A DNA stretch of 64,000 bases, taken from contig NZ_CP027706.1 of the NCBI RefSeq assembly GCF_003850565.1, forward strand, positions 5,084,001-5,148,000, written 5' to 3'. Shown one piece after another: positions 1 through 64,000 of the stretch. The notes under the pieces are model-generated. The model saw only the letters and a program-made list of their open reading frames with translations. It did not search any database and was not told the origin of the DNA. The position numbers and the translations under genes are program-made. Positions within the stretch are counted from its first letter, which is position 1. Every line of letters begins with the position of its first letter. Source of the DNA: Pseudomonas sessilinigenes (lineage in GTDB: Bacteria > Pseudomonadota > Gammaproteobacteria > Pseudomonadales > Pseudomonadaceae).

Positions 1-96
1 CCGCGGGTGGCGAAGGTCGCTACGGCAGCCAAGCCCGACCATGACCTGCTGTTGTTCATGTTCGGCATGAGCCAGGGCTTGAAGCCCCAGAGTTGA
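1..96 (+). CDS. C-terminal end of an unidentified protein (partial)
   Basis: Thirty-one codons in frame from the first base to a TGA, ending in the residues LFMFGMSQGLKPQS. The codon use is the GC-rich third-position style of the neighbours, and a strong terminator follows 17 bases after the stop, so this is very probably the real end of a gene that starts outside the window. The fragment is too short for me to name the family. Confidence 0.6.
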   Translation, partial: PRVAKVATAAKPDHDLLLFMFGMSQGLKPQS

Positions 97-113
97 AGAT
101 TCTCCTGCCAGAC

Positions 114-140
114 AAAGGCCTCGCATCGCGAGGCCTTTTT
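114..140. terminator. Bidirectional intrinsic terminator
   Basis: An 11-bp perfect stem (AAAGGCCTCGC / GCGAGGCCTTT) with a 3-base loop ATC and a T run on the + strand and an A run before it. It sits between two convergent genes, the partial plus-strand gene and the DUF1513 gene on the minus strand, and can stop both. Confidence 0.9.
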
Positions 141-151
141 ATTTCAGGTCT

Positions 152-1252
152 TCAAGCCAGGTGCAGATGGTTGTCCCAGAGCCCAGCGGGCAGGTCCAGG
201 GGCTTGGCCGTTATCTGTGCCTGGCGGCAGTCGTAGAAGCGGCAGCGGCCCTGGCCTGAGGTCACGACGAAGCCATCGGCAACGGCACCGACCCCTGCGC
301 AGTCAGGCAACGGGGCATCGACCCGCAGGGTTCCGGTGTCCAGGTCCCAGATGAAGAAGCGGTTGCCTCGGGGGGCAGTCAAGGCCACCAGCCGCAGTTC
401 GCTGTGTACGGCGACGCTGGCGGTGTAGTGCCCCATGGCCTGCAACTGCTGTTCGGCCACCGGGAACGCGGCGAAGGGCTGGCCAGGACGCTTGATTGCC
501 AGCAGTTCGGAGGGTTCGTGGGCGGCGCCCATGAACTGTTGTCCGGTGACGATGGTGCCGTCGCTGGCGATGCCCATGTGACGCACGCTGTTCATCTGCT
601 GGGCCAGGGTTTCCTTGCTCAGCAGGGTGCCGTCACGTTGCATCAGCACCAGGCTCGGTTCCATGGCGTCGAGATTCATCTCTACCCGGCTTTCGGCTTC
701 GGTGCGGATGCCGCCGTTGGCGACCACCAGGGTTTCCCCGTCGGGCATCCACGACACCTGGTGCGGGCCAATGCCATGGGTGGAGAGTTCGCCGCTGTGT
801 ACCAGGCGTTCGCCTTCGAAGCGGTAGACGCCCAGCAGGCCCCGGCCCGGATCACGAGTGTCGTTCTCGGTGGCATACAGCCATTCGCCATCCTTGTGGA
901 TCACCGCATGCCCGTAGAAATGCCGGTCGGGCTGCGAGGCCACGACTTGCAGCAACTTGCCGTCGCGCAGATCGATCAGGTAGCTCTCGGTACCCGGGCG
1001 CCTGGCCACGAACAGCGCGATAGGCAGTCGTGGGTGGTTGATGATGTCATGGCAACGTTGGCCGACCTGGGTGGCAAACACCTGTTTACCGTCCAGTTGA
1101 TAACCGACGGCGTAATGCTTGCCGTCGCCGTCATCCCTGGCCGAAAGCAGCAAGGGTTGCTTGCCCTTTTGCTTGAACAGCGTCCAGCCGCCCAAGGTCA
1201 CCGCACTGAGCAGCAGGCTGCCCAGTGCCAAAGCCTGACGTCGCAGCATCAT
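152..1252 (-). CDS. DUF1513 domain protein, Tat-exported
   Basis: A 366-residue protein whose N-terminus MMLRRQALALGSLLLSAV has a twin-arginine pair followed by a hydrophobic stretch, suggesting Tat export to the periplasm. The rest has recurring beta-rich blocks ending in short aspartate/glycine turns, in keeping with the propeller-like DUF1513 family. The start overlaps the stop of the upstream imelysin gene as TGATG, which implies translational coupling. It is the last gene of an imelysin / di-haem locus of the kind found next to icmP in pseudomonads, which points to a role in iron handling at the cell envelope; the biochemical activity is not known to me. Confidence 0.8.
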   Translation of the reverse strand: MMLRRQALALGSLLLSAVTLGGWTLFKQKGKQPLLLSARDDGDGKHYAVGYQLDGKQVFATQVGQRCHDIINHPRLPIALFVARRPGTESYLIDLRDGKLLQVVASQPDRHFYGHAVIHKDGEWLYATENDTRDPGRGLLGVYRFEGERLVHSGELSTHGIGPHQVSWMPDGETLVVANGGIRTEAESRVEMNLDAMEPSLVLMQRDGTLLSKETLAQQMNSVRHMGIASDGTIVTGQQFMGAAHEPSELLAIKRPGQPFAAFPVAEQQLQAMGHYTASVAVHSELRLVALTAPRGNRFFIWDLDTGTLRVDAPLPDCAGVGAVADGFVVTSGQGRCRFYDCRQAQITAKPLDLPAGLWDNHLHLA

Positions 1253-2316
1253 CAGTCACCGTCGTTGGCGTTGAAGCCCAGTTGGATGCCCAGCGCCTTG
1301 GCCAACTCGCCTTCGTGCAGGCGATGAACCACGTTGAGGCTGTCATACAGGTCGTTGAGCTGTTGGCGTCCAGCGTCGTCGCCGAGCATCTCGGTCAACG
1401 AGCGCTGGGTGCTGGCGAAGAGTTTCAAGGACGCGGCATAGGCAGCGTCGATCTTGTCGGCCAGGGGTTTCTGTTCGGCCGGCAGGAGACCACGCAGGCC
1501 CTTGTTGTCGACCCCGGACCAGACGGTCTGGGCGGCGCTGAGGCTGGCTTCCAGGCCTTGCAGCGACGATTGGCTGCGCCAGGCGTCGGCCTGGAACGGC
1601 TGTGGGATGCCCTTGGTCTGGCGACCCATCGGGGTGCCGAGCTTTTTCTTCAGGGTATCCAGGGCCGTGACTTGTACGCGCAGCAGGTCGGCGATGGCCT
1701 CATGGGAGTCGGCATAGCGCTGGTTGGGGAACTTGCTCATCTGCGCCAGCATGCCGTCGTTGGTATTCCAGCTCGAGAGGATTTCCTCGGCCAGGAGTTT
1801 CTGGCGCTCGCCAATGGCGGTCAGCAATGGGCAGTAGCGGGCTTTCTGCGCGCTGTCCGCCATGTCGATCTTGCTGTCGAAGAGAATGTATTCGTAGGCC
1901 GACAGTCCCTGGACCACGACACTGGACTTGCTCAGGGCCGCAGCATCGATCTGGGGTGTGGTGCTGACCAGTTGCTCTACCTGGCGACCCACCAGGTTCT
2001 TCTTGTCCGGCCAGAACTGTACCTGCCATGAGCGGTTGCCCTCGGCCAGAGGGCCGATCAACAGCGGTTGCAGCTCGGCCCAGGCCTTTTGTGCATGAAG
2101 GAAGTCGGCACGGGCGGTCTCCAGGGTTTCCTTGCCTTCACAGAAGGCCAGGGCGCTGATGGCCAGTTGGCGATCGGCCTCGACCCAGCGGCTATAGGTC
2201 GGCAGGATCACCTGCTTGGCGATCGCTGCGGAGGTCACGGCTTGTGGGTCCTGGGGCGAGCAGGCGCCCAGGGCAAGTGCGGCAAGGCTGGTGAAGAGCA
2301 GTTTGGGGCGGAACAT
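1252..2316 (-). CDS. Imelysin-family (M75) lipoprotein, second copy
   Basis: A 354-residue protein with a lipoprotein signal: hydrophobic run then ALGAC, putting the lipidated cysteine at residue 19. The body is helical and matches the imelysin (peptidase M75 / insulin-cleaving metalloprotease) family. The family signature GxHxxE appears as GLSAYE, so glycine and glutamate are kept but the histidine is serine. It lies 43 bases downstream of the di-haem oxidoreductase gene and is coupled to the DUF1513 gene. Inference: an envelope iron-related binding protein rather than a protease. Confidence 0.85.
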   Translation of the reverse strand: MFRPKLLFTSLAALALGACSPQDPQAVTSAAIAKQVILPTYSRWVEADRQLAISALAFCEGKETLETARADFLHAQKAWAELQPLLIGPLAEGNRSWQVQFWPDKKNLVGRQVEQLVSTTPQIDAAALSKSSVVVQGLSAYEYILFDSKIDMADSAQKARYCPLLTAIGERQKLLAEEILSSWNTNDGMLAQMSKFPNQRYADSHEAIADLLRVQVTALDTLKKKLGTPMGRQTKGIPQPFQADAWRSQSSLQGLEASLSAAQTVWSGVDNKGLRGLLPAEQKPLADKIDAAYAASLKLFASTQRSLTEMLGDDAGRQQLNDLYDSLNVVHRLHEGELAKALGIQLGFNANDGD

Positions 2317-2359
2317 GTTCGGGCTCCCTTTATTGTGGAGAAAGCATATGAGTCGAGCG

Positions 2360-3781
2360 TTATAAGGAATTCAGGAATGCCAGCAACGCAGCGCGCTGCT
2401 CGGCATTGAAAGCAAGGACCTGCTGTTTCGCGCCTTCGGCTTCGCCGCCATGCCAGAGCACGGCCTCCATCAGGTTGCGGGCGCGGCCGTCATGCAGGAA
2501 CTGGGTATGACCGCTGACGGTCTCGGTCAGGCCGATTCCCCACAGCGGCGCGGTGCGCCAGTCGCGGCCACTGGCCTTGAACTCGGTGCGCTGGTCCGCC
2601 AGGCCCTCGCCCATGTCATGCAGCAGCAGGTCGCTGTAGGGGCGGATCACCTGGTTGGCCAGCTCAGGTTCCGCAGCGTCGGCCTTGGTCGTGAAGCTTG
2701 GGGTATGGCAGGACTGGCAACCGGCCTGGAAGAACAGGTTCTTGCCGGCCAGGACCTGGGGTGAGTCGATATCGCGGCGTACGGGTACCGCCAGGTTACG
2801 GGTATAGAACAGCACCAGGCGCAGGATGTTGTCGCTGACTTCCGGCTCGCCGTCCGGGCCATTGCCGTTGGGCGCCCGCTTGCAGTCGGTTTGTGCGTCG
2901 GTGCAGTCATCGAAGGGTCTCAGGCTGGTCGTCAGGCCCATATCACCAGAAAACGCGTGAACGTTTTGTTGATTGAGGCTCGGTTGCCCGGCTTTCCAGC
3001 CAAATCGCCCGAGTACGGTCTTTTGCAGGGCATCGTCCCAGACCCAGTTGGGGCGACCGGCAATGGCGTTTTTGCTCACCGGCCTGGCATTGGCCAGGAT
3101 TGCCTCTTCGGGAATGGCTTCGAGCAGCCCCAGGCCAATCATGGGGGGCGCGACCCGGGCCGAGAAGCGGGTGTCCGGGTGCATCGGTCCGTAGCCCAGG
3201 TCGGTGATCTGCAGGTTGGGTTTGCGCAGCTCCACCAGGGTGCCGTCCTGGAAGCGTACCGGCACGGGCTCGTAGCCCACGCGCACCCGGCCTTCCGGGG
3301 CGACTCCGGGGATGGCCATGTCCTGCAACTGGCCGCCATAGACCGGCTCCGGAACGATGCCGGCCTGTTCGATGAGCCTGGCATAGGCGGGCTCATCGGG
3401 GATCGACAGGCGTACCAGCATCGACACCGCATTGAGTGCATCCGGTGTTGGCGGGTGGCCTCGACCGTCCTTGATGTGGCAGTTCTGGCAGGCATTGGTA
3501 TTGAACAGCGGGCCAAGACCGTCACGAGCCGTGGTGGTGGAAGGGGCGATGACCCAGGGGTTGCGGAAGAAACTGTTGCCGACGCTGAAGTCCAGGCGCC
3601 GGGTCGGCGGCAGGTTGGCCGACGGCATGGAGAAGGCATTGCGATCGCCCTGGTTGACCGTCGTCGCGCCACCGGCGCGGGCTTCTCCAGGTTCGGCCCC
3701 GGTGAAGCGCGGTGCGTCATCGCAGGCACTCAGGCACAAGGCCATGAGTAGAGCGGACCAGCGAAGCAGCAACGAGGGCAT
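2360..3781 (-). CDS. Di-haem oxidoreductase lipoprotein (COG3488 type)
   Basis: A 473-residue protein with two c-type haem sites, NACQNCH in the first third and AGCQSCH in the last third, the arrangement of the di-haem oxidoreductase (thiol oxidoreductase-like) family. The N-terminus MPSLLLRWSALLMALCLSAC is a lipoprotein signal with the lipid cysteine at residue 20. I chose this ATG, preceded by AGGA at a good distance, over a TTG twelve codons upstream that has no ribosome site. Between two imelysin genes, so probably an electron-transfer partner in periplasmic iron acquisition; the substrate is unknown. Confidence 0.85.
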   Translation of the reverse strand: MPSLLLRWSALLMALCLSACDDAPRFTGAEPGEARAGGATTVNQGDRNAFSMPSANLPPTRRLDFSVGNSFFRNPWVIAPSTTTARDGLGPLFNTNACQNCHIKDGRGHPPTPDALNAVSMLVRLSIPDEPAYARLIEQAGIVPEPVYGGQLQDMAIPGVAPEGRVRVGYEPVPVRFQDGTLVELRKPNLQITDLGYGPMHPDTRFSARVAPPMIGLGLLEAIPEEAILANARPVSKNAIAGRPNWVWDDALQKTVLGRFGWKAGQPSLNQQNVHAFSGDMGLTTSLRPFDDCTDAQTDCKRAPNGNGPDGEPEVSDNILRLVLFYTRNLAVPVRRDIDSPQVLAGKNLFFQAGCQSCHTPSFTTKADAAEPELANQVIRPYSDLLLHDMGEGLADQRTEFKASGRDWRTAPLWGIGLTETVSGHTQFLHDGRARNLMEAVLWHGGEAEGAKQQVLAFNAEQRAALLAFLNSL

Positions 3782-3926
3782 CGGATATCCTGCAAGACGA
3801 GCAAAACAAGGGCGCAAAGTCTAACAGGGCAGCTTGGATTGAATAAGAGGAATTATCGTTTGGTTTGACCCAGGACAAGCTTGCTGGAACACCGCGCAGG
3901 TTGCACCAGTGGCTGCGACGGGAACG

Positions 3927-3954
3927 AAAAAGGCGACCCGCGGGTCGCCTTTTT
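3927..3954. terminator. Intrinsic terminator after icmP
   Basis: A perfect 28-bp palindrome, AAAAAGGCGACCCG followed by its reverse complement, with T runs on both strands. It lies 18 bases downstream of the icmP stop and before the di-haem gene, so the first gene of the locus is at least partly separated from the other three. Confidence 0.85.
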
Positions 3955-3971
3955 ACCGGGTGCAATGCTGA

Positions 3972-5312
<1,341 letters not shown>

Positions 5313-5367
5313 GGCGAACATCCTGCTTCGAGAGGGAGTGGACGGCGCGGGGTGCGCAAAAACTGCG

Positions 5368-5394
5368 ACATAATGCGAAAGATTTGCATTATGT
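5368..5394. promoter_or_regulatory. Inverted repeat, candidate Fur box of icmP
   Basis: Nine-base perfect arms, ACATAATGC and GCATTATGT, flank the core GAAAGATTT. Read in the 7-1-7 Fur model, the central TGCGAAA-G-ATTTGCA matches 10 of 14 consensus positions. It lies 56-82 bases upstream of the icmP start, where a repressor would overlap the promoter. The inverted repeat is seen directly; assignment to Fur is inference. Confidence 0.5.
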
Positions 5395-5471
5395 GTAAAG
5401 GGTGGTGCCTGTAATTATTTCTTTCCCGGCAAGGCCTTGCGCAAGGCGCAAAGCCCCGCGCCACAGTGCTT

Positions 5472-7523
5472 TCAGAGGATCGCTGCGTTGCTGCGCTGGG
5501 CCTGCTTGAGGTAGGCCCCGAGCTCCCGTGCCGAGAGTGGTTTGCTGTAGTGATAGCCCTGACCTTCGTGGCAGCCCTCGCTGATGATGTAGGCCTCCTG
5601 CTCGGCTGTCTCCACGCCTTCGGCGATCACCTGCATGCCCAGGCTCTTACCCAGCTGGATGATCGCGCGCACGATGGTCGCATCGTCATCGTCCTCCAGC
5701 AGGTCCTGGACGAAGCTCTTGTCGATCTTGATCTTGTCCAGGGGCAGGCTCTTGAGGTAGCTGAGGGACGAATAGCCGGTGCCGAAGTCGTCGATGGCGA
5801 TCAGCGCTCCGGAGCGACGCAGGCTCAGCAGATGCTGGGCGGCGGTGCTGATGTCTTCCATCAGGCCGGTTTCGGTCACCTCCAGCTCCAGGCTACGTGG
5901 CGGCAGGCGATAGATCTGTAGCAGGTTGTTGACCACCCGTGGCAGTTCGGCGTGGTGCAACTGCACGGTGGACAGGTTGACCGCCATGCGCAGGTCACTG
6001 AAGCCCATGTCGTGCCATTCCCGCAGTTGGCGGCAGGCCTGGTCCAGTACCCATTCGCCGATAGCGATGATGGTGCCGTTCTGCTCGGCCAGCGGGATGA
6101 ACAGGTCCGGTGGCACCAGGCCGTGGTCCGGATGCTGCCAGCGCAGCAGTGCCTCGACCCCCACCACTCGATGGTCGCGATAGCTGATCTGCGGCTGGTA
6201 CACCAGGAAGAACTGTTCCCGGGCCAGGGCTTCGCGCAGGTCTTTCTCCAGCTCCCGGCGGCGCCGCATCTCGCTGTCGACGCTGGCGATGTAGAACTGA
6301 TAGCGATTGCGCGAGCGGCTCTTGGCCAGGGTCATGGTCTGCTCGGCTTTTTGCAGGAGCTTCTCGGTGCTGTCGCCATCTTCCGGGAACAGGGTGATGC
6401 CGATGGTGGCACGCAGGCGAATCTCCTGTTGGTCCAGGGCGAACGCCGCCTCCAGGTCGTCGAGGATGCTCTGCGCCAGCTCGGCGGCTTCGTAGGGCTG
6501 TTCGATGTCGGCCTGGACCAGGGCGAACTGATCGCCACCCAGGCGGGCCAGGGCTCCGAGGCGGCCGCTATGGCCACGCAGGCGATCGGCCAGGGCCAGC
6601 AACAACTGGTCGCCGGTCTGGTAGCTGAATTGCTCGTTCACGCCCTTGAAGTCATCCAGGCCGACGCACAGTACCGCGACCCGACGTTGCAGGCGCCCGG
6701 CATCCACCAGGATCTTGTCCAGTTGCTGCTGCAGTTGCTGGCGGTTGGGCAGGCCGGTAAGGAAGTCGTACTGGGCCATGCGCAGCAGGCTGTTCTCCGC
6801 TTCATGGCGCAGGTGGGTATTGCGCTCGATGGAGGCCAGCAACTGGTTGGCGGTGTTGATCCAGATCCCCAGCTCATTGCGTTCGTGGCCCTTGAGCAGG
6901 GGCAGTTGGTGTTCGCTGGGGCGATCGGGGTTGATGGTGGTCAGGTGCTCGATGATCCGCGACAGCGGCTTGGTCAGCAGCCAGTGATAGACCAGGTACA
7001 GCACCAGGCCCATGGCCAGGGCGCGCAGGACCCCGGAGACGAAAATGATCACCGAGCTGACGATGAAGTCCTGGCCATAGGTGGCGGTGTCCAGGGTGAT
7101 GCTCAGGTCGCCGTAATACTCGCTATAGGGGCCGCGTCCCACCAGTTGCGTGGTGAAGGTCCGCTCCTGGCCGAGGATCAGGTCGGTCAGCCAGCGGCTG
7201 GAGGACTTCTGCAGGTCGCGGGATTTTTCCGCGAGCATGGTTTCGTTGGGGTGGCCGATAGAGGCCATGCGCACGGCATCGTCCTGGAACAGGCCTTCGA
7301 TCACTTGCATCCCCATCTCCCGATCCAGGCTGTAGACCGCCTGGGTCGATGGGTCGCGAAACATGTCGAGTATGCGCTGGGCGTCGTTGGCTACCGCCTG
7401 CCGAGTCTTATAGGCATCGAAGACGATCTGGGCGCAGCTCAGGACCACGCCTACTATGAGTGCCGACAGCAGCACAACGCGGAGCAACTTCACCGACAAG
7501 CTGTTTTTGAGTTCCAGCTTCAA
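5472..7523 (-). CDS. bifA: Cyclic-di-GMP phosphodiesterase BifA (degenerate GGDEF + EAL)
   Basis: A 683-residue inner-membrane protein: membrane segment at about 13-35, periplasmic region, second membrane segment at about 154-183, a GGDEF domain, then an EAL domain. The GGDEF signature is GGDQF (329-333), so cyclase activity is unlikely. The EAL domain is intact: EAL at 457-459, ETGLM, DDFGTGYSS and EGVE. GGDQF-EAL plus location beside sodB and icmP are the features of BifA, which lowers c-di-GMP and affects biofilm and swarming. Start is TTG with AAGGA upstream. Confidence 0.88.
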   Translation of the reverse strand: MKLELKNSLSVKLLRVVLLSALIVGVVLSCAQIVFDAYKTRQAVANDAQRILDMFRDPSTQAVYSLDREMGMQVIEGLFQDDAVRMASIGHPNETMLAEKSRDLQKSSSRWLTDLILGQERTFTTQLVGRGPYSEYYGDLSITLDTATYGQDFIVSSVIIFVSGVLRALAMGLVLYLVYHWLLTKPLSRIIEHLTTINPDRPSEHQLPLLKGHERNELGIWINTANQLLASIERNTHLRHEAENSLLRMAQYDFLTGLPNRQQLQQQLDKILVDAGRLQRRVAVLCVGLDDFKGVNEQFSYQTGDQLLLALADRLRGHSGRLGALARLGGDQFALVQADIEQPYEAAELAQSILDDLEAAFALDQQEIRLRATIGITLFPEDGDSTEKLLQKAEQTMTLAKSRSRNRYQFYIASVDSEMRRRRELEKDLREALAREQFFLVYQPQISYRDHRVVGVEALLRWQHPDHGLVPPDLFIPLAEQNGTIIAIGEWVLDQACRQLREWHDMGFSDLRMAVNLSTVQLHHAELPRVVNNLLQIYRLPPRSLELEVTETGLMEDISTAAQHLLSLRRSGALIAIDDFGTGYSSLSYLKSLPLDKIKIDKSFVQDLLEDDDDATIVRAIIQLGKSLGMQVIAEGVETAEQEAYIISEGCHEGQGYHYSKPLSARELGAYLKQAQRSNAAIL

Positions 7524-7828
7524 AGGGCTATTCCTTGTTCCGTGCGCGTAGCGTCAAGTTGCCATGAGTATTGGCAATCCCGTGGTGGCCGTCAAAGTGA
7601 CATCTAATGCCGAGGACAGGACGTCTGCGGGCGAGGCCCGGGTGATCAGATTCAGGATTGCTCTAGCTGTGGATAGTGTGTCGGTAGCGACGCCTTGCAA
7701 CTTGAGGGGATGGCGTAGTTTTTTACCTGCGGTGAATCTTAGCGTCTGTATCCGACGCGACAAGATCCCAGGTTTATCGCAGGCAAAAAAAACCCGGCCA
7801 GGCCGGGTTTTTTGTACCGCGCGTAGCC
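7524..7828. other. Intergenic region bifA / sodB
   Basis: About 305 bases with no convincing gene. It holds the sodB terminator near its left end and, by position, the promoter region of bifA, which is read leftwards. I see no clear operator or RNA gene in the remainder. Confidence 0.5.
7785..7813. terminator. Intrinsic terminator after sodB
   Basis: Eight A, stem CCCGGCC, one-base loop, GGCCGGG and six T. It starts about 15 bases past the sodB stop and has U-tracts in both directions, so it can also end transcripts from the other strand. Confidence 0.9.
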
Positions 7829-8425
7829 TTAGGCGACGAAATTCTTGCCTTCGAACTGCTCGGCCACGAATTTCCAGTTCACCAGGTTCCAGAACGCTTC
7901 GACGTACTTAGGACGCACGTTGCGGTAGTCGATGTAGTAGGCGTGTTCCCAGACGTCGCAGGTCAGCAGTGGAGTGTCGCCGCTGGTCAGGGGGTTGCCG
8001 GCACCGATGGTGCTGGCCAGGGCCAGGGAGCCGTCGGCCTTCTTCACCAGCCAGCCCCAGCCGGAACCGAAGGTGCCAACCGAAGTCTTGGTGAATTCTT
8101 CTTTGAACTTGTCGAACGAGCCGAACGCTGCGTTGATGGCATCAGCCAGAGCGCCGGTAGGCTGGCCGCCAGCGTTTGGCGCCAGGCAGTTCCAGTAGAA
8201 AGTGTGGTTCCAGACCTGGGCTGCGTTGTTGAAGATGCCGCCCGAAGAAGTCTTGACGATCTCTTCCAGGGTCTTGCCTTCGAACTCGGTGCCTGGCACC
8301 AGGTTGTTCAGGTTCACGACATAGGTGTTGTGGTGTTTGTCGTGGTGATATTCCAGGGTTTCCTTGGAAATGTGCGGCTGCAGGGCATCGTGTGCGTAGG
8401 GCAGCGGCGGCAATTCGAAAGCCAT
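7829..8425 (-). CDS. sodB: Superoxide dismutase [Fe]
   Basis: A 198-residue Fe/Mn superoxide dismutase converting superoxide to peroxide and oxygen in the cytoplasm. Visible family features: [10 protein letters not shown] in the N-terminal helices, [12 protein letters not shown], the glycine-rich GSGWGWLV and the C-terminal [13 protein letters not shown] containing two metal ligands. The pattern around these sites is that of iron enzymes. The ATG has GGAG ten bases upstream; sixteen upstream in-frame codons lack such a site. Placement beside bifA and argO is the order I recall for PA4366. Confidence 0.95.
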
Positions 8426-8601
8426 GGTGATTCTCCTAATCAGGTCTGTTGCGGTGAGCGCAAGGCCGATCACGGGCGGCCGGACAAGCGCCGGGGAGTT
8501 TGTACTCCTTGCGGCGCAAGCTTCGGATCATAGCACCGGGGGTGCTGCTTAACCACGCAACAACTGTGTGGAATAGAGGTTCCAGAGCCTTTTGGAATAA
8601 G

Positions 8602-9204
8602 TCATGCAGCACTGATCAACTGGAACGCGACGCTGAACATCATCACGGCTACCAGCAGGTCCAGAACCCTCCAGGTTCCAGGGCGGGCCAGCCATGGAGC
8701 GAGCCATGCAGCCCCCAGGGCCAGGGTGAAGAACCACAGCAGCGAAGCGCTGGCCGCCCCCACCACATAGGCCCCAGGCTCTGTCTGTTGCGCCCCCAGC
8801 GAGCCGATCAGCAGTACCGTGTCCAGGTATACGTGGGGGTTGAGCAGGGTCACCGCCAGGGCACTGAGCATCACCGCTCGCAGCGAGCGCACGGTCTGTC
8901 CATCGCCTTGCTCGAGGCTTTGCTTCGAACAGGCCCGGCGCAAGGCCTGGGCGCCGTACCAGATCAGGAAGGCCGCGCCGCCCCAGCGCGCCACTGCCAG
9001 CAGCGTCGGGCTCTGGGTGAGCACGGTGGCCAGGCCGAAGACCCCGGCAGCCACCAGCAACGCATCGCAGGTGACACACAGCGCGGCCACCGGCAGGTGG
9101 TGTTCGCGGCGCAGGCTCTGGGCCAGGACGAAAGCGTTCTGGGTGCCGATGGCCATGATCAGGCCTGCGGCCACCAGCAGGCCGTTTACATAGCTTTGCC
9201 ACAT
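8602..9204 (-). CDS. argO: LysE/ArgO-family basic amino acid exporter
   Basis: A 200-residue inner-membrane protein with about six hydrophobic segments and the LysE family opening MAIGTQNAFVLAQSLRREHH, which exports arginine or lysine. It begins two bases after the stop of an ACT-domain gene, and the divergent next gene encodes the ArgP-type regulator that controls argO in other bacteria. The chosen ATG has GGAG about ten bases upstream; longer readings would place the signal sequence far from the N-terminus. Confidence 0.85.
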   Translation of the reverse strand: MWQSYVNGLLVAAGLIMAIGTQNAFVLAQSLRREHHLPVAALCVTCDALLVAAGVFGLATVLTQSPTLLAVARWGGAAFLIWYGAQALRRACSKQSLEQGDGQTVRSLRAVMLSALAVTLLNPHVYLDTVLLIGSLGAQQTEPGAYVVGAASASLLWFFTLALGAAWLAPWLARPGTWRVLDLLVAVMMFSVAFQLISAA

Positions 9205-9206
9205 GA

Positions 9207-9611
9207 TCAGTGCTCCTCGCCGGCTGCCAGTCGTTGCAATACCTGCATGGCTTTCTGGGCATCGGCCAGGCCAACGAACAGGTGATCGTGGTAGTAGCCG
9301 GCAATCACGTTGCAACTGATCCCGGCCTGGCCCAAGGCACCGGCAAAGGCGGCGGTCAGGCCCACGGCTTGCAACGCCGAGTGCACCTGGAGGGTGATCC
9401 AGGCCGCCACGTAGTCGAAGCCCAGGCCGAGGCGTTCAGCCTGCTGGCGCTGGAGGATCACCGTCAGGCCCTCGCGTTCGTGAAAGCTGCCCAGCACCTC
9501 GCAATCCTGCAACAGGCTGCGATCGGTGATGGAGCAGAACACGTACTCACCGTCGTTGAGCTGCGGGCTCATGCTGCGCAGCAGGGTTGTGAGGGAAGTT
9601 TCACCGGTCAT
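9207..9611 (-). CDS. ACT-domain protein
   Basis: A 134-residue soluble protein that resembles stand-alone ACT-domain proteins (two tandem ACT-like halves: a ligand-binding fold that usually senses amino acids). The second half ends with GISCNVIAGYYHDHLFVG, the typical ACT beta-alpha-beta ending. It is transcribed with argO, with only two bases between them, opposite argP. Inference: it may sense or buffer a basic amino acid for the exporter. Start chosen at the ATG with AAGGA upstream. Confidence 0.75.
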   Translation of the reverse strand: MTGETSLTTLLRSMSPQLNDGEYVFCSITDRSLLQDCEVLGSFHEREGLTVILQRQQAERLGLGFDYVAAWITLQVHSALQAVGLTAAFAGALGQAGISCNVIAGYYHDHLFVGLADAQKAMQVLQRLAAGEEH

Positions 9612-9721
9612 GAAGAAAGTCCTTGAGCGAAGAGGCGATACACACGCTTTGTGCTGGCTATTTTCCGGTGCCTGGCTGTATAAGAAAAACCAATAGTGCT
9701 GATCTCTCATTAGGAAAACTG

Positions 9722-10621
9722 ATGTTCGACTACAAACTGCTTGCCGCACTTGCCGCGGTGATCGAACAGGCAGGATTCGAACGGGCAGCCCAGATACTGG
9801 GCTTGTCGCAGTCGGCTATTTCCCAGCGCATCAAACTGCTGGAAGCCCGGGTCGGCCAACCGGTCCTGGTGCGAGCAGCGCCTCCGACCCCGACCGAGAT
9901 CGGCCGGCGCCTGCTCAACCATGTCCAGCAGGTGCGCCTGTTGGAACGCGATCTGCAGAGCCTGGTGCCGTCCCTGGACGAAGAGGGGCTACCCGAGCGC
10001 CTGCGCATCGCACTGAACGCCGACAGCCTGGCCACCTGGTGGGCAGAGGCGGTGGGGGATTTCTGCGCCGAGCATCACCTGCTCCTGGACCTGGTGGTGG
10101 AAGACCAGACGGTGGGCCTCAAGCGCATGCGGGCCGGGGAGGTGGCGGCCTGTGTCTGTGCCAGCGAGCGGCCGGTAGCCGGGGCCCGTAGCCTGTTGTT
10201 GGGGGGGATGCGCTATCGGGCCTTGGCCAGTCCGGCGTTCATTGCCCGGCATTTTCCCCAGGGTGTACGTGCCGAGCAGTTGGCCCGGACCCCGGCGCTG
10301 GTGTTCGGTCCTGATGATTTCCTGCAGCATCGCTACCTGGCGTCCTTGGGGGTCGATGGTGTTTTCGAGCATCATCTGTGCCCTTCTTCCGAAGGGTTCA
10401 TTCGCCTCACGGAAGCTGGGCTCGGCTGGGGGCTGGTGCCCGAGTTGCAGGTTCGCGAGCAGATGCAGCGTGGCATCCTGCTGGAATTGCTACCGGACAA
10501 GCCCATCGATGTGCCGTTGTACTGGCATCATTGGCGTAATGGCGGGCAACTGCTGGCACAGCTCACCGAACACCTGGCACGTTTATCTGCACAATGGCTG
10601 GTGCCCTGGGAGCAGCCGTAA
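9722..10621 (+). CDS. argP: LysR-family regulator ArgP (IciA)
   Basis: A 299-residue LysR-type activator: winged HTH in residues 1-60 (ERAAQILGLSQSAISQRIKLLE) followed by the periplasmic-binding-like effector domain. The pattern MFDYKLLAALAAVIEQAGFE is typical of ArgP/IciA, which binds arginine or lysine and activates the exporter gene argO. It is divergent from the ACT-argO operon with 110 bases between, the usual layout of regulator and target. ATG is preceded by AGGAAAACTG. Confidence 0.88.
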   Translation: MFDYKLLAALAAVIEQAGFERAAQILGLSQSAISQRIKLLEARVGQPVLVRAAPPTPTEIGRRLLNHVQQVRLLERDLQSLVPSLDEEGLPERLRIALNADSLATWWAEAVGDFCAEHHLLLDLVVEDQTVGLKRMRAGEVAACVCASERPVAGARSLLLGGMRYRALASPAFIARHFPQGVRAEQLARTPALVFGPDDFLQHRYLASLGVDGVFEHHLCPSSEGFIRLTEAGLGWGLVPELQVREQMQRGILLELLPDKPIDVPLYWHHWRNGGQLLAQLTEHLARLSAQWLVPWEQP

Positions 10622-10634
10622 GCGTCAAGCGACA

Positions 10635-10678
10635 AGCTGCAAGCAGACAGTTTGCGCACTGATTTTTAACTTGCAGCT
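10635..10678 (+). terminator. Long-loop inverted repeat after argP (weak terminator or repeat remnant)
   Basis: AGCTGCAAG and CTTGCAGCT are perfect 9-base arms separated by 26 bases, just after the argP stop. There is a TTTTTAA run before the right arm but none after it. The motif resembles short extragenic repeats common in fluorescent pseudomonads. Terminator function is uncertain. Confidence 0.35.
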
Positions 10679-10711
10679 CGTAACTCGTCACTGCTTTCTT
10701 AGGAATATTTC

Positions 10712-11704
10712 ATGAAGATTCTGGTCACCGGCGCAAGCGGCTTCATCGGCGGGCGCTTTGCTCGTTTCGCCCTTGAGCAGGGCCTGGAGGTGCGGGTCAA
10801 TGGCCGGCGCGCCGAAGCCATGGAGCACCTGGTACGCCGTGGTGCCGAATTCGTCCAGGGAGACCTTGGGGACGCCGATCTGGTGCGCGAGCTGTGCCGT
10901 GACATCGACACCGTGGTGCATTGCGCGGGTGCCGTAGGCCTGTGGGGACGCTACCAGGACTTTCACCAGGGCAATGTGCTGGTCACCGAGAACGTGGTCG
11001 AAGCCTGCCTCAAGCAGCGAGTCCGGCGCCTGGTGCACTTGTCCTCGCCCTCGATCTACTTCGATGGCCGCGATCACCTGGGCTTGACCGAAGAACAGGT
11101 GCCCAAGCGCTTCAAGCACCCTTATGCCGCCACCAAGTACCTGGCCGAGCAGAAGGTTTTCGGGGCCCAGGAGTTCGGCCTTGAAGTCCTGGCCTTGCGC
11201 CCGCGCTTCGTCACTGGCGCCGGCGACATGAGCATTTTCCCCAGGCTCCTGAAGATGCAGCGCAAGGGGCGCCTGGCCATCGTTGGCAATGGCTTGAACA
11301 AGGTCGACTTCACCAGCGTGCACAACCTCAATGACGCCCTGTTCAGTTGCCTGCATGCCAGCGGCTCGGCCCTGGGCAAGGTCTACAACATCAGCAACGG
11401 GGCCCCGGTGCCATTGTGGGATGTCGTCAACTATGTGATGCGCCAGATGCAGGTGCCGCAGGTCACCCGTTATCGTTCCTATGGCCTGGCGTATAGCATG
11501 GCGGCGCTCAATGAGGGTTTTTGCCGGATCTGGCCGGGGCGTCCGGAACCGACCCTGTCGCGCCTGGGCATGCAGGTCATGAACAAGGACTTCACCCTGG
11601 ACATCAGCCGGGCCCGGCATTACCTGGACTATGAACCCAAGGTCAGTCTCTGGGCTGCCCTGGACGAGTTCTGCAGTTGGTGGAAGGCCCAGGACATAAG
11701 CTGA
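10712..11704 (+). CDS. NAD(P)-dependent epimerase/dehydratase (extended SDR)
   Basis: A 330-residue extended short-chain dehydrogenase: dinucleotide loop GASGFIG at residues 7-13 and the catalytic pair in YAATK (Tyr138, Lys142). The central part is like 3-beta-hydroxysteroid dehydrogenase / sugar-epimerase relatives; the substrate is not predictable from sequence. AGGA lies 8 bases before the ATG. A homologue sits near argP in P. aeruginosa as I recall, so the gene is part of the conserved neighbourhood rather than an arrival. Confidence 0.8.
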   Translation: MKILVTGASGFIGGRFARFALEQGLEVRVNGRRAEAMEHLVRRGAEFVQGDLGDADLVRELCRDIDTVVHCAGAVGLWGRYQDFHQGNVLVTENVVEACLKQRVRRLVHLSSPSIYFDGRDHLGLTEEQVPKRFKHPYAATKYLAEQKVFGAQEFGLEVLALRPRFVTGAGDMSIFPRLLKMQRKGRLAIVGNGLNKVDFTSVHNLNDALFSCLHASGSALGKVYNISNGAPVPLWDVVNYVMRQMQVPQVTRYRSYGLAYSMAALNEGFCRIWPGRPEPTLSRLGMQVMNKDFTLDISRARHYLDYEPKVSLWAALDEFCSWWKAQDIS

Positions 11705-11810
11705 AATCGAACACGGAACCGGGTTCGCCCGCTCCTGTCCATTGGCCGGATGATCTGGCGGTTTATACTCGCCGCATCCTGCCCATACCGCGGTTCAGAA
11801 AGGTTGCCCC

Positions 11811-12653
11811 ATGCGTAACGATGCACACGATGACTTCGACGATATTCCAAGCCTGCGCGCCGAGCCTCTTGATGACGATGTCCTCCCCACGCCCAGTGCT
11901 GTTCGCGAGCGCACCGCTGCACCTTTGCGCAACGCGCCAGCGGCCAAGAAGCCCAAGGGGACCGGCACTGGCCCATTGTGGGCGTTGGTGGGGGCGTTGT
12001 TCTTCGCGTTCATCGGCCTTGCCTGGTGGAGCTTCCAGCAGATCTCGCTGATGGAGCAGCAGTTGGTGGCGACCCAGGAGAGCTTCGCCAGGATCAGCGA
12101 GGAGGCAGCCGGACGCCTGCAGGACATCTCCGGCAAGGTAGTGGCCAGCCAGACCAATGTCATCACCGACAACGAGGCCTTGAAGCTGCAGATCAAGCAG
12201 CTGGAAAGCCGCTTGCAGGACCAGGGGCTGCAGCAACAGGGCGTAGCCGGCCAGGCCACTGACCTGGACAAGCGCCTGGAACAGATGAGCACCCAGGGTA
12301 CCGAGCAGCAGGCAGCCAACGTGCAATTGCAGGCCCAGGTAAAAGCCCTGGGAGCCGAGTTGGCGAGCCTGAAAGGGGTCCAGGCCGATGGCGACAAGGT
12401 CGACGCCCAGCTCAAGAGCCTGGGCACCGAGCTGGCCGCGCTGAAGAAGCAAGGCAACCCTGGGGCGGCCATCGAGCGCCTGGAGCAGGACATGATCGTG
12501 CTCAAGAGCCAGCAGGACAATCGTCCCGCGGCCGCACAGAACGGTGCCAGCACCGCCGAGTTCGACGCATTCCGTGGCCAGGTCACTCGCAACATCAATA
12601 CCCTGCAAAGCCAGATCCAGAACCTGCAGCAGCAGATCAACACCCGTCCCTGA
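11811..12653 (+). CDS. Membrane-anchored coiled-coil protein
   Basis: A 280-residue protein: an acidic, unstructured cytoplasmic N-terminus (residues 1-55), one membrane segment (GPLWALVGALFFAFIGLAWW, about 57-78), then some 200 residues of glutamine- and leucine-rich heptads typical of a long coiled coil, probably in the periplasm. I do not recognise an enzyme. The topology resembles envelope proteins sometimes labelled as chromosome-segregation ATPase-like on coiled-coil similarity alone. AAAGG precedes the ATG. Confidence 0.75.
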   Translation: MRNDAHDDFDDIPSLRAEPLDDDVLPTPSAVRERTAAPLRNAPAAKKPKGTGTGPLWALVGALFFAFIGLAWWSFQQISLMEQQLVATQESFARISEEAAGRLQDISGKVVASQTNVITDNEALKLQIKQLESRLQDQGLQQQGVAGQATDLDKRLEQMSTQGTEQQAANVQLQAQVKALGAELASLKGVQADGDKVDAQLKSLGTELAALKKQGNPGAAIERLEQDMIVLKSQQDNRPAAAQNGASTAEFDAFRGQVTRNINTLQSQIQNLQQQINTRP

Positions 12654-12768
12654 CCGATCAGGCCCTGCTACACCAAGTGGCGGGGCCTGAGGCCGGTTTG
12701 CTGAATGTTCATCCATAGCCTGTAGCCGTCTACGCTTGTCGAACGCCAATCGGAACGAGGAGTGGGCG

Positions 12769-13614
12769 ATGAAGGGGTTGCGCAAGGGTATTTGGCTGCT
12801 CTGGCCACTGTTGTTGTGCATGAGTGCGCTCCAGGCCGCGCCGGAGAACGATGACGGGGTGGCAGCCCGGGCGTTGCTGGAGAAGGCCCTGCGTTACTAC
12901 CGGGAGCAGGGCGACAAGGCATTCGCTGCGTTCAGTCGCCAGGGCGAGTTCGTCGATCGGGATCGCTATGTCTTCGTGGTGGACACCCGCGGCGTGATGC
13001 TGGCCAGCGGTGGACCGTCGTCGGCGTTGATCGGCCGCGATGTGTCCCAGGTGCTGGGGCAAGATCTGCGCAAGGCTTTCAAGGATGCACTGCAGACCCC
13101 GGAGCAAAACGGCATTCAGCAAGCCGAGTACCGCTGGCAGAACTGGGCGGATGGCAAGGTCGAACGCAAGCACGTGTACTTCCAGCGCGTTGGCGATCGT
13201 ATTCTCGCAGTGGGTTACTACCTGCCCCGGGCGTCGGCCGAGCAGGCCAGGGCACTGCTGGAGCGGGCGGCGACGGCCTTGGGCACTGACCAGCCGGGCA
13301 CGCTCAAGGCCATCAATGACCTGCAGGGCGGTTTCATCGAAGATGACTTGTATGTGTTCGTGGTCAGCCTCGACAGTCGGCGCTACCTGGCCCATGGCAC
13401 CAACCTGCGCTTGCTCGATACCGACTTCGCCAAGGTCAAGGACCCCCAGGGCAAACCGGTGGGCGAGCCGATGCTGGCGCTGATGGCGCGCCAGGACCAG
13501 GGCGAGTACCTCTATCGCTGGAAGAACCCGGTGACCGGCAAGGTCGAGGACAAGCACGCTTATCTGCGCAAGGTGGGCAACCTGCTGGTGGCGGTGGGGT
13601 ACTACAGTCCTTGA
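12769..13614 (+). CDS. Secreted protein with two tandem Cache domains
   Basis: A 281-residue protein with a signal peptide (cleavage likely after ALQAA) and two similar halves. Each half runs from ALLEKA..Y through YVFVV (residues about 65 and 200), a G-rich central stretch, a W-containing segment (YRWQNWADGK / YRWKNPVTGK), to VGYY near its end, which is the sCache_2 pattern. No transmembrane, HAMP, kinase or cyclase part follows, so it is a free periplasmic sensor or binding protein. GAGG precedes the ATG. Confidence 0.8.
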   Translation: MKGLRKGIWLLWPLLLCMSALQAAPENDDGVAARALLEKALRYYREQGDKAFAAFSRQGEFVDRDRYVFVVDTRGVMLASGGPSSALIGRDVSQVLGQDLRKAFKDALQTPEQNGIQQAEYRWQNWADGKVERKHVYFQRVGDRILAVGYYLPRASAEQARALLERAATALGTDQPGTLKAINDLQGGFIEDDLYVFVVSLDSRRYLAHGTNLRLLDTDFAKVKDPQGKPVGEPMLALMARQDQGEYLYRWKNPVTGKVEDKHAYLRKVGNLLVAVGYYSP

Positions 13615-13630
13615 GTGGTGGGGCGCCTGT

Positions 13631-15145
13631 TCAACGGGCCTTGTCTTCGCGTCCGCGCAGCAGGCGGTTGGGCATGGCGAGCGCTGCGGCCAGCCCCAGC
13701 AGGGATACTCCGGCACTGACCAGCAGCAGGTGCCGGAAAGTCAGCAGCAACTCCGCTCGCAGTGCGTCTCGTGCTGGGCCGGGGGCGGCGTTCAGGCCTT
13801 CGAGCAAGGCATTGCCGGAGTGCCCTTCGCTCATCAGCCCACTGCCCAACTGCGCCAGGCTCGAGTCCTGCAGCAAGGCCAGTAGCAATGCCGACATCAG
13901 CGCCACACCCACCGCGCCACCCAAGGCCCGGAACAGGTTGGTGGTACTGGTGGCGACCCCAATGTCACGTTGTTCCACCGCGTTCTGGGTGCCTACCAGT
14001 GACGTGGGGAACTGCATGCCGCTGGCGATTCCGCAGAGCAGCATGAACAGGGCACTGAGCAATTCTGCCTGGGGGGCAATCAACGCCATGCCGAGAATCG
14101 ACACCGGCATCAGCAGGGCCCCGGTGAGAATCATCGGTTTGTAGCGGCCAGTCACCGAAGTCAGGCGTCCGGCGCAGTAGGCGCCCATGGGCAATCCCAT
14201 GGCCAGGGGTAGCAGGTGCAGGGCGGCGCTGTCGGCCCCGGCCCCGGTGATGCTCTGGAAGCGCAGGGGCATCAGGACGATCAGTGAAATAGCCTGGAAG
14301 CTGGTGAAGAAGATCGTGCACCAGCACAACAGGGCATTGCGGTTGGCGAACAGGTGCATCGGCAACAGCGGCTCACGGGCCCGACGCTCATGCCAGACGA
14401 AAACCGCCAGGACAAGGGTGGCGATACCCAGTAGATCGAGCACTTGGGCGCTGCGCCAGGAGTATCCCTGGCCGATCTGCGTGATACCCAGCAGCAAGGC
14501 ACTGAGCCCGATGATCAACAGCAGCGTGCCGAGGTAGTCGATGATCGGCTTGCGCTGGGGAACCGGCAGTCCTACCAGGGTACGGTAGGCGACCCACCAG
14601 GCTCCCAGGCCCAGGGGCAGATTGATCAGGAACACCCAGCGCCAGGACAGGAACTCGGTCATGTAGCCGCCCAGCACGGGGCCGGCGACGCTGGCTACCG
14701 CGTACATGCTGCTGAAGTAGCCCTGGTAGCGACCGCGTTCCCGGGGCGGGACGATGTCGCCAATGATGGCCTGGCTCACCGAAATCATGCCGCCAGCACC
14801 GATGCCTTGGAAAATCCGTGCCAGCACCAGTTGCTCCATGTTCTGGGCCAGGCCACAAAACAGCGAGGCCAGGGTGAACAGTCCCATGCCGAACAGCATC
14901 AGTCGGCGTCGACCGTAGAGGTCACCGAGCTTGCCGTAGATGGGCACGGCGACGGTCATCGCCACCATGTAGCCGGAAATGACCCAGGCCAGCAGGCCGA
15001 CATCCTTGAATTGAGCCGAAATGGCCGGCATGGAGACAGCGACGATGGTTTGGTCCAGGGCGCCGAGAAAGATCGCCAGCATCAACGCGACCAGCACGCT
15101 GCGTATCGCCGGAGTGGAGGAGGCAGGTTGTTGGAGATGGGACAC
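13631..15145 (-). CDS. EmrB/QacA-type drug efflux transporter (MFS, DHA2)
   Basis: A 504-residue inner-membrane protein with about 14 hydrophobic segments. Visible MFS features are LGALDQTIVAVSMPAI in helix 1, motif A GKLGDLYGRRR, RIFQGIGAGGM and motif C-like AGPVLGGYM, the set of proton-driven DHA2 multidrug exporters. The start is GTG with AGG upstream. No membrane-fusion partner gene is adjacent, so it may work alone in the inner membrane. It is divergent from an AraC-family regulator across a 382-base region rich in inverted repeats, which suggests inducible expression. Confidence 0.85.
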   Translation of the reverse strand: MSHLQQPASSTPAIRSVLVALMLAIFLGALDQTIVAVSMPAISAQFKDVGLLAWVISGYMVAMTVAVPIYGKLGDLYGRRRLMLFGMGLFTLASLFCGLAQNMEQLVLARIFQGIGAGGMISVSQAIIGDIVPPRERGRYQGYFSSMYAVASVAGPVLGGYMTEFLSWRWVFLINLPLGLGAWWVAYRTLVGLPVPQRKPIIDYLGTLLLIIGLSALLLGITQIGQGYSWRSAQVLDLLGIATLVLAVFVWHERRAREPLLPMHLFANRNALLCWCTIFFTSFQAISLIVLMPLRFQSITGAGADSAALHLLPLAMGLPMGAYCAGRLTSVTGRYKPMILTGALLMPVSILGMALIAPQAELLSALFMLLCGIASGMQFPTSLVGTQNAVEQRDIGVATSTTNLFRALGGAVGVALMSALLLALLQDSSLAQLGSGLMSEGHSGNALLEGLNAAPGPARDALRAELLLTFRHLLLVSAGVSLLGLAAALAMPNRLLRGREDKAR

Positions 15146-15202
15146 GAAAGAACCTGTGGGGCAGTGATCGATCCGGCATGGCCGGGAGACATGGGGCCCA
15201 GT

Positions 15203-15228
15203 GTACTAAATAGGTGCCTACTAGATAG
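15203..15228 (-). promoter_or_regulatory. Candidate operator of the exporter gene
   Basis: TAGG-TG-CCTA lies within CTAAATAGGTGCCTACTAG, an imperfect inverted repeat 58-83 bases upstream of the exporter GTG, where it would overlap the minus-strand minus-10 region. Such short palindromes are typical TetR/MarR-type sites. The regulator is unknown. Confidence 0.35.
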
Positions 15229-15332
15229 CCGTGCAAGGAAGTTCCTGACAGTTATTTCATGAACGTACCCAGGCACCGCCGCGAGCGGATTGCGGCTGCC
15301 TCAAGAGGGGGATGGTTGTTCTTTTGAATGGT

Positions 15333-15347
15333 GAATGCGACGCATTC
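15333..15347 (+). promoter_or_regulatory. Perfect 15-bp palindrome in the AraC-gene promoter
   Basis: GAATGCG-A-CGCATTC lies between the candidate minus-35 TTGAAT and minus-10 TATAGT of the plus-strand promoter. This is the classical place for a repressor to bind. It is unlike the long direct repeats used by AraC proteins, so another factor may act here. Confidence 0.45.
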
Positions 15348-15452
15348 TGTATAGTGTTCGGGCTTTGCGGTTGTGCCCGAGGGGAGCGGCAGGTGTATTA
15401 ATTTATGTTACCTGAGCTTGCTTTTTCCCCTGGCGAATCCGTCAATTGATCA

Positions 15453-15470
15453 ATACCTATCGATGGGTAT
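15453..15470 (+). promoter_or_regulatory. Near-perfect 18-bp palindrome upstream of the AraC regulator
   Basis: ATACCTATCGATGGGTAT pairs at eight of nine positions and lies 58-75 bases before the regulator start, downstream of the proposed promoter. It could be a second operator or a feature of the leader RNA. Confidence 0.4.
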
Positions 15471-15527
15471 CCACGCTCCCTGTTCCTGGGAGTGCTGATT
15501 GTCCTTCTCACCGAGGCCCGGACTGTA

Positions 15528-16442
15528 GTGAACAAGCCAGCCCTTGCGTCCATTCCCGTGTTCAAACTCTATGGCGAAGACCTGGAGTGGCCCACTCCCG
15601 ATCTGTTGCACTGCGAGAGCATCAGCCAGCGAGGTCGAGAGTTCCAATGGGAGATCAAGCCTCATCGGCATGCCGACCTGTGCCAGTTGTTGTTCCTGTG
15701 CCGGGGGCAGGCAGAGTTGCAGGTCGAGGAGCGGCGGATCCTGTTGGAGACGCCGACGATCCAGGTCCTGCCACCGTTGTCGGTCCACGGCTTTCGTTTT
15801 TCCGAAGATGTCGAAGGCCATGTGGTGACCCTGGCGGCGCCGCTGGTGAGTCATCTGCAGGCGCGCCTGGGGCAGGTACAGGATGTCCTGGCAACGGACG
15901 CCAGCTATCCGGTGGGAGTCGATGCCCAATACCTGGAAAGCTTGTTCCATAGCCTGCAGGACGAGTACCAGGGGCAGCAGCCCGCCCGGGAAATGCTCAT
16001 GCACGCCCTCGTGGACATGATCGTGGTATGGATCGGGCGCCAGGCGCTGCTGCGTAGCAATGCCGGTCAGCGCCCACAGCGGTCACGGGAGTACTTCAAC
16101 GGCTTCATGCAACTGGTGGAAGCCCACTATCGCGAGCATGTGAAGGTAGAGGACCTGGCACACAGGCTGGGTATCTCCGTGTCGCACCTCAATGGCACCT
16201 GTCGCGAGCTGGCAGGGCAGCCGGCATTGCAGATCATGCACGAGCGCCAATTGCTCGAAGCCAAGCGCCTGCTGACCTACACCAGGATGACCATCTACGA
16301 GATTTCCGCCGAGTTGGGGTTTTCCGACCCAACCAATTTCACCCGGCTGTTCCGGCGCCGGGTAGGCATCTCGCCCAAGGTCTTCCGCGATCAGCTCAAG
16401 GCCGAGCAGGCCGGCGACCGCGGCTCCCTGTCGCTTACCTGA
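15528..16442 (+). CDS. AraC-family regulator, PobR-like
   Basis: About 304 residues: an N-terminal cupin-type ligand domain with DLLHCESI, WEIKPHRHADLCQLLFL and the HGFRF strand, then a C-terminal AraC domain with two HTH motifs (VEDLAHRLGISVSHLNGTCRE and IYEISAELGFSDPTNFTRLFRRRVGISPKVFR). The N-terminal words are those of PobR-type activators that sense aromatic acids. I favour the GTG opening MNKPALASIPVFKLYGE, by family resemblance; an in-frame GTG 12 codons earlier is possible. There is no pobA gene nearby; the neighbour is a drug exporter. Confidence 0.8.
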   Translation: MNKPALASIPVFKLYGEDLEWPTPDLLHCESISQRGREFQWEIKPHRHADLCQLLFLCRGQAELQVEERRILLETPTIQVLPPLSVHGFRFSEDVEGHVVTLAAPLVSHLQARLGQVQDVLATDASYPVGVDAQYLESLFHSLQDEYQGQQPAREMLMHALVDMIVVWIGRQALLRSNAGQRPQRSREYFNGFMQLVEAHYREHVKVEDLAHRLGISVSHLNGTCRELAGQPALQIMHERQLLEAKRLLTYTRMTIYEISAELGFSDPTNFTRLFRRRVGISPKVFRDQLKAEQAGDRGSLSLT

Positions 16443-16611
16443 GGGCGTTCAGGGTCGCGTTGTGGGGGATGCAGCGTTCCAGGTTGCAACTGGCATAGGC
16501 ACGGGGCTGCATGCGGGCCTGTTCGACGCGATAGGCAGCGGTGCCGTATAGCGCCAGGGTCACGGTGCAGGTCATGAAGATGGCCAGGTACCTTCTTGTC
16601 TTGACGTTCAT
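16435..16611 (-). CDS. Small membrane-anchored or secreted protein, 58 residues
   Basis: An open frame of 58 codons, ATG to TAA, with AGAGG nine bases before the ATG. The protein has a basic N-terminus MNVKTRR, a hydrophobic segment (YLAIFMTCTVTLALYGTAAY), then a polar tail with two cysteines in SCNLERC. The stop overlaps the end of the convergent AraC gene by three bases of coding plus the stop. I do not recognise the family. Topology and ribosome site support a real gene; no homologue is known to me. Confidence 0.55.
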   Translation of the reverse strand: MNVKTRRYLAIFMTCTVTLALYGTAAYRVEQARMQPRAYASCNLERCIPHNATLNALR

Positions 16612-16752
16612 GGCGATGACCTCTGAACCGGTGCTTGGGTATTTTCCAAAGCACTGTTATCAGAATAGGTCAGCGACCGGGGGGCTGCTCCGTATGTTTG
16701 GCTGGGTATTCAGCAAATGGATCGGGATGCGCAATCAGCCACTTGGTGCGTC

Positions 16753-17658
16753 CTACAGGCCTTCGTCCCAGAGTGGTTCCTGGGGAAACCTCAGGACCAG
16801 GAAATCCAGCATGCTGCGCAAGGTGGCCGGCATGTGCTTGCGCGAGGCATAGACCGCATACATGTTCATCCTGCGGGGCTCGGCATTGGCCAGCAGGCGC
16901 ACCAGCTCCCCGCGCTTGATGTATTCGCCTGCCTGGTAGCTGGGCAGCATGGCGATCCCGGCGCCGGCCATGGTCGTGCGCAGCAGGGTGCTGGCTTCGT
17001 TGGCGCTGATGTTGCCTTGCACCGGTACTGACACCGACTCGCCGTCCTGCTCGAAGTGCCACAGGCTCTTGCCGAAGTAGGAATGGGTCAGGCAGTTGTG
17101 CTGGCTCAGTTCCTCGACCTTTTGCGGGGCCGGATGTTGTTGCAGGTAAGCGGGCGATGCGCAGATCACCGAGCGGCAGACGGTCAGGCGCCGGGCAATC
17201 AGGTTCGGGTCCAGGTCGTTGCTCGTGCGGATCGCCAGGTCGATCCGCTCATCTACCAGGTTCACCGTGCGATCGAGCATCTGCAGGTCGATGCTCACCG
17301 CAGGATAACGCCTGACGTATTCAGCCATGGCGTCAGCCAGTTGCGCTTGGCCGAAAGACGTACTGACGCTGATGCGCAACAGCCCGCGTGGGACATCGTC
17401 GGGTTCACCGACCGCTGCCTGCATGTCGTTGGACAGCTCCAGCATCTGTCGGCAACGGGGCAGGATCTCCCCGCCGGCGGCAGTCAGGCTGAGCTTGCGT
17501 GTGGTGCGATGCATGAGACGGGCGCCGACCCAGTCCTCCAGTTCTGCCAGGTAACGCGAAACCACGGGGCGCGACAGGTCCAGGTGATCGGCGGCGGCCG
17601 ATTGGCTGCCCAGGTCGACGACCGTGACGAAGACTCGCATTGCTTGGAGACGATCCAT
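16753..17658 (-). CDS. LysR-family transcriptional regulator
   Basis: A 301-residue LysR protein with the HTH MDRLQAMRVFVTVVDLGSQSAAADHLDLSRPVVSRYLAELE and the usual effector domain. The N-terminal pattern is of the large CrgA/DsdC-like group seen beside oxidoreductases. It is divergent from the MBL-fold gene with 113 bases between, so that gene and the following SDR are its probable targets. The effector cannot be read from sequence. Confidence 0.85.
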   Translation of the reverse strand: MDRLQAMRVFVTVVDLGSQSAAADHLDLSRPVVSRYLAELEDWVGARLMHRTTRKLSLTAAGGEILPRCRQMLELSNDMQAAVGEPDDVPRGLLRISVSTSFGQAQLADAMAEYVRRYPAVSIDLQMLDRTVNLVDERIDLAIRTSNDLDPNLIARRLTVCRSVICASPAYLQQHPAPQKVEELSQHNCLTHSYFGKSLWHFEQDGESVSVPVQGNISANEASTLLRTTMAGAGIAMLPSYQAGEYIKRGELVRLLANAEPRRMNMYAVYASRKHMPATLRSMLDFLVLRFPQEPLWDEGL

Positions 17659-17771
17659 GATTTGCCCGCTTTCAGAAACAAACTATGTCCAAGCATCGCA
17701 TTTTTTGTGACGAGTCTGGCAACTAAGCTTGCTTCACTGTCAATCAAGTCAACAGACGCCGGAGCTGCCCC

Positions 17772-18656
17772 ATGATCGGATTCACTTCATTCAAACGCCT
17801 GCTGCTGGCCACCGCTGTCCTGGGCTTTGCCGCCCATGCCGCAGCCGCCGAACCCGCCCTGCAACTGGACGTCTACAACCCCGGCAGCAACGCCATCTTC
17901 CCGGTCAGCTCGGTGCTGGTCAGCGGCAAGAAGGACGCGATCCTGGTGGACGCCCAGTTCGGCAAGTCCCAGGCCCAGCAACTGGTGGACAAGATCCGCG
18001 CCAGCGGCAAGCACCTGACCACGATCTACATCAGCCATGGCGATCCGGATTACTACTTCGGCCTCGACACCCTGACCAGTGCGTTCCCGGACGCCAAGGT
18101 CGTGGCCTCGCAGCCGACGGTCGAACACATCAAGGCCACCGTCGAAGGCAAGCTGGCCTTCTGGGGCCCGCAAATGGGCGCTGACGTTCCAGCCAAGACC
18201 ATCGTGCCGAGCGTGCTCGAGGGCCACAGCCTGACTTTGGAAGGGCAGAAGCTCGACGTCATCGGCCTGGATGGCAAGCAACCGGATCGCAGCTTTGTCT
18301 GGATTCCCTCGATCAAGGCGGTGGTCGGTGGCGTGGTGGTCTCGGAGAACATCCATGTGTGGATGGCCGATACCCAGACTGCCCAGTCCCACCAGCAGTG
18401 GTTGAAGACCCTCAAGACCATCGAAGGCCTCAAGCCCAAGACCGTGATCCCCGGGCACTACCTGGGCGACAGCGCGCGCTCCTTGAAGCCGGTGCATTTC
18501 ACGGCGGACTACATCAAGGCCTTCGATGAGGAAACCGCCAAGGCCAAGGATTCCGCGGCGCTGATCGCCGCCATGAAGAAGCGTTACCCGGACCTGGGCG
18601 AGGACAGTTCGCTGGAGCTGAGCGCCAAGGTCGCCAAGGGCGAAATGAAGTGGTGA
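17772..18656 (+). CDS. Exported MBL-fold hydrolase with altered metal motif
   Basis: A 294-residue metallo-beta-lactamase-fold protein with a signal peptide ending AHAAAA. The metal signature HxHxDH reads as SHGDPDYYFG, i.e. the second histidine is aspartate and the last is tyrosine, while the following VIPGHYLGDS near residue 237 keeps the C-terminal GH. This pattern is known in an exported MBL subgroup, but hydrolase activity is not assured. It is divergent from a LysR regulator and followed 72 bases later by an SDR gene. Confidence 0.75.
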   Translation: MIGFTSFKRLLLATAVLGFAAHAAAAEPALQLDVYNPGSNAIFPVSSVLVSGKKDAILVDAQFGKSQAQQLVDKIRASGKHLTTIYISHGDPDYYFGLDTLTSAFPDAKVVASQPTVEHIKATVEGKLAFWGPQMGADVPAKTIVPSVLEGHSLTLEGQKLDVIGLDGKQPDRSFVWIPSIKAVVGGVVVSENIHVWMADTQTAQSHQQWLKTLKTIEGLKPKTVIPGHYLGDSARSLKPVHFTADYIKAFDEETAKAKDSAALIAAMKKRYPDLGEDSSLELSAKVAKGEMKW

Positions 18657-18728
18657 AACCTTCCTGATCCCCGCTCCCGGACCGGGAGCCAGGGACGCTG
18701 TACTCTCTTTGCCAACTGGAGAATCGTC

Positions 18729-19343
18729 ATGAGCAAGATCGCAATCATCGGTGCCACCGGCCGGGCCGGTAGCCAACTCCTGGAAGAAGCCCTGCGTCGT
18801 GGCCACAGCGTCACCGCCATCGCCCGCGACACCACGAAGATCGGCCAGCGGGCCGGGGTCGTCAGCCGTGCTGTGGATGTGGCCGATAGCGCCGCGCTGC
18901 AAGCGGCCGTGGCAGGTCATGACGTGGTGCTCAGCGCCGCGCATTTCGCCCCCATCGCTGCCAGCGCCATCATCGATCCGGTGAAGAAGGCCGGGGTCAA
19001 GCGCCTGCTGGTGGTGGGCGGTGCCGGTTCGCTGTTGCTGCCGGGTGGCGGCAAGGTCATCGACAGCCCCGGTTTCCCCGAGGAATACAAGGCCGAAGCC
19101 AGTGCCGGCGGAGTGTACCTGGAGACCTTGCGCAAGGAGCAGGATCTGGACTGGACCTTCCTCTCGCCGTCGGCGGAGTTCGTCGAAGGCGAACGCACCG
19201 GGAAGTTCCGCCTGGGCCAGGACGACCTGCTGGTCAGCGCCGAAGGTCGTAGCTGGATCAGCTTCGCCGACTACGCCATCGCCATGCTCGACGAAGTGGA
19301 AAAACCGGTCCACGTGCGCCAGCGCTTCACCGTCGGCTACTGA
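18729..19343 (+). CDS. NAD(P)-binding oxidoreductase, atypical SDR (YwnB/NmrA-like)
   Basis: A 204-residue Rossmann protein opening MSKIAIIGATGRAGSQLLEEAL (GxxGxxG loop) without the catalytic YxxxK of classical SDRs, as in NmrA/BVR-B-like and YwnB proteins. It has the tail VHVRQRFTVGY typical of this group. Likely an NADPH-dependent reductase or redox sensor. ATG is preceded by GGAGAA. It follows the MBL-fold gene in the same direction and may be co-regulated by the LysR gene. Confidence 0.75.
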   Translation: MSKIAIIGATGRAGSQLLEEALRRGHSVTAIARDTTKIGQRAGVVSRAVDVADSAALQAAVAGHDVVLSAAHFAPIAASAIIDPVKKAGVKRLLVVGGAGSLLLPGGGKVIDSPGFPEEYKAEASAGGVYLETLRKEQDLDWTFLSPSAEFVEGERTGKFRLGQDDLLVSAEGRSWISFADYAIAMLDEVEKPVHVRQRFTVGY

Positions 19344-19361
19344 TCCGGCTAACGGGCTCTA

Positions 19362-19387
19362 GCGGCTGCACCTCCCGGTGTAGCCGC
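19362..19387. repeat. Hairpin, REP-like remnant
   Basis: GCGGCTGCACC-TCCC-GGTGTAGCCGC forms an 11-bp stem with one G-T pair between convergent genes. There is no U-tract. The words GTAGCCGCCAGGGCTTGCGAGGCTGC and the nearby CTTGCGGCTGCG resemble Pseudomonas REP elements, but a degenerate copy is the most I can say. Confidence 0.35.
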
Positions 19388-19460
19388 CAGGGCTTGCGAG
19401 GCTGCAGGGTCTGAATCAGTAACTTGCGGCTGCGCAGGGCCTCAGGTCAGAGGCGGCGCA

Positions 19461-20342
19461 CTAGCGCTGGTGCGCCTGTTCCACCAGCCAGTCCAGTAAC
19501 TCCAGCAATTGCGCCGAAGGCCCCGGACGTTCCGGGTAGACCAGGTAATAGGCCTGGCCCGTCGGTATCTTCAATTCGAATGGCATGACCAGCCGTCCGG
19601 CGCTCAGGTCATCGCCAATCAATGCCCAATCGCCCATCGCCACCCCGGTCCCCTGGGACGCCACCGACATCGCCAGGTCCAGGGTCTCGAAATGCTGGCC
19701 CTTGCCCAGGGTATTGAGCGGTGTGCCCGCCGCTTTCAGCCAGCGTTGCCAATCCCTTTGGTCATGGGATGGATGCAATAACAGATGGTGCTGCAGGTCC
19801 GCAGGGGTCCTGAGCGGTGTCGGGCCCTCCATCAGCGGGCGCGAGCACACCGGGGTCAGTTGTTCATTGAACAGGTGCCGCGAGCCGAGGTTCGGGGAGG
19901 GCGGGGCACCGTACATCACCGCGGCATCGAACGGCTCGCGGGTGAAGTCCACGCCGTGCTGGATGGTGGTGGTCAGCTGCACCGGCACTTCCGGCCGTTC
20001 CTTCTGCCATTGCAACAGGCGTGGCAGCAGCCAGCGCATGGCGCAGGTCGGGGCCTTGAGGCGCAGGTTGCGGCTGCGGCTGCCGATCTCGTCCACCGCG
20101 CCATTGATCAACTCGAACACCTGCTGTACCCGTGGCAGCCACTCCAGGCCTTCGGCCGTCAGGCTCAAGCCACGGGCCTGGCGCTGGAACAATGGGTAGC
20201 CCAGGTGGCTTTCCAGCCCGGCGATCTGCCGGCTCACCGCGCCCTGGGTGATATGCAATTGCTCGGCGGCACGGGTGAAGTTGCAGCACTGGGCGGTGAC
20301 CAGGAAGGTGTGCAGCGCGGGCAGGGGAGGCAGGCGTTTCAT
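19461..20342 (-). CDS. LysR-family regulator, GcvA-like
   Basis: A 293-residue LysR protein opening MKRLPPLPALHTFLVTAQCCNFTRAAEQLHITQGAVSRQIAGLE, the N-terminal pattern of GcvA-type regulators, which is why I take this ATG rather than the one nine codons earlier; neither has a clear ribosome site. It is divergent from the 2-ketoarginine decarboxylase / aldehyde dehydrogenase pair, its probable targets. Confidence 0.8.
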   Translation of the reverse strand: MKRLPPLPALHTFLVTAQCCNFTRAAEQLHITQGAVSRQIAGLESHLGYPLFQRQARGLSLTAEGLEWLPRVQQVFELINGAVDEIGSRSRNLRLKAPTCAMRWLLPRLLQWQKERPEVPVQLTTTIQHGVDFTREPFDAAVMYGAPPSPNLGSRHLFNEQLTPVCSRPLMEGPTPLRTPADLQHHLLLHPSHDQRDWQRWLKAAGTPLNTLGKGQHFETLDLAMSVASQGTGVAMGDWALIGDDLSAGRLVMPFELKIPTGQAYYLVYPERPGPSAQLLELLDWLVEQAHQR

Positions 20343-20489
20343 GGAGGGCCAGGCATGACGTGAGGACATGGCTAGTATGACTTTTTATCCATTGTTCCGG
20401 CTACCGGCGCGCCGTTCCAATAGCCCCCTTCCGGCGTCTACGGGTGTTTCCCGGCCGAGCGGTATCAACCAACAAGAAAGGGCGATGAG

Positions 20490-22127
20490 ATGGCGACATG
20501 TGGCGAAGTACTGGTCAAGTTACTCGAGGGGTATGGGGTCGAGCAGGTGTTCGGCATCCCTGGAGTGCATACCGTCGAGTTGTATCGGGGCCTGGCCCGT
20601 TCCTCCATCCGCCACGTCACCCCGCGCCATGAGCAAGGCGCCGGCTTCATGGCCGACGGCTACGCCCGCACCAGCGGCAAGCCTGGGGTCTGCTTCATCA
20701 TCACTGGCCCTGGCATGACCAACATCACCACCGCCATGGGCCAGGCCTATGCCGATTCGATCCCGATGCTGGTGATCTCCAGCGTGCAGACCCGCAGCCA
20801 ACTGGGCGGCGGGCGCGGCAAGCTCCATGAGTTGCCGAACCAGAGCGCCCTGGTCGGTGGCGTGGCAGCGTTCTCCCATACGCTGATGTGTGCTGATGAG
20901 TTGCCGGTGGTGCTGGCCCGGGCCTTCGCCCTGTTCCAGGCCGGTCGTCCGCGCCCGGTGCATATCGAGATTCCCCTGGATGTACTGGTCCAGGATGCCG
21001 ACCACCTGCTGGCCAGCGAGCCGGTACAGATCGCCCGGGCCGGCGCCGCCCCGGCGGCCGTGGCGCAGATGGGCCAGTTGCTGGCGACGGCCAAGCGTCC
21101 GCTGATCCTGGCTGGCGGCGGCGCCATCGATGCCGCCGCGTCCCTGACCCAGCTCGCGGAACTGCTGCAGGCGCCGGTGGCCTTGACCATCAACGCCAAG
21201 GGCATGCTGCCTTCGGCGCACCCGCTGCTGATCGGTTCGACCCAGTCGCTGGTGGCCACCCGGGCCCTGGTGGCCCAGGCCGATGTGGTGCTGGCCATCG
21301 GCACCGAACTGGCGGAAACCGACTACGACGTGACCTTCGCCGGTGGCTTCGAGATTCCCGGCATGCTGTTGAGGATCGATATCGATGCCGACCAGACCGT
21401 GCGCAACTACCCGCCGAAAGTCGCGCTGGTAGCCGATGCCGATATCGCCGCCCAGGCCTTGCTGGCGGAGCTGTCGCGCCAGACCTTGGCTGAGCGCAGC
21501 CATGACTGGGGGGCTGTGCGTGCCGACGCCTTGCGCCAGGAGCTGGAGGGTCTTTGGGATGTCCCGACCCGGGCCCAGACCCTGCTTTTGCAAACCGTGG
21601 TCGAAGAGTTGCCGGAGATCGTCCTGGTGGGCGACTCCACCCAGCCGGTATACAGCGGCAACCTGACCTTCAACCCCGACCAGCCACGGCGCTGGTTCAA
21701 CGCTTCCACTGGCTACGGCACCTTAGGTTATGCCTTGCCGGCAGCCATCGGCGCCTGGCTTGGCGGCGGCTCGAGCCCGGCCCAGCGGCGGCCGGTGGCC
21801 TGCCTGATCGGTGACGGTGGCTTGCAGTTCACCCTGGCGGAACTGGCCTGCGCCGTGGAGGCGCAGACCCCGGTCATCGTCCTGCTATGGAATAACCAGG
21901 GGTACGAAGAGATCAAGAAGTACATGGTCAATCGCGCCATCGAGCCGGTAGGCGTGGATATCTACACACCGGACTTCGTCGCGGTGGCCAAGGGCCTGGG
22001 GTGCGCTGCCGAGCACGTCGACAGTGTTGCGCAACTGCGGGCGGCCTTGCGCCTGGCGGTCGATCGCCAGGGCCCGAGCCTGATTGAAATCGACCAGAAT
22101 CGCTGGACCCAGGGAGTACAGGCATGA
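20490..22127 (+). CDS. aruI: Thiamine-diphosphate enzyme, probable 5-guanidino-2-oxopentanoate decarboxylase
   Basis: A 545-residue ThDP enzyme of the acetolactate-synthase superfamily: catalytic glutamate in RHEQGAGFMADGYAR (Glu48), middle domain, and the cofactor motif GDGGLQFTLAELACAVEAQTPVIVLLWNN. The N-terminal third matches my memory of AruI, which decarboxylates 2-ketoarginine to 4-guanidinobutyraldehyde in the arginine transaminase pathway. The next gene is an aldehyde dehydrogenase overlapping by four bases, which would take the aldehyde product. The transaminase gene aruH is not in view. A generic acetolactate-synthase-like role is the alternative. Confidence 0.7.
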   Translation: MATCGEVLVKLLEGYGVEQVFGIPGVHTVELYRGLARSSIRHVTPRHEQGAGFMADGYARTSGKPGVCFIITGPGMTNITTAMGQAYADSIPMLVISSVQTRSQLGGGRGKLHELPNQSALVGGVAAFSHTLMCADELPVVLARAFALFQAGRPRPVHIEIPLDVLVQDADHLLASEPVQIARAGAAPAAVAQMGQLLATAKRPLILAGGGAIDAAASLTQLAELLQAPVALTINAKGMLPSAHPLLIGSTQSLVATRALVAQADVVLAIGTELAETDYDVTFAGGFEIPGMLLRIDIDADQTVRNYPPKVALVADADIAAQALLAELSRQTLAERSHDWGAVRADALRQELEGLWDVPTRAQTLLLQTVVEELPEIVLVGDSTQPVYSGNLTFNPDQPRRWFNASTGYGTLGYALPAAIGAWLGGGSSPAQRRPVACLIGDGGLQFTLAELACAVEAQTPVIVLLWNNQGYEEIKKYMVNRAIEPVGVDIYTPDFVAVAKGLGCAAEHVDSVAQLRAALRLAVDRQGPSLIEIDQNRWTQGVQA

Positions 22128-23572
22128 CTACGCAACCCATGCTGGACGGCCTCTACATCGGCGGCCAATGGTCGGCGGGCACTGAGCATTTGCAGGTGAT
22201 CAACCCGGCGACAGAAACCCTGTTGGCGCAAGTGGCGGGCGGTGGCCCCGACGCGGTGGACCAGGCGTTGTGTGCCGCCAGCGTCGGCTTGCAGCACTGG
22301 GCCCGCAGCAGCGGAGCGGAGCGTGCCCGGGTACTGCGCAAGATCGCCGCCGGCGTGGCGGCCCGTCGCGAGCGCTTGATGCACCTGCAATCGAGCAACA
22401 ACGGCAAGCCCCAGGCCGAGGCGGCCATGGACGTGGACGATGTCATCGCCACCTTCGATTACTACGCCGAACTGGCCGAGGGCCTGGACGCCCGCCAGGA
22501 TGCCGAAGTGGCACTGCCCAGCGAGGATTTCAGTGCCCGCCTGCGACGTGAGCCCTGCGGTATCGTCGGGTTGATCGTGCCGTGGAACTTCCCCATGGTC
22601 ACCACGGCCTGGAAGCTTGCGCCGGCCCTGGCGGCAGGTTGCAGCGTAGTGCTCAAGCCCTCGGAAGTCACACCGCTGCCAGAGCTGGAACTGGCGGCGA
22701 TCATCGCTCAGAGCGGTCTGCCCCAAGGCGTGTTCAATCTGGTCTGCGGCACCGGCCTGGCAGTGGGTGCGCCTTTGGCGGCGGACCCGCGAGTGGCGAA
22801 GATCTCCTTCACCGGCAGCAATGCGGTGGGTGTCCAGGTCATGCAGCGGGCGGCGGAAACCATCAAGGGCGTAAGCCTGGAACTGGGCGGCAAGTCGTCC
22901 TTGCTGGTGCTGGCGGATGCCGACCTGGAGCTGGCGGTGGAATTGGCCTGCGGCGGTGGATTCTTCAACGCCGGGCAGATGTGCTCGGCCACCAGTCGCG
23001 TGCTGGTGGCCGATGAGCTGGCTGATGAGTTCCTCCTGCGGCTCAAGGCCAGGGCCGAAGGCATTCGCGTGGCCGACCCGTTCGATGCCCAGGCTGGCAT
23101 GGGGGCCCTGGTCAACCAGGCGCAATACCAGCGAGTGCTGGGGCACATCGAGCGGGGCGTGAACGCCGGCGCCAAACTGGTGTGCGGTGGTGGTCGCCCG
23201 GCGCACTTGCCACAGGGCTATTTCATCGAGCCTACGGTGTTCTCCGAGGTGCCGCTGGACAGTGCCCTGTGGCGCGAGGAAATCTTCGGCCCGGTACTGT
23301 GCGTACGCCGTTTCGGCAGCCAGCAGGAGGCCATCGAGCTGGCCAACGATAGCGAGTTCGGGTTGGTGGCCAGTGTCGTGGGGGCGGATGTATCCAATGC
23401 GGAGGGCGTAGCCAATGCCTTGCAGGCAGGCCTGGTATGGATCAACGCGCCCCAGGTGATCTTTCCCCAGACGGCCTGGGGCGGCTACAAGCAGAGCAGT
23501 ATCGGCCGCGAACTGGGCCCTTGGGGGCTACAGGCCTTCCAGGAGATCAAGCACGTGGTTCGTGCGCGCTAG
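22124..23572 (+). CDS. Aldehyde dehydrogenase (NAD(P)+)
   Basis: A 482-residue ALDH with VPWNFPMVT, ELGGKS (catalytic Glu253) and GQMCSA (nucleophile Cys287), all in family position. It overlaps the decarboxylase gene by ATGA, so the two are co-translated. Inference: it oxidises 4-guanidinobutyraldehyde to 4-guanidinobutyrate, but betaine- or succinate-semialdehyde specificity cannot be excluded. Confidence 0.88.
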   Translation: MTTQPMLDGLYIGGQWSAGTEHLQVINPATETLLAQVAGGGPDAVDQALCAASVGLQHWARSSGAERARVLRKIAAGVAARRERLMHLQSSNNGKPQAEAAMDVDDVIATFDYYAELAEGLDARQDAEVALPSEDFSARLRREPCGIVGLIVPWNFPMVTTAWKLAPALAAGCSVVLKPSEVTPLPELELAAIIAQSGLPQGVFNLVCGTGLAVGAPLAADPRVAKISFTGSNAVGVQVMQRAAETIKGVSLELGGKSSLLVLADADLELAVELACGGGFFNAGQMCSATSRVLVADELADEFLLRLKARAEGIRVADPFDAQAGMGALVNQAQYQRVLGHIERGVNAGAKLVCGGGRPAHLPQGYFIEPTVFSEVPLDSALWREEIFGPVLCVRRFGSQQEAIELANDSEFGLVASVVGADVSNAEGVANALQAGLVWINAPQVIFPQTAWGGYKQSSIGRELGPWGLQAFQEIKHVVRAR

Positions 23573-23579
23573 TCCAGCT

Positions 23580-24509
23580 TCAGCCCCCCACCCGCAGGCG
23601 CACCATGTCCCGTAGGGGCGGTGCGCCAAACAGGCGGCTGTACTCACGGCTGAACTGCGAAGGGCTTTCATAACCCACTCGGTATCCTGCTGCCGAGGCC
23701 TCCAGGCCTTCGGCCAGCATCAGCCGGCGGGCTTCCTGCAGGCGCAACTGCTTTTGGTACTGCAACGGACTCATGGCCGTCATCGCCTTGAAGCGATGGT
23801 GCAGGGTCGACACGCTCAGGTTCACCTCGCGCGCCAGCTCATCGATGCGCAACGATTGCTCGAAATTGCCATTGAGCCACTTGATCGCCTGGTTGACCCG
23901 GTGGCTCTGGCTATTGGTGGTGGCAATCTCGTACAGGCGATGGCCCTGGGGGCTGCACAGCAGGCGGTAGAGGATTTCCCGGCGTACCAGGGGCGCCAGC
24001 ATGGGGATGTCCTTGGGGGTGTCCAGCAGGCGGGTCAGGCGCAGCACCGCATCGAGCATCGCAGGGTCCAGGCGCTCCACGTACAGGCCACGCCCGGTGG
24101 GCCGAGTGGGCACGCCGAGGGGGCCGGCATCGGCGATCAGGGCATTGATCTCGCCGGGGTCGATGTCCAGGCGCAAGGCCAGGATCGGTTCCTCGGGGGA
24201 AACGATCGCCACCTTGCCGCTCAGGGGGACGGCAACCGAGACCACCAGGTAGTTCAGGGGATCGTAGTTGTAGGTCTCGTCGGCCAGGCGCACCTCCTTG
24301 CGACCCTGGGCCATGATGCACAGGGCCGGCTGGGCCAGTACCGGGGCGAACTGGTGGGTATGGCTGTGGCGCGAGGCGAACAGCGAATCGATGGCGGTGG
24401 CATGGCTGCCGTCATCGACGGTGTGGCGATCGATGATCGCCGCCAGTTCCACACGCTGGCGTTCCATCTCCGGGGCCAGCGGGGCCGGCAGGTTTTCCAG
24501 GGATGACAT
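23580..24509 (-). CDS. AraC-family regulator
   Basis: A 309-residue protein: N-terminal AraC-type arabinose-binding-like domain (FAPVLAQPALCIMAQGRKEV, YDPLNYLVVSV) and C-terminal AraC HTH pair (IDELAREVNLSVSTLHHRFKAMTAMSPLQYQKQLRLQEARRLM). This is the YqhC-like group that often controls aldehyde reductases. I prefer the ATG with AGAGG upstream over a GTG ten codons earlier. It is convergent with the aldehyde dehydrogenase gene, eight bases apart. Confidence 0.82.
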   Translation of the reverse strand: MSSLENLPAPLAPEMERQRVELAAIIDRHTVDDGSHATAIDSLFASRHSHTHQFAPVLAQPALCIMAQGRKEVRLADETYNYDPLNYLVVSVAVPLSGKVAIVSPEEPILALRLDIDPGEINALIADAGPLGVPTRPTGRGLYVERLDPAMLDAVLRLTRLLDTPKDIPMLAPLVRREILYRLLCSPQGHRLYEIATTNSQSHRVNQAIKWLNGNFEQSLRIDELAREVNLSVSTLHHRFKAMTAMSPLQYQKQLRLQEARRLMLAEGLEASAAGYRVGYESPSQFSREYSRLFGAPPLRDMVRLRVGG

Positions 24510-24839
24510 GGGGGCGGCCTCTGGGGTTGCGATTGGCACAGCTTAAGATTGTGCAAGCAGGGAGGCTAGGTCGATCCTGCGTAAAACTTGCCTGATCCTG
24601 CTGCTTGCGCGCGTGATGAACAGGGCAAGCCCTTGGTCCGGTATTTCACTTGCTTGAAACAACGTTGTAGCCCATTTGTCGTATCGCGCCGGGCTGACTA
24701 CGCGGCAGCGGGCGATATCGCAGGATTGTGCAAATCAGCAGCAGGAATCGACTAACGTCGTTCGATGGCCACCCCGTATCGTTGCATCCTGTCGCAGCCC
24801 GTCCCCCGGCTGCCTCGATGACACCTGGGAGGGTCGCAC
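24510..24839. other. Intergenic region, nothing clear
   Basis: About 330 bases between the divergent AraC-family gene and the monooxygenase-fold gene. Promoters for both must lie here. I see no strong palindrome, terminator or short gene. Confidence 0.5.
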
Positions 24840-25205
24840 ATGTCCACGCATATTCCCGTCAGCCACATGGCCTTCGTCCGTGCTCGTGCCGGATATTCCA
24901 AGGAACTGGGCGCACGCCTGTGCAGCCTGATCGAACCCTCTCGCCAGGCACCTGGCTGCCTGCATTTCGCCTTGCAGCTTTCGCAGTGCGACGCCGATCT
25001 TTGGTTGGTGTCAGGGTTCTGGAGCAGTCAGCAGGCAATGACCGCGTACTTCAACTCGCCGGCCATGGAGATCTTCAGTGAGTTGGTCCGGGACCTGGTG
25101 GTCAACAGCCTGGACCTGCATACCTTCAATACCGTCTCGGCCTTGGAGCTGCCGGGCGAGTACCCCCAGTTGCACTGCGTGCCGGTGCACAAGCTGGCCA
25201 GCTGA
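24840..25205 (+). CDS. Antibiotic biosynthesis monooxygenase (ABM) domain protein
   Basis: A 121-residue single-domain protein with the ferredoxin-like ABM pattern: VRARAGYSKELGARLCSLIEPSRQAPGCLHFALQLS, LVSGFWSSQQAMTAYFNSPAM and a C-terminal strand-helix. Such proteins act on quinones, haem or unknown small molecules as dimers; the substrate is unknown. GGAG stands ten bases before the ATG. Confidence 0.8.
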   Translation: MSTHIPVSHMAFVRARAGYSKELGARLCSLIEPSRQAPGCLHFALQLSQCDADLWLVSGFWSSQQAMTAYFNSPAMEIFSELVRDLVVNSLDLHTFNTVSALELPGEYPQLHCVPVHKLAS

Positions 25206-25247
25206 GGGTTTAGAATGGTCGACTTTTCATTGGCCAGGACCCGCAAC

Positions 25248-25487
25248 ATGGCACGCAAAGAGTTCGCACACTACGAAGCCGTATCCGCTGTAGTTCCAGG
25301 AGAGGGGGGATACAGCGCCGCCATCGCCGTCAAGGCCCTTGGCGCTTCCGGGGCGCCGCGTTTTCACAAAGTCCTCGACGCTGAGACATTCAAGACCGCC
25401 CATGACGCCGACCAGGCTGCCGCGCAACAGCTGGAGCAGTTGATCGACGTCGACGCCGACGGTCAATTGTGCTGGAACGCTATCTGA
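25248..25487 (+). CDS. Small conserved-looking protein, unknown function
   Basis: A 79-residue soluble protein, MARKEFAHYEAVSAV..., with an AGGA at ten bases before the ATG; an ATG eleven codons earlier is also in frame. It carries no signal peptide or motif I recognise. The stop overlaps the convergent flavin-reductase gene by eight bases. Confidence 0.6.
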   Translation: MARKEFAHYEAVSAVVPGEGGYSAAIAVKALGASGAPRFHKVLDAETFKTAHDADQAAAQQLEQLIDVDADGQLCWNAI

Positions 25488-26109
25488 CCGCTCCCGGGCG
25501 GTACATCTTGAACAGGGCCTCTGGCCCCAGTTGGAAATAATCCGCCGGGCCGCCGCCGCGCAGAATGGGTTCTGCCGCGGCGGTGTCATAGATCCCGTCC
25601 TTGAGCAGCCACTTGGCGATATGCACGGCGACCACTTCGCCGAGGATCAGCCAGCTCGGCACCAGCTCCTTGTCCGCCCGTTGCAGCTGAATGATCTGGG
25701 TGACCTTGCATTCGAAGGACACCGGGCTTTCGGCTACCCGCGGTACGGCAATGACGTTCGAGGCCGCGGGCGTGAGGCCCGAGAGGGCGAATTCGTCGAT
25801 CTCGGGAGCCACCGCGGCGCAGCTCTGGTTCATCTGCTCGGCCAGGGGGCGGGTCGCCAGGTTCCAGGCGAATTCACCGGTCTGCTCGATGTTGTTCAGG
25901 CTGTCCTTACGCCCAACGCTGGAAAATCCGATGATCGGCGGGATGTAGTTGAAGGCGTTGAAGAAGCTGTAGGGCGCAAGGTTCAAGCGACCCTCGCTGT
26001 CCTGGGATGAGATCCAGCCAATGGGGCGCGGGCCGACGATGGCGTTGAACGGGTCATGGGGCAGACCGTGGCCCAGGGCGGGTTCGTAGTAGTGGATATC
26101 GTCGGGCAT
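25480..26109 (-). CDS. Flavin reductase-like protein (DIM6/NTAB family)
   Basis: A 209-residue flavin-binding split-barrel protein with the N-terminal PFNAIVGPRPIGWISSQDSEGRLNLAPYSFFNAF signature, which contacts FMN, and FECKV in the second barrel. Members reduce flavins with NAD(P)H or serve as flavoprotein partners. AGGAA lies about ten bases before the ATG. It is monocistronic by spacing. Confidence 0.85.
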   Translation of the reverse strand: MPDDIHYYEPALGHGLPHDPFNAIVGPRPIGWISSQDSEGRLNLAPYSFFNAFNYIPPIIGFSSVGRKDSLNNIEQTGEFAWNLATRPLAEQMNQSCAAVAPEIDEFALSGLTPAASNVIAVPRVAESPVSFECKVTQIIQLQRADKELVPSWLILGEVVAVHIAKWLLKDGIYDTAAAEPILRGGGPADYFQLGPEALFKMYRPGAVR

Positions 26110-26251
26110 GGCTCGCGGTTCCTGCTGGGAGCTTTAGGGGGCGCCATAGTGCAGTGCGCATCCTGTGAATTCCAGCCTCGTGCCACAGGATTTTCCAGCC
26201 TGAAAAGATCGAGCCCGGCAGAAGTGCCGGGCTGGGTATCCGAAGGAACGA

Positions 26252-26548
26252 TCAACCGATGTTGGCGGAACCGGTGCGGTCATAGCCATCGGCAGCGAAG
26301 GTGGCGGAACCGGTGCGGTCGTAGCCATCGGCAGCGAAGGTGGCGGAACCGGTGCGGTCGTAGCCATCGGCAGCGAAGGTGGCGGAACCGGTGCGATCGT
26401 AGCCATCGGCGGCGAAAGTGGCGGAACCAGTGCGGTCATAGCCATCGGCAGCGAAGGTGGCGGAACCGGTGCGGTCGTAGCCATCGGCGGCGAAAGTATT
26501 GGCAGCCAGTACCGACAGGGTCAGGGCAAGGATCAGTTTGCTTTTCAT
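26252..26548 (-). CDS. Secreted tandem-repeat peptide, six copies of a 13-residue unit
   Basis: A 98-residue protein: signal peptide MKSKLILALTLSVLAANTFA, then six copies of ADGYDRTGSATFA with the last ending ADGYDRTGSANIG. The predicted cleavage site TFA/ADG occurs again at each of the five unit junctions. No other domain is present. It has its own promoter region and no operon partner. Function unknown; I recall short D-G-Y-D-R-T-G proteins being common in Pseudomonas but not what they do. Real coding is supported by silent-only variation between the DNA copies. Confidence 0.85.
   Translation of the reverse strand: MKSKLILALTLSVLAANTFAADGYDRTGSATFAADGYDRTGSATFAADGYDRTGSATFAADGYDRTGSATFAADGYDRTGSATFAADGYDRTGSANIG
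26263..26496 (-). repeat. Six tandem 39-bp repeats inside the gene
   Basis: Unit starts are at 26263, 26302, 26341, 26380, 26419 and 26458. All units are 39 bases and differ only at third codon positions (for example TAT/TAC, GAC/GAT, ACC/ACT). There are no spacers, so this is not a CRISPR array. Confidence 0.95.
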
Positions 26549-26916
26549 GAGGGTGACTCCGATGGGGTGTTGGTGTTGGGCTTGAAGTGAATCCTACTCC
26601 GATGAAGTTGATTTAAAATCGCAAAAAAACACTAATAAAAATCAACTTAATCGATATGTTTTTCACCGTAGAACACCTGCACATAGGGATACAGCTTCCG
26701 GCCCAATAGGGCCCAGGTTTCACGCCAAGTCAGGTAGCAGGCTAAGTAACCAGCGTTAACTGATCGTTAATTGATCAATCGCCGGGTGAAAATGGCCCTT
26801 CAACGGTTTTTTCATTCAAGCCCTACCTATTTTTCACCCAAGGACGTTCAGCCTCCGCGCAGGCCTGCAAACCAAGACAGGCTGCCTTGAATGCGACCCT
26901 TGGAGCTCTCTCGTCA
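26549..26916. other. AT-rich divergent region with an inverted repeat
   Basis: About 368 bases, clearly richer in A and T than the rest of the window, between the tandem-repeat peptide gene (leftwards) and the four-repeat membrane protein gene (rightwards). It contains the inverted repeat listed separately and an ATTGATCAAT palindrome; no short gene is convincing. Confidence 0.5.
26601..26652. promoter_or_regulatory. Inverted repeat upstream of the tandem-repeat peptide gene
   Basis: GATGAAGTTGATTT and AAATCAACTTAATC pair at 13 of 14 positions across a 24-base A-rich spacer, 53-104 bases upstream of the peptide start. It could be a dimer-of-dimers operator or a loop-forming site; no regulator can be named. 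Confidence 0.4.
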
Positions 26917-27672
26917 ATGAACAAACTTCCCCAGATCACCCTGGCCTTCTGGGTCATGAAAATCTGCGCGACAACCCTGGGCGAAACCGCAGGTGACCTG
27001 CTGTCGATGACCCTCAACGTGGGGTACGCCATCAGTTCGATGATCCTGATCAGCGTGTTCCTGCTGACCCTGGTGACTCAGTTGTTTTCCAAGAGCTACA
27101 ACCCGGTGCTGTACTGGATCGTGATCCTGTCCACCAGCACGGCGGGTACCACCATGTCGGATTTCATGGATCGCACCCTGGGCTTGGGGTACGCCAGTGG
27201 TTCGTTGATCCTGATCGCTATCCTGGCGGCGATCTTCGCGGTCTGGCGCCTGAGTGGCGAATCGCTGAATGTGAACCGGGTCCAGGGTTTTCGTGGCGAG
27301 CTGTTCTATTGGCTGGCGATCCTGTTTTCCAACACCCTGGGCACCGCCCTGGGCGATTACCTGGCGGACGATTCCGGGCTGGGCTTCGCCGGTGGAGCGC
27401 TGTTGATCGGCTCGGCCATCGCTCTGGTCGTCGTCCTCAAGTACTGCACCAAGCTCTCGCCCGTGCTGCTGTTCTGGGTGGCCTTCGTGCTGACCCGGCC
27501 ATTTGGCGCGACCCTGGGCGACTTCCTGACCAAACCCCATGAAAAGGGTGGCCTGGACTTCGGTACGGTCGGCTCGTCGGCGGTGTTGGCGGGAATTCTG
27601 CTGGTGCTGATCGTCGGCGCTTGCTGGGCGCAGGGCCGTGATGCGCGTCAGGGAGCGGCGCAGTTGTCTTGA
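26917..27672 (+). CDS. Four-repeat integral membrane protein (COG4705-like)
   Basis: A 251-residue membrane protein with about eight hydrophobic segments arranged as four similar units, each having a T.G..(x)GD core: TTLGETAGD, TSTAGTTMSD, SNTLGTALGD and TRPFGATLGD. This is the pattern of the uncharacterised COG4705 membrane-anchored family. ATG start chosen with GGAG upstream over a TTG ten codons earlier. The conserved Asp/Thr in every repeat could line an ion path; that is speculation. Confidence 0.75.
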   Translation: MNKLPQITLAFWVMKICATTLGETAGDLLSMTLNVGYAISSMILISVFLLTLVTQLFSKSYNPVLYWIVILSTSTAGTTMSDFMDRTLGLGYASGSLILIAILAAIFAVWRLSGESLNVNRVQGFRGELFYWLAILFSNTLGTALGDYLADDSGLGFAGGALLIGSAIALVVVLKYCTKLSPVLLFWVAFVLTRPFGATLGDFLTKPHEKGGLDFGTVGSSAVLAGILLVLIVGACWAQGRDARQGAAQLS

Positions 27673-27711
27673 CCCTGATGGCTGCTACAGTCGCGCGCGA
27701 CAGGCAGAAAC

Positions 27712-27740
27712 AAGCGCCCGGGCCTTGCACCCGGGCGCTT
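27712..27740. terminator. Bidirectional terminator
   Basis: An 11-bp perfect stem AAGCGCCCGGG / CCCGGGCGCTT with a 7-base loop lies between the convergent COG4705-like gene and the kgtP-type permease gene. Confidence 0.8.
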
Positions 27741-27747
27741 TGTCTTG

Positions 27748-29070
27748 TCAGTCGGTTTCGATGCGCGAGTGCTTTCTGGTGTCTTTCATGGTCGCGTAGA
27801 CCAGCAGCGAGCAGGCGATACAGGCAGTGACGTACCAGTAGTAGCCGGTTTCCATGCCGATGCTCTTGAACCACAAGGCGATGTACTCCGCAGTACCACC
27901 GAATACCGATACCGTGAGTGCATAGGGCAGGCCTACGCCCAGGGCGCGGATCTCGGTAGGGAACAGCTCCGCCTTGACCACCGCGTTGATCGAGGTGTAG
28001 CCACTGACAATGATCAGGGCGGCCATGATCAGGAAGAACGCTCCCCACCAGGTCTGGATGGTATGCAAGGCGGTGAGGATCGGGACGGTAAACAGTGTGC
28101 CGAGGATCCCGAAGGCGATCAGGATCGGACGGCGGCCGATCTTGTCGGACAGCCCACCGATCACCGGTTGCAAGCACATGAACAGGAACAGGGTGGCTGC
28201 GGAAATGGTGGTGGAGTCGGAAATGCTCATGCCGACGGTGTTCACCAGGTATTTCTGCATGTAGGTGGTGTAGGTGTAGAAGGCCAGGGTGCCGCCCATG
28301 GTCAGGCCGACCACGGTCAGCAATTCCTTGGGATGGCGCATCAGGGTGCGCATCAGGCTTTCCTTGGGTTTCTCCTTCTTCTTGGCGAAGGATTCGGTCT
28401 CTTCCATGCCGCGCCGCAGGTACAGCGCTACGATGGCGCAGAGTGCGCCGATGCCGAAGGGAATCCGCCAGCCCCAGGACTGCAGCTCTTCGGTGGTCAA
28501 TACGTTCTGCAGGACAATCAGCACCGCCAGGGCGATGAGCTGGCCGGAGATCAGGGTGACGTACTGGAAGCTGGAGAAGAAACCACGGCGTTCCTTGGTC
28601 GCCATCTCGCTCAGGTAGGTGGCGGAGGTGCCATATTCTCCCCCTACCGACAGGCCCTGCATCAGGCGCGCCAGCACCAGCAGGATCGGAGCGCCGACGC
28701 CGATGGTCTCGTAGCCAGGGGTCAGGGCGATGATCAGGGAGCCTGCGCACATCAGCAGCACCGACGCCATCAACGCGGCCTTGCGTCCCTTGCGGTCGGC
28801 GTACAGGCCCATCAACCAGCCGCCGATCGGCCGCATCAGGAAACCTACGGCGAAGATCGCGGCAGTATTGAGCAACTGCGCGGTGGTATCGCCCTTGGGG
28901 AAGAAGACTTTAGCGAAGTACAACGAGAATGCGGCGTAGACGTACCAGTCGTACCACTCGACCATGTTGCCGACCGAACCGCTGAAAATCGATTTCAGGC
29001 GGCTGGCGGTGGTCTTTTCCTGGGCAGGCGCGGCGGCCGACCCGGCAGGCAGGGTATTGGAGATTTCCAT
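27748..29070 (-). CDS. kgtP: MFS 2-oxoglutarate (C5-dicarboxylate) permease, KgtP type
   Basis: A 440-residue inner-membrane proton symporter of the metabolite:H+ group: GNMVEWYDWYVYAAFSLYFAKVFFP in helix 1, motif A GLYADRKGRKAALM, RLMQGLSVGGEYGTSATYL and SDKIGRRP mid-protein. About twelve helices. ATG chosen with AAGG upstream; an ATG six codons earlier lacks one. MifS/MifR-type genes lie immediately upstream on the same strand, and in P. aeruginosa that pair drives 2-oxoglutarate uptake through a homologous permease. A consensus-like sigma-54 promoter lies 60 bases upstream. Confidence 0.85.
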   Translation of the reverse strand: MEISNTLPAGSAAAPAQEKTTASRLKSIFSGSVGNMVEWYDWYVYAAFSLYFAKVFFPKGDTTAQLLNTAAIFAVGFLMRPIGGWLMGLYADRKGRKAALMASVLLMCAGSLIIALTPGYETIGVGAPILLVLARLMQGLSVGGEYGTSATYLSEMATKERRGFFSSFQYVTLISGQLIALAVLIVLQNVLTTEELQSWGWRIPFGIGALCAIVALYLRRGMEETESFAKKKEKPKESLMRTLMRHPKELLTVVGLTMGGTLAFYTYTTYMQKYLVNTVGMSISDSTTISAATLFLFMCLQPVIGGLSDKIGRRPILIAFGILGTLFTVPILTALHTIQTWWGAFFLIMAALIIVSGYTSINAVVKAELFPTEIRALGVGLPYALTVSVFGGTAEYIALWFKSIGMETGYYWYVTACIACSLLVYATMKDTRKHSRIETD

Positions 29071-29129
29071 CACGAACCTTCTATTCATTGTTGTTGTGGA
29101 GTGCGCGCAAACGCAGCCTGCCAGGGCTA

Positions 29130-29147
29130 TAGCAGGAGCTGTGCCAG
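29130..29147 (-). promoter_or_regulatory. Sigma-54 promoter of the 2-oxoglutarate permease
   Basis: Read on the minus strand the site is CTGGCACAGCTCCTGCTA: the GG and GC dinucleotides are exactly ten bases apart as required at minus 24/minus 12, and TGGCAC matches the consensus. The expected start point is about 50 bases before the ATG. Confidence 0.8.
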
Positions 29148-29196
29148 GAGCGAGAAGCCCGGTCTAGAAGGGTTGAGGTAAAAAATTGAGCGGAAA

Positions 29197-29227
29197 TCCG
29201 CCTATCGCCAAGGGCTGGATAAGCGGA
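29197..29227 (-). promoter_or_regulatory. Candidate enhancer site for the MifR-type activator
   Basis: TCCGCCTATC and GATAAGCGGA form an inverted repeat with one mismatch over an 11-base spacer, centred about 67 bases upstream of the minus-24 element. Bacterial enhancer-binding proteins use such paired sites at 80-150 bases from the start point. Confidence 0.55.
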
Positions 29228-29276
29228 AAGTTGCCGAATTGAAGGGGGGGTGCAGGCGGCCAGGCAGCCCTGGCGC

Positions 29277-30614
29277 TTAGCTGTTTTTGACGAACGTTTC
29301 CCGGCTCAGGCCATGGCGCTGCATTTTTTCGTTGAGCGTGCGACGGGGCAGTTGCAGTTCGTGGAGCACCGCCTTGATCTCGCCCTTGTGCCGGGTCAGG
29401 GCGGCGCGCAGGCACTGGGCCTCGAAGGCTTCCTGCTGGGCGGCCAGGGACTGCCCGGTTTCCATCACGAATTCGGCGTGTTGCTCCTCCAGCCCCAGTA
29501 CCTGGCGCTCGGCGGCGTTGGCCAGCTCGCGGACGTTACCCGGCCAGTCATGGCTGAGCAGGCGACTCAATTGCGGCCCGGTGAGCGCCTTTGTGCTGCG
29601 TCCCAGGCGGTGGGCGGCGTGGCGGGCAAAGTGTTCATAGAGCAGTGGAATGTCTTCGCGGCGTTCACGCAGCGGCGGCAGGCGCAACTGGGCAACGGTC
29701 AGGCGATAGGCCAGGTCCTCGCGAAAGCGCCCGGCCCGGGCCTCCTCCAGCAGATCGGGCTTGGTGGCGGCGATGATTCGCAGGTCCACCTTGATGCTCT
29801 GGTTGGAGCCCAGGCGCTCGAGCTTCTGCTCCTGTAATACCCGCAACAGCTTGACTTGCTGGGCCAGGGGCATGCTCTCGATCTCGTCGAGAAACAAGGT
29901 GCCACCATCGGCGTACTCCAGCTTACCGATGCGCTTGCCCTGGGCACCGGTGAACGCGCCGCTTTCATGGCCGAACAGCTCGGCCTCGAACAACTGCTCG
30001 GGAATCGCCGCGCAGTTCAGGGCCACGAAGGGCTTGGCGGCGCGAGGGCCAAAATCATGCAGGCAGCGGGCGATCAGTTCCTTGCCGCTGCCGGTCTCAC
30101 CGCGCACCAGCACGTTCACCGGCAAGGGGGCCAGTTCCAATACCTGGCGGCGCAGGGTCTGCAGGGCGGGGGAGGCACCCAGCAGGGTGGCATCGAGTTT
30201 GGCCCGGCTGTCGGCCTGCTGGTGCAGCCGGCGGTTTTCCAGGACCAGGGCGCGCTTGTCCAGGGCACGGCGCAGGCTGTTGAGCAGGGTCTGGGGGCTG
30301 AAGGGTTTTTCCAGGAAGTCGTAGGCGCCATCGCGCATGGCTTCCACGGCCATGGGCACGTCGCCGTGCCCCGTCAGGAGAATGATCGGCAGTTCCGGGT
30401 CCAGGCCCTGGACCTGGGCCAGCAACTCCAGGCCACTGATGCCGGGCATGCGCACATCGCTGAGAATGACCCCGGGGAAGTCCCGTGGCAGTTGCGCCAG
30501 GCACTCTTCGGCGCGGCTGAACAGCTGCACTTCGAAGCCCGACAGGTCCAGCCACTGTTCGATGGCAGTGCGGATGCTGGCCTCGTCGTCCACCACGATC
30601 ACCGAGTTCAGCAT
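29277..30614 (-). CDS. mifR: Sigma-54-dependent response regulator MifR-type
   Basis: A 445-residue NtrC/DctD-family activator: receiver with phospho-acceptor Asp53 (LSDVRMPG), AAA+ domain with Walker A GETGSGK (172-178) and the sigma-54 loop GAFTGA (219-224), and a C-terminal Fis-type HTH. The gene overlaps the sensor kinase gene by seven bases. The adjacent permease with a sigma-54 promoter is the obvious target. The MifR name rests on the 2-oxoglutarate permease link; DctD is the alternative. Confidence 0.85.
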   Translation of the reverse strand: MLNSVIVVDDEASIRTAIEQWLDLSGFEVQLFSRAEECLAQLPRDFPGVILSDVRMPGISGLELLAQVQGLDPELPIILLTGHGDVPMAVEAMRDGAYDFLEKPFSPQTLLNSLRRALDKRALVLENRRLHQQADSRAKLDATLLGASPALQTLRRQVLELAPLPVNVLVRGETGSGKELIARCLHDFGPRAAKPFVALNCAAIPEQLFEAELFGHESGAFTGAQGKRIGKLEYADGGTLFLDEIESMPLAQQVKLLRVLQEQKLERLGSNQSIKVDLRIIAATKPDLLEEARAGRFREDLAYRLTVAQLRLPPLRERREDIPLLYEHFARHAAHRLGRSTKALTGPQLSRLLSHDWPGNVRELANAAERQVLGLEEQHAEFVMETGQSLAAQQEAFEAQCLRAALTRHKGEIKAVLHELQLPRRTLNEKMQRHGLSRETFVKNS

Positions 30615-32374
30615 TGGATGTGCGCCTCCAGGTCGATGGGCAGGCTCAGGGTGAACACCGCGCCCTGGTCCTGGTTGGCGACGCTCAAGCGTCCGCCCAG
30701 CTCATGGACGATAGCGTATGAAACCGCCAGTCCAAGCCCCAGTCCGTCGCCCACCGGCTTGGTGGTGAAGAACGGATCGAACACGCTCAACAGGTGCTCC
30801 TCGGCGATCCCGCCGCCCGTGTCGCTCACACGCAGTTGCCACAACTGGTCTTCGGCGTCGAGGCTGATCCGCAGGTGCTTGAGGGGTTTGTCCTGCATGG
30901 CGTCGAGGGCGTTGCGCAGCAAGTTGATCAGCACCTGCTCCAGGCGGATCGCATCGCCACGGACCCAGGCCGGGCGAGTCAGGTGCAGGGCCACTTCGAT
31001 GTCTTCGTTGCGCAGGCGGGCTTCGAGCAGGTGCAACGATTGGTCGACTACCGCGGCCAGGTCCAGGCGTTCGCGCAGGCCGCTGGGGCTCTTGCGGGCG
31101 TAGGTCTTGAGGTGGCTGGTCAGGGCCGCCATGCGGGTCAGCATGTCGTCCAGGGGGCGCAGGGCCTTGTAGGCGTCGTCCACCCGACCGTGCTCCAGTA
31201 GCAGCCGCAAGGTGGCGAGCTGCATGCGCTGGGTGGTCAGGGGCTGGTTGATTTCGTGTGCCAGGGCTGCGGACATCTGGCCCAGGGCCGCGAGCTTGGC
31301 CGATTGCACCAGGCCTTCCTGGGCGGTGCGCAGGTCACGGGTACGCTCTTCCACCAGGCGCTCCAGCTCCTTGCGGTTGCGCTGGCGCAGTTTGCCCAGG
31401 CGCCAGCGCTGATTGAGAAACAGCAGCAGGAACACCAGGGCCAGCCAGGCACCTGCCGCCGCCAGGCCGGCATTGCGGCTCTCTTCGAAGGCACTGGCTG
31501 GCTTGCGTAGCAGGTGCAGGGTCCAGCCCTCGGTCTCGAGGGGTAGCGATTCCCAGAGATAGTTGGTCGTACCTTCGTCGCCCTGGACCCGGATCAGGCG
31601 GCTGTTATCGGCGAATTGCTGCAGGGTCGCATGTTGCAGTGGAACCAGCAGTTGCTTGTCGTATTGGCGGGTGAGCCTGATGTCTTCCAGGTCGTTGCTC
31701 GACAGCGGTTGCAGGTGTCGGTAGCGCCAGCCCGGCTGGTTGGCGATGAACACAATACCCCGGGCATCGCTGACCAGGAGGGTGTCGTTACCTTGGCTCC
31801 ATTCATGTTCGAGTTCGGGAAACTCCAGCTTGACCACCATGGCCCCGAGGAACTCATCGTTATCGGCCTTGACGGCGCTGGCCAGGAAATACCCGGGGAT
31901 GCCACTGGTCACGCCGATGGCATAGAAGCGCCCGCTGCCTTGGCTGCGGGTCTGCTTGAAATAGGGGCGAAAGCTGTAGTTGTGGCCCACGTAGCTGCTG
32001 GGCAGGCGCCAGTTGCTGGCGGCTACGGCCAGGCCCTCATGGTTGAGCAGCTCCAGGGTAGAGGAGCGGGCGGCGCCGTTGATCTTCTCCAGCTTGCGGT
32101 TGAGCGTTTGCTGGGTTTCTGGCGTCACCGGGCCCTGCAGGGCTGAGCGCAGCTCCGGGTCCAGCGCCAGTACTGCCGGCAGGGCCCGATAGCGTTCGAT
32201 CAGGGTATGCAGGGAGTTGGCATACAGTCCCAATTGCTCGTTGGCCCGTGCGGCTTCTTCCTCCAGGGTCTGGCGTTCGGCGTGGCGCATGGCCAGGCCG
32301 GCGCTGATGACGGTGCCAGCAAGAATCACCAGGATGTAGAACGTCAGGCGAAGGGAGCGTGAGATCTGGGCCAT
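30608..32374 (-). CDS. mifS: Sensor histidine kinase MifS-type (DctB family)
   Basis: A 588-residue membrane sensor: membrane segment near residues 8-28, periplasmic double-Cache-like domain, second membrane segment near 300, cytoplasmic coiled linker, phospho-acceptor histidine in ALAHEINQPLT, and N/G boxes INLLRNALDAM, DTGGGI and GDGLGLGLAVS. This DctB-like architecture senses dicarboxylates. It is the first gene of the mifSR-type pair and directly precedes fumarase on the other side, so TCA-cycle intermediates are the likely signal class. Confidence 0.85.
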   Translation of the reverse strand: MAQISRSLRLTFYILVILAGTVISAGLAMRHAERQTLEEEAARANEQLGLYANSLHTLIERYRALPAVLALDPELRSALQGPVTPETQQTLNRKLEKINGAARSSTLELLNHEGLAVAASNWRLPSSYVGHNYSFRPYFKQTRSQGSGRFYAIGVTSGIPGYFLASAVKADNDEFLGAMVVKLEFPELEHEWSQGNDTLLVSDARGIVFIANQPGWRYRHLQPLSSNDLEDIRLTRQYDKQLLVPLQHATLQQFADNSRLIRVQGDEGTTNYLWESLPLETEGWTLHLLRKPASAFEESRNAGLAAAGAWLALVFLLLFLNQRWRLGKLRQRNRKELERLVEERTRDLRTAQEGLVQSAKLAALGQMSAALAHEINQPLTTQRMQLATLRLLLEHGRVDDAYKALRPLDDMLTRMAALTSHLKTYARKSPSGLRERLDLAAVVDQSLHLLEARLRNEDIEVALHLTRPAWVRGDAIRLEQVLINLLRNALDAMQDKPLKHLRISLDAEDQLWQLRVSDTGGGIAEEHLLSVFDPFFTTKPVGDGLGLGLAVSYAIVHELGGRLSVANQDQGAVFTLSLPIDLEAHIQC

Positions 32375-32466
32375 GGGTCGGGGCAGGCTGCAATGGGGGC
32401 GGGAACGATAGCATGAGCGCCGGGAGGAACGTTGATCGCGGACAGTGTCGATAAGGGGCGCGATAC

Positions 32467-32505
32467 AAAAAAGCGGCGGGCCGTTGGATCAACAGCACCG
32501 CCGCT
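32467..32505 (-). terminator. Intrinsic terminator after fumarase
   Basis: On the minus strand an 8-bp stem AGCGGCGG / CCGCCGCT with an inner GTTG-CAAC pairing is followed by six T. It begins about 20 bases past the fumarase stop. Confidence 0.8.
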
Positions 32506-32524
32506 CTGGCCAGGCAGGGAAGGC

Positions 32525-34048
32525 TTACTGCACTTCTACCGCCAGGCTCTCACTGATCTTCTTCTGCCAGATGGCGGGACCTGTGATGTGGACCGACTCA
32601 CCCTTGCTGTCCACCGCAACGGTGACGGGCATGTCCTTGACCTCGAACTCGTAGATCGCCTCCATGCCCAGTTCGGCGAAGGCCAGCACTTTGGACTTCT
32701 TGATCGCCTGGGCCACCAGGTAGGCGGCACCGCCGACGGCCATCAGGTACACGGCCTTGCTGTCCTTGATCGCGTCGATCGCGGTCGGGCCACGTTCGGA
32801 CTTGCCGATCATGCCCAGCAGGCCAGTCTGCTCGAGGATCTGGCGAGTGAACTTGTCCATGCGCGTGGCGGTGGTCGGGCCGGCCGGGCCAACCACTTCG
32901 TCGCCCACCGGATCAACCGGGCCGACGTAGTAGATGAAGCGACCTTTCAGGTCTACCGGCAGGGTTTCGCCCTTGTTCAGCATCTCGACCATGCGTTTGT
33001 GCGCAGCGTCGCGGCCGGTGAGCATCTTGCCGTTGAGCAGTACGGTCTCGCCCGGCTTCCAGCTCTGCACTTCTTCCGGGGTCAGGGTGTCGAGGTTGAC
33101 GCGACGGGCCGATGGGCCGGCTTCCCAGACGATTTCCGGGTAGGCGTCCAGGGGTGGCGCCTCCAGGGCAGCAGGGCCCGAGCCGTCGAGCACGAAGTGT
33201 GCGTGGCGGGTGGCGGCGCAGTTGGGGATCATGCACACCGGCAGGGAAGCGGCGTGGGTCGGGTAGTCCATGATCTTCACGTCGAGCACGGTGGTCAGGC
33301 CACCCAGGCCCTGGGCACCGATGCCCAGTTGGTTGACCTTCTCGAACAGCTCCAGGCGCATCTCCTCGATGCGGTTCTGAGGGCCACGAGCCTTGAGCTC
33401 GTGAATGTCGATGGACTCCATCAACACTTCCTTGGCCATCACCGCGGCCTTTTCGGCGGTACCGCCGATGCCGATGCCCAGCATGCCGGGCGGGCACCAG
33501 CCAGCACCCATGGTCGGTACGGTCTTGAGGACCCAGTCGACGATGGAATCGGATGGGTTGAGCATCGCCATCTTCGACTTGTTCTCGGAGCCGCCGCCCT
33601 TGGCTGCCACGTCCACTTCCACGGTGTTGCCCGGAACGATGGAGTAGTGGATCACTGCAGGCGTGTTGTCCTTGGTGTTCTTGCGGGCACCGGCCGGGTC
33701 GGCCAGGATCGAAGCGCGCAGGACGTTTTCCGGCAGGTTGTAGGCGCGACGCACGCCTTCGTTGATCATGTCGTCCAGGCTCATGGTGGCGCCGTCCCAG
33801 CGCACGTCCATGCCCACGCGGACGAAGACGGTGACGATACCGGTGTCCTGGCAGATCGGCCGGTGGCCGGTGGCGCACATGCGCGAGTTGATCAGGATCT
33901 GCGCCATGGAGTCGCGGGCTGCCGGCGATTCTTCGCGCAGGTAGGCCTCGTGCATCGCCTGGATGAAGTCCACGGGGTGGTAGTAGGAAATGAACTGCAG
34001 GGCGTCGGCAACGCTCTGAATCAGGTCGTCTTGCTTGATCACGGTCAT
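32525..34048 (-). CDS. fumA: Class I iron-sulfur fumarate hydratase
   Basis: A 507-residue class I fumarase that interconverts fumarate and malate in the TCA cycle. Family landmarks are RMCATGHRPICQDTG near residue 55, one of the cysteine regions for the 4Fe-4S cluster, the substrate loop PPGMLGIGIGGTAEKAAVMAKE and the C-terminal beta domain ending in KISESLAVEVQ. Unlike class II fumarases (about 460 residues) it needs iron and is oxygen-sensitive. The ATG has GGAG at the right distance; an in-frame start ten codons earlier does not. Confidence 0.92.
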   Translation of the reverse strand: MTVIKQDDLIQSVADALQFISYYHPVDFIQAMHEAYLREESPAARDSMAQILINSRMCATGHRPICQDTGIVTVFVRVGMDVRWDGATMSLDDMINEGVRRAYNLPENVLRASILADPAGARKNTKDNTPAVIHYSIVPGNTVEVDVAAKGGGSENKSKMAMLNPSDSIVDWVLKTVPTMGAGWCPPGMLGIGIGGTAEKAAVMAKEVLMESIDIHELKARGPQNRIEEMRLELFEKVNQLGIGAQGLGGLTTVLDVKIMDYPTHAASLPVCMIPNCAATRHAHFVLDGSGPAALEAPPLDAYPEIVWEAGPSARRVNLDTLTPEEVQSWKPGETVLLNGKMLTGRDAAHKRMVEMLNKGETLPVDLKGRFIYYVGPVDPVGDEVVGPAGPTTATRMDKFTRQILEQTGLLGMIGKSERGPTAIDAIKDSKAVYLMAVGGAAYLVAQAIKKSKVLAFAELGMEAIYEFEVKDMPVTVAVDSKGESVHITGPAIWQKKISESLAVEVQ

Positions 34049-34373
34049 GAGTCGCGCTCCTCTAAAAGACGGGAACATTTAACTGGGTGTCTGCAGCTTG
34101 GGTGCATCGGTCGGTTGCAGACACCACTGGGGTGCGCCGGACAGGCAGCAGGCGCACCGTTAAAAAGGCGCGGCAGTATACCGCGCCTGGGGGCTGGGCA
34201 CACCCGCCAGGCAGGCAAACGAAAGTCGCCTATCGGGTGGGCATCGTTCTTGCGTGAGACGCCGGTGACCGCTCGGAGCACCACCGAAAATTTGAATAGT
34301 CATTTTCCGGGGGCAGCACTAAAGTGGCGAATGGCTGGCGGAGTAGGAAACTCTTGAGCCTCCTTATCTCACG
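34049..34373. other. Divergent region fumarase / GGDEF gene
   Basis: About 325 bases holding the 5' flank of fumarase, including the terminator-like hairpin listed separately, and the start of the plus-strand GGDEF operon. No gene or other palindrome stands out. Confidence 0.5.
34162..34188 (-). terminator. Terminator-like hairpin upstream of fumarase
   Basis: Read on the minus strand AGGCGCGG-loop TATACTG-CCGCGCCT is followed by TTTTT. It points towards fumarase, 114 bases before its ATG, and no minus-strand gene precedes it. The loop also reads TATACT, like a minus-10 box. Confidence 0.5.
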
Positions 34374-35492
34374 GTGAGTCAACGATTGACCCATAAAGCC
34401 ATCCAGAGCTTGTTACTCAAGCGCTTCACCATTGCAGCGGGCACCTACGGATTGATCCTGCTGCTGTTCTGGCTAGCCGTTCTAACGGGGCATTATCGTG
34501 CTTCGGTCGGCAGCGCCCTGCTGGGTACGGCACTGGTGGTGGCCAGCCAGGGATTGCTCTGCTGGGTATTTCTCAGTGGCCGCAACCTGCGGTTCGCCGA
34601 TGCCAGCCTGACCGAGGTCCAGGTGGTCCTGGGCATTGCCTGGCAGACCTGGCTGATCGCCCATCTGGATCAGGCGCGCGGGGCCTTCCTGATGTTCTAT
34701 GTCCTGCCACTGTTGTTCGGCCTGTTTCATCTCTCTCGCCGTGCCTATTTGCGTTGCACGGTGCTGATCTTCTTCTGCTTTGCCGGGGTCAACCTGTGGG
34801 ACGGCTATCACTTTGTCCTGGCCGACCCGCAACTGGCGGCGCTGCAGGTCTGTGTCGTGCTGGTGATGCTGGTATGGCTGTGCCTGTACTCCGCCTATGT
34901 CCAGGCGTCGCGTTCGCGCATGCGCCAGAGGCGCTTTGCCCTGCAGGCGCACCAGGACACCCTGCGGGGAATGATGCGCCAACTGGAGGACCTGGTGGCG
35001 ACCGACGAATTGACCGGCCTGTTCAACCGTCGGCACTTCCTGCGTATTGCCGGGCGCGAGTTGCAGGCCATGGACGCGCAGCAGGTGCACGGCCTGGCCC
35101 TGATCGACCTGGATCATTTCAAACGCATCAACGACCAGCATGGCCATGCGGCGGGCGACCAGGTGCTGCAGGCTTTTTCCGCCGTGGCCACGGCTTGCCT
35201 GAGGGACGGTGATGTCCTGGCGCGTTATGGCGGGGAGGAGTTCGTGGTGTTGCTGCCCGAATGCGATACCGAGCGCCTGACTTCCTGTTGCGAGCGCCTG
35301 CGCCTGGCTTTCATGCAGGTACAACTGCTGGGTTTGGAGGTGCCCGATCTGAGCCTGTCCGCGGGAATGACCCTGTTGCAAGCCGGCGATGATCTGGATG
35401 CGGCCCTGCAGCGGGCCGACCAGGCTCTTTATCGAGCCAAGCGTGATGGACGCAATCGTTGCTGCGCGGCCTGGGAAAACTTCGATGCCTGA
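34374..35492 (+). CDS. Membrane diguanylate cyclase (GGDEF)
   Basis: A 372-residue protein: about six membrane helices in residues 20-180, a short coiled linker, and a GGDEF domain with the intact active-site signature YGGEEFVVLLPE; an RxxD inhibitory site is not obvious. Likely makes c-di-GMP, opposing BifA. The start is GTG with no clear ribosome site, but no earlier start exists in frame. The next gene begins inside its last eight bases. Confidence 0.82.
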   Translation: MSQRLTHKAIQSLLLKRFTIAAGTYGLILLLFWLAVLTGHYRASVGSALLGTALVVASQGLLCWVFLSGRNLRFADASLTEVQVVLGIAWQTWLIAHLDQARGAFLMFYVLPLLFGLFHLSRRAYLRCTVLIFFCFAGVNLWDGYHFVLADPQLAALQVCVVLVMLVWLCLYSAYVQASRSRMRQRRFALQAHQDTLRGMMRQLEDLVATDELTGLFNRRHFLRIAGRELQAMDAQQVHGLALIDLDHFKRINDQHGHAAGDQVLQAFSAVATACLRDGDVLARYGGEEFVVLLPECDTERLTSCCERLRLAFMQVQLLGLEVPDLSLSAGMTLLQAGDDLDAALQRADQALYRAKRDGRNRCCAAWENFDA

Positions 35493-36423
35493 ATTGACAG
35501 TCGGTGAGCGCCGCTGGTCGGTTGAGCCTGGCAGCAACCTGCTCGATGCCCTGAACCGGGCTGGCGTGGCGGTGCCCTTCAGTTGCCGCGCCGGCAGCTG
35601 TCATGCCTGCCTGGTGCATTGCGTCCAGGGGCTGCCCAGCGATAGTCGACCCGATGCGTTGAGCAGTGAACAGCGGCACCTGGGGTGGCGCCTGGCGTGT
35701 CAGTGCCAGGTGGTCGAAGACCTGCAGGTGGAGACCTTCGACCCTCTGCGCGATGGCCTGCCCGCCACCGTCGTCGGCCTGGACTGGCTCTCCAGCACGG
35801 TCCTGCGTCTGCGCTTGCAGCCCACGCGGCCGTTGCGTTATCGAGCTGGCCAGCACCTGGTGTTGTGGACGGTGGGGCGGGTCGCCAGGCCGTACTCCCT
35901 GGCCAGCCTGCCGGAGGAAGATCGTTTCCTGGAGTTCCACCTCGATTGCCGTCAGCCCGGGCAATTCAGTGACGCCGCTCGCCAGTTGCGCCTGGGCGAT
36001 CCGATGCGCCTTGGAGAGCTGCGTGGTGGCGCCTTGCACTACGATCCGGACTGGCAAGCGCATCCGCTTTGGCTGTTGGCAGCGGGAACCGGCCTGGCGC
36101 CCCTGTTCGGGGTCCTGCGCGAGGCGCTGCGCCAGGATCACCAAGGCCCTATCCGGATCATTCACCTGGCCCATGATGCCAGCGAGCATTATCTGGCCAA
36201 ACCCCTGGCAGCCCTGGCGGCGAACCGACCTCAACTGACCGTGGAGCTGCTTGTGGGGGCCGAGCTGGCAGCGGCTTTGGCGCAACTGCGGCTTGTTTCC
36301 CGGCAAACCCAGGCCTTACTCTGCGGGCACCCTGACAGTGTCGAAGCCTTTGCCCGGCGCCTGTACCTGGCGGGGCTGCCGCGTAATCAACTGCTGGCCG
36401 ATGTGTTCCTGCCGCGCGGTTGA
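35485..36423 (+). CDS. 2Fe-2S ferredoxin / FAD reductase fusion
   Basis: A 312-residue plant-type ferredoxin-reductase protein: residues 1-90 hold the 2Fe-2S cysteines in SCRAGSCHACLVHC plus a later LACQC, then an FAD domain with RPYSLASLPEE and an NAD domain with LAAGTGLAPLFGVL. This is the layout of the reductase part of ring-hydroxylating and phenol-hydroxylase systems, but no oxygenase gene is near. ATG lies within the end of the GGDEF gene (8-base overlap), so the two may be co-translated. Confidence 0.8.
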   Translation: MPELTVGERRWSVEPGSNLLDALNRAGVAVPFSCRAGSCHACLVHCVQGLPSDSRPDALSSEQRHLGWRLACQCQVVEDLQVETFDPLRDGLPATVVGLDWLSSTVLRLRLQPTRPLRYRAGQHLVLWTVGRVARPYSLASLPEEDRFLEFHLDCRQPGQFSDAARQLRLGDPMRLGELRGGALHYDPDWQAHPLWLLAAGTGLAPLFGVLREALRQDHQGPIRIIHLAHDASEHYLAKPLAALAANRPQLTVELLVGAELAAALAQLRLVSRQTQALLCGHPDSVEAFARRLYLAGLPRNQLLADVFLPRG

Positions 36424-36451
36424 GTACTGAGACTTCCTGAGCGAGATCCCC

Positions 36452-37201
36452 ATGACCGATGCCATCGAGTTGCAACGCGAGGGTGGGCTGCTGACCTTGC
36501 GCCTGAACCGCCCCGACAAGAAAAACGCCCTGACCCGCGCCATGTACAGCCGCTTGGCGCAAGCCCTGGTCGAGGCGGATGCCGACCCTGAAATCAATGC
36601 GTTGCTGATCTGTGGCAGCAGTGAGTGTTTCACCGCGGGTAACGACATCGCCGACTTTCTCCAGCAGCCGCCCTCCGACCTGGATAGCCCGGTGTTCCAA
36701 TTCATGCGCAGCCTGCTTGAGTGTCGCAAGCCGGTAGTGGCGGCGGTGGCGGGCCCTGCGGTGGGCATCGGCACCACGTTGTTGCTGCACTGCGACCTGG
36801 TCTACGTCAGTCGCGATGCGCGTCTGCGCATGCCGTTCGTCAACCTCGGATTATGCCCGGAGTTCGGCTCGAGCCTGATCCTGCCCCGTTTACTGGGCCA
36901 GGCCAGGGCGGCTGAGCTGTTGTTGCTGGGCGAGGGGTTCTCCGGCGAGCAGGCCGCCGCCTGGGGCATTGCCAGCGCGGCCCTGGAAAGTGGCGCGGCC
37001 GCCCAGGCCAAGGCGCGGGACGCTGCATTGCGTTTCAGCCAATTGGCACCCGGGGCAGTGCAGGTCAGCAAGCAACTGATGAGGGGACCGGATCGCGAGT
37101 TGCTGCGTCGGGTCATCGAGGAGGAAGGCACGCTGTTCACCCAGCGCCTGCGCTCGCCGGAAGCGGTTGCCGCGCTGTCGGGGTTTCTCGCCAAAGGCTG
37201 A
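36452..37201 (+). CDS. Enoyl-CoA hydratase/isomerase family protein
   Basis: A 249-residue crotonase-fold protein with the oxyanion-hole segments CFTAGNDIADF and AAVAGPAVGIGTTLLLHCDLVYVS. The second segment lacks a glutamate at one of the usual positions, so an isomerase or other crotonase reaction is as likely as hydration. It follows the reductase gene by 28 bases in the same direction and probably ends the operon at a strong terminator. Confidence 0.82.
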   Translation: MTDAIELQREGGLLTLRLNRPDKKNALTRAMYSRLAQALVEADADPEINALLICGSSECFTAGNDIADFLQQPPSDLDSPVFQFMRSLLECRKPVVAAVAGPAVGIGTTLLLHCDLVYVSRDARLRMPFVNLGLCPEFGSSLILPRLLGQARAAELLLLGEGFSGEQAAAWGIASAALESGAAAQAKARDAALRFSQLAPGAVQVSKQLMRGPDRELLRRVIEEEGTLFTQRLRSPEAVAALSGFLAKG

Positions 37202-37234
37202 TTCCCTGGCCGGCGCCAGCGTTTTCCAGGCATG

Positions 37235-37268
37235 AAAAAGCCCCGGTGTCTTCACACCGGGGCTTTTT
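37235..37268. terminator. Bidirectional terminator
   Basis: A 15-bp stem, AAAAAGCCCCGGTGT against ACACCGGGGCTTTTT with loop CTTC, lies between the convergent enoyl-CoA hydratase and pyruvate kinase genes. Confidence 0.92.
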
Positions 37269-37286
37269 CGTTTCGCGGGGCCTGAC

Positions 37287-38738
37287 TCAGACTACCGGGT
37301 CGCCAACGTGCAGGATCTTCATGCCGTTGGTGCCGCCGGTGGTGTGGTAGCTGTCGCCCTTGGTGAGGATCACCCAGTCGCCTTTTTCCACGACACCGCG
37401 CTTGAGCAGCTCGTCGATCGCCGCTTGGCTGACCTGCTCCGGTGGCAGCGATGCCGGGTCGAAAGGCACGGTGTAGACACCACGGAACATGGCGGCCCGA
37501 GCCTGGGTCTCGCGATGCGGGGAGTAGGCGTAGATCGGCACCGAAGAGCGGATCCGCGACATGATCAACGGGGTATAGCCACTCTCGGTCAGGGCGATGA
37601 TCGCTTTCACGCCGGGGAAGTGGTTGGCAGTGTACATGGCGGCCAGGGCGATGCTCTGGTCGCAGCTTTCGAACACCTTGCCCATGCGATGGCTGGAGGT
37701 CTTGCTGGTCGGGTGCTTTTCAGCGCCGACGCAAACCCGGGCCATGGCCTGGACCGCTTCGAGCGGATAGGACCCCGCCGCGCTTTCTGCCGAGAGCATG
37801 ACCGCGTCGGTGTAGTCGAGCACGGCGTTGGCCACGTCGGATACTTCGGCGCGGGTCGGCATCGGGTTCTGGATCATCGACTCCATCATCTGGGTCGCCA
37901 CGATCACCGCCTTGTTGTGGCGGCGGGCGTGCAGGATGATTTTCTTCTGGATGCCCACCAGTTCGGCATCGCCGATTTCCACGCCCAGGTCGCCACGGGC
38001 CACCATCACCGCATCACTGGCCTTGATCAGGCCATCGAGGGTCTCGTCGTCAGCTACCGCTTCGGCGCGTTCGATCTTGGCCACCAGCCAGGCAGTAGCG
38101 CCGGCTTCGTCGCGCAGTTGGCGCGCGTATTCCATGTCGGCGGCGTCGCGGGGGAAGGACACGGCCAGGTAGTCGACCTGCATCTCGGCGGCCAGCTTGA
38201 TGTCGGCCTTGTCTTTTTCAGTCAGTGCCGGAGCCGTCAAGCCGCCACCGCGGCGGTTGATGCCCTTGTGGTCGGACAGCGGGCCGCCGACGGTCACCAC
38301 GCAGTGCAGTTCGGTGGCTGTGGCGGTCTCTACGCGCATCACCACGCGGCCGTCATCCAGCAGCAACTCGTCGCCGACGCCGCAATCCTTGACCAGGTCC
38401 GGGTAGTCGATGCCGACGATCTGCTGGGTGCCTTCGGTCAGCGAGTGGCTGGTGGAGAAAGTGAACTTGTCACCGATCTTCAATTCGATGCGCTTGTTGG
38501 CGAACTTAGCGATGCGGATCTTCGGGCCCTGCAGGTCACCGAGGATGGCGACGAAGCGACCATGCTTGGCGGCCAGGTCGCGGACCAGTTGGGCACGAGC
38601 CTTGTGTTCGGCCGGAGTGCCGTGGGAGAAGTTCAGACGGGCGACATCCACGCCAGCGAGAATCAGTTGTTCGAGAACTTCCGGCGAGTTACTGGCCGGG
38701 CCAAGGGTGGCGACAATTTTGGTACGACGAACGGACAT
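37287..38738 (-). CDS. pykA: Pyruvate kinase (type II)
   Basis: A 483-residue pyruvate kinase: MSVRRTKIVATLGPASNSPEVLEQLI at the N-terminus, the active-site lysine region KIERAEAV and LDYTDAVMLSAESAAGSYP near the allosteric interface. Converts phosphoenolpyruvate and ADP to pyruvate and ATP in the last step of glycolysis. The length and N-terminus are those of the AMP/sugar-phosphate activated type. No genes overlap it, and a terminator follows directly. Confidence 0.95.
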   Translation of the reverse strand: MSVRRTKIVATLGPASNSPEVLEQLILAGVDVARLNFSHGTPAEHKARAQLVRDLAAKHGRFVAILGDLQGPKIRIAKFANKRIELKIGDKFTFSTSHSLTEGTQQIVGIDYPDLVKDCGVGDELLLDDGRVVMRVETATATELHCVVTVGGPLSDHKGINRRGGGLTAPALTEKDKADIKLAAEMQVDYLAVSFPRDAADMEYARQLRDEAGATAWLVAKIERAEAVADDETLDGLIKASDAVMVARGDLGVEIGDAELVGIQKKIILHARRHNKAVIVATQMMESMIQNPMPTRAEVSDVANAVLDYTDAVMLSAESAAGSYPLEAVQAMARVCVGAEKHPTSKTSSHRMGKVFESCDQSIALAAMYTANHFPGVKAIIALTESGYTPLIMSRIRSSVPIYAYSPHRETQARAAMFRGVYTVPFDPASLPPEQVSQAAIDELLKRGVVEKGDWVILTKGDSYHTTGGTNGMKILHVGDPVV

Positions 38739-38896
38739 GCACGGACTCCTGAATTCAAGCGCAACGAGAGGCTACTATGCTCCGAAGTTGTAGTCATTGT
38801 TCGTTTGCACTACTTATCGGTTTGTTTGTTTAGAACAACAACCTTGAAGATTTTTGCCAATGAGTCGATACACTGCACAAGACAGGAGAGACCCCC

Positions 38897-39271
38897 ATGC
38901 GATTCGTACTCATTGCTGCCCTGGCCGTCAGTGTTGTCGGCTGTACTCGTTGGTCGATGGACCATCATTTGAACAATGCCTATCGTGCCTATGACCGCGG
39001 CAACTGCGAAAGCGTGATGCTCGAACTGAGCCAGGTCGATCGTAATAGCCGTGCCCGGCGCTATGTCCAGCCGGAAGTCTCGATGCTGCGGGGACAATGC
39101 CTGGAGCGTCAGAAGCTGTTCGTCGATGCGGCCCAGACCTACCAGTTCATCATCACCCAGTACCCCACCAGCGAATACGCCTATCGCGCCAGGGCTCGGC
39201 TGGATACTTTGCAGCAGTTGGGCCACTACCCGTCCAATGGTGCCGCACAGGTTCGTCGCACCGCCTTGTGA
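38897..39271 (+). CDS. Small lipoprotein with TPR-like helices
   Basis: A 124-residue lipoprotein, MRFVLIAALAVSVVGC with lipid cysteine 16, followed by helix pairs resembling a tetratricopeptide repeat (LNNAYRAYDRGNCESVMLELSQV; LFVDAAQTYQFIITQYPTSEYAYRARARL). The arrangement recalls outer-membrane assembly or peptidoglycan-associated lipoproteins, but it is short. AGGAG precedes the ATG. Divergent from pykA. Confidence 0.78.
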   Translation: MRFVLIAALAVSVVGCTRWSMDHHLNNAYRAYDRGNCESVMLELSQVDRNSRARRYVQPEVSMLRGQCLERQKLFVDAAQTYQFIITQYPTSEYAYRARARLDTLQQLGHYPSNGAAQVRRTAL

Positions 39272-39480
39272 CATTGACCAGGGGGCATTGCAATCGCCCC
39301 GGGTGCTTGAGCTAAAATTTGCACAGGCGGCTCTGTAGACGTAGCTCGGCAGAGACGATTCGAACGCTGCTCCAGTCTTGCCTGGAGCAGGGGCTCTGGA
39401 GCCCTTCGGGCGACCTTCCTCGCCTATCTGATCAGGAGAGCGGGCCGCTACCGGGCCCGTTCCGAAGCACTAGTGCGGTC

Positions 39481-39873
39481 ATGCTTAATGACCTTTCCAT
39501 AGCGATACCCAGCATGTTCACGGAACGTCGGATCGAACGGCACCAACTGCCGTGTTTTTTGAAAGTCTTCAACCGATACACCGACAAGCCTGTCGGTTAC
39601 CTGGGCAATCTCTCGGCCGATGGGCTGATGCTGATCAGCCCGCTTGCGATGCTGGTCGGTGCCGACTTCGAGTTGCGGATCAAGATGCCAGGCAGTGATG
39701 GCCAGGCGCAGTCGGTGGATTTCAGCGCCCGCTGCCTGTGGTGCCACGAAGACTTGACGCCCCATCACTACGACAGTGGCTTCAGCCTGTTGCGGGCATC
39801 GCCGGAGTTGGCGGAGCTGGAGCAGGCGCTGCGTCATTACTTCAGCTTCCACCCACTGCAGACCTCGGCCTGA
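39481..39873 (+). CDS. PilZ-domain protein
   Basis: A 130-residue protein with both c-di-GMP contacts of the PilZ fold: RRIER at 16-20 (RxxxR) and NLSADG at 43-48 (NxSxxG). Likely a c-di-GMP receptor, relevant given BifA and the GGDEF protein elsewhere in the window. The start is uncertain: this ATG and one eleven codons later (MFTERRIER) both lack a clear ribosome site. Confidence 0.8.
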   Translation: MLNDLSIAIPSMFTERRIERHQLPCFLKVFNRYTDKPVGYLGNLSADGLMLISPLAMLVGADFELRIKMPGSDGQAQSVDFSARCLWCHEDLTPHHYDSGFSLLRASPELAELEQALRHYFSFHPLQTSA

Positions 39874-39884
39874 CCGGCAGGCCG

Positions 39885-41216
39885 CTAAAGACTGCCGGCC
39901 TTCTTCCAGTTCATGTAGCGGCTCACCAGCTCCGGCCCCAGTTCTCCCGGGCGTGCATCGAGCAGGGCGATGCCGTGGGCGCTCAAGCGTTCGTGGAGCT
40001 CGGTGCGGCCATTGAGATAGTTGATGGCCGAGCTGTAGACCAGGGCCTCGGGCAAGGTCTGCACCGGGTTCTGGCGTACCTGGTCGAGGACTTCTTCACG
40101 CAGGCTGGCCACCAGGACCCGATGCTGGCGGCCGATGCGCTTGACGGCGGTCAGCAGCTCCTGGTCGTCCTCATCACGCAGGTTGGTGACCAGCACCACC
40201 AGCGCCCGGCGTTTCTGCCGGGCCAGCAGTTCATTGGCGGCAGCCTGGTAGTCGGCGGGACGCTGGCTGCTCTGCAGGTCGTAGACCCCGTTGAGCAATA
40301 CACTGAGCTGGGCCGCACCCTTGACCGGCGCCAGATAGCGCGATGGGCTGGCGGCAAAACTGTACAGGCCCACCGCATCTCCCTGGCGCAGAGCCACGTA
40401 GCTCAATAACAGGCAGGCATTCAGGGCATGGTCGAAGTGCGCCAGTTCATCGTCCTGGCTGCGCATCCGGCGTCCGCAATCGAGCATGAAGATGATCTGC
40501 TGGTCGCGCTCATCCTGGTACTCACGGGCGATGGGCGTACGCTGGCGGGCGGTGGCCTTCCAATCGATCTGGCGCAGGCTGTCGCCTTCACGGAATTCGC
40601 GCAACTGATTGAACTCCAGGCCCAGGCCGCGGCGTTGGCGCTGGCGCACTCCCAGCTGGCTGAGCCAGTTGTCGACCGCCAGCAGTTGCCCGCCATACAG
40701 CCGAGCGAAGTCCGGGTAAACCCGGGTGCTGTCGCGAACTTGCAGTAACCGCCGGCTGCTCCACAGGCCCAGGGGGCTGGGCAGGTTGACTTCGCATTGG
40801 CTGAAGTCGAAATGACCTCGCTGCACGGGGCGCACGCTGTAGCTCACCTGGCTGGCATGCTCGGGCTCAAGGCTGACCGTCTGCGGCAGGTGTTCGAATA
40901 CCAGGCCCTGGGGCGGGTGATCGAACAGTTGAATATCGAGCGCCTGTTGATAGTCGTGGCGGATCTCCAGTTGCACATCGCTCCAGCGTCCCAGGGGCAG
41001 GCTGCCAGGCAGGTGCCGATGCACCTGTGGCGAACTCATGCGCAGAGCGCGCAGGGCATCCAGCAGGGTCAGCAGCAACAGCGCCAGTAACAGGCCCCAG
41101 GCAACGGAGTCCAGGCGTGGAGCAATCGCCACCCCGAGGGCACGGGCAGCTCCCAGGGGGATGAACAGACTGGCCAGGGCTCCAAGCCAGATCAGCAGCA
41201 AACGGGTCGGCTTCAT
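39885..41216 (-). CDS. DUF58 protein (vWA-related), last gene of the MoxR cluster
   Basis: A 443-residue protein: two membrane segments in the first 45 residues, a DUF58 core with FNQLREFREGDSLRQIDWKATARQRTPIAREYQDERDQQIIFMLDCGRRMRSQ, and a vWA-like C-terminal part. The MIDAS motif DxSxS is replaced by DCGRR, so classic metal-dependent ligand binding is doubtful. It starts 13 bases after the MoxR stop, the usual MoxR-DUF58 pairing, in which the AAA ATPase remodels the vWA-type protein. Confidence 0.88.
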   Translation of the reverse strand: MKPTRLLLIWLGALASLFIPLGAARALGVAIAPRLDSVAWGLLLALLLLTLLDALRALRMSSPQVHRHLPGSLPLGRWSDVQLEIRHDYQQALDIQLFDHPPQGLVFEHLPQTVSLEPEHASQVSYSVRPVQRGHFDFSQCEVNLPSPLGLWSSRRLLQVRDSTRVYPDFARLYGGQLLAVDNWLSQLGVRQRQRRGLGLEFNQLREFREGDSLRQIDWKATARQRTPIAREYQDERDQQIIFMLDCGRRMRSQDDELAHFDHALNACLLLSYVALRQGDAVGLYSFAASPSRYLAPVKGAAQLSVLLNGVYDLQSSQRPADYQAAANELLARQKRRALVVLVTNLRDEDDQELLTAVKRIGRQHRVLVASLREEVLDQVRQNPVQTLPEALVYSSAINYLNGRTELHERLSAHGIALLDARPGELGPELVSRYMNWKKAGSL

Positions 41217-41229
41217 CGGTGTGGACTGC

Positions 41230-42251
<1,022 letters not shown>

Positions 42252-42255
<4 letters not shown>

Positions 42256-43415
42256 AGGGCATTCCTGAGAGTTTGCAGGTGGGCGACCTGGTGGCTGAAG
42301 TCGGTGCTGGAAAGGCGTTGCCCGGCCAGGGGTTGCAGCGCCTGCCGGATGGCACTGACAGGTTGCTGGCTGAGTAGCGCCAGCACTTCCCACTGGGCCT
42401 CGGGTTGCAATTGTTCGAACCCGGGATGACGGCGTCGGGCCCGGCGCCGGATATCCACTTGCAGTGCATGCAGCAAGGGACCCTGGCCACCGTGGCGCAG
42501 GATGAAGTCGGCGCTGGCGCGCAAGTGTTCGAGCAACTGGCGACGAGCCTTGGGCGGCGGCTCCAGCAAGGGTCCGTGGCGGGCAGCCGCTTGCCACAGC
42601 CACAGGCCGATGAGCAGCCCCAGAGCCACCAGCGCCTGGGGGAAGTTCTTCCACAGCAACTGCCAGAGGCTCGGGTGATCGGTGTTGAACAACAAGGTCA
42701 CGGTGGTATCGACGTTCAGGTACCACAGCAGCCAGGCGTTGTCGTAGCGGCCGATAGCCGGGGTTTTCCAGATATCGGCATCGGTCAGTACGGTGACGCT
42801 ACCTTTGCCGTACTCGAGCTGGATCAGATGAGTGGCCGCGCCACTGCTGGCCCAGGACTGTGCCAGGCTGTCCGGGTCGTCCAGATGAAAGGCCGTGTCG
42901 AAGCTGACGTAGGCCGGGGCCTGTTCGCCGTCCACATGAACCTTGGTCAGTTTCGGGTAGGCATCGCCCGCTTCCGGCTCCGGAGGTTCCTCGAGATCCT
43001 CGCTGAGCATCTGGTGGATCTGGACTCGATCCAGCAGCAGGTCGCCGCTCTGCTCGGTGTCTTCATCCCACAGGGCTTGCGCGACGAACACCAGGTGCCC
43101 GCCCGCTCGGGCCCAGTCCAGGACGCGATCGGCCTGCTGTGGGCTCATGTTCGAGCGCTCCTCCAGCATCAGCAGGCTATGGCCTTTGGGGGGCAAGTCG
43201 GCCAGCGCTTCCAGGCTGTTGGCGTGCTCCACCTTGAGGCCTCGTTCGCGCAGGAACATTTCGGCGGCCAGGTAGGGGTTGGCCAGGGCCTCGGGAGACG
43301 GGCCATGATCCACCAGCTCCTGATAGGGCGTGGCATGCCTGTAGAGGTAGTAGCCACTGCCACCGAGCACCAGGATCAGCAGCAGGGCGAGGATGGCCCA
43401 GATCGTGCGAGTCAT
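42252..43415 (-). CDS. DUF4350 membrane protein
   Basis: A 387-residue protein with an N-terminal membrane segment (TIWAILALLLILVLGGSGYYLY), a periplasmic DUF4350 (GIFT-like) domain containing LLMLEERSNMSPQQADRVLDWARAGGHLVFVAQ, and a second membrane segment near 265 (LLWKNFPQALVALGLLIGLWLWQ) followed by a cytoplasmic tail. It overlaps both neighbours by four bases (ATGA). The DUF4350 domain binds unknown ligands. Confidence 0.8.
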
Positions 43416-44959
43416 GACGATGCTCCAGGGCCGAACAGGGCGCGCCAGCCGTCACACAGCCGTGGTTGCGCTTCGGCCCCAGGTATTTGGTGACCGTAGG
43501 CCATGTTCTGCCAGTGTCGGGTCAGCTCGATGCTGAAGGCTTCCAGTGGGGCGTGTTGCAGTCCCTTGATCCGTTCCAGTACCTGGCCTTCGGTATCGGC
43601 GACTCCGAGGGGCAGGTGGAATTCTTCCAGCAAACGGCTGAGCAAGGCCCGGTAGAGCAGGCCCAGGGCTTCCCGGGGTTGGGTTGGCCAGAGCTCGGCG
43701 GCGCGGGCCGCGACATCGGCCGGCAGGGTCTGGCTGCCGACTTCCAGGCCGAACAGTTGTTGAGGAATGGCCCGCGGGCGCTTCTTGCGCGGACGCGGAC
43801 GCCAGCCGACGAAAGTACGCAGCCAGTCGCGATAGCGCCACACCACCCAGGCCAGTGCTCCCAGCAACAGGCCCCAGAGCAGGACCTCCAGGCCTTTGGC
43901 CAGGCTGGCGAAGCTGTCGTTGCCAAGGTTCTCCAGCAGGCTCTTGAGCCAACCTGGTGGTTTGCCCTTGGCCGCTTTTTTCTGTGGCTGCTCTTCGCCG
44001 AAGCGGTAGCGGGTGACCGATTCCTGATTCTTGAACGGGGGCTTATCCAGGATGCCCTGGATGCTGTCCCTGGAGGCTTTGCTGGTCAGTGGCTGTTGCA
44101 GCAGCCGTGGGCTTTGCGGACCGGCAACGGAGTTGGCGGCAGCAGCCCAGAGCGGTTGAGTCGGGGTCAACAAGAGCGCGCCTGCCACCAGCAAGACCGC
44201 GCTGGCGCCGGCCAGGCGTTGGCGCAGGCGGCGGAACACCAGCTCGATGTCCCAAGCCTCCAGCTCGGTGCGCCGGTTGAGGTAGAGGCTGAAACCGCAC
44301 GCAACGTAGATCGGTTCCCAAAGCACCAGGACCAGGGCATAGAAAGCGTTGGTCAGGTGTTCCAGCCATAGCCAGTCCTGTTGGGCGGCAGCGATCAGGG
44401 TCTGCCAGTTCCAGTCCAGCTCAATCTGTTGGGGCAGCAACAAATAGAACAGCACCATCAGGCCGATCCACAAGGCGCCCTCCAGGTGCATGCCGATCAG
44501 CGTCAGCCAGCGTGCGGCCCCGGCATTGCGCTGCAGCAGTACTCCCAGGCGTCGTTGACGGGCATCGCCCTCCAGGCCTTCGAGTTGCACCACCGGCATC
44601 AGGAAGCTGCGACTCATGCTGAAACGGCGCCAGGTCAGGCTGGCCAACAGTTGTGGCTTGAGCAGGCGCGGCCATTGCTTGAGGGCTTGGCCCAGGGTCG
44701 GGGTTTCGCCGAACAGGGCTTTGGACAGAATGAACAGGGGCAGGCGCTCGAACGCCGGCTTCAGCCACCAGAACAGGAGTACGGCCACAGACGGCGACTG
44801 CCACAACAGCAGGCTGAGCAGGGCGAATACCGGCAGGCTGACAATGGCCCAACTGGCCATCAACAGGCGCCTGTGGCGCTGGCTCAGGAGTATCCCCAGG
44901 TCCATGGCTTCCCAGGCGTTGCGTGGGCGGATCACCACGCTGGCATCACTCAGGCGCAT
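43412..44959 (-). CDS. DUF4129 membrane protein
   Basis: A 515-residue protein with several membrane segments in the first 300 residues, a periplasmic part and a C-terminal DUF4129 domain (LWPTQPREALGLLYRALLSRLLEEFHLPLGVADTEGQVLERIKG). I take the ATG encoding MRLSDASVVIRPRN, because a TTG six codons earlier extends it weakly; even so it begins 14 bases inside the SpoIIM gene. DUF4129 proteins occur with MoxR-DUF58 pairs. Confidence 0.8.
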   Translation of the reverse strand: MRLSDASVVIRPRNAWEAMDLGILLSQRHRRLLMASWAIVSLPVFALLSLLLWQSPSVAVLLFWWLKPAFERLPLFILSKALFGETPTLGQALKQWPRLLKPQLLASLTWRRFSMSRSFLMPVVQLEGLEGDARQRRLGVLLQRNAGAARWLTLIGMHLEGALWIGLMVLFYLLLPQQIELDWNWQTLIAAAQQDWLWLEHLTNAFYALVLVLWEPIYVACGFSLYLNRRTELEAWDIELVFRRLRQRLAGASAVLLVAGALLLTPTQPLWAAAANSVAGPQSPRLLQQPLTSKASRDSIQGILDKPPFKNQESVTRYRFGEEQPQKKAAKGKPPGWLKSLLENLGNDSFASLAKGLEVLLWGLLLGALAWVVWRYRDWLRTFVGWRPRPRKKRPRAIPQQLFGLEVGSQTLPADVAARAAELWPTQPREALGLLYRALLSRLLEEFHLPLGVADTEGQVLERIKGLQHAPLEAFSIELTRHWQNMAYGHQIPGAEAQPRLCDGWRALFGPGASS

Positions 44960-45926
44960 GGGGGGTACGTCCGGCAAGGGTCAGGTAGGCCAGCACCAGG
45001 CCCCACAGGGCAGCGCCGACGCTGTATTTGATCCACGGCGCAGGCCAGGTCATGGAAGACCAGTAGGCCTCGACGAAGGCTGCGATCAGCAGGAACACGA
45101 TGACGCCATAGACCAGGCGTACGCTGACCCGCGCCGCCTGCAACAAGGCTTCGCCACGAGGCAGGCGGCCGGGAGCGATCAGGGCCCAGCCCATTTTCAG
45201 CCCGGCCGCCCCGGACAGGGCGATGGCGCTGAGCTCGAAGGCACCGTGGCCAATGACGAAGGGCCAGAAGGTCTGGCCGAAGCCGATCTGGGTCAAGTGC
45301 CCGGCGATGGCGCCGATGATCAAGCCGTTGAAGACCAGGAAAAACAGACTGCCCAGGCCGAACAGCAAGCCACCGGCAAAGGTCTGAAAGGCGATGCCTA
45401 TGTTGTGCATGATGTAGTAGCCGAACATCGCCCAGTCTTCACTGGAGGCGCGCTCGGCAGCTCGTCCCAGGCGCCCGGCCGATGGGTCGTACATGCTTTG
45501 CATCTCAGTCACTTGCTGTTGGCTGACCAGGCTGTAGATCAGTTCGGGGAACAGGTACACCAACACCCCGATACCCAGGAGGCTGATGAAGAACAACAGG
45601 CTGGCAATCAGTACGAGGCGCCATTCCTGGCGAACCACTCGAGGAAATCCGGCCAGCAGGAATTCCAGCGCATTGGCGCCGATCGCCGTGCGCTGGCGAT
45701 ACAGTTGCTGGTGGCCGCGCAATACCAATTGCTGCAGTGGATCGATCAGGTAGCTGCTGTAGCCACGTTCCTGGGCCAGGGCCAGGTGCTGGCACAGGCG
45801 TCGGTAGTCCTGGACGAAGCTCTGGCAGTCCGCGCTCTTGGCTCGGCCGCGTTCCAGTTTTTCGAGCAGTTGTTCGAAGTGCTGCCATTGGGGCTGGTGA
45901 CGGCTTTCAAAAAGGCTTTGTTTCAT
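44946..45926 (-). CDS. SpoIIM-family membrane protein
   Basis: A 326-residue protein with a cytoplasmic N-terminal helical part and about five membrane segments of the stage-II-sporulation-protein-M type, including AMFGYYIMHNIGIAFQTFAGGLLFGLGSLFFLVFNGLIIGAIAG. In non-sporulating bacteria this family travels with RDD and MoxR genes. It is linked to the RDD gene by ATGA overlap. Confidence 0.85.
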   Translation of the reverse strand: MKQSLFESRHQPQWQHFEQLLEKLERGRAKSADCQSFVQDYRRLCQHLALAQERGYSSYLIDPLQQLVLRGHQQLYRQRTAIGANALEFLLAGFPRVVRQEWRLVLIASLLFFISLLGIGVLVYLFPELIYSLVSQQQVTEMQSMYDPSAGRLGRAAERASSEDWAMFGYYIMHNIGIAFQTFAGGLLFGLGSLFFLVFNGLIIGAIAGHLTQIGFGQTFWPFVIGHGAFELSAIALSGAAGLKMGWALIAPGRLPRGEALLQAARVSVRLVYGVIVFLLIAAFVEAYWSSMTWPAPWIKYSVGAALWGLVLAYLTLAGRTPHAPE

Positions 45927-46648
45927 GTCGTTCCCAGAAAGCCTCGGGCAATGCCATTGAGTTCGGCAGTCGCCTGGGCGGTGGGTACGTGCAGCGGCTG
46001 GGCAAGGATCGCTGCCAGTTCCCGGGTGCGTTCGTTCGATAGCTGGGGCTGGCGTTCGGCGAAACCGAGGATCGCCCGCTGTTCATTCAGGGTCAGGGCG
46101 AAGGGAGCACTGCGCGCCACGGCGGGTGGCAGGTCTGGACGCTTGACCGATTGCTCGCGGTAGATCACCAGCGTGCCGGCGGCAAGATCGCCCAGGCGCT
46201 TGAACGCCGGATGCTGCAGGCAACTGATGGCCCCGAGGAAGTAGCCGAAGGGCAGCATGTCGGCAAAGCGCAGCAGGTTGCGGGTCAGGGAGGCACTCCA
46301 GCCAATGGGGGTGCCATCGTCCTGCACGACTCGCAGGCCCATTATCTGTTTGCCTGGGGAGCGACCCTGGTTGAGCACTTCGAACAGCACCATGTACCAC
46401 CAGCTGACGAGGAACAGCAGGATCGAACCGATGCCGATGCCGATCTCGCCAAAAAATCCCAGGGCGATGAAGAGGATGCCCAGCACCAGGCCGCGGATGC
46501 CCAGGTCGAGGGTAAAGGCCAGGGTGCGGACCAACAGTCCCGCTGGACGCAATGGCAGGTCGATGCCTTCGGGCGTCTCGACCTGGTACCGCGTATCCAG
46601 GGGCGGGGGCAGCGATGCGTTCCTTGGCGTTGCTGTGGTCTCAAGCAT
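45923..46648 (-). CDS. RDD-family membrane protein
   Basis: A 241-residue protein with three membrane segments. The RDD core reads LLVRTLAFTLDLGIRGLVLG, then WWYMVLFEVLNQGRSPGKQIMGLRVVQDDGTPIGWSASLTRNLLRFADMLPF. It is the first gene of the six-gene cluster and divergent from sbcB. ATG preferred over a TTG two codons earlier. Confidence 0.85.
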   Translation of the reverse strand: MLETTATPRNASLPPPLDTRYQVETPEGIDLPLRPAGLLVRTLAFTLDLGIRGLVLGILFIALGFFGEIGIGIGSILLFLVSWWYMVLFEVLNQGRSPGKQIMGLRVVQDDGTPIGWSASLTRNLLRFADMLPFGYFLGAISCLQHPAFKRLGDLAAGTLVIYREQSVKRPDLPPAVARSAPFALTLNEQRAILGFAERQPQLSNERTRELAAILAQPLHVPTAQATAELNGIARGFLGTT

Positions 46649-46831
46649 GGACAAACTGCTGGCTGGCCTGATGGGAAAAATCCAGCGCCGATGCTAGCAG
46701 CCTCTGAGGGTCTAACGACATCATTAACTGCGAATCCAGGCGTTTTTGGCGGTTCTCACGCCTTCGTGCGGCTGGCCCTGGACCTGTGCGAGCGCCTAGA
46801 CTGCAGCGGTATTTCAGTTCAGGAACAGGCC

Positions 46832-48280
46832 GTGACTTCCCTTTTTTGGTACGACTACGAAACCACTGGCATCAATCCGCGCAACGATCGCCCGTTGCAA
46901 GTGGCCGGTATTCGCACTGACCTGGCGCTCAATGAGATTGATGAACCGGTCAACCTCTATTGCCAGCTTGCCGACGACATCCTGCCGCATCCAGCTGCCT
47001 GCATGATTACCGGGATCACTGCGCAGCGCCTGGCCGAGCGTGGCTTGGGCGAAGCTGAATTCATGACCCGGGTGCATGAGCAACTGGCGCGCCCGGGAAC
47101 CTGCGGTGTGGGTTACAACACCTTGCGCTTCGATGACGAGATGACTCGCTACAGCCTGTACCGCAATTTCTTCGATCCCTATGCCCGGGAGTGGCAAGGG
47201 GGCAACAGTCGCTGGGACTTGATCGACGTGGTGCGTGCAGCCTATGCGTTGCGCCCCGAGGGTATTGTCTGGCCAGAGGAGCAAGGGCAGGTGACCCTGA
47301 AGCTTGAGCGCCTGACCGCAGCCAATGGCATCGATCACGGCCAGGCTCACGATGCCTTGTCCGATGTGCGGGCGACTATCGCCCTGGCCCGGCTGATTCG
47401 CGACAAACAGCCCAAGCTCTACGATTGGTTGTTCCAGTTGCGCAGCAAGCAGCGTGTCATGGACCAGATTCGCCTGTTGCAACCTGTGGTGCACATTTCC
47501 GGGCGTTTCTCCGCGGCGCGGCATTATGTCGGTGTGGTCCTGCCACTGGCCTGGCACCCGCGCAATCGCAATGCGCTGATCGTCTGCGATCTGCATCTGG
47601 ATCCCCAGGGGCTCCTGGACCTGGACGCCGAGGCGCTGCGCCAACGGCTGTACACCCGACGTGAAGAGCTGGCCGAGGGTGAGTTGCCCGTACCGCTGAA
47701 GTTGATTCATATCAACCGCTGTCCGGTGGTCGCGCCGTTGAATGTCCTGCGGGCTGAAGATCAGCAGCGTCTGCACTTGGACATGGATGAGTACCAGCGC
47801 CGTGCTGCGCTTTTGAGGGATGCTCAAGAAGTTTGGCAAGATAAACTTTCAGTGATCTACGGCCCTGATGAGTTCGCTGTCAGCGAAGACCCTGAGCAGC
47901 AATTGTACGACGGCTTTATTGGTGATCGTGATCGACGCTTGTGTGAGCAAGTGCGCTTGGCAGATCCACAGAATTTAGCTCGGCAACAGTGGCCATTCGA
48001 TGATGAGCGACTGCCTGAACTACTCTTCCGCTACCGTGCTCGTAACTTTACGGAAACATTGAGCGACGCTGAGCAAGAACGGTGGCTGGGATTTTGCCGG
48101 CAACGCTTGCTTGATCCGCAACTGGGCGCGCCCAATACCTTGGAAAGTTTCCGTCAAGGTCTTGAGCAGGCGTTGCTAAGTGCTGATTCGATGCAGCGCC
48201 AGGTCCTTGAGCAGTGGCAGGAATATGTTCATGCGCTGGTTCGACGCCTGGATCTTAGTGAAGCTGCTCCTAGTTCTTGA
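46832..48280 (+). CDS. sbcB: Exodeoxyribonuclease I
   Basis: A 482-residue single-strand-specific 3'-5' exonuclease of the DEDD group: TSLFWYDYETTG (Asp8, Glu10) at the start and HGQAHDALSDVRATIALA near residue 170. Works with RecJ and RecBCD in recombination and mismatch repair. Length fits E. coli ExoI (475). Start is GTG with AGGAA upstream; a long in-frame stretch before it shows no ribosome site. Conserved between the RDD cluster and mvaT. Confidence 0.93.
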   Translation: MTSLFWYDYETTGINPRNDRPLQVAGIRTDLALNEIDEPVNLYCQLADDILPHPAACMITGITAQRLAERGLGEAEFMTRVHEQLARPGTCGVGYNTLRFDDEMTRYSLYRNFFDPYAREWQGGNSRWDLIDVVRAAYALRPEGIVWPEEQGQVTLKLERLTAANGIDHGQAHDALSDVRATIALARLIRDKQPKLYDWLFQLRSKQRVMDQIRLLQPVVHISGRFSAARHYVGVVLPLAWHPRNRNALIVCDLHLDPQGLLDLDAEALRQRLYTRREELAEGELPVPLKLIHINRCPVVAPLNVLRAEDQQRLHLDMDEYQRRAALLRDAQEVWQDKLSVIYGPDEFAVSEDPEQQLYDGFIGDRDRRLCEQVRLADPQNLARQQWPFDDERLPELLFRYRARNFTETLSDAEQERWLGFCRQRLLDPQLGAPNTLESFRQGLEQALLSADSMQRQVLEQWQEYVHALVRRLDLSEAAPSS

Positions 48281-48297
48281 ACAAACGCTCCAGGCAT

Positions 48298-48325
48298 AAA
48301 AAACGCCAGCTAGCTGGCGTTTTTT
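48298..48325. terminator. Bidirectional terminator
   Basis: A perfect 28-bp palindrome, AAAAAACGCCAGCT followed by AGCTGGCGTTTTTT, separates the convergent sbcB and mvaT genes. Confidence 0.92.
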
Positions 48326-48349
48326 ATAGTGCCGAGAAGACCGCGAGCC

Positions 48350-48724
48350 TTAGCCCAGCAGGGTCGCCCAGCCTTCAACCACGTCACCACCCCACTTGGC
48401 TTTCCATTCTTTCAGGGTTTTGTGGTTGCCACCTTTGGTTTCGATGACTTCACCGTTGTGCGGGTTCTTGTACTGTTTAACTTTACGCGCACGCTTGGTG
48501 CCAGTGGTCTTTACAGCTGCGCGAGGAGCCTTAACTTTCGACTCTGGGTCGAGCAGGGCAATGATGTCGCGCAGGGATTTGGAATACTCACCCATCAGGC
48601 TGCGCAGTTTGCCTTCGAACTCCAGTTCAGCCTTCAGTTTGTCGTCTTGGGACAGGTTCTTCAAACGTGCTTGCAGTTCTTTGATGGCTTCTTCTGTAGC
48701 ACGGTATTCGTTGATCAGGGACAT
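48350..48724 (-). CDS. mvaT: H-NS-type xenogeneic silencer MvaT
   Basis: A 124-residue protein: N-terminal coiled dimerisation region MSLINEYRATEEAIKELQARLKNL, basic linker KVKAPRAAVKTTGTKRARKVKQYKNPHNGEVIETKGGNHKTLKEWKAKWG carrying the MvaT DNA-binding signature. MvaT silences AT-rich, often foreign, genes in pseudomonads. The AT-rich upstream region fits self-control. Confidence 0.93.
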   Translation of the reverse strand: MSLINEYRATEEAIKELQARLKNLSQDDKLKAELEFEGKLRSLMGEYSKSLRDIIALLDPESKVKAPRAAVKTTGTKRARKVKQYKNPHNGEVIETKGGNHKTLKEWKAKWGGDVVEGWATLLG

Positions 48725-49072
48725 GGAGATCTACCTTATTGGGCGCTGGGTGGCTGAGGACAGTGCGGCAATAATAGTCAGGGAGTTTGTGCAAGTAAAC
48801 ATAATGTAGCTGTTTTATTTGCCTCTCTTAGTGTCTTTAGGCGTAAGAGCCATTTCGCTATTTAATAGAACACGGGTTTTTGTTGTGCTATTCGCAATTT
48901 AGTTTTGTACTAACTGCAAGTGTCTGGTTTGGTCCCGTGACTACTAGTCGTTAAAGCCGTGCCAAGGCCCCGCTTGGGCTCTAGCGGTGGTGCCCAGGTG
49001 CAATGAATACTGCAGTTTTGCTGCGTAATGGCTAGAATGGCGACCTTTGCGAAGTTCTGGAGTTTCCCCCTC
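48725..49072. other. AT-rich region upstream of mvaT / purU
   Basis: About 348 bases, with a stretch at 48780-48910 much richer in A and T than the window. Divergent promoters for mvaT and purU must lie here. I see no terminator, clear palindrome or short gene. Confidence 0.5.
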
Positions 49073-49921
49073 ATGCGCACCTTTCGGTTGGTGATTTCTT
49101 GCCCTGACCGCGTTGGCATCGTTGCCAAAGTCAGTAACTTTCTGGCCTCCCATAACGGTTGGATCACCGAAGCGAGCCACCATTCGGACAACCAGAGTGG
49201 TTGGTTCTTCATGCGCCACGAGATCCGTGCCGACTCCCTGCCGTTTGGCCTGGAAGCATTTCGCGAGGCTTTTGCGCCGATCGCCGAAGAGTTCTCGATG
49301 GATTGGCGGATCACCGATACCGCCGAGAAAAAGCGCGTGGTACTGATGGCCAGCCGTGAATCCCACTGCCTGGCCGACCTGCTGCACCGCTGGCACAGCA
49401 ATGAGCTGGACTGCGATATCCCCTGTGTGATTTCCAATCACGACGACCTGCGCAGCATGGTCGAATGGCACGGCATTCCGTTTTTCCATGTCCCGGTTGA
49501 TCCAAAGGACAAGCAGCCGGCTTTCGCCGAAGTCTCGCGCCTGGTCAAGGAGCATGGTGCGGACGTGGTGGTGCTGGCGCGCTACATGCAGATCCTGCCG
49601 CCACAGCTGTGCCAGGAATACGCCCAGCAAGTGATCAACATCCACCACAGCTTCCTGCCGTCCTTCGTCGGTGCCAAGCCTTATCACCAGGCTTCCTTGC
49701 GCGGTGTGAAGCTGATTGGCGCTACTTGCCACTACGTCACCGAAGAGCTGGATGCCGGCCCTATCATCGAGCAGGACGTGGTGCGAGTCAGTCACAGCGA
49801 CAGCATCGAGGACATGGTGCGTTTTGGTCGTGACGTGGAGAAGATGGTCCTGGCTCGTGGCCTGCGCTACCACCTGGAAGACCGCGTGCTGGTGCACGGC
49901 AACAAGACCGTGGTGTTCTGA
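49073..49921 (+). CDS. purU: Formyltetrahydrofolate deformylase
   Basis: A 282-residue enzyme with an N-terminal ACT domain (MRTFRLVISCPDRVGIVAKVSNFL) and a C-terminal formyl-transferase domain with VINIHHSFLPSFVGAKPYHQA and the aspartate in ELDAGPI. It hydrolyses 10-formyl-THF to formate and THF, with the ACT domain binding regulators such as glycine or methionine. ATG chosen by family start; GGAG lies upstream. Confidence 0.93.
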   Translation: MRTFRLVISCPDRVGIVAKVSNFLASHNGWITEASHHSDNQSGWFFMRHEIRADSLPFGLEAFREAFAPIAEEFSMDWRITDTAEKKRVVLMASRESHCLADLLHRWHSNELDCDIPCVISNHDDLRSMVEWHGIPFFHVPVDPKDKQPAFAEVSRLVKEHGADVVVLARYMQILPPQLCQEYAQQVINIHHSFLPSFVGAKPYHQASLRGVKLIGATCHYVTEELDAGPIIEQDVVRVSHSDSIEDMVRFGRDVEKMVLARGLRYHLEDRVLVHGNKTVVF

Positions 49922-49987
49922 TTGAAAAAAATCACGAGCGGGTGCTGAATATCCCGCTCCTGGTTTGCAATCGATGAGGTCAGCCCC

Positions 49988-50158
49988 ATGACCGATCCTC
50001 TGGATAAAGCCACCTCTCAGGCCCCCGCCGTGCTTGGCGAGGGCTGCCTGAGCCGCTATGACCCCGATGAACTCGACGCCGAGGATGGCACCGAGTTCCC
50101 GGGGGCTGCGCAGTTATGGGAACAGCTGCAACAAGATCCCGAAGCGCAATCGCGCTGA
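49988..50158 (+). CDS. Small acidic protein, 56 residues
   Basis: An ATG-to-TGA frame of 56 codons starting 66 bases after purU, with GAGG eleven bases before the ATG. The protein, MTDPLDKATSQAPAVLGEG through DELDAEDGTEFPGAAQLW, is acidic and without a signal or membrane segment. I do not recognise it as a named family. Coding is supported by ribosome site, codon use and a following hairpin; expression is not shown. Confidence 0.55.
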   Translation: MTDPLDKATSQAPAVLGEGCLSRYDPDELDAEDGTEFPGAAQLWEQLQQDPEAQSR

Positions 50159-50166
50159 GACTGGCA

Positions 50167-50190
50167 GCCGGCTCCTGATCAGGAGCCGGC
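50167..50190. repeat. Perfect 24-bp palindrome without a U-tract
   Basis: GCCGGCTCCTGA followed by its reverse complement, between the small acidic gene and the convergent pctA gene. The absence of a T run on either side makes it a weak terminator candidate; it may be an RNA-stabilising hairpin. Confidence 0.6.
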
Positions 50191-50216
50191 CTGTCCAAGG
50201 GTACTCGCCCCGATAC

Positions 50217-52106
50217 TCAGATCCTGAAACTGCCCACCAGATGCTTCAGGCGTGTAGCTTGCTGCTCCAGGTCGGAGCAGGCGCGCAGGGTCGCTTGCAG
50301 GTTTTCCACGCCCTCCTGGTTCAGGGTATTGATCTCGGTGATATCCATGTTGATGGATTCCACCACAGAGGTCTGTTCCTCGGTGGCGGTGGCTACCGAC
50401 TGGTTCATGCCATCGATCTCGCCGATCCGCTGAGTCACGCTGTTGAGGCGTTCCCCGGCCTGGTTGGCGATTTCCACGCTGTCCTGGCTGTGGCGCTGAC
50501 TGTTGCTCATGGTGCTGACGGATTCTCGGGCGCCCACCTGCAACTCCTCGATCATGGTCTGCACCTGTTGCGCCGACTCCTGGGTACGGTGGGCCAGGTT
50601 GCGCACCTCGTCGGCAACCACGGCGAACCCGCGTCCGGCCTCGCCAGCCCGTGCCGCTTCGATGGCCGCGTTGAGCGCCAGCAGGTTGGTTTGCTGGGAA
50701 ATGCTGGTGATCACTTCAAGGATCTGGCCGATGTTCACCGTCTTGCTGTTGAGGGTCTCGATGTTGTTGCTGGAGGCGCTGATCATGTCGGAGAGCTGGT
50801 TCATCGCCTGGATGCTGCGATCCACCACTTGCTGGCCATCTTCGGCCAGGTTGCGGGCATCGCTGGCTTGTTGCGAGGCCTGGGCAGCATTGCGAGCGAT
50901 TTCCTGGGCTGCCGCACCCAGTTGATTGATGGCGGCCGCGACGCTGTTGGTGCGACTGGCTTGTTCGTCGGAGTTGAGCATCGATGAGTTGGATGCGCTG
51001 ACCACACGCAGTGCAACTTCGTTGACGTGCTCGGTGGCCGAGGACACTTCACGGATCGAGCCGTGGATGCGTTCCACGAAACGGTTGAAGGCAGTGCCGA
51101 GGATGCCGAACTCATCGTGGTTCTGGATATTCAGGCGTCGGGTCAGGTCACCTTCACCGTCGGCGATGTCTTCCATGGCCCGGGTCATGACGTGCAGCGG
51201 TTGCATCAGCAGGCGGATCAACAGGCCCAGCAGGGCAATGGTCAGGGCCACGGCGGTCAGGGTCGCAATGACCGCCGAGGTGCGAAACTCTTTGAGCATG
51301 GAAAAGGCCTTGTCCTTGTCCACCGACAGGCCGATGTACCAGTTCACCGAGGACAGGCCCTTGATCTGGGTGAAGGTGACGATGCGTGTCTTGCCATCGA
51401 CGCTGACTTCGCTCAGGTCGCCGCTGATTTTTGGCGTGTCCTGGGGATAGATGTCCTTGAGATTCTTCATCACCAGGTTCTTGTCCGGATGCACCAGGAC
51501 CTTGCCATCGGCGCTGATCAGGAAGGCGTAGCCCATGCCGTCGAAGTCCAGGGCGTTGATGCTGTCGGCGATCACCTGCAGGCTCAGGTCGCCGCCTACC
51601 GCGCCGATGCGCTGGCCGTTCTTGATCACGCTGTCGACGATGGAAATCACCAGTTGCCCGGAGGCGAGGTCGACATAAGGTTCGGTCAGGGCCGAACCAT
51701 TGGTGCTTTCGGCACTCTTGTACCAGGGGCGCGCGCGCGGGTCGTAGCCATCCGGCATCTTGCTGTCCGGACGGATGATGAAGGAGCCGTCCTTGTTGCC
51801 CAGGTAGGCACCCATGAATGTCGAGGTCACGGCTTTTTGCTCAAGCAGGTCGCTGACATTGGCCGGATCGGGGTTCAGGGCCACCGACTGGGAAAGGTTT
51901 TCGACCAAGAGGGCTCGGCCGGCGAGCCAGGTCTGAATATTTTTCGCTGTGACGTTGCCCATTTCCTGAAGATAGTTGTCCAGATCATCACGGATGGCGT
52001 TACGTTGCAGGTAATCGTTATAGAGCGTGAATAGTGCAAAGGCAGCTATGACGATAAGCGAGGCGGCAAGCAGGATCTTGTGGCTGAAGCGCAGATTTTT
52101 GTTCAT
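50217..52106 (-). CDS. pctA: Amino-acid chemoreceptor PctA-type
   Basis: A 629-residue methyl-accepting chemotaxis protein: membrane segment near 10-30, double-Cache sensor to about 275, second membrane segment near 280-300, HAMP, then the methyl-accepting domain ending KHLVGSFRI with no CheR-tether pentapeptide. The sensor has the amino-acid-binding set Tyr121, Arg126, Trp128, Tyr144, Asp146, Asp173, at the same numbers I recall for PctA, and the same total length. Ligands are therefore probably common amino acids. PctB/PctC-like receptors are the alternatives. Confidence 0.85.
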
Positions 52107-52299
52107 GGCTTGGGGTTCCGCTAAGGTCTTTGAGTCCAGGGCATCGGGTTGGAACGGCGCGCAGAAAAGGCGGTGTTATAAGTAAGCTGATATCTCCATC
52201 TGTCCCTAAGGAATTACCTGACCTTTATTTCAGATACTTCTGATCCATCATTTCTTAATATCGACCGTGTAAGGCCAAAGATTAACCAGGGGTGACAAA

Positions 52300-53787
52300 A
52301 TGCCTGACTCATCGCAACTCATCATCGGTGCCGGCCTCGACGGCCAGCCGATCGCCCAGGCCATGCGCCTGGCTAACCGCCATGGCCTGGTGGCCGGTGC
52401 CACCGGTACCGGCAAGACCGTCACCCTGCAGCGTCTGGCGGAGGCCTTCAGCGATGCGGGGGTGGCGGTGTTTGCCGCAGACATCAAGGGCGATCTTTGT
52501 GGTCTCGGGGCGGCGGGCAATCCCCAGGGCAAGGTGGCCGAGCGGATTGCCGGGATGCCCTGGCTCAACCACCAGCCCCAGGCTTACCCGGTGACCTTGT
52601 GGGATGTCCATGGGCAATCCGGCCACCCCTTGCGTACCACCCTGAGTGAAATGGGCCCGCTGTTGCTGGGCAGCTTGCTGGAACTTACCGACAGCCAGCA
52701 GTCGGCGTTGTATGCCGCGTTCAAGGTGGCGGACCGCGAAGGTTTGTTGTTGCTGGACCTGAAGGACCTCAAGGCACTGCTCAATCACCTCAAGGACAAC
52801 CCGCAGCTATTGGGCGAGGACGCAGCCTTGATGACCACCGGCTCCAGCCAGGCGCTGCTACGACGCCTGGCGACCCTGGAGCAGCAGGGGGCCGAATCGC
52901 TGTTCGGCGAACCAGCATTGCAACTGGAGGACATACTGCAGCCGGCCGCGGACGGGCGCGGGCGCATCCATCTGCTCGATGCCAGCCGCCTGGTGCATGA
53001 GGCACCTAAGGTCTATGCCACCTTCCTTTTATGGTTGCTGGCGGAACTGTTCGAGCAGTTGCCGGAGCGTGGCGATGCCGAGAAACCGCTGCTGGCGTTG
53101 TTTTTCGATGAAGCGCACCTGCTGTTCGCCGGTACCCCCAAGGCCCTGCAGGACCGGCTCGAGCAAGTGGTACGCCTGATTCGCTCCAAGGGCGTGGGGG
53201 TGTATTTCGTGACCCAATCGCCAGGCGACCTGCCAGACAATGTGCTGGCTCAGTTGGGTTTGCGCATCCAGCATGGCTTGCGGGCATTCACCGCCAAGGA
53301 GCAGAAGTCGCTACGGGCTGTCGCCGACGGTTTCCGGCCCAACCCTGCCTTCGATGCATTGGCGGTACTGACCGAGTTGGGCATTGGCGAGGCACTGGTG
53401 GGTACCTTGCAGGACAAGGGCACGCCAGAAATGGTCCAGCGCGTGCTGGTAGCGCCTCCCCAGTCGCGTATCGGGCCGCTGAGCGACGCCGAGCGCAGAG
53501 CCCTGATCGCCAGCTCACCGCTGCTGGGGCGTTATGACAAGCCTATCGATCGTGAATCAGCCTATGAGGTGCTGATGGGGCGCAAGGAGTTGGCTCCGGA
53601 TGCCCAAGCGGCGCCTGGCAAACCGGTCGCCGAAGAGCCGAGCCTGGCCGATCGGGCCGGGGAGTTCCTGGGGACGGCAGCTGGCCAGGCACTGAAGTCG
53701 GCGATGCGCCAGGCAGCCAATCAGCTGGGGCGCCAGTTGGTACGCGGCCTGATGGGGTCGTTGCTGGGGGGCAGCAAGCGTCGTTGA
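52300..53787 (+). CDS. HerA-like ATPase, DUF853 family (YjgR-like)
   Basis: A 495-residue P-loop protein: Walker A GATGTGKT (33-40), Walker B LLALFFDEAHLLF near residue 265, and the HerA/FtsK-type late motifs (YFVTQSPGDLPDNVLAQLGLRIQHGLRAFTAKEQKSL). Called YjgR in enterobacteria; the function is unclear, a hexameric DNA or protein pump being the best guess. AGGGGTG precedes the ATG. Convergent with dciA, one base apart. Confidence 0.85.
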   Translation: MPDSSQLIIGAGLDGQPIAQAMRLANRHGLVAGATGTGKTVTLQRLAEAFSDAGVAVFAADIKGDLCGLGAAGNPQGKVAERIAGMPWLNHQPQAYPVTLWDVHGQSGHPLRTTLSEMGPLLLGSLLELTDSQQSALYAAFKVADREGLLLLDLKDLKALLNHLKDNPQLLGEDAALMTTGSSQALLRRLATLEQQGAESLFGEPALQLEDILQPAADGRGRIHLLDASRLVHEAPKVYATFLLWLLAELFEQLPERGDAEKPLLALFFDEAHLLFAGTPKALQDRLEQVVRLIRSKGVGVYFVTQSPGDLPDNVLAQLGLRIQHGLRAFTAKEQKSLRAVADGFRPNPAFDALAVLTELGIGEALVGTLQDKGTPEMVQRVLVAPPQSRIGPLSDAERRALIASSPLLGRYDKPIDRESAYEVLMGRKELAPDAQAAPGKPVAEEPSLADRAGEFLGTAAGQALKSAMRQAANQLGRQLVRGLMGSLLGGSKRR

Positions 53788-53788
53788 G

Positions 53789-54244
53789 TCAATCCCGTTG
53801 CTTGGCGTGGCTGGCCAGGCGCTCCAGGGCGGCGCGCAGCTTGGGGTCGGTAATGCCCTCGGCTGTGGCCTGGATGGTTTGCGCCGCGCTGTTCGACAGA
53901 TCCAGGGTGTGTCCGGTCGCACTACGTTGGACGGTGGGAGGCTGGACCTTGAACAGGATGCGTGTCAGGCGGGCGAACTCTTCGAACTCCTGCAATTGGC
54001 GTTGCAAGCGCTTTTGCTGGTAGCGCAGGCGAGTGGCCCAATGACCGTCGGTGACGATCAACAGCAGGCTGCCTTCACGCCAGGAGGCCACATGGCAATG
54101 TTCACGAGCAGCCGGCTGGAGTTGGCTTTCCAGTAGGCGCTGCAGGTGTGCCAGGCGCTGGGCGTGGCCCAGTATGGCTTTCAGGGGCTTGGCTTCGCGC
54201 AGAAGGACGGCGGGCGGGCGCGCCGCGAGGGGGCGAAATGCCAT
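53789..54244 (-). CDS. dciA: DnaB-helicase loader DciA (DUF721)
   Basis: A 151-residue basic protein with the DUF721 core (HVASWREGSLLLIVTDGHWATRLRYQQKRLQRQLQEF). DciA loads or activates the replicative helicase in bacteria lacking DnaC, as in Pseudomonas. It is divergent from secA, the arrangement near lpxC-secA I recall for P. aeruginosa. Confidence 0.82.
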   Translation of the reverse strand: MAFRPLAARPPAVLLREAKPLKAILGHAQRLAHLQRLLESQLQPAAREHCHVASWREGSLLLIVTDGHWATRLRYQQKRLQRQLQEFEEFARLTRILFKVQPPTVQRSATGHTLDLSNSAAQTIQATAEGITDPKLRAALERLASHAKQRD

Positions 54245-54568
54245 GATCAGAAACCAGAAGTTACAGAGCGGCCATGGTAGCAGAAAGCGCTCGGGAAACC
54301 GGGCTTGGCATTTTTTTCGTCTCGCCGGCGGTTTCCTTGCCTTTTGCTGATCGTGATCAGCAACTTCTGTGGCGAATACACTTGAAGTTCAACGAAAAGC
54401 CCTTATTTTAGGTGGGCCCCGTCAAAGCGCTGTGCCAGCATCGTGGAATAACGCCACTTTCCTCACCATCGTTTCCGGGTAGAATGCTCGTTCGCATGCG
54501 GCCATGAGGGCTGCTCGGGCGACTCACGGGGCCGCCCTCCAACCCTATGTGTGGAAGATCCTGCCGAT
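54245..54568. other. Divergent region dciA / secA
   Basis: About 324 bases with no gene. It contains the palindrome listed next and, further right, a TAGAAT at 54480 that could be the minus-10 of secA; the minus-35 is weak. No leader peptide like SecM is visible. Confidence 0.5.
54344..54363. promoter_or_regulatory. Perfect palindrome between dciA and secA
   Basis: TTGCTGATC-GT-GATCAGCAA is a 20-bp perfect inverted repeat 100-119 bases upstream of the dciA start and about 206 upstream of secA. No U-tract follows it on the plus strand; operator rather than terminator. Confidence 0.45.
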
Positions 54569-57310
<2,742 letters not shown>

Positions 57311-57336
57311 GATCCACGCCAGACACTGAAACACCC

Positions 57337-57370
57337 ACGCCGTGACGGCATCAGCCGTCGCGGCGTTTTT
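57337..57370 (+). terminator. Intrinsic terminator between secA and argJ
   Basis: A 13-bp stem, ACGCCGTGACGGC against GCCGTCGCGGCGT with loop ATCA and one mismatch, followed by TTTT. It stands 27 bases after the secA stop. Confidence 0.85.
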
Positions 57371-57428
57371 CCATTTGCAGCACCGTCTTTCATGCCGACG
57401 GTGCACCCATCTTGAGAGGAGCGCATTC

Positions 57429-58646
57429 ATGGCTGTTGGTCTTGGTCCTTTGCCAACGTTGCACCCGGTTGCCGGTTTCGAACTCGGTATCGCCTCGGCT
57501 GGTATCAAGCGCCCGGGGCGCAAGGATGTGGTGGTCATGCGTTGCGCTGAAGGCTCGACGGTGGCCGGGGTGTTCACCCTCAATGCGTTCTGCGCCGCAC
57601 CGGTGATCCTGGCCAAGCAGCGTGTACAGGGCCCAGTACGTTACTTGCTGACCAACACCGGCAACGCCAACGCCGGTACCGGCGAGCCGGGCCTGGCGGC
57701 AGCCAGCCGTACCTGCGCCAAGCTGGCTGAGCTGGCCGGGGTCGATGCCAGTGCGGTACTGCCGTATTCCACCGGCGTGATCGGCGAGCCGTTGCCCGTT
57801 GAGAAAATCGAAGGCGCATTGCAGGCCGCCCTGGACGATCTGTCCGTGGACAACTGGGCCGCTGCCGCCACCGGGATCATGACCACCGACACCCTGCCCA
57901 AGGGCGCCAGCCGCCAGTTCCAGCATGACGGCGTGACCATCACCGTCACCGGGATCAGCAAGGGTGCGGGAATGATCCGCCCGAACATGGCGACCATGCT
58001 TGGCTACATCGCCACCGACGCCAAGGTCTCCCGCGACGTTCTGCAAAACCTGCTGCTGGACGGTGCCAACAAATCCTTCAACCGCATTACCATCGATGGC
58101 GATACCTCCACCAACGACTGCTGCATGCTGATCGCCACTGGCCAGGCCAAGCTGCCGGAAATCACCGAGGCCAAAGGCCCGCTGTTCGCCGCGCTGAAGC
58201 AGGCAGTGTTCGAAGTCTGCATGGAGGTGGCCCAGGCCATCGTCCGTGATGGCGAGGGCGCCACCAAGTTCGTCACCGTCCAAGTCAATGGTGGCGGCAA
58301 CCATCAGGAATGCCTGGATGTGGGCTACACCGTGGCTCATTCGCCGCTGATCAAGACTGCACTGTTCGCCTCCGACCCGAATTGGGGTCGCATCCTGGCT
58401 GCCGTGGGCCGTGCCGGCGTTCCAGAGCTGGATGTGAGCAAGATCGATGTGTTCCTCGGTGAGGTCTGCATCGCCAGTCGTGGCGCTCGGGCAGCCAGCT
58501 ACACCGAAGCCCAAGGGGCGGCGGTGATGCAGCAGGAAGAAATCACCATCCGTATCGAGCTGGGACGGGGTGCTTGCAGCGAAACCATCTGGACCACCGA
58601 CCTGTCCCACGAATACGTGAAGATCAACGCCGAATACCGTACCTGA
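57429..58646 (+). CDS. argJ: Bifunctional glutamate N-acetyltransferase ArgJ
   Basis: A 405-residue ArgJ, which moves the acetyl group from N-acetylornithine to glutamate (arginine synthesis cycle) and may also use acetyl-CoA. The self-cleavage site is in [11 protein letters not shown]: cleavage between Ala188 and Thr189 makes Thr189 the nucleophile. The C-terminus and the DGEGATKF loop are also present. GAGGAG precedes the ATG. Confidence 0.95.
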
Positions 58647-58657
58647 TACCGGGTATG

Positions 58658-58683
58658 CCTGCCCTGGAGGCTTGCAGGGCAGG
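58658..58683 (+). terminator. Weak hairpin after argJ
   Basis: CCTGCCCTG and CAGGGCAGG pair across eight bases just after the argJ stop. No immediate U-tract follows, and a TTTTT comes about ten bases later, so termination would be partial at most. Confidence 0.4.
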
Positions 58684-58745
58684 GTGATCATCATTTTTCA
58701 ACGGCCGGCCGCCAGGGCAGGCCGAACGCCGGACCAGAGGAAAAC

Positions 58746-59693
58746 GTGGTGAAACGAGTACATGTGGCAGCGGCCGTCATCCGGGATGCCAGTGGCAAGA
58801 TCCTGATTGCCCGACGTGCCGATACTCAGCATCAAGGGGGCTTGTGGGAGTTTCCCGGAGGCAAGGTCGAAGCCGGGGAGGCCGTGCAGGTCGCGTTGGC
58901 GCGTGAGCTGCACGAAGAACTGGGTATCGAGGTGCAAAGCGCCCGCCCCTTGATCAAGGTGCAGCACGATTACCCTGACAAGCAGGTATTACTGGATGTC
59001 TGGGAGGTTTCGGAGTTTGCTGGCGAAGCGCACGGCGCCGAAGGCCAGCCACTGGCCTGGGTCAGCCCGCGAGAGCTGGCCGACTACGAGTTTCCTGCCG
59101 CCAACCAGCCAATTGTCGCCGCAGCCCGTTTGCCATCGCGCTACCTGATTACCCCTGATGGCCTGGAAGCGCCTGCCCTGTTGCGCGGCATGCAAAAGGC
59201 CATTGCCCAGGGCTGCAAGCTGATCCAGCTGCGTGCCCCAGGGGGCTACGATCCGCAATACCGTGATTTGGCAGTGGATGCGGTGGGTTTGTGTGCCGGC
59301 AAGGCGCAGTTGATGCTCAAGGGCCCCTTTGAGTGGTTGGGGGATTTCCCATCTGCGGGCTGGCACATCACTTCGGCGCAACTGCGCAAGTACGCCAGTG
59401 CCGGACGTCCTTTCGGCAAGGAGCGCTGGCTGGCTGCCTCTTGCCATAACGCCGAGGAGCTGTCCCTGGCGCAGCAGATGGATGTGGATTTCGTGACCTT
59501 GTCACCGGTGCAGGCGACCCAGACCCATCCCGAGGCCGTGCCGTTGGGTTGGGACCAGGCCGCGCAATTGCTCGATGGCTTCAACAAGCCGGCTTATCTG
59601 CTGGGAGGCGTGGAGCCAGCTCAGTGCGAGCAGGCCTGGGCAAGCGGTGCCCAGGGCGTTGCGGGAATCCGTGCGTTCTGGCCGCAGGACTGA
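58746..59693 (+). CDS. mutT: Nudix hydrolase (MutT) fused to a ThiE-like domain
   Basis: A 315-residue two-domain protein. Residues 1-130 contain the Nudix box GGKVEAGEAVQVALARELHEELGI in full, typical of 8-oxo-dGTP hydrolase MutT. Residues 135-315 resemble thiamine-phosphate synthase (LIQLRAPGG, CHNAEELSLAQQMDVDFVTLSPVQATQTHPEA, VAGIRAFW), but without the clear ThiE catalytic set. This fusion is a known Pseudomonas form of MutT. Start is GTG with AGAGG upstream. Confidence 0.88.
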   Translation: MVKRVHVAAAVIRDASGKILIARRADTQHQGGLWEFPGGKVEAGEAVQVALARELHEELGIEVQSARPLIKVQHDYPDKQVLLDVWEVSEFAGEAHGAEGQPLAWVSPRELADYEFPAANQPIVAAARLPSRYLITPDGLEAPALLRGMQKAIAQGCKLIQLRAPGGYDPQYRDLAVDAVGLCAGKAQLMLKGPFEWLGDFPSAGWHITSAQLRKYASAGRPFGKERWLAASCHNAEELSLAQQMDVDFVTLSPVQATQTHPEAVPLGWDQAAQLLDGFNKPAYLLGGVEPAQCEQAWASGAQGVAGIRAFWPQD

Positions 59694-59711
59694 GCGAGGC
59701 CCTTCAAGACG

Positions 59712-59740
59712 GGCCGGTCGCTGAAAAGCTGCGACCGGCC
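59712..59740. terminator. Hairpin between mutT and the cobalamin gene
   Basis: A 10-bp perfect stem, GGCCGGTCGC / GCGACCGGCC with a 9-base A-rich loop, between convergent genes. A T run is absent, so termination strength is uncertain. Confidence 0.5.
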
Positions 59741-59761
59741 GGTTGCGAAGAACTCAATGGA

Positions 59762-60337
59762 TCAAGGCTTGGCAGCGGCCTGCCAGAGTATCTCGGCGAT
59801 GCCCTGGCGCTTGGCGATCAGGCGTGCCGCGACGAATAGCACGTCCGACAGGCGATTGATGTAGGCCAGCGCTGCGCCTTGCAACGGTTCGATGGCATTG
59901 AGTTGCTGGCAACGGCGCTCGGCACTACGGGCCAGGCTACGGCATACGTGGGCCTGGGCGATGAGGGTCGATCCTCCTGGCAGAATGAAGTTCTCCAGGG
60001 GGCCCAGTTCTTCGTTCCAGGCATCGATCGCTGTTTCCAGGCGCTGTACTTCCATTTCATTGAGTGCCTGATACTCAGGCATTGCCAGTTCTCCACCCAG
60101 GTCGAACAAGCGATGCTGGCAGGGCGCCAACACCTCGATCACCTCCTTGAGCCCCGGCTTGCCGGCACACTGTTCTTCCAGGCCAGCCAGGAGCAGGCCC
60201 AGCTGGCTGTTGAGGGTATCGACCTCGCCAATGGCCTCGATTCGTGGATGGTCCTTGGGGACGCGGCGGCCGTCCCCCAGGCCGGTTTCACCCTTGTCGC
60301 CGGTACGGGTGTAAATCTTCGACAGGCGAAAACCCAT
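59762..60337 (-). CDS. Cob(I)alamin adenosyltransferase, PduO type
   Basis: A 191-residue PduO-type adenosyltransferase: N-terminal YTRTGDKGETGLGDGRRVPKDHPRIEAIGEVDTLNSQLG (ATP-binding loop) and FILPGGSTLIAQAHVCRSLARSAERR. It makes adenosylcobalamin from cob(I)alamin and ATP. It starts two bases after the stop of the sensor-kinase gene, implying one transcript; no other cobalamin gene is close. Confidence 0.85.
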   Translation of the reverse strand: MGFRLSKIYTRTGDKGETGLGDGRRVPKDHPRIEAIGEVDTLNSQLGLLLAGLEEQCAGKPGLKEVIEVLAPCQHRLFDLGGELAMPEYQALNEMEVQRLETAIDAWNEELGPLENFILPGGSTLIAQAHVCRSLARSAERRCQQLNAIEPLQGAALAYINRLSDVLFVAARLIAKRQGIAEILWQAAAKP

Positions 60338-60339
60338 GT

Positions 60340-62376
60340 CTAGTTCTCCAGTGGTAGAGGGGCTTGCACTGGGGGCTGGCTGCTGGCCAGGGGCAGGCGC
60401 AAGGTGAAGCAGGTGCCCTGGCCCCGGGTGGATTGCACTTCCATCTGCCCCTTGTGGTTGTTGGTAATGATGAAGTACGACACCGACAGGCCGAGGCCGG
60501 TGCCCTGGCCGATTTCCTTGGTGGTGAAGAATGGTTCGAAGGTGCGTTTGCGCACGCTTTCGCTCATGCCGACGCCGTTGTCTTCGACCTGGATTTCTGC
60601 CCAGGGTGGATTCAGCCGGGTACGCAGGATGATCCGCCCCGGCTCGCTGTCGTCTTCGCGCTGATGGATGGCCTGGGCTGCGTTCTTGAGCAGGTTGAGC
60701 AGCACCTGCTCCAGCTCGTTGGCGGTGCCCGGGACCGGTCCGAGGCTCGGATCGAACTGGCGGATGATGGCCTGTCCCTTGAAGTCGAAGCCGATCGCCA
60801 GGTCGAAGTCGTTGCCTGCAATTTCTACCGCCTGGTCGATCAACGCCGGCAGGTCGCAGGGAGCCATCTGCCGGTTGCTGCGACGGCTGAAGCTGAGCAT
60901 ATGGGTCACGATCTTCGCGGCCCTGGCTCCAGCTTGCTGGATGCCGTCGAGTAGCAATGGAACCTCGCGACTTTCCAGGTAGCGATTGACCGTTTGCAGT
61001 TCAATGCCGATCAGTTGTGCATATTCGAGGTTTTTGGGTAGCTCGGGCGACAATCGCCGACGAATGTTCTGCACGTTGTGCAGGATCGCTCCCAAAGGGT
61101 TGTTGATTTCATGGGCCATGCCCGCAGCCAGGCCGCCGACCGAGAGCATCTTCTCCGACTGCACCATCATTTCCTCCAGGGACAGGCGCTGGGTGATGTC
61201 GTCGATCCGGATCACCACGCCTCGACCCGCTCCCCCCATCAACGGATAGAACGTCAGGGCATAGTGCTTGGCTTCGTCGTCCTTGAACCAGGTGACTCGC
61301 TCGACCTTGGTCACCGTATGCTGCTCGACCGTTTCCTTGAGCTGCGGCAAGAACGGCTTGAGCGGTTCGAAGGCCAGGAAGATCGGCTGGTTCAGGGCCT
61401 CGTCCAGGCGGGTCCCGGACAGGGCGCTGGCTTCCTGGTTCCATTGGGTGACGTACAACTGCTCGTCCAGGGCGATCAGTGCCGAGGGCATGGAGTCGAT
61501 AATGCTGTTGAGATAGTTCTGGAAGCCGGTGAGCTTCTTCTCGATCTTGCTACGTACCTGGACTTCCAATTCCAGCTTGCGGTTGGTGTGCCGGGTTTCC
61601 TCAGCCAGCCCCTGGGCCTGGTCGTAGGCGGCCTGGGAGTCATCCCGGGCGCGCTTGAGTTGCTGTTCCCTGGCCTCGATTCGCGACAGCATGGTGTTGA
61701 AGGCTTCCGCCAGGCTGCCGATTTCATCGTGGTTGCCGCGGGCTGCACGCAGTGCGTAGTTTTCCTCGCGTGTCACCTGGCGCGACAATTCCTCGAGCTG
61801 GTGGATCGGCTGGGTGATCAGGCGCTTGATCTGCCGGGCGATGATCAGCCATAGCAGCACGCTGAAGATCAGGATACCCAGGCTGGCGGTCAGGGTGCCG
61901 GTGTAGAAGGCCATCGGCAGTTCGCTGGTGGCCACCAGCAACAGGTGCCCTGGGGCTTGGTCCGGACGGGGCAGGGGGATCACCTGGTTGCTGCGAAACT
62001 CAGTCAGTTGCCAGGCCTCGATATGCCGGTAGCGCTCGGGCAGCTTGAGGCGATCGCCGTGTTGCAGTTGGGCGATGCGCTGGCCGTTGGCGTCATAGAT
62101 GGCCGCCGCCCGCAGGGGCGAGTAGCTGTCGAGCTCGTTGAGAAGCCGTTCTGCATCCTGGGGCGAATTCAGCGCCTGGAGCGACAGGGTCGGGTTGGAG
62201 ACCAGCCGACCGATGGTCTGCAAGGCCTGGGGGGCCATGCTTTCCTGGGAAATCCAGTAGGCGGCGCTGATGAAGGTCAGGTTGGCGACCAGCAGGACGG
62301 TGGTCAGCAGGACAAGCAGGGCCGCGAGGAGCTTTTGACCTACCGGCAGGTTTTCGAGGCGCTGGCGCAATGGCAT
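60340..62376 (-). CDS. Orphan sensor histidine kinase (HAMP-PAS-HisKA)
   Basis: A 678-residue membrane sensor kinase: membrane segment near 14-38, periplasmic region, second segment near 165-185, HAMP, coiled region, PAS domain (TGFQNYLNSIIDSMPSALIALDE), then phospho-acceptor in AAGMAHEINNPLGAILHNVQN and N/G boxes LLNLLKNAAQAI, DNGVGM and GQGTGLGLSVSYFI. No response-regulator gene is adjacent, so its partner is encoded elsewhere. Synteny with panE and mutT recalls the P. aeruginosa sensor PA4398. Confidence 0.85.
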   Translation of the reverse strand: MPLRQRLENLPVGQKLLAALLVLLTTVLLVANLTFISAAYWISQESMAPQALQTIGRLVSNPTLSLQALNSPQDAERLLNELDSYSPLRAAAIYDANGQRIAQLQHGDRLKLPERYRHIEAWQLTEFRSNQVIPLPRPDQAPGHLLLVATSELPMAFYTGTLTASLGILIFSVLLWLIIARQIKRLITQPIHQLEELSRQVTREENYALRAARGNHDEIGSLAEAFNTMLSRIEAREQQLKRARDDSQAAYDQAQGLAEETRHTNRKLELEVQVRSKIEKKLTGFQNYLNSIIDSMPSALIALDEQLYVTQWNQEASALSGTRLDEALNQPIFLAFEPLKPFLPQLKETVEQHTVTKVERVTWFKDDEAKHYALTFYPLMGGAGRGVVIRIDDITQRLSLEEMMVQSEKMLSVGGLAAGMAHEINNPLGAILHNVQNIRRRLSPELPKNLEYAQLIGIELQTVNRYLESREVPLLLDGIQQAGARAAKIVTHMLSFSRRSNRQMAPCDLPALIDQAVEIAGNDFDLAIGFDFKGQAIIRQFDPSLGPVPGTANELEQVLLNLLKNAAQAIHQREDDSEPGRIILRTRLNPPWAEIQVEDNGVGMSESVRKRTFEPFFTTKEIGQGTGLGLSVSYFIITNNHKGQMEVQSTRGQGTCFTLRLPLASSQPPVQAPLPLEN

Positions 62377-62421
62377 CGGCTATATCGCTGGAAATGAGCA
62401 AGTGGGCAGCGTAGCCGCTGC

Positions 62422-63402
<981 letters not shown>

Positions 63403-63403
63403 T

Positions 63404-63409
63404 TATAAT
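63404..63409 (+). promoter_or_regulatory. Minus-10 box of yajQ
   Basis: A perfect TATAAT within CGTTATAATG, 75 bases before the yajQ ATG. The minus-35 at the expected spacing (GGTGAA) is weak. Confidence 0.5.
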
Positions 63410-63483
63410 GAGCGCGGATTTTAACCGCAAGCCGGGCGTGTTCGATGTTCTGAACGGCGCCCCTTTTTATTTGGAGAGAATAC

Positions 63484-63969
63484 ATGCCGTCGTTTGACGT
63501 GGTATCCGAACTGGACAAGCACGAAGTCACCAATGCGGTGGAAAACGCCGTCAAGGAACTGGACCGCCGCTATGACTTGAAGGGCAAGGGCAGTTTCGAG
63601 TTCAAGGACAAGGAACTGACCGTCAACCTGACCGCCGAGGCCGAGTTCCAGCTGGAAGCGATGATCGAGATCCTCAAGCTGGCCCTGGTCAAGCGCAAGA
63701 TCGATGTGCAGTGCCTGGAGGTCAAGGACGCCTATGCCTCGGGCAAGGTGATGAAGCAGGAAGCGGTGCTCAAGGAAGGGATCGACAAGGAACTGGCGAA
63801 GAAAATCGTCGCTCACATCAAGGACGCCAAGCTCAAGGTGCAGGCTGCGATCCAGGGCGAGCAAGTACGGGTGACCGGCAAGAAGCGCGACGACTTGCAA
63901 GAAGCGATCGCGGCCTTGCGTGGCAAGGAATTCGGCATGCCGCTGCAGTTCAACAACTTCCGCGATTGA
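63484..63969 (+). CDS. yajQ: YajQ-family nucleotide-binding protein
   Basis: A 161-residue protein: [40 protein letters not shown], then a duplicated ferredoxin-like fold and the C-terminal [24 protein letters not shown], all typical of YajQ. Homologues bind c-di-GMP in Xanthomonas and affect virulence genes. GGAG lies upstream of the ATG. Complete at the edge of the window. Confidence 0.92.
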
Positions 63970-64000
63970 TTGGATTCTCCGGGAACCTCTAGGTCTTATT

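Follow-up and report, generated by a model that had tools for sequence, protein, structure and literature searches.

A six-unit repeat gene of Pseudomonas sessilinigenes is best explained as one site of a multi-copy Pseudomonadaceae family of exported proteins with a putative LysR-type upstream box

Short tandem repeats are carried by several kinds of exported protein, among them the RTX nonapeptide proteins, the CsgA/FapC amyloids and the alpha-factor-type precursors. The units of all of these differ from the units of the family we describe here. PA4881 of P. aeruginosa is described as encoding a tandem repeat protein under MexT (PMC3557286). Table 1 of a study of a mexT deletion has it among the most reduced genes, at -6.5 log2, and PA4881, PA3229, PA1942 and PA4623 there span -6.5 to -5.8 log2, or ~55- to 90-fold lower (PMC12607905). 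In that source, some of the P. aeruginosa genes most dependent on MexT are known by number alone (PMC12607905). The published MexT consensus is ATCA(N)7CGAT (PMC11144800). PtrA (PA2808) is described as a periplasmic protein involved in copper tolerance (PMC7744410, PMC8872213). It is under CopR and CzcR, with published sites CTGACA-N5-GTAAT for CopR and GAAAC-N6-GTAAT for CzcR (PMC11195947, PMC13209446).

The window is the whole stretch of DNA that we analysed, 64,000 nucleotides long, in which a first-pass annotation had noticed a secreted peptide made of six copies of its own signal-peptide junction. The gene lies on the minus strand at 26252..26548 and encodes 98 amino acids from an ATG at 26548, as read from the sequence and the list of open reading frames. 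Residues 1-20 (26489..26548, minus) are a Sec-type signal peptide, MKSKLILALTLSVLAANTFA, in which F19 and A20 are invariant in alignment A1. We expect cleavage after Ala20, judging by eye from the -3/-1 rule for signal-peptide cleavage. The units follow on the same minus strand. Unit 1 (26450..26488) reads ADGYDRTGSATFA, as do unit 2 (26411..26449), with 4 synonymous differences from unit 1, and unit 3 (26372..26410), with 1. Units 4 (26333..26371) and 5 (26294..26332) are identical to unit 1 in their DNA, and unit 6 (26255..26293) is ADGYDRTGSANIG, its final 3 residues changed. Tandem Repeats Finder reports a period of 39, 5.9 copies, 93% matches and a score of 415, and the four remaining arrays in the window score 45-62. 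The open reading frame, the signal peptide and the six 13-residue units are therefore real. The earlier statement that every difference between units is synonymous is true of units 1-5, which encode one 13-residue peptide and differ in their DNA at five third positions, all synonymous; it is not true of unit 6, which ends NIG and not TFA, each of its final three codons specifying a different residue. The same annotation was right that the site TFA|ADG recurs at each unit junction, for we find it six times, once between the signal peptide and unit 1 and at the five junctions between units.

Each unit of the window protein has two Asp, and the mature protein, about 78 residues, has no His, Cys or Met. 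A folded domain is rejected on the basis of two AlphaFold2 runs, with mean pLDDT 38 and 35.6, in which the signal helix alone was predicted. The best explanation is a Sec-exported, acidic, intrinsically disordered tandem-repeat protein. All of its Pfam matches lie below the cut-off, and a search of solved structures returned nothing at E <0.01, the best being 0.013. Some matches of its relatives, PF25213 (6.8e-7, 1/14) and PF20844 (3.2e-5, 2/14) in Pfam and TIGR03620 in NCBIfam, the last below the cut-off, were taken as repeat artefacts.

The window protein finds matches in 362 of the 398 genomes of its own genus. A profile built from 14 diverse members reaches 80 of 148 family-level genomes and 10 of 19 genera; a profile of the window's subfamily reaches 50 of the 148 genomes and 8 of the 19 genera, and at the level of the order it matches 5 of 244 genomes, all 5 from the window's genus. 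A restriction of the family to the window's genus is rejected by those 8 genera, and one member from genus g3 (L262) even shares the abutting signal peptide discussed below. We believe the gene is best explained as one site of a multi-copy Pseudomonadaceae family whose unit is x-[DG]-G-x-D-[RHK]-[TVL]-x4-hydrophobic-A. A member of this family has a Sec-type signal peptide and at least three units, and the window protein has six. Four genomes hold 12 to 22 matched places each, some of which are several stretches of one gene, and there are about eight separate family loci in G128 and about nine in G156. The units of paralogs are related (ADGADHVGAGAVA, ADGSDRTPQGQTLA, EGGADRLLERRVA, ADGSDRLQGNTVA), and their lengths and sequences vary widely. 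In the window's own genome a single clear paralog, at 676 kb, combines ADGYDRT with EGGxDRL units. The family is wide and little described: its peptide strings found no literature match, and no title on it appeared among the matches listed from the literature on small secreted and repeat proteins.

Three origins or roles of another kind were also considered and rejected. A phage origin found no phage match, and a plasmid origin found 1 match among 72,556 plasmids, the same plasmid being returned with two other members as queries. Two cyanobacterial NB-ARC matches in the plasmid search look like chance. Anti-phage defence was represented by one PADLOC match, at E 0.083.

The chromosomal setting was compared in the best 80 of 161 confirmed loci, so this named sample leans to the window's subfamily. 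Six clusters of window neighbours were used: an MFS symporter, a 90-aa ORF, an ABM monooxygenase, an AraC-type regulator, a sigma-54-type response regulator and a sensor kinase. At least two of them are shared by 57 of the 80 loci, which we call site A, and the other 23 make up a second site, site B. These are counts of loci; after deduplication they correspond to 39 and 20 members. An intact family ORF is present at 57/57 site-A and 21/23 site-B loci, and the two exceptions (L058, L093) sit at contig ends. The first-pass annotation had proposed that non-synonymous drift or frameshifts in close relatives would speak against a selected peptide; 78 of the 80 named loci keep an intact ORF, so the proposal passes this check unrefuted. 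The window gene is flanked by a flavin-reductase-like gene (25480..26109, minus; PF01613), with members of its cluster at 58 of 81 loci, the window among them, by a divergent gene for a DUF347 membrane protein (26887..27672, plus; PF03988; 22/81 on the same count), and by a gene for an MFS metabolite/H+ symporter (27748..29088, minus; NF007710, PF00083; 57/81). Site B has genes for a DUF2790 protein and for the small chain of a ribonucleotide reductase as neighbours (5410-5670 and 6789-8096 in L039).

The main new fact of this work is a conserved upstream element that appears to be of the LysR/MexT type. Reading upstream from the ATG on the minus strand, the window gene has a ribosome-binding-site-like GGAG (26557..26560), and GGAG or something similar precedes the ATG in most relatives viewed. 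Next are a -10-like hexamer, TAGGAT (26591..26596), within a conserved G[CA]GTA[AG]NAT block, and a segment conserved in the upstream alignments between the box and the -10, TTTGCGATTTTAAATCAA (26608..26625). The sole perfect match to TTTGCGNTTTTNAATCAA in the own genome is this last segment, and a scan of that genome for the T-rich segment with up to 3 mismatches gave 17 hits against 9 in the control. The box itself, ATCGATTAAGTTGAT, is a putative LysR-type site of the form ATC-N8-TGAT (26641..26655), its start 107 nt upstream of the ATG and 59 nt upstream of the -10-like hexamer. Most upstream classes align at an LTTR-type palindrome, ATC[GA]A-N5-T[CT]GAT, about 59 nt before the -10-like block.

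The box was counted in 113 distinct proteins, identical ones counted once, drawn from loci in the window's genus and from records whose title names Pseudomonas. At a distance of 95-125 nt upstream of the ATG, 101 of these 113 have ATC-N8-[CT]GAT, a pattern derived from the same sequences, against 0.66% of 2260 resampled upstreams, and the window box is among the 101. Outside the genus we used 27 of 29 loci found at E <=0.001; L232 and L233 were excluded for a match that starts inside the gene, and in both of them ATCA-N7-CGAT stands 98 nt upstream of the ATG. The pattern is present in 22/27, against 1.1% of resampled DNA. It is important to realize that these 27 include mutual orthologs (L227-L231; L208, L209), so they are not independent. 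A later set from other genera held 17 genes, 5 of them shared with the 27, and among the 12 further members 11 have the pattern. The generic box is lacking in 12/113 and in 5/27. That a LysR-type box is shared across the family is, on these upstream comparisons, a well supported reading.

Scored for the published MexT consensus, 17 of the 27 other-genus members have an exact ATCA(N)7CGAT some 110 nt upstream of the ATG, against 0.2% of resampled DNA. It is exact in 4 of the 12 further members, a lower rate, and in 14 of the 94 members whose signal peptide abuts the first unit. The window box differs from it at two positions, and this is where the window departs from the MexT regulon, so its regulator is best called LysR-type. 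MexT or a relative of MexT is a candidate. Another LysR-type regulator may act on the window gene instead, since the exact MexT box is found in so few of the abutting and of the later members.

We also searched with ATCA-N5-GTCGAT-N4-ACYAT, which we take to be a longer MexT-type box. Allowing R for G at one place, a relaxation made after the sequences had been viewed, it is present in 14/27 other-genus members and in 0% of resampled DNA. In 4/4 genomes scanned a single exact copy precedes a family member; these genomes were chosen because an exact copy was already known there, and the new result is that they hold no other. Copies with one mismatch number 9 in the four genomes and 1 in the reversed control. 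They precede a glutathione S-transferase gene in 2/2 genus-g3 genomes (L253, L259; the L253 copy overlaps the end of the upstream ORF), an ArsR-type regulator gene in the remaining two genomes (L254, L255) and an OprD-type porin gene, and four more fall within or close to other reading frames. The glutathione S-transferase and ArsR-type copies are 98-133 nt before their genes, which suggests that these genes may be further members of the same regulon. In the window's own genome, up to 2 mismatches give 32 hits against 3 in the control, promoter and coding positions mixed. One of these hits that was examined, at 676588, belongs to the paralog.

In two respects this resembles what has been described in P. 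aeruginosa. PA4881 is described as a tandem repeat gene under MexT, and the 17 other-genus repeat genes have the MexT consensus upstream; the MexT regulon, mexEF-oprN together with small unknown genes, is echoed by those same boxes and by the glutathione S-transferase, ArsR-type and OprD-type copies. We infer that PA4881 is homologous to the repeat family. If it does belong, the anatomy, the unit consensus and the box would tie genes known by number alone to a family that extends across the Pseudomonadaceae, and function would become testable through the inducing stress, the ligand of the unit and unit number as a dial. Another gene, AL066_13550 of P. fluorescens In5, was considered as a possible member and set aside. 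It is annotated as a 'phage infection protein' and is reported 32-fold up together with azoreductase and YqjG-type genes (PMC5557065).

We believe the most probable account, at a probability of about 0.5, is that the window gene encodes an exported disordered repeat protein, induced by a MexT-like LysR-type regulator under redox or electrophile stress, that serves as a buffer or scavenger in the periplasm. The gene, its repeats, their selection, the spread of the family and the box were computed; to these the account joins three elements that we infer, namely a MexT-like regulator acting on the window copy, the periplasmic location and the buffering. Under this account the gene would be activated through its LysR-type box, which stands some 110 nt ahead of the ATG. 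Since the box is the kind of site that MexT uses, expression would be expected under redox or electrophile stress, with synthesis during exposure to, for example, an aldehyde, a quinone or a disulfide. The mature protein would most likely remain in the periplasm, where it would buffer or scavenge in soluble form, with one weak site per unit and a capacity set by unit number. Its distant relative PtrA is likewise described as a protein of the periplasm, there in copper tolerance (PMC7744410, PMC8872213). Most family genes checked have a site like that of a stress regulator, which suggests a possible role for the family in envelope stress.

A different use of a disordered repeat would be structural: a spacer, a matrix or an adhesin-like filament at the surface. 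Unit number varies from 4 to 13 at one orthologous site, site A, and low complexity joined to an export signal is what such a protein might look like. Against this, the roughly 78 mature residues lack Cys and show nothing that would obviously anchor them to membrane or wall, and the relatives match adhesin and RTX models weakly (PavB 0.012, BafA 0.04; RTX in 2 of 14 relatives, best E 0.028). The promoter is of the stress type. We consider a structural or surface role unlikely.

Binding or storage of a metal as the main role, in the manner of PtrA, is just as improbable in our judgement. In this scenario the metal would induce the gene at site A through a further upstream element, a TTAAC-N6-TTAAC direct repeat (26755..26770, minus) that looks like a response-regulator site. 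The repeat is site-specific: TTAA[TC]-N6-TTAA[TC] occurs upstream of 39/39 site-A members, 0/20 site-B members and 29/54 members with no site assigned. It resembles the sites of OmpR-family response regulators, and the published control of PtrA by CopR and CzcR would fit an element of that kind. However, it differs from the published CopR and CzcR sites, and its absence from site B also argues against the idea. The family and PtrA are alike in being small exported Pseudomonas proteins, PtrA corresponding to about one unit. NF041599, the model of the PtrA N-terminal domain, has 46 profile positions that hold about one repeat unit, with the stretch from about position 19 to 31 aligning with single paralog units. 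Ten relatives were scanned singly against it; three pass its cut-off of 31 bits (L160 at 89.9, L146 at 74.8, L137 at 44.8), L139, L227 and the own-genome paralog L002 (23.0) score below it, and L163, L165, L170 and L132 have no match. The window protein matches 0 NCBIfam families at E up to 10 and has no match to NF041599. It further differs from PtrA in having six units and an upstream site of the LysR type rather than the CopR/CzcR type. The two Asp in each unit could bind a metal, but the mature protein has none of the His, Cys or Met residues that would make this role easier to accept.

The junction between units raises the question of whether the protein is a precursor, cut by a protease at hydrophobic-Ala|[AES]-[DG]-G after export to release 13-mers that act as a signal or a bait. 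The data on this come from a table that excludes units longer than 16 residues, and the position counts take 13-mers only. The junction is as conserved as the core: position 12 is hydrophobic (V, F, L or I) in 537/537 units and position 13 is Ala in 529/537. These two positions played no part in picking units, while the selecting pattern partly fixes positions 2, 3, 5, 6 and 7. The protein as a whole ends in Ser in 89/113 members and in Ala in 8/113, so Ala is retained at a junction when another unit comes next. This would allow a constraint that acts on the junction itself, for example proteolysis. On the other hand, 139 of the 537 units have Lys or Arg at -3, which makes signal peptidase I unlikely as the general cutter, and we reject its cutting at every junction as a general rule. 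The internal junctions are not preceded by a hydrophobic h-region, and the wide differences in unit length and sequence among paralogs also speak against a precursor. We regard the precursor scenario as quite unlikely.

The first-pass annotation went further and argued that the repeat grew from the cleavage junction itself. The signal peptide abuts unit 1 in 94/113 members, and a linker of at least 4 residues separates them in the other 19/113 and, by eye over the first 60 residues, in 27/27 members from other genera. In those linker-bearing members viewed at length, a hydrophobic residue and Ala before x-[DGN]-G still recur between units. The junction motif is thus kept despite the linker, which leaves an origin of the repeat in the cleavage site unsupported. 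Among the 17 other-genus genes of the later set, of which 5 also belong to the 27, the abutting form is found once. Since abutment is common in the window's genus and so rare elsewhere, it looks like the derived form, though the reverse order may hold. The one case is L262 (G752, genus g3), which has the box ATCGAATAGATCGAT 112 nt before its ATG and is possibly acquired, or possibly an older form.

The repeat units are under purifying selection. The ratio pN/pS is 0.197 when the units are compared within genes (537 thirteen-residue units, 113 distinct members), falling to about 0.01 at positions 2 and 13, and position 3 shows no amino-acid change at all. The proposal of an exported, repetitive and selected peptide therefore stands, and the relatives are its best evidence. 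In the window alone, five synonymous differences out of five among units 1-5 have a neutral p of about 0.0014-0.0025 if the changes are independent. However, in a sample of ten genes, units differ at a mean of 3.0 places within a gene and 4.8 between genes, and the nearest unit is in the same gene for 33/77, in another gene for 22/77 and tied for 22/77. The units thus owe part of their likeness to recent duplication or conversion, which weakens the five-of-five argument. Neutral or selfish repeat expansion without a function could draw on this within-gene likeness and on the changes in tandem unit number, but it is very improbable given the ratio above, the near-invariant D2, G3 and A13 (positions 2 and 3 being partly fixed by the pattern), the conserved promoter element and an intact ORF in 78/78 uncut named loci.

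A bolder form of our preferred reading, the induced periplasmic buffer, is doubtful enough that we offer it as speculation. The Pseudomonadaceae could hold a multi-copy class, so far unrecognised, of exported repeat proteins that serve as the dedicated output of a LysR-type electrophile sensor. These would be strings of one weak binding or scavenging unit, of which PtrA has about one, with a capacity tuned through selected gain and loss of units and with controlled proteolytic turnover to 13-mers as the reason for the retained junction Ala. The family offers a natural system for the study of selected tandem-repeat copy number in bacteria.

Several smaller observations concern how family genes are arranged and how far they diverge. 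The own-genome paralog (L002; G000 contig C1 675960-676502) is built of ADGYDRTPQGQ and EGGxDRL units and has the box ATCAATTCTGTTGAT. L136, L141 and L142, of 319, 257 and 241 aa, consist of near-identical ADGADHVGAGAVA or ADGADKVGANKLA units and share a C-terminal tail, SDRVAS...YSDQFN; their upstreams fail to align with those of other members, and they form a separate branch. Genome G028 has three consecutive family genes (L164), whose repeats are composite and whose upstreams are nearly the same. Four genus-g3 genomes each have two different family genes a short distance apart (L228/L235, L229/L234, L230/L237 and L231/L236), and both genes of each pair have ATC-N8-[CT]GAT upstream.
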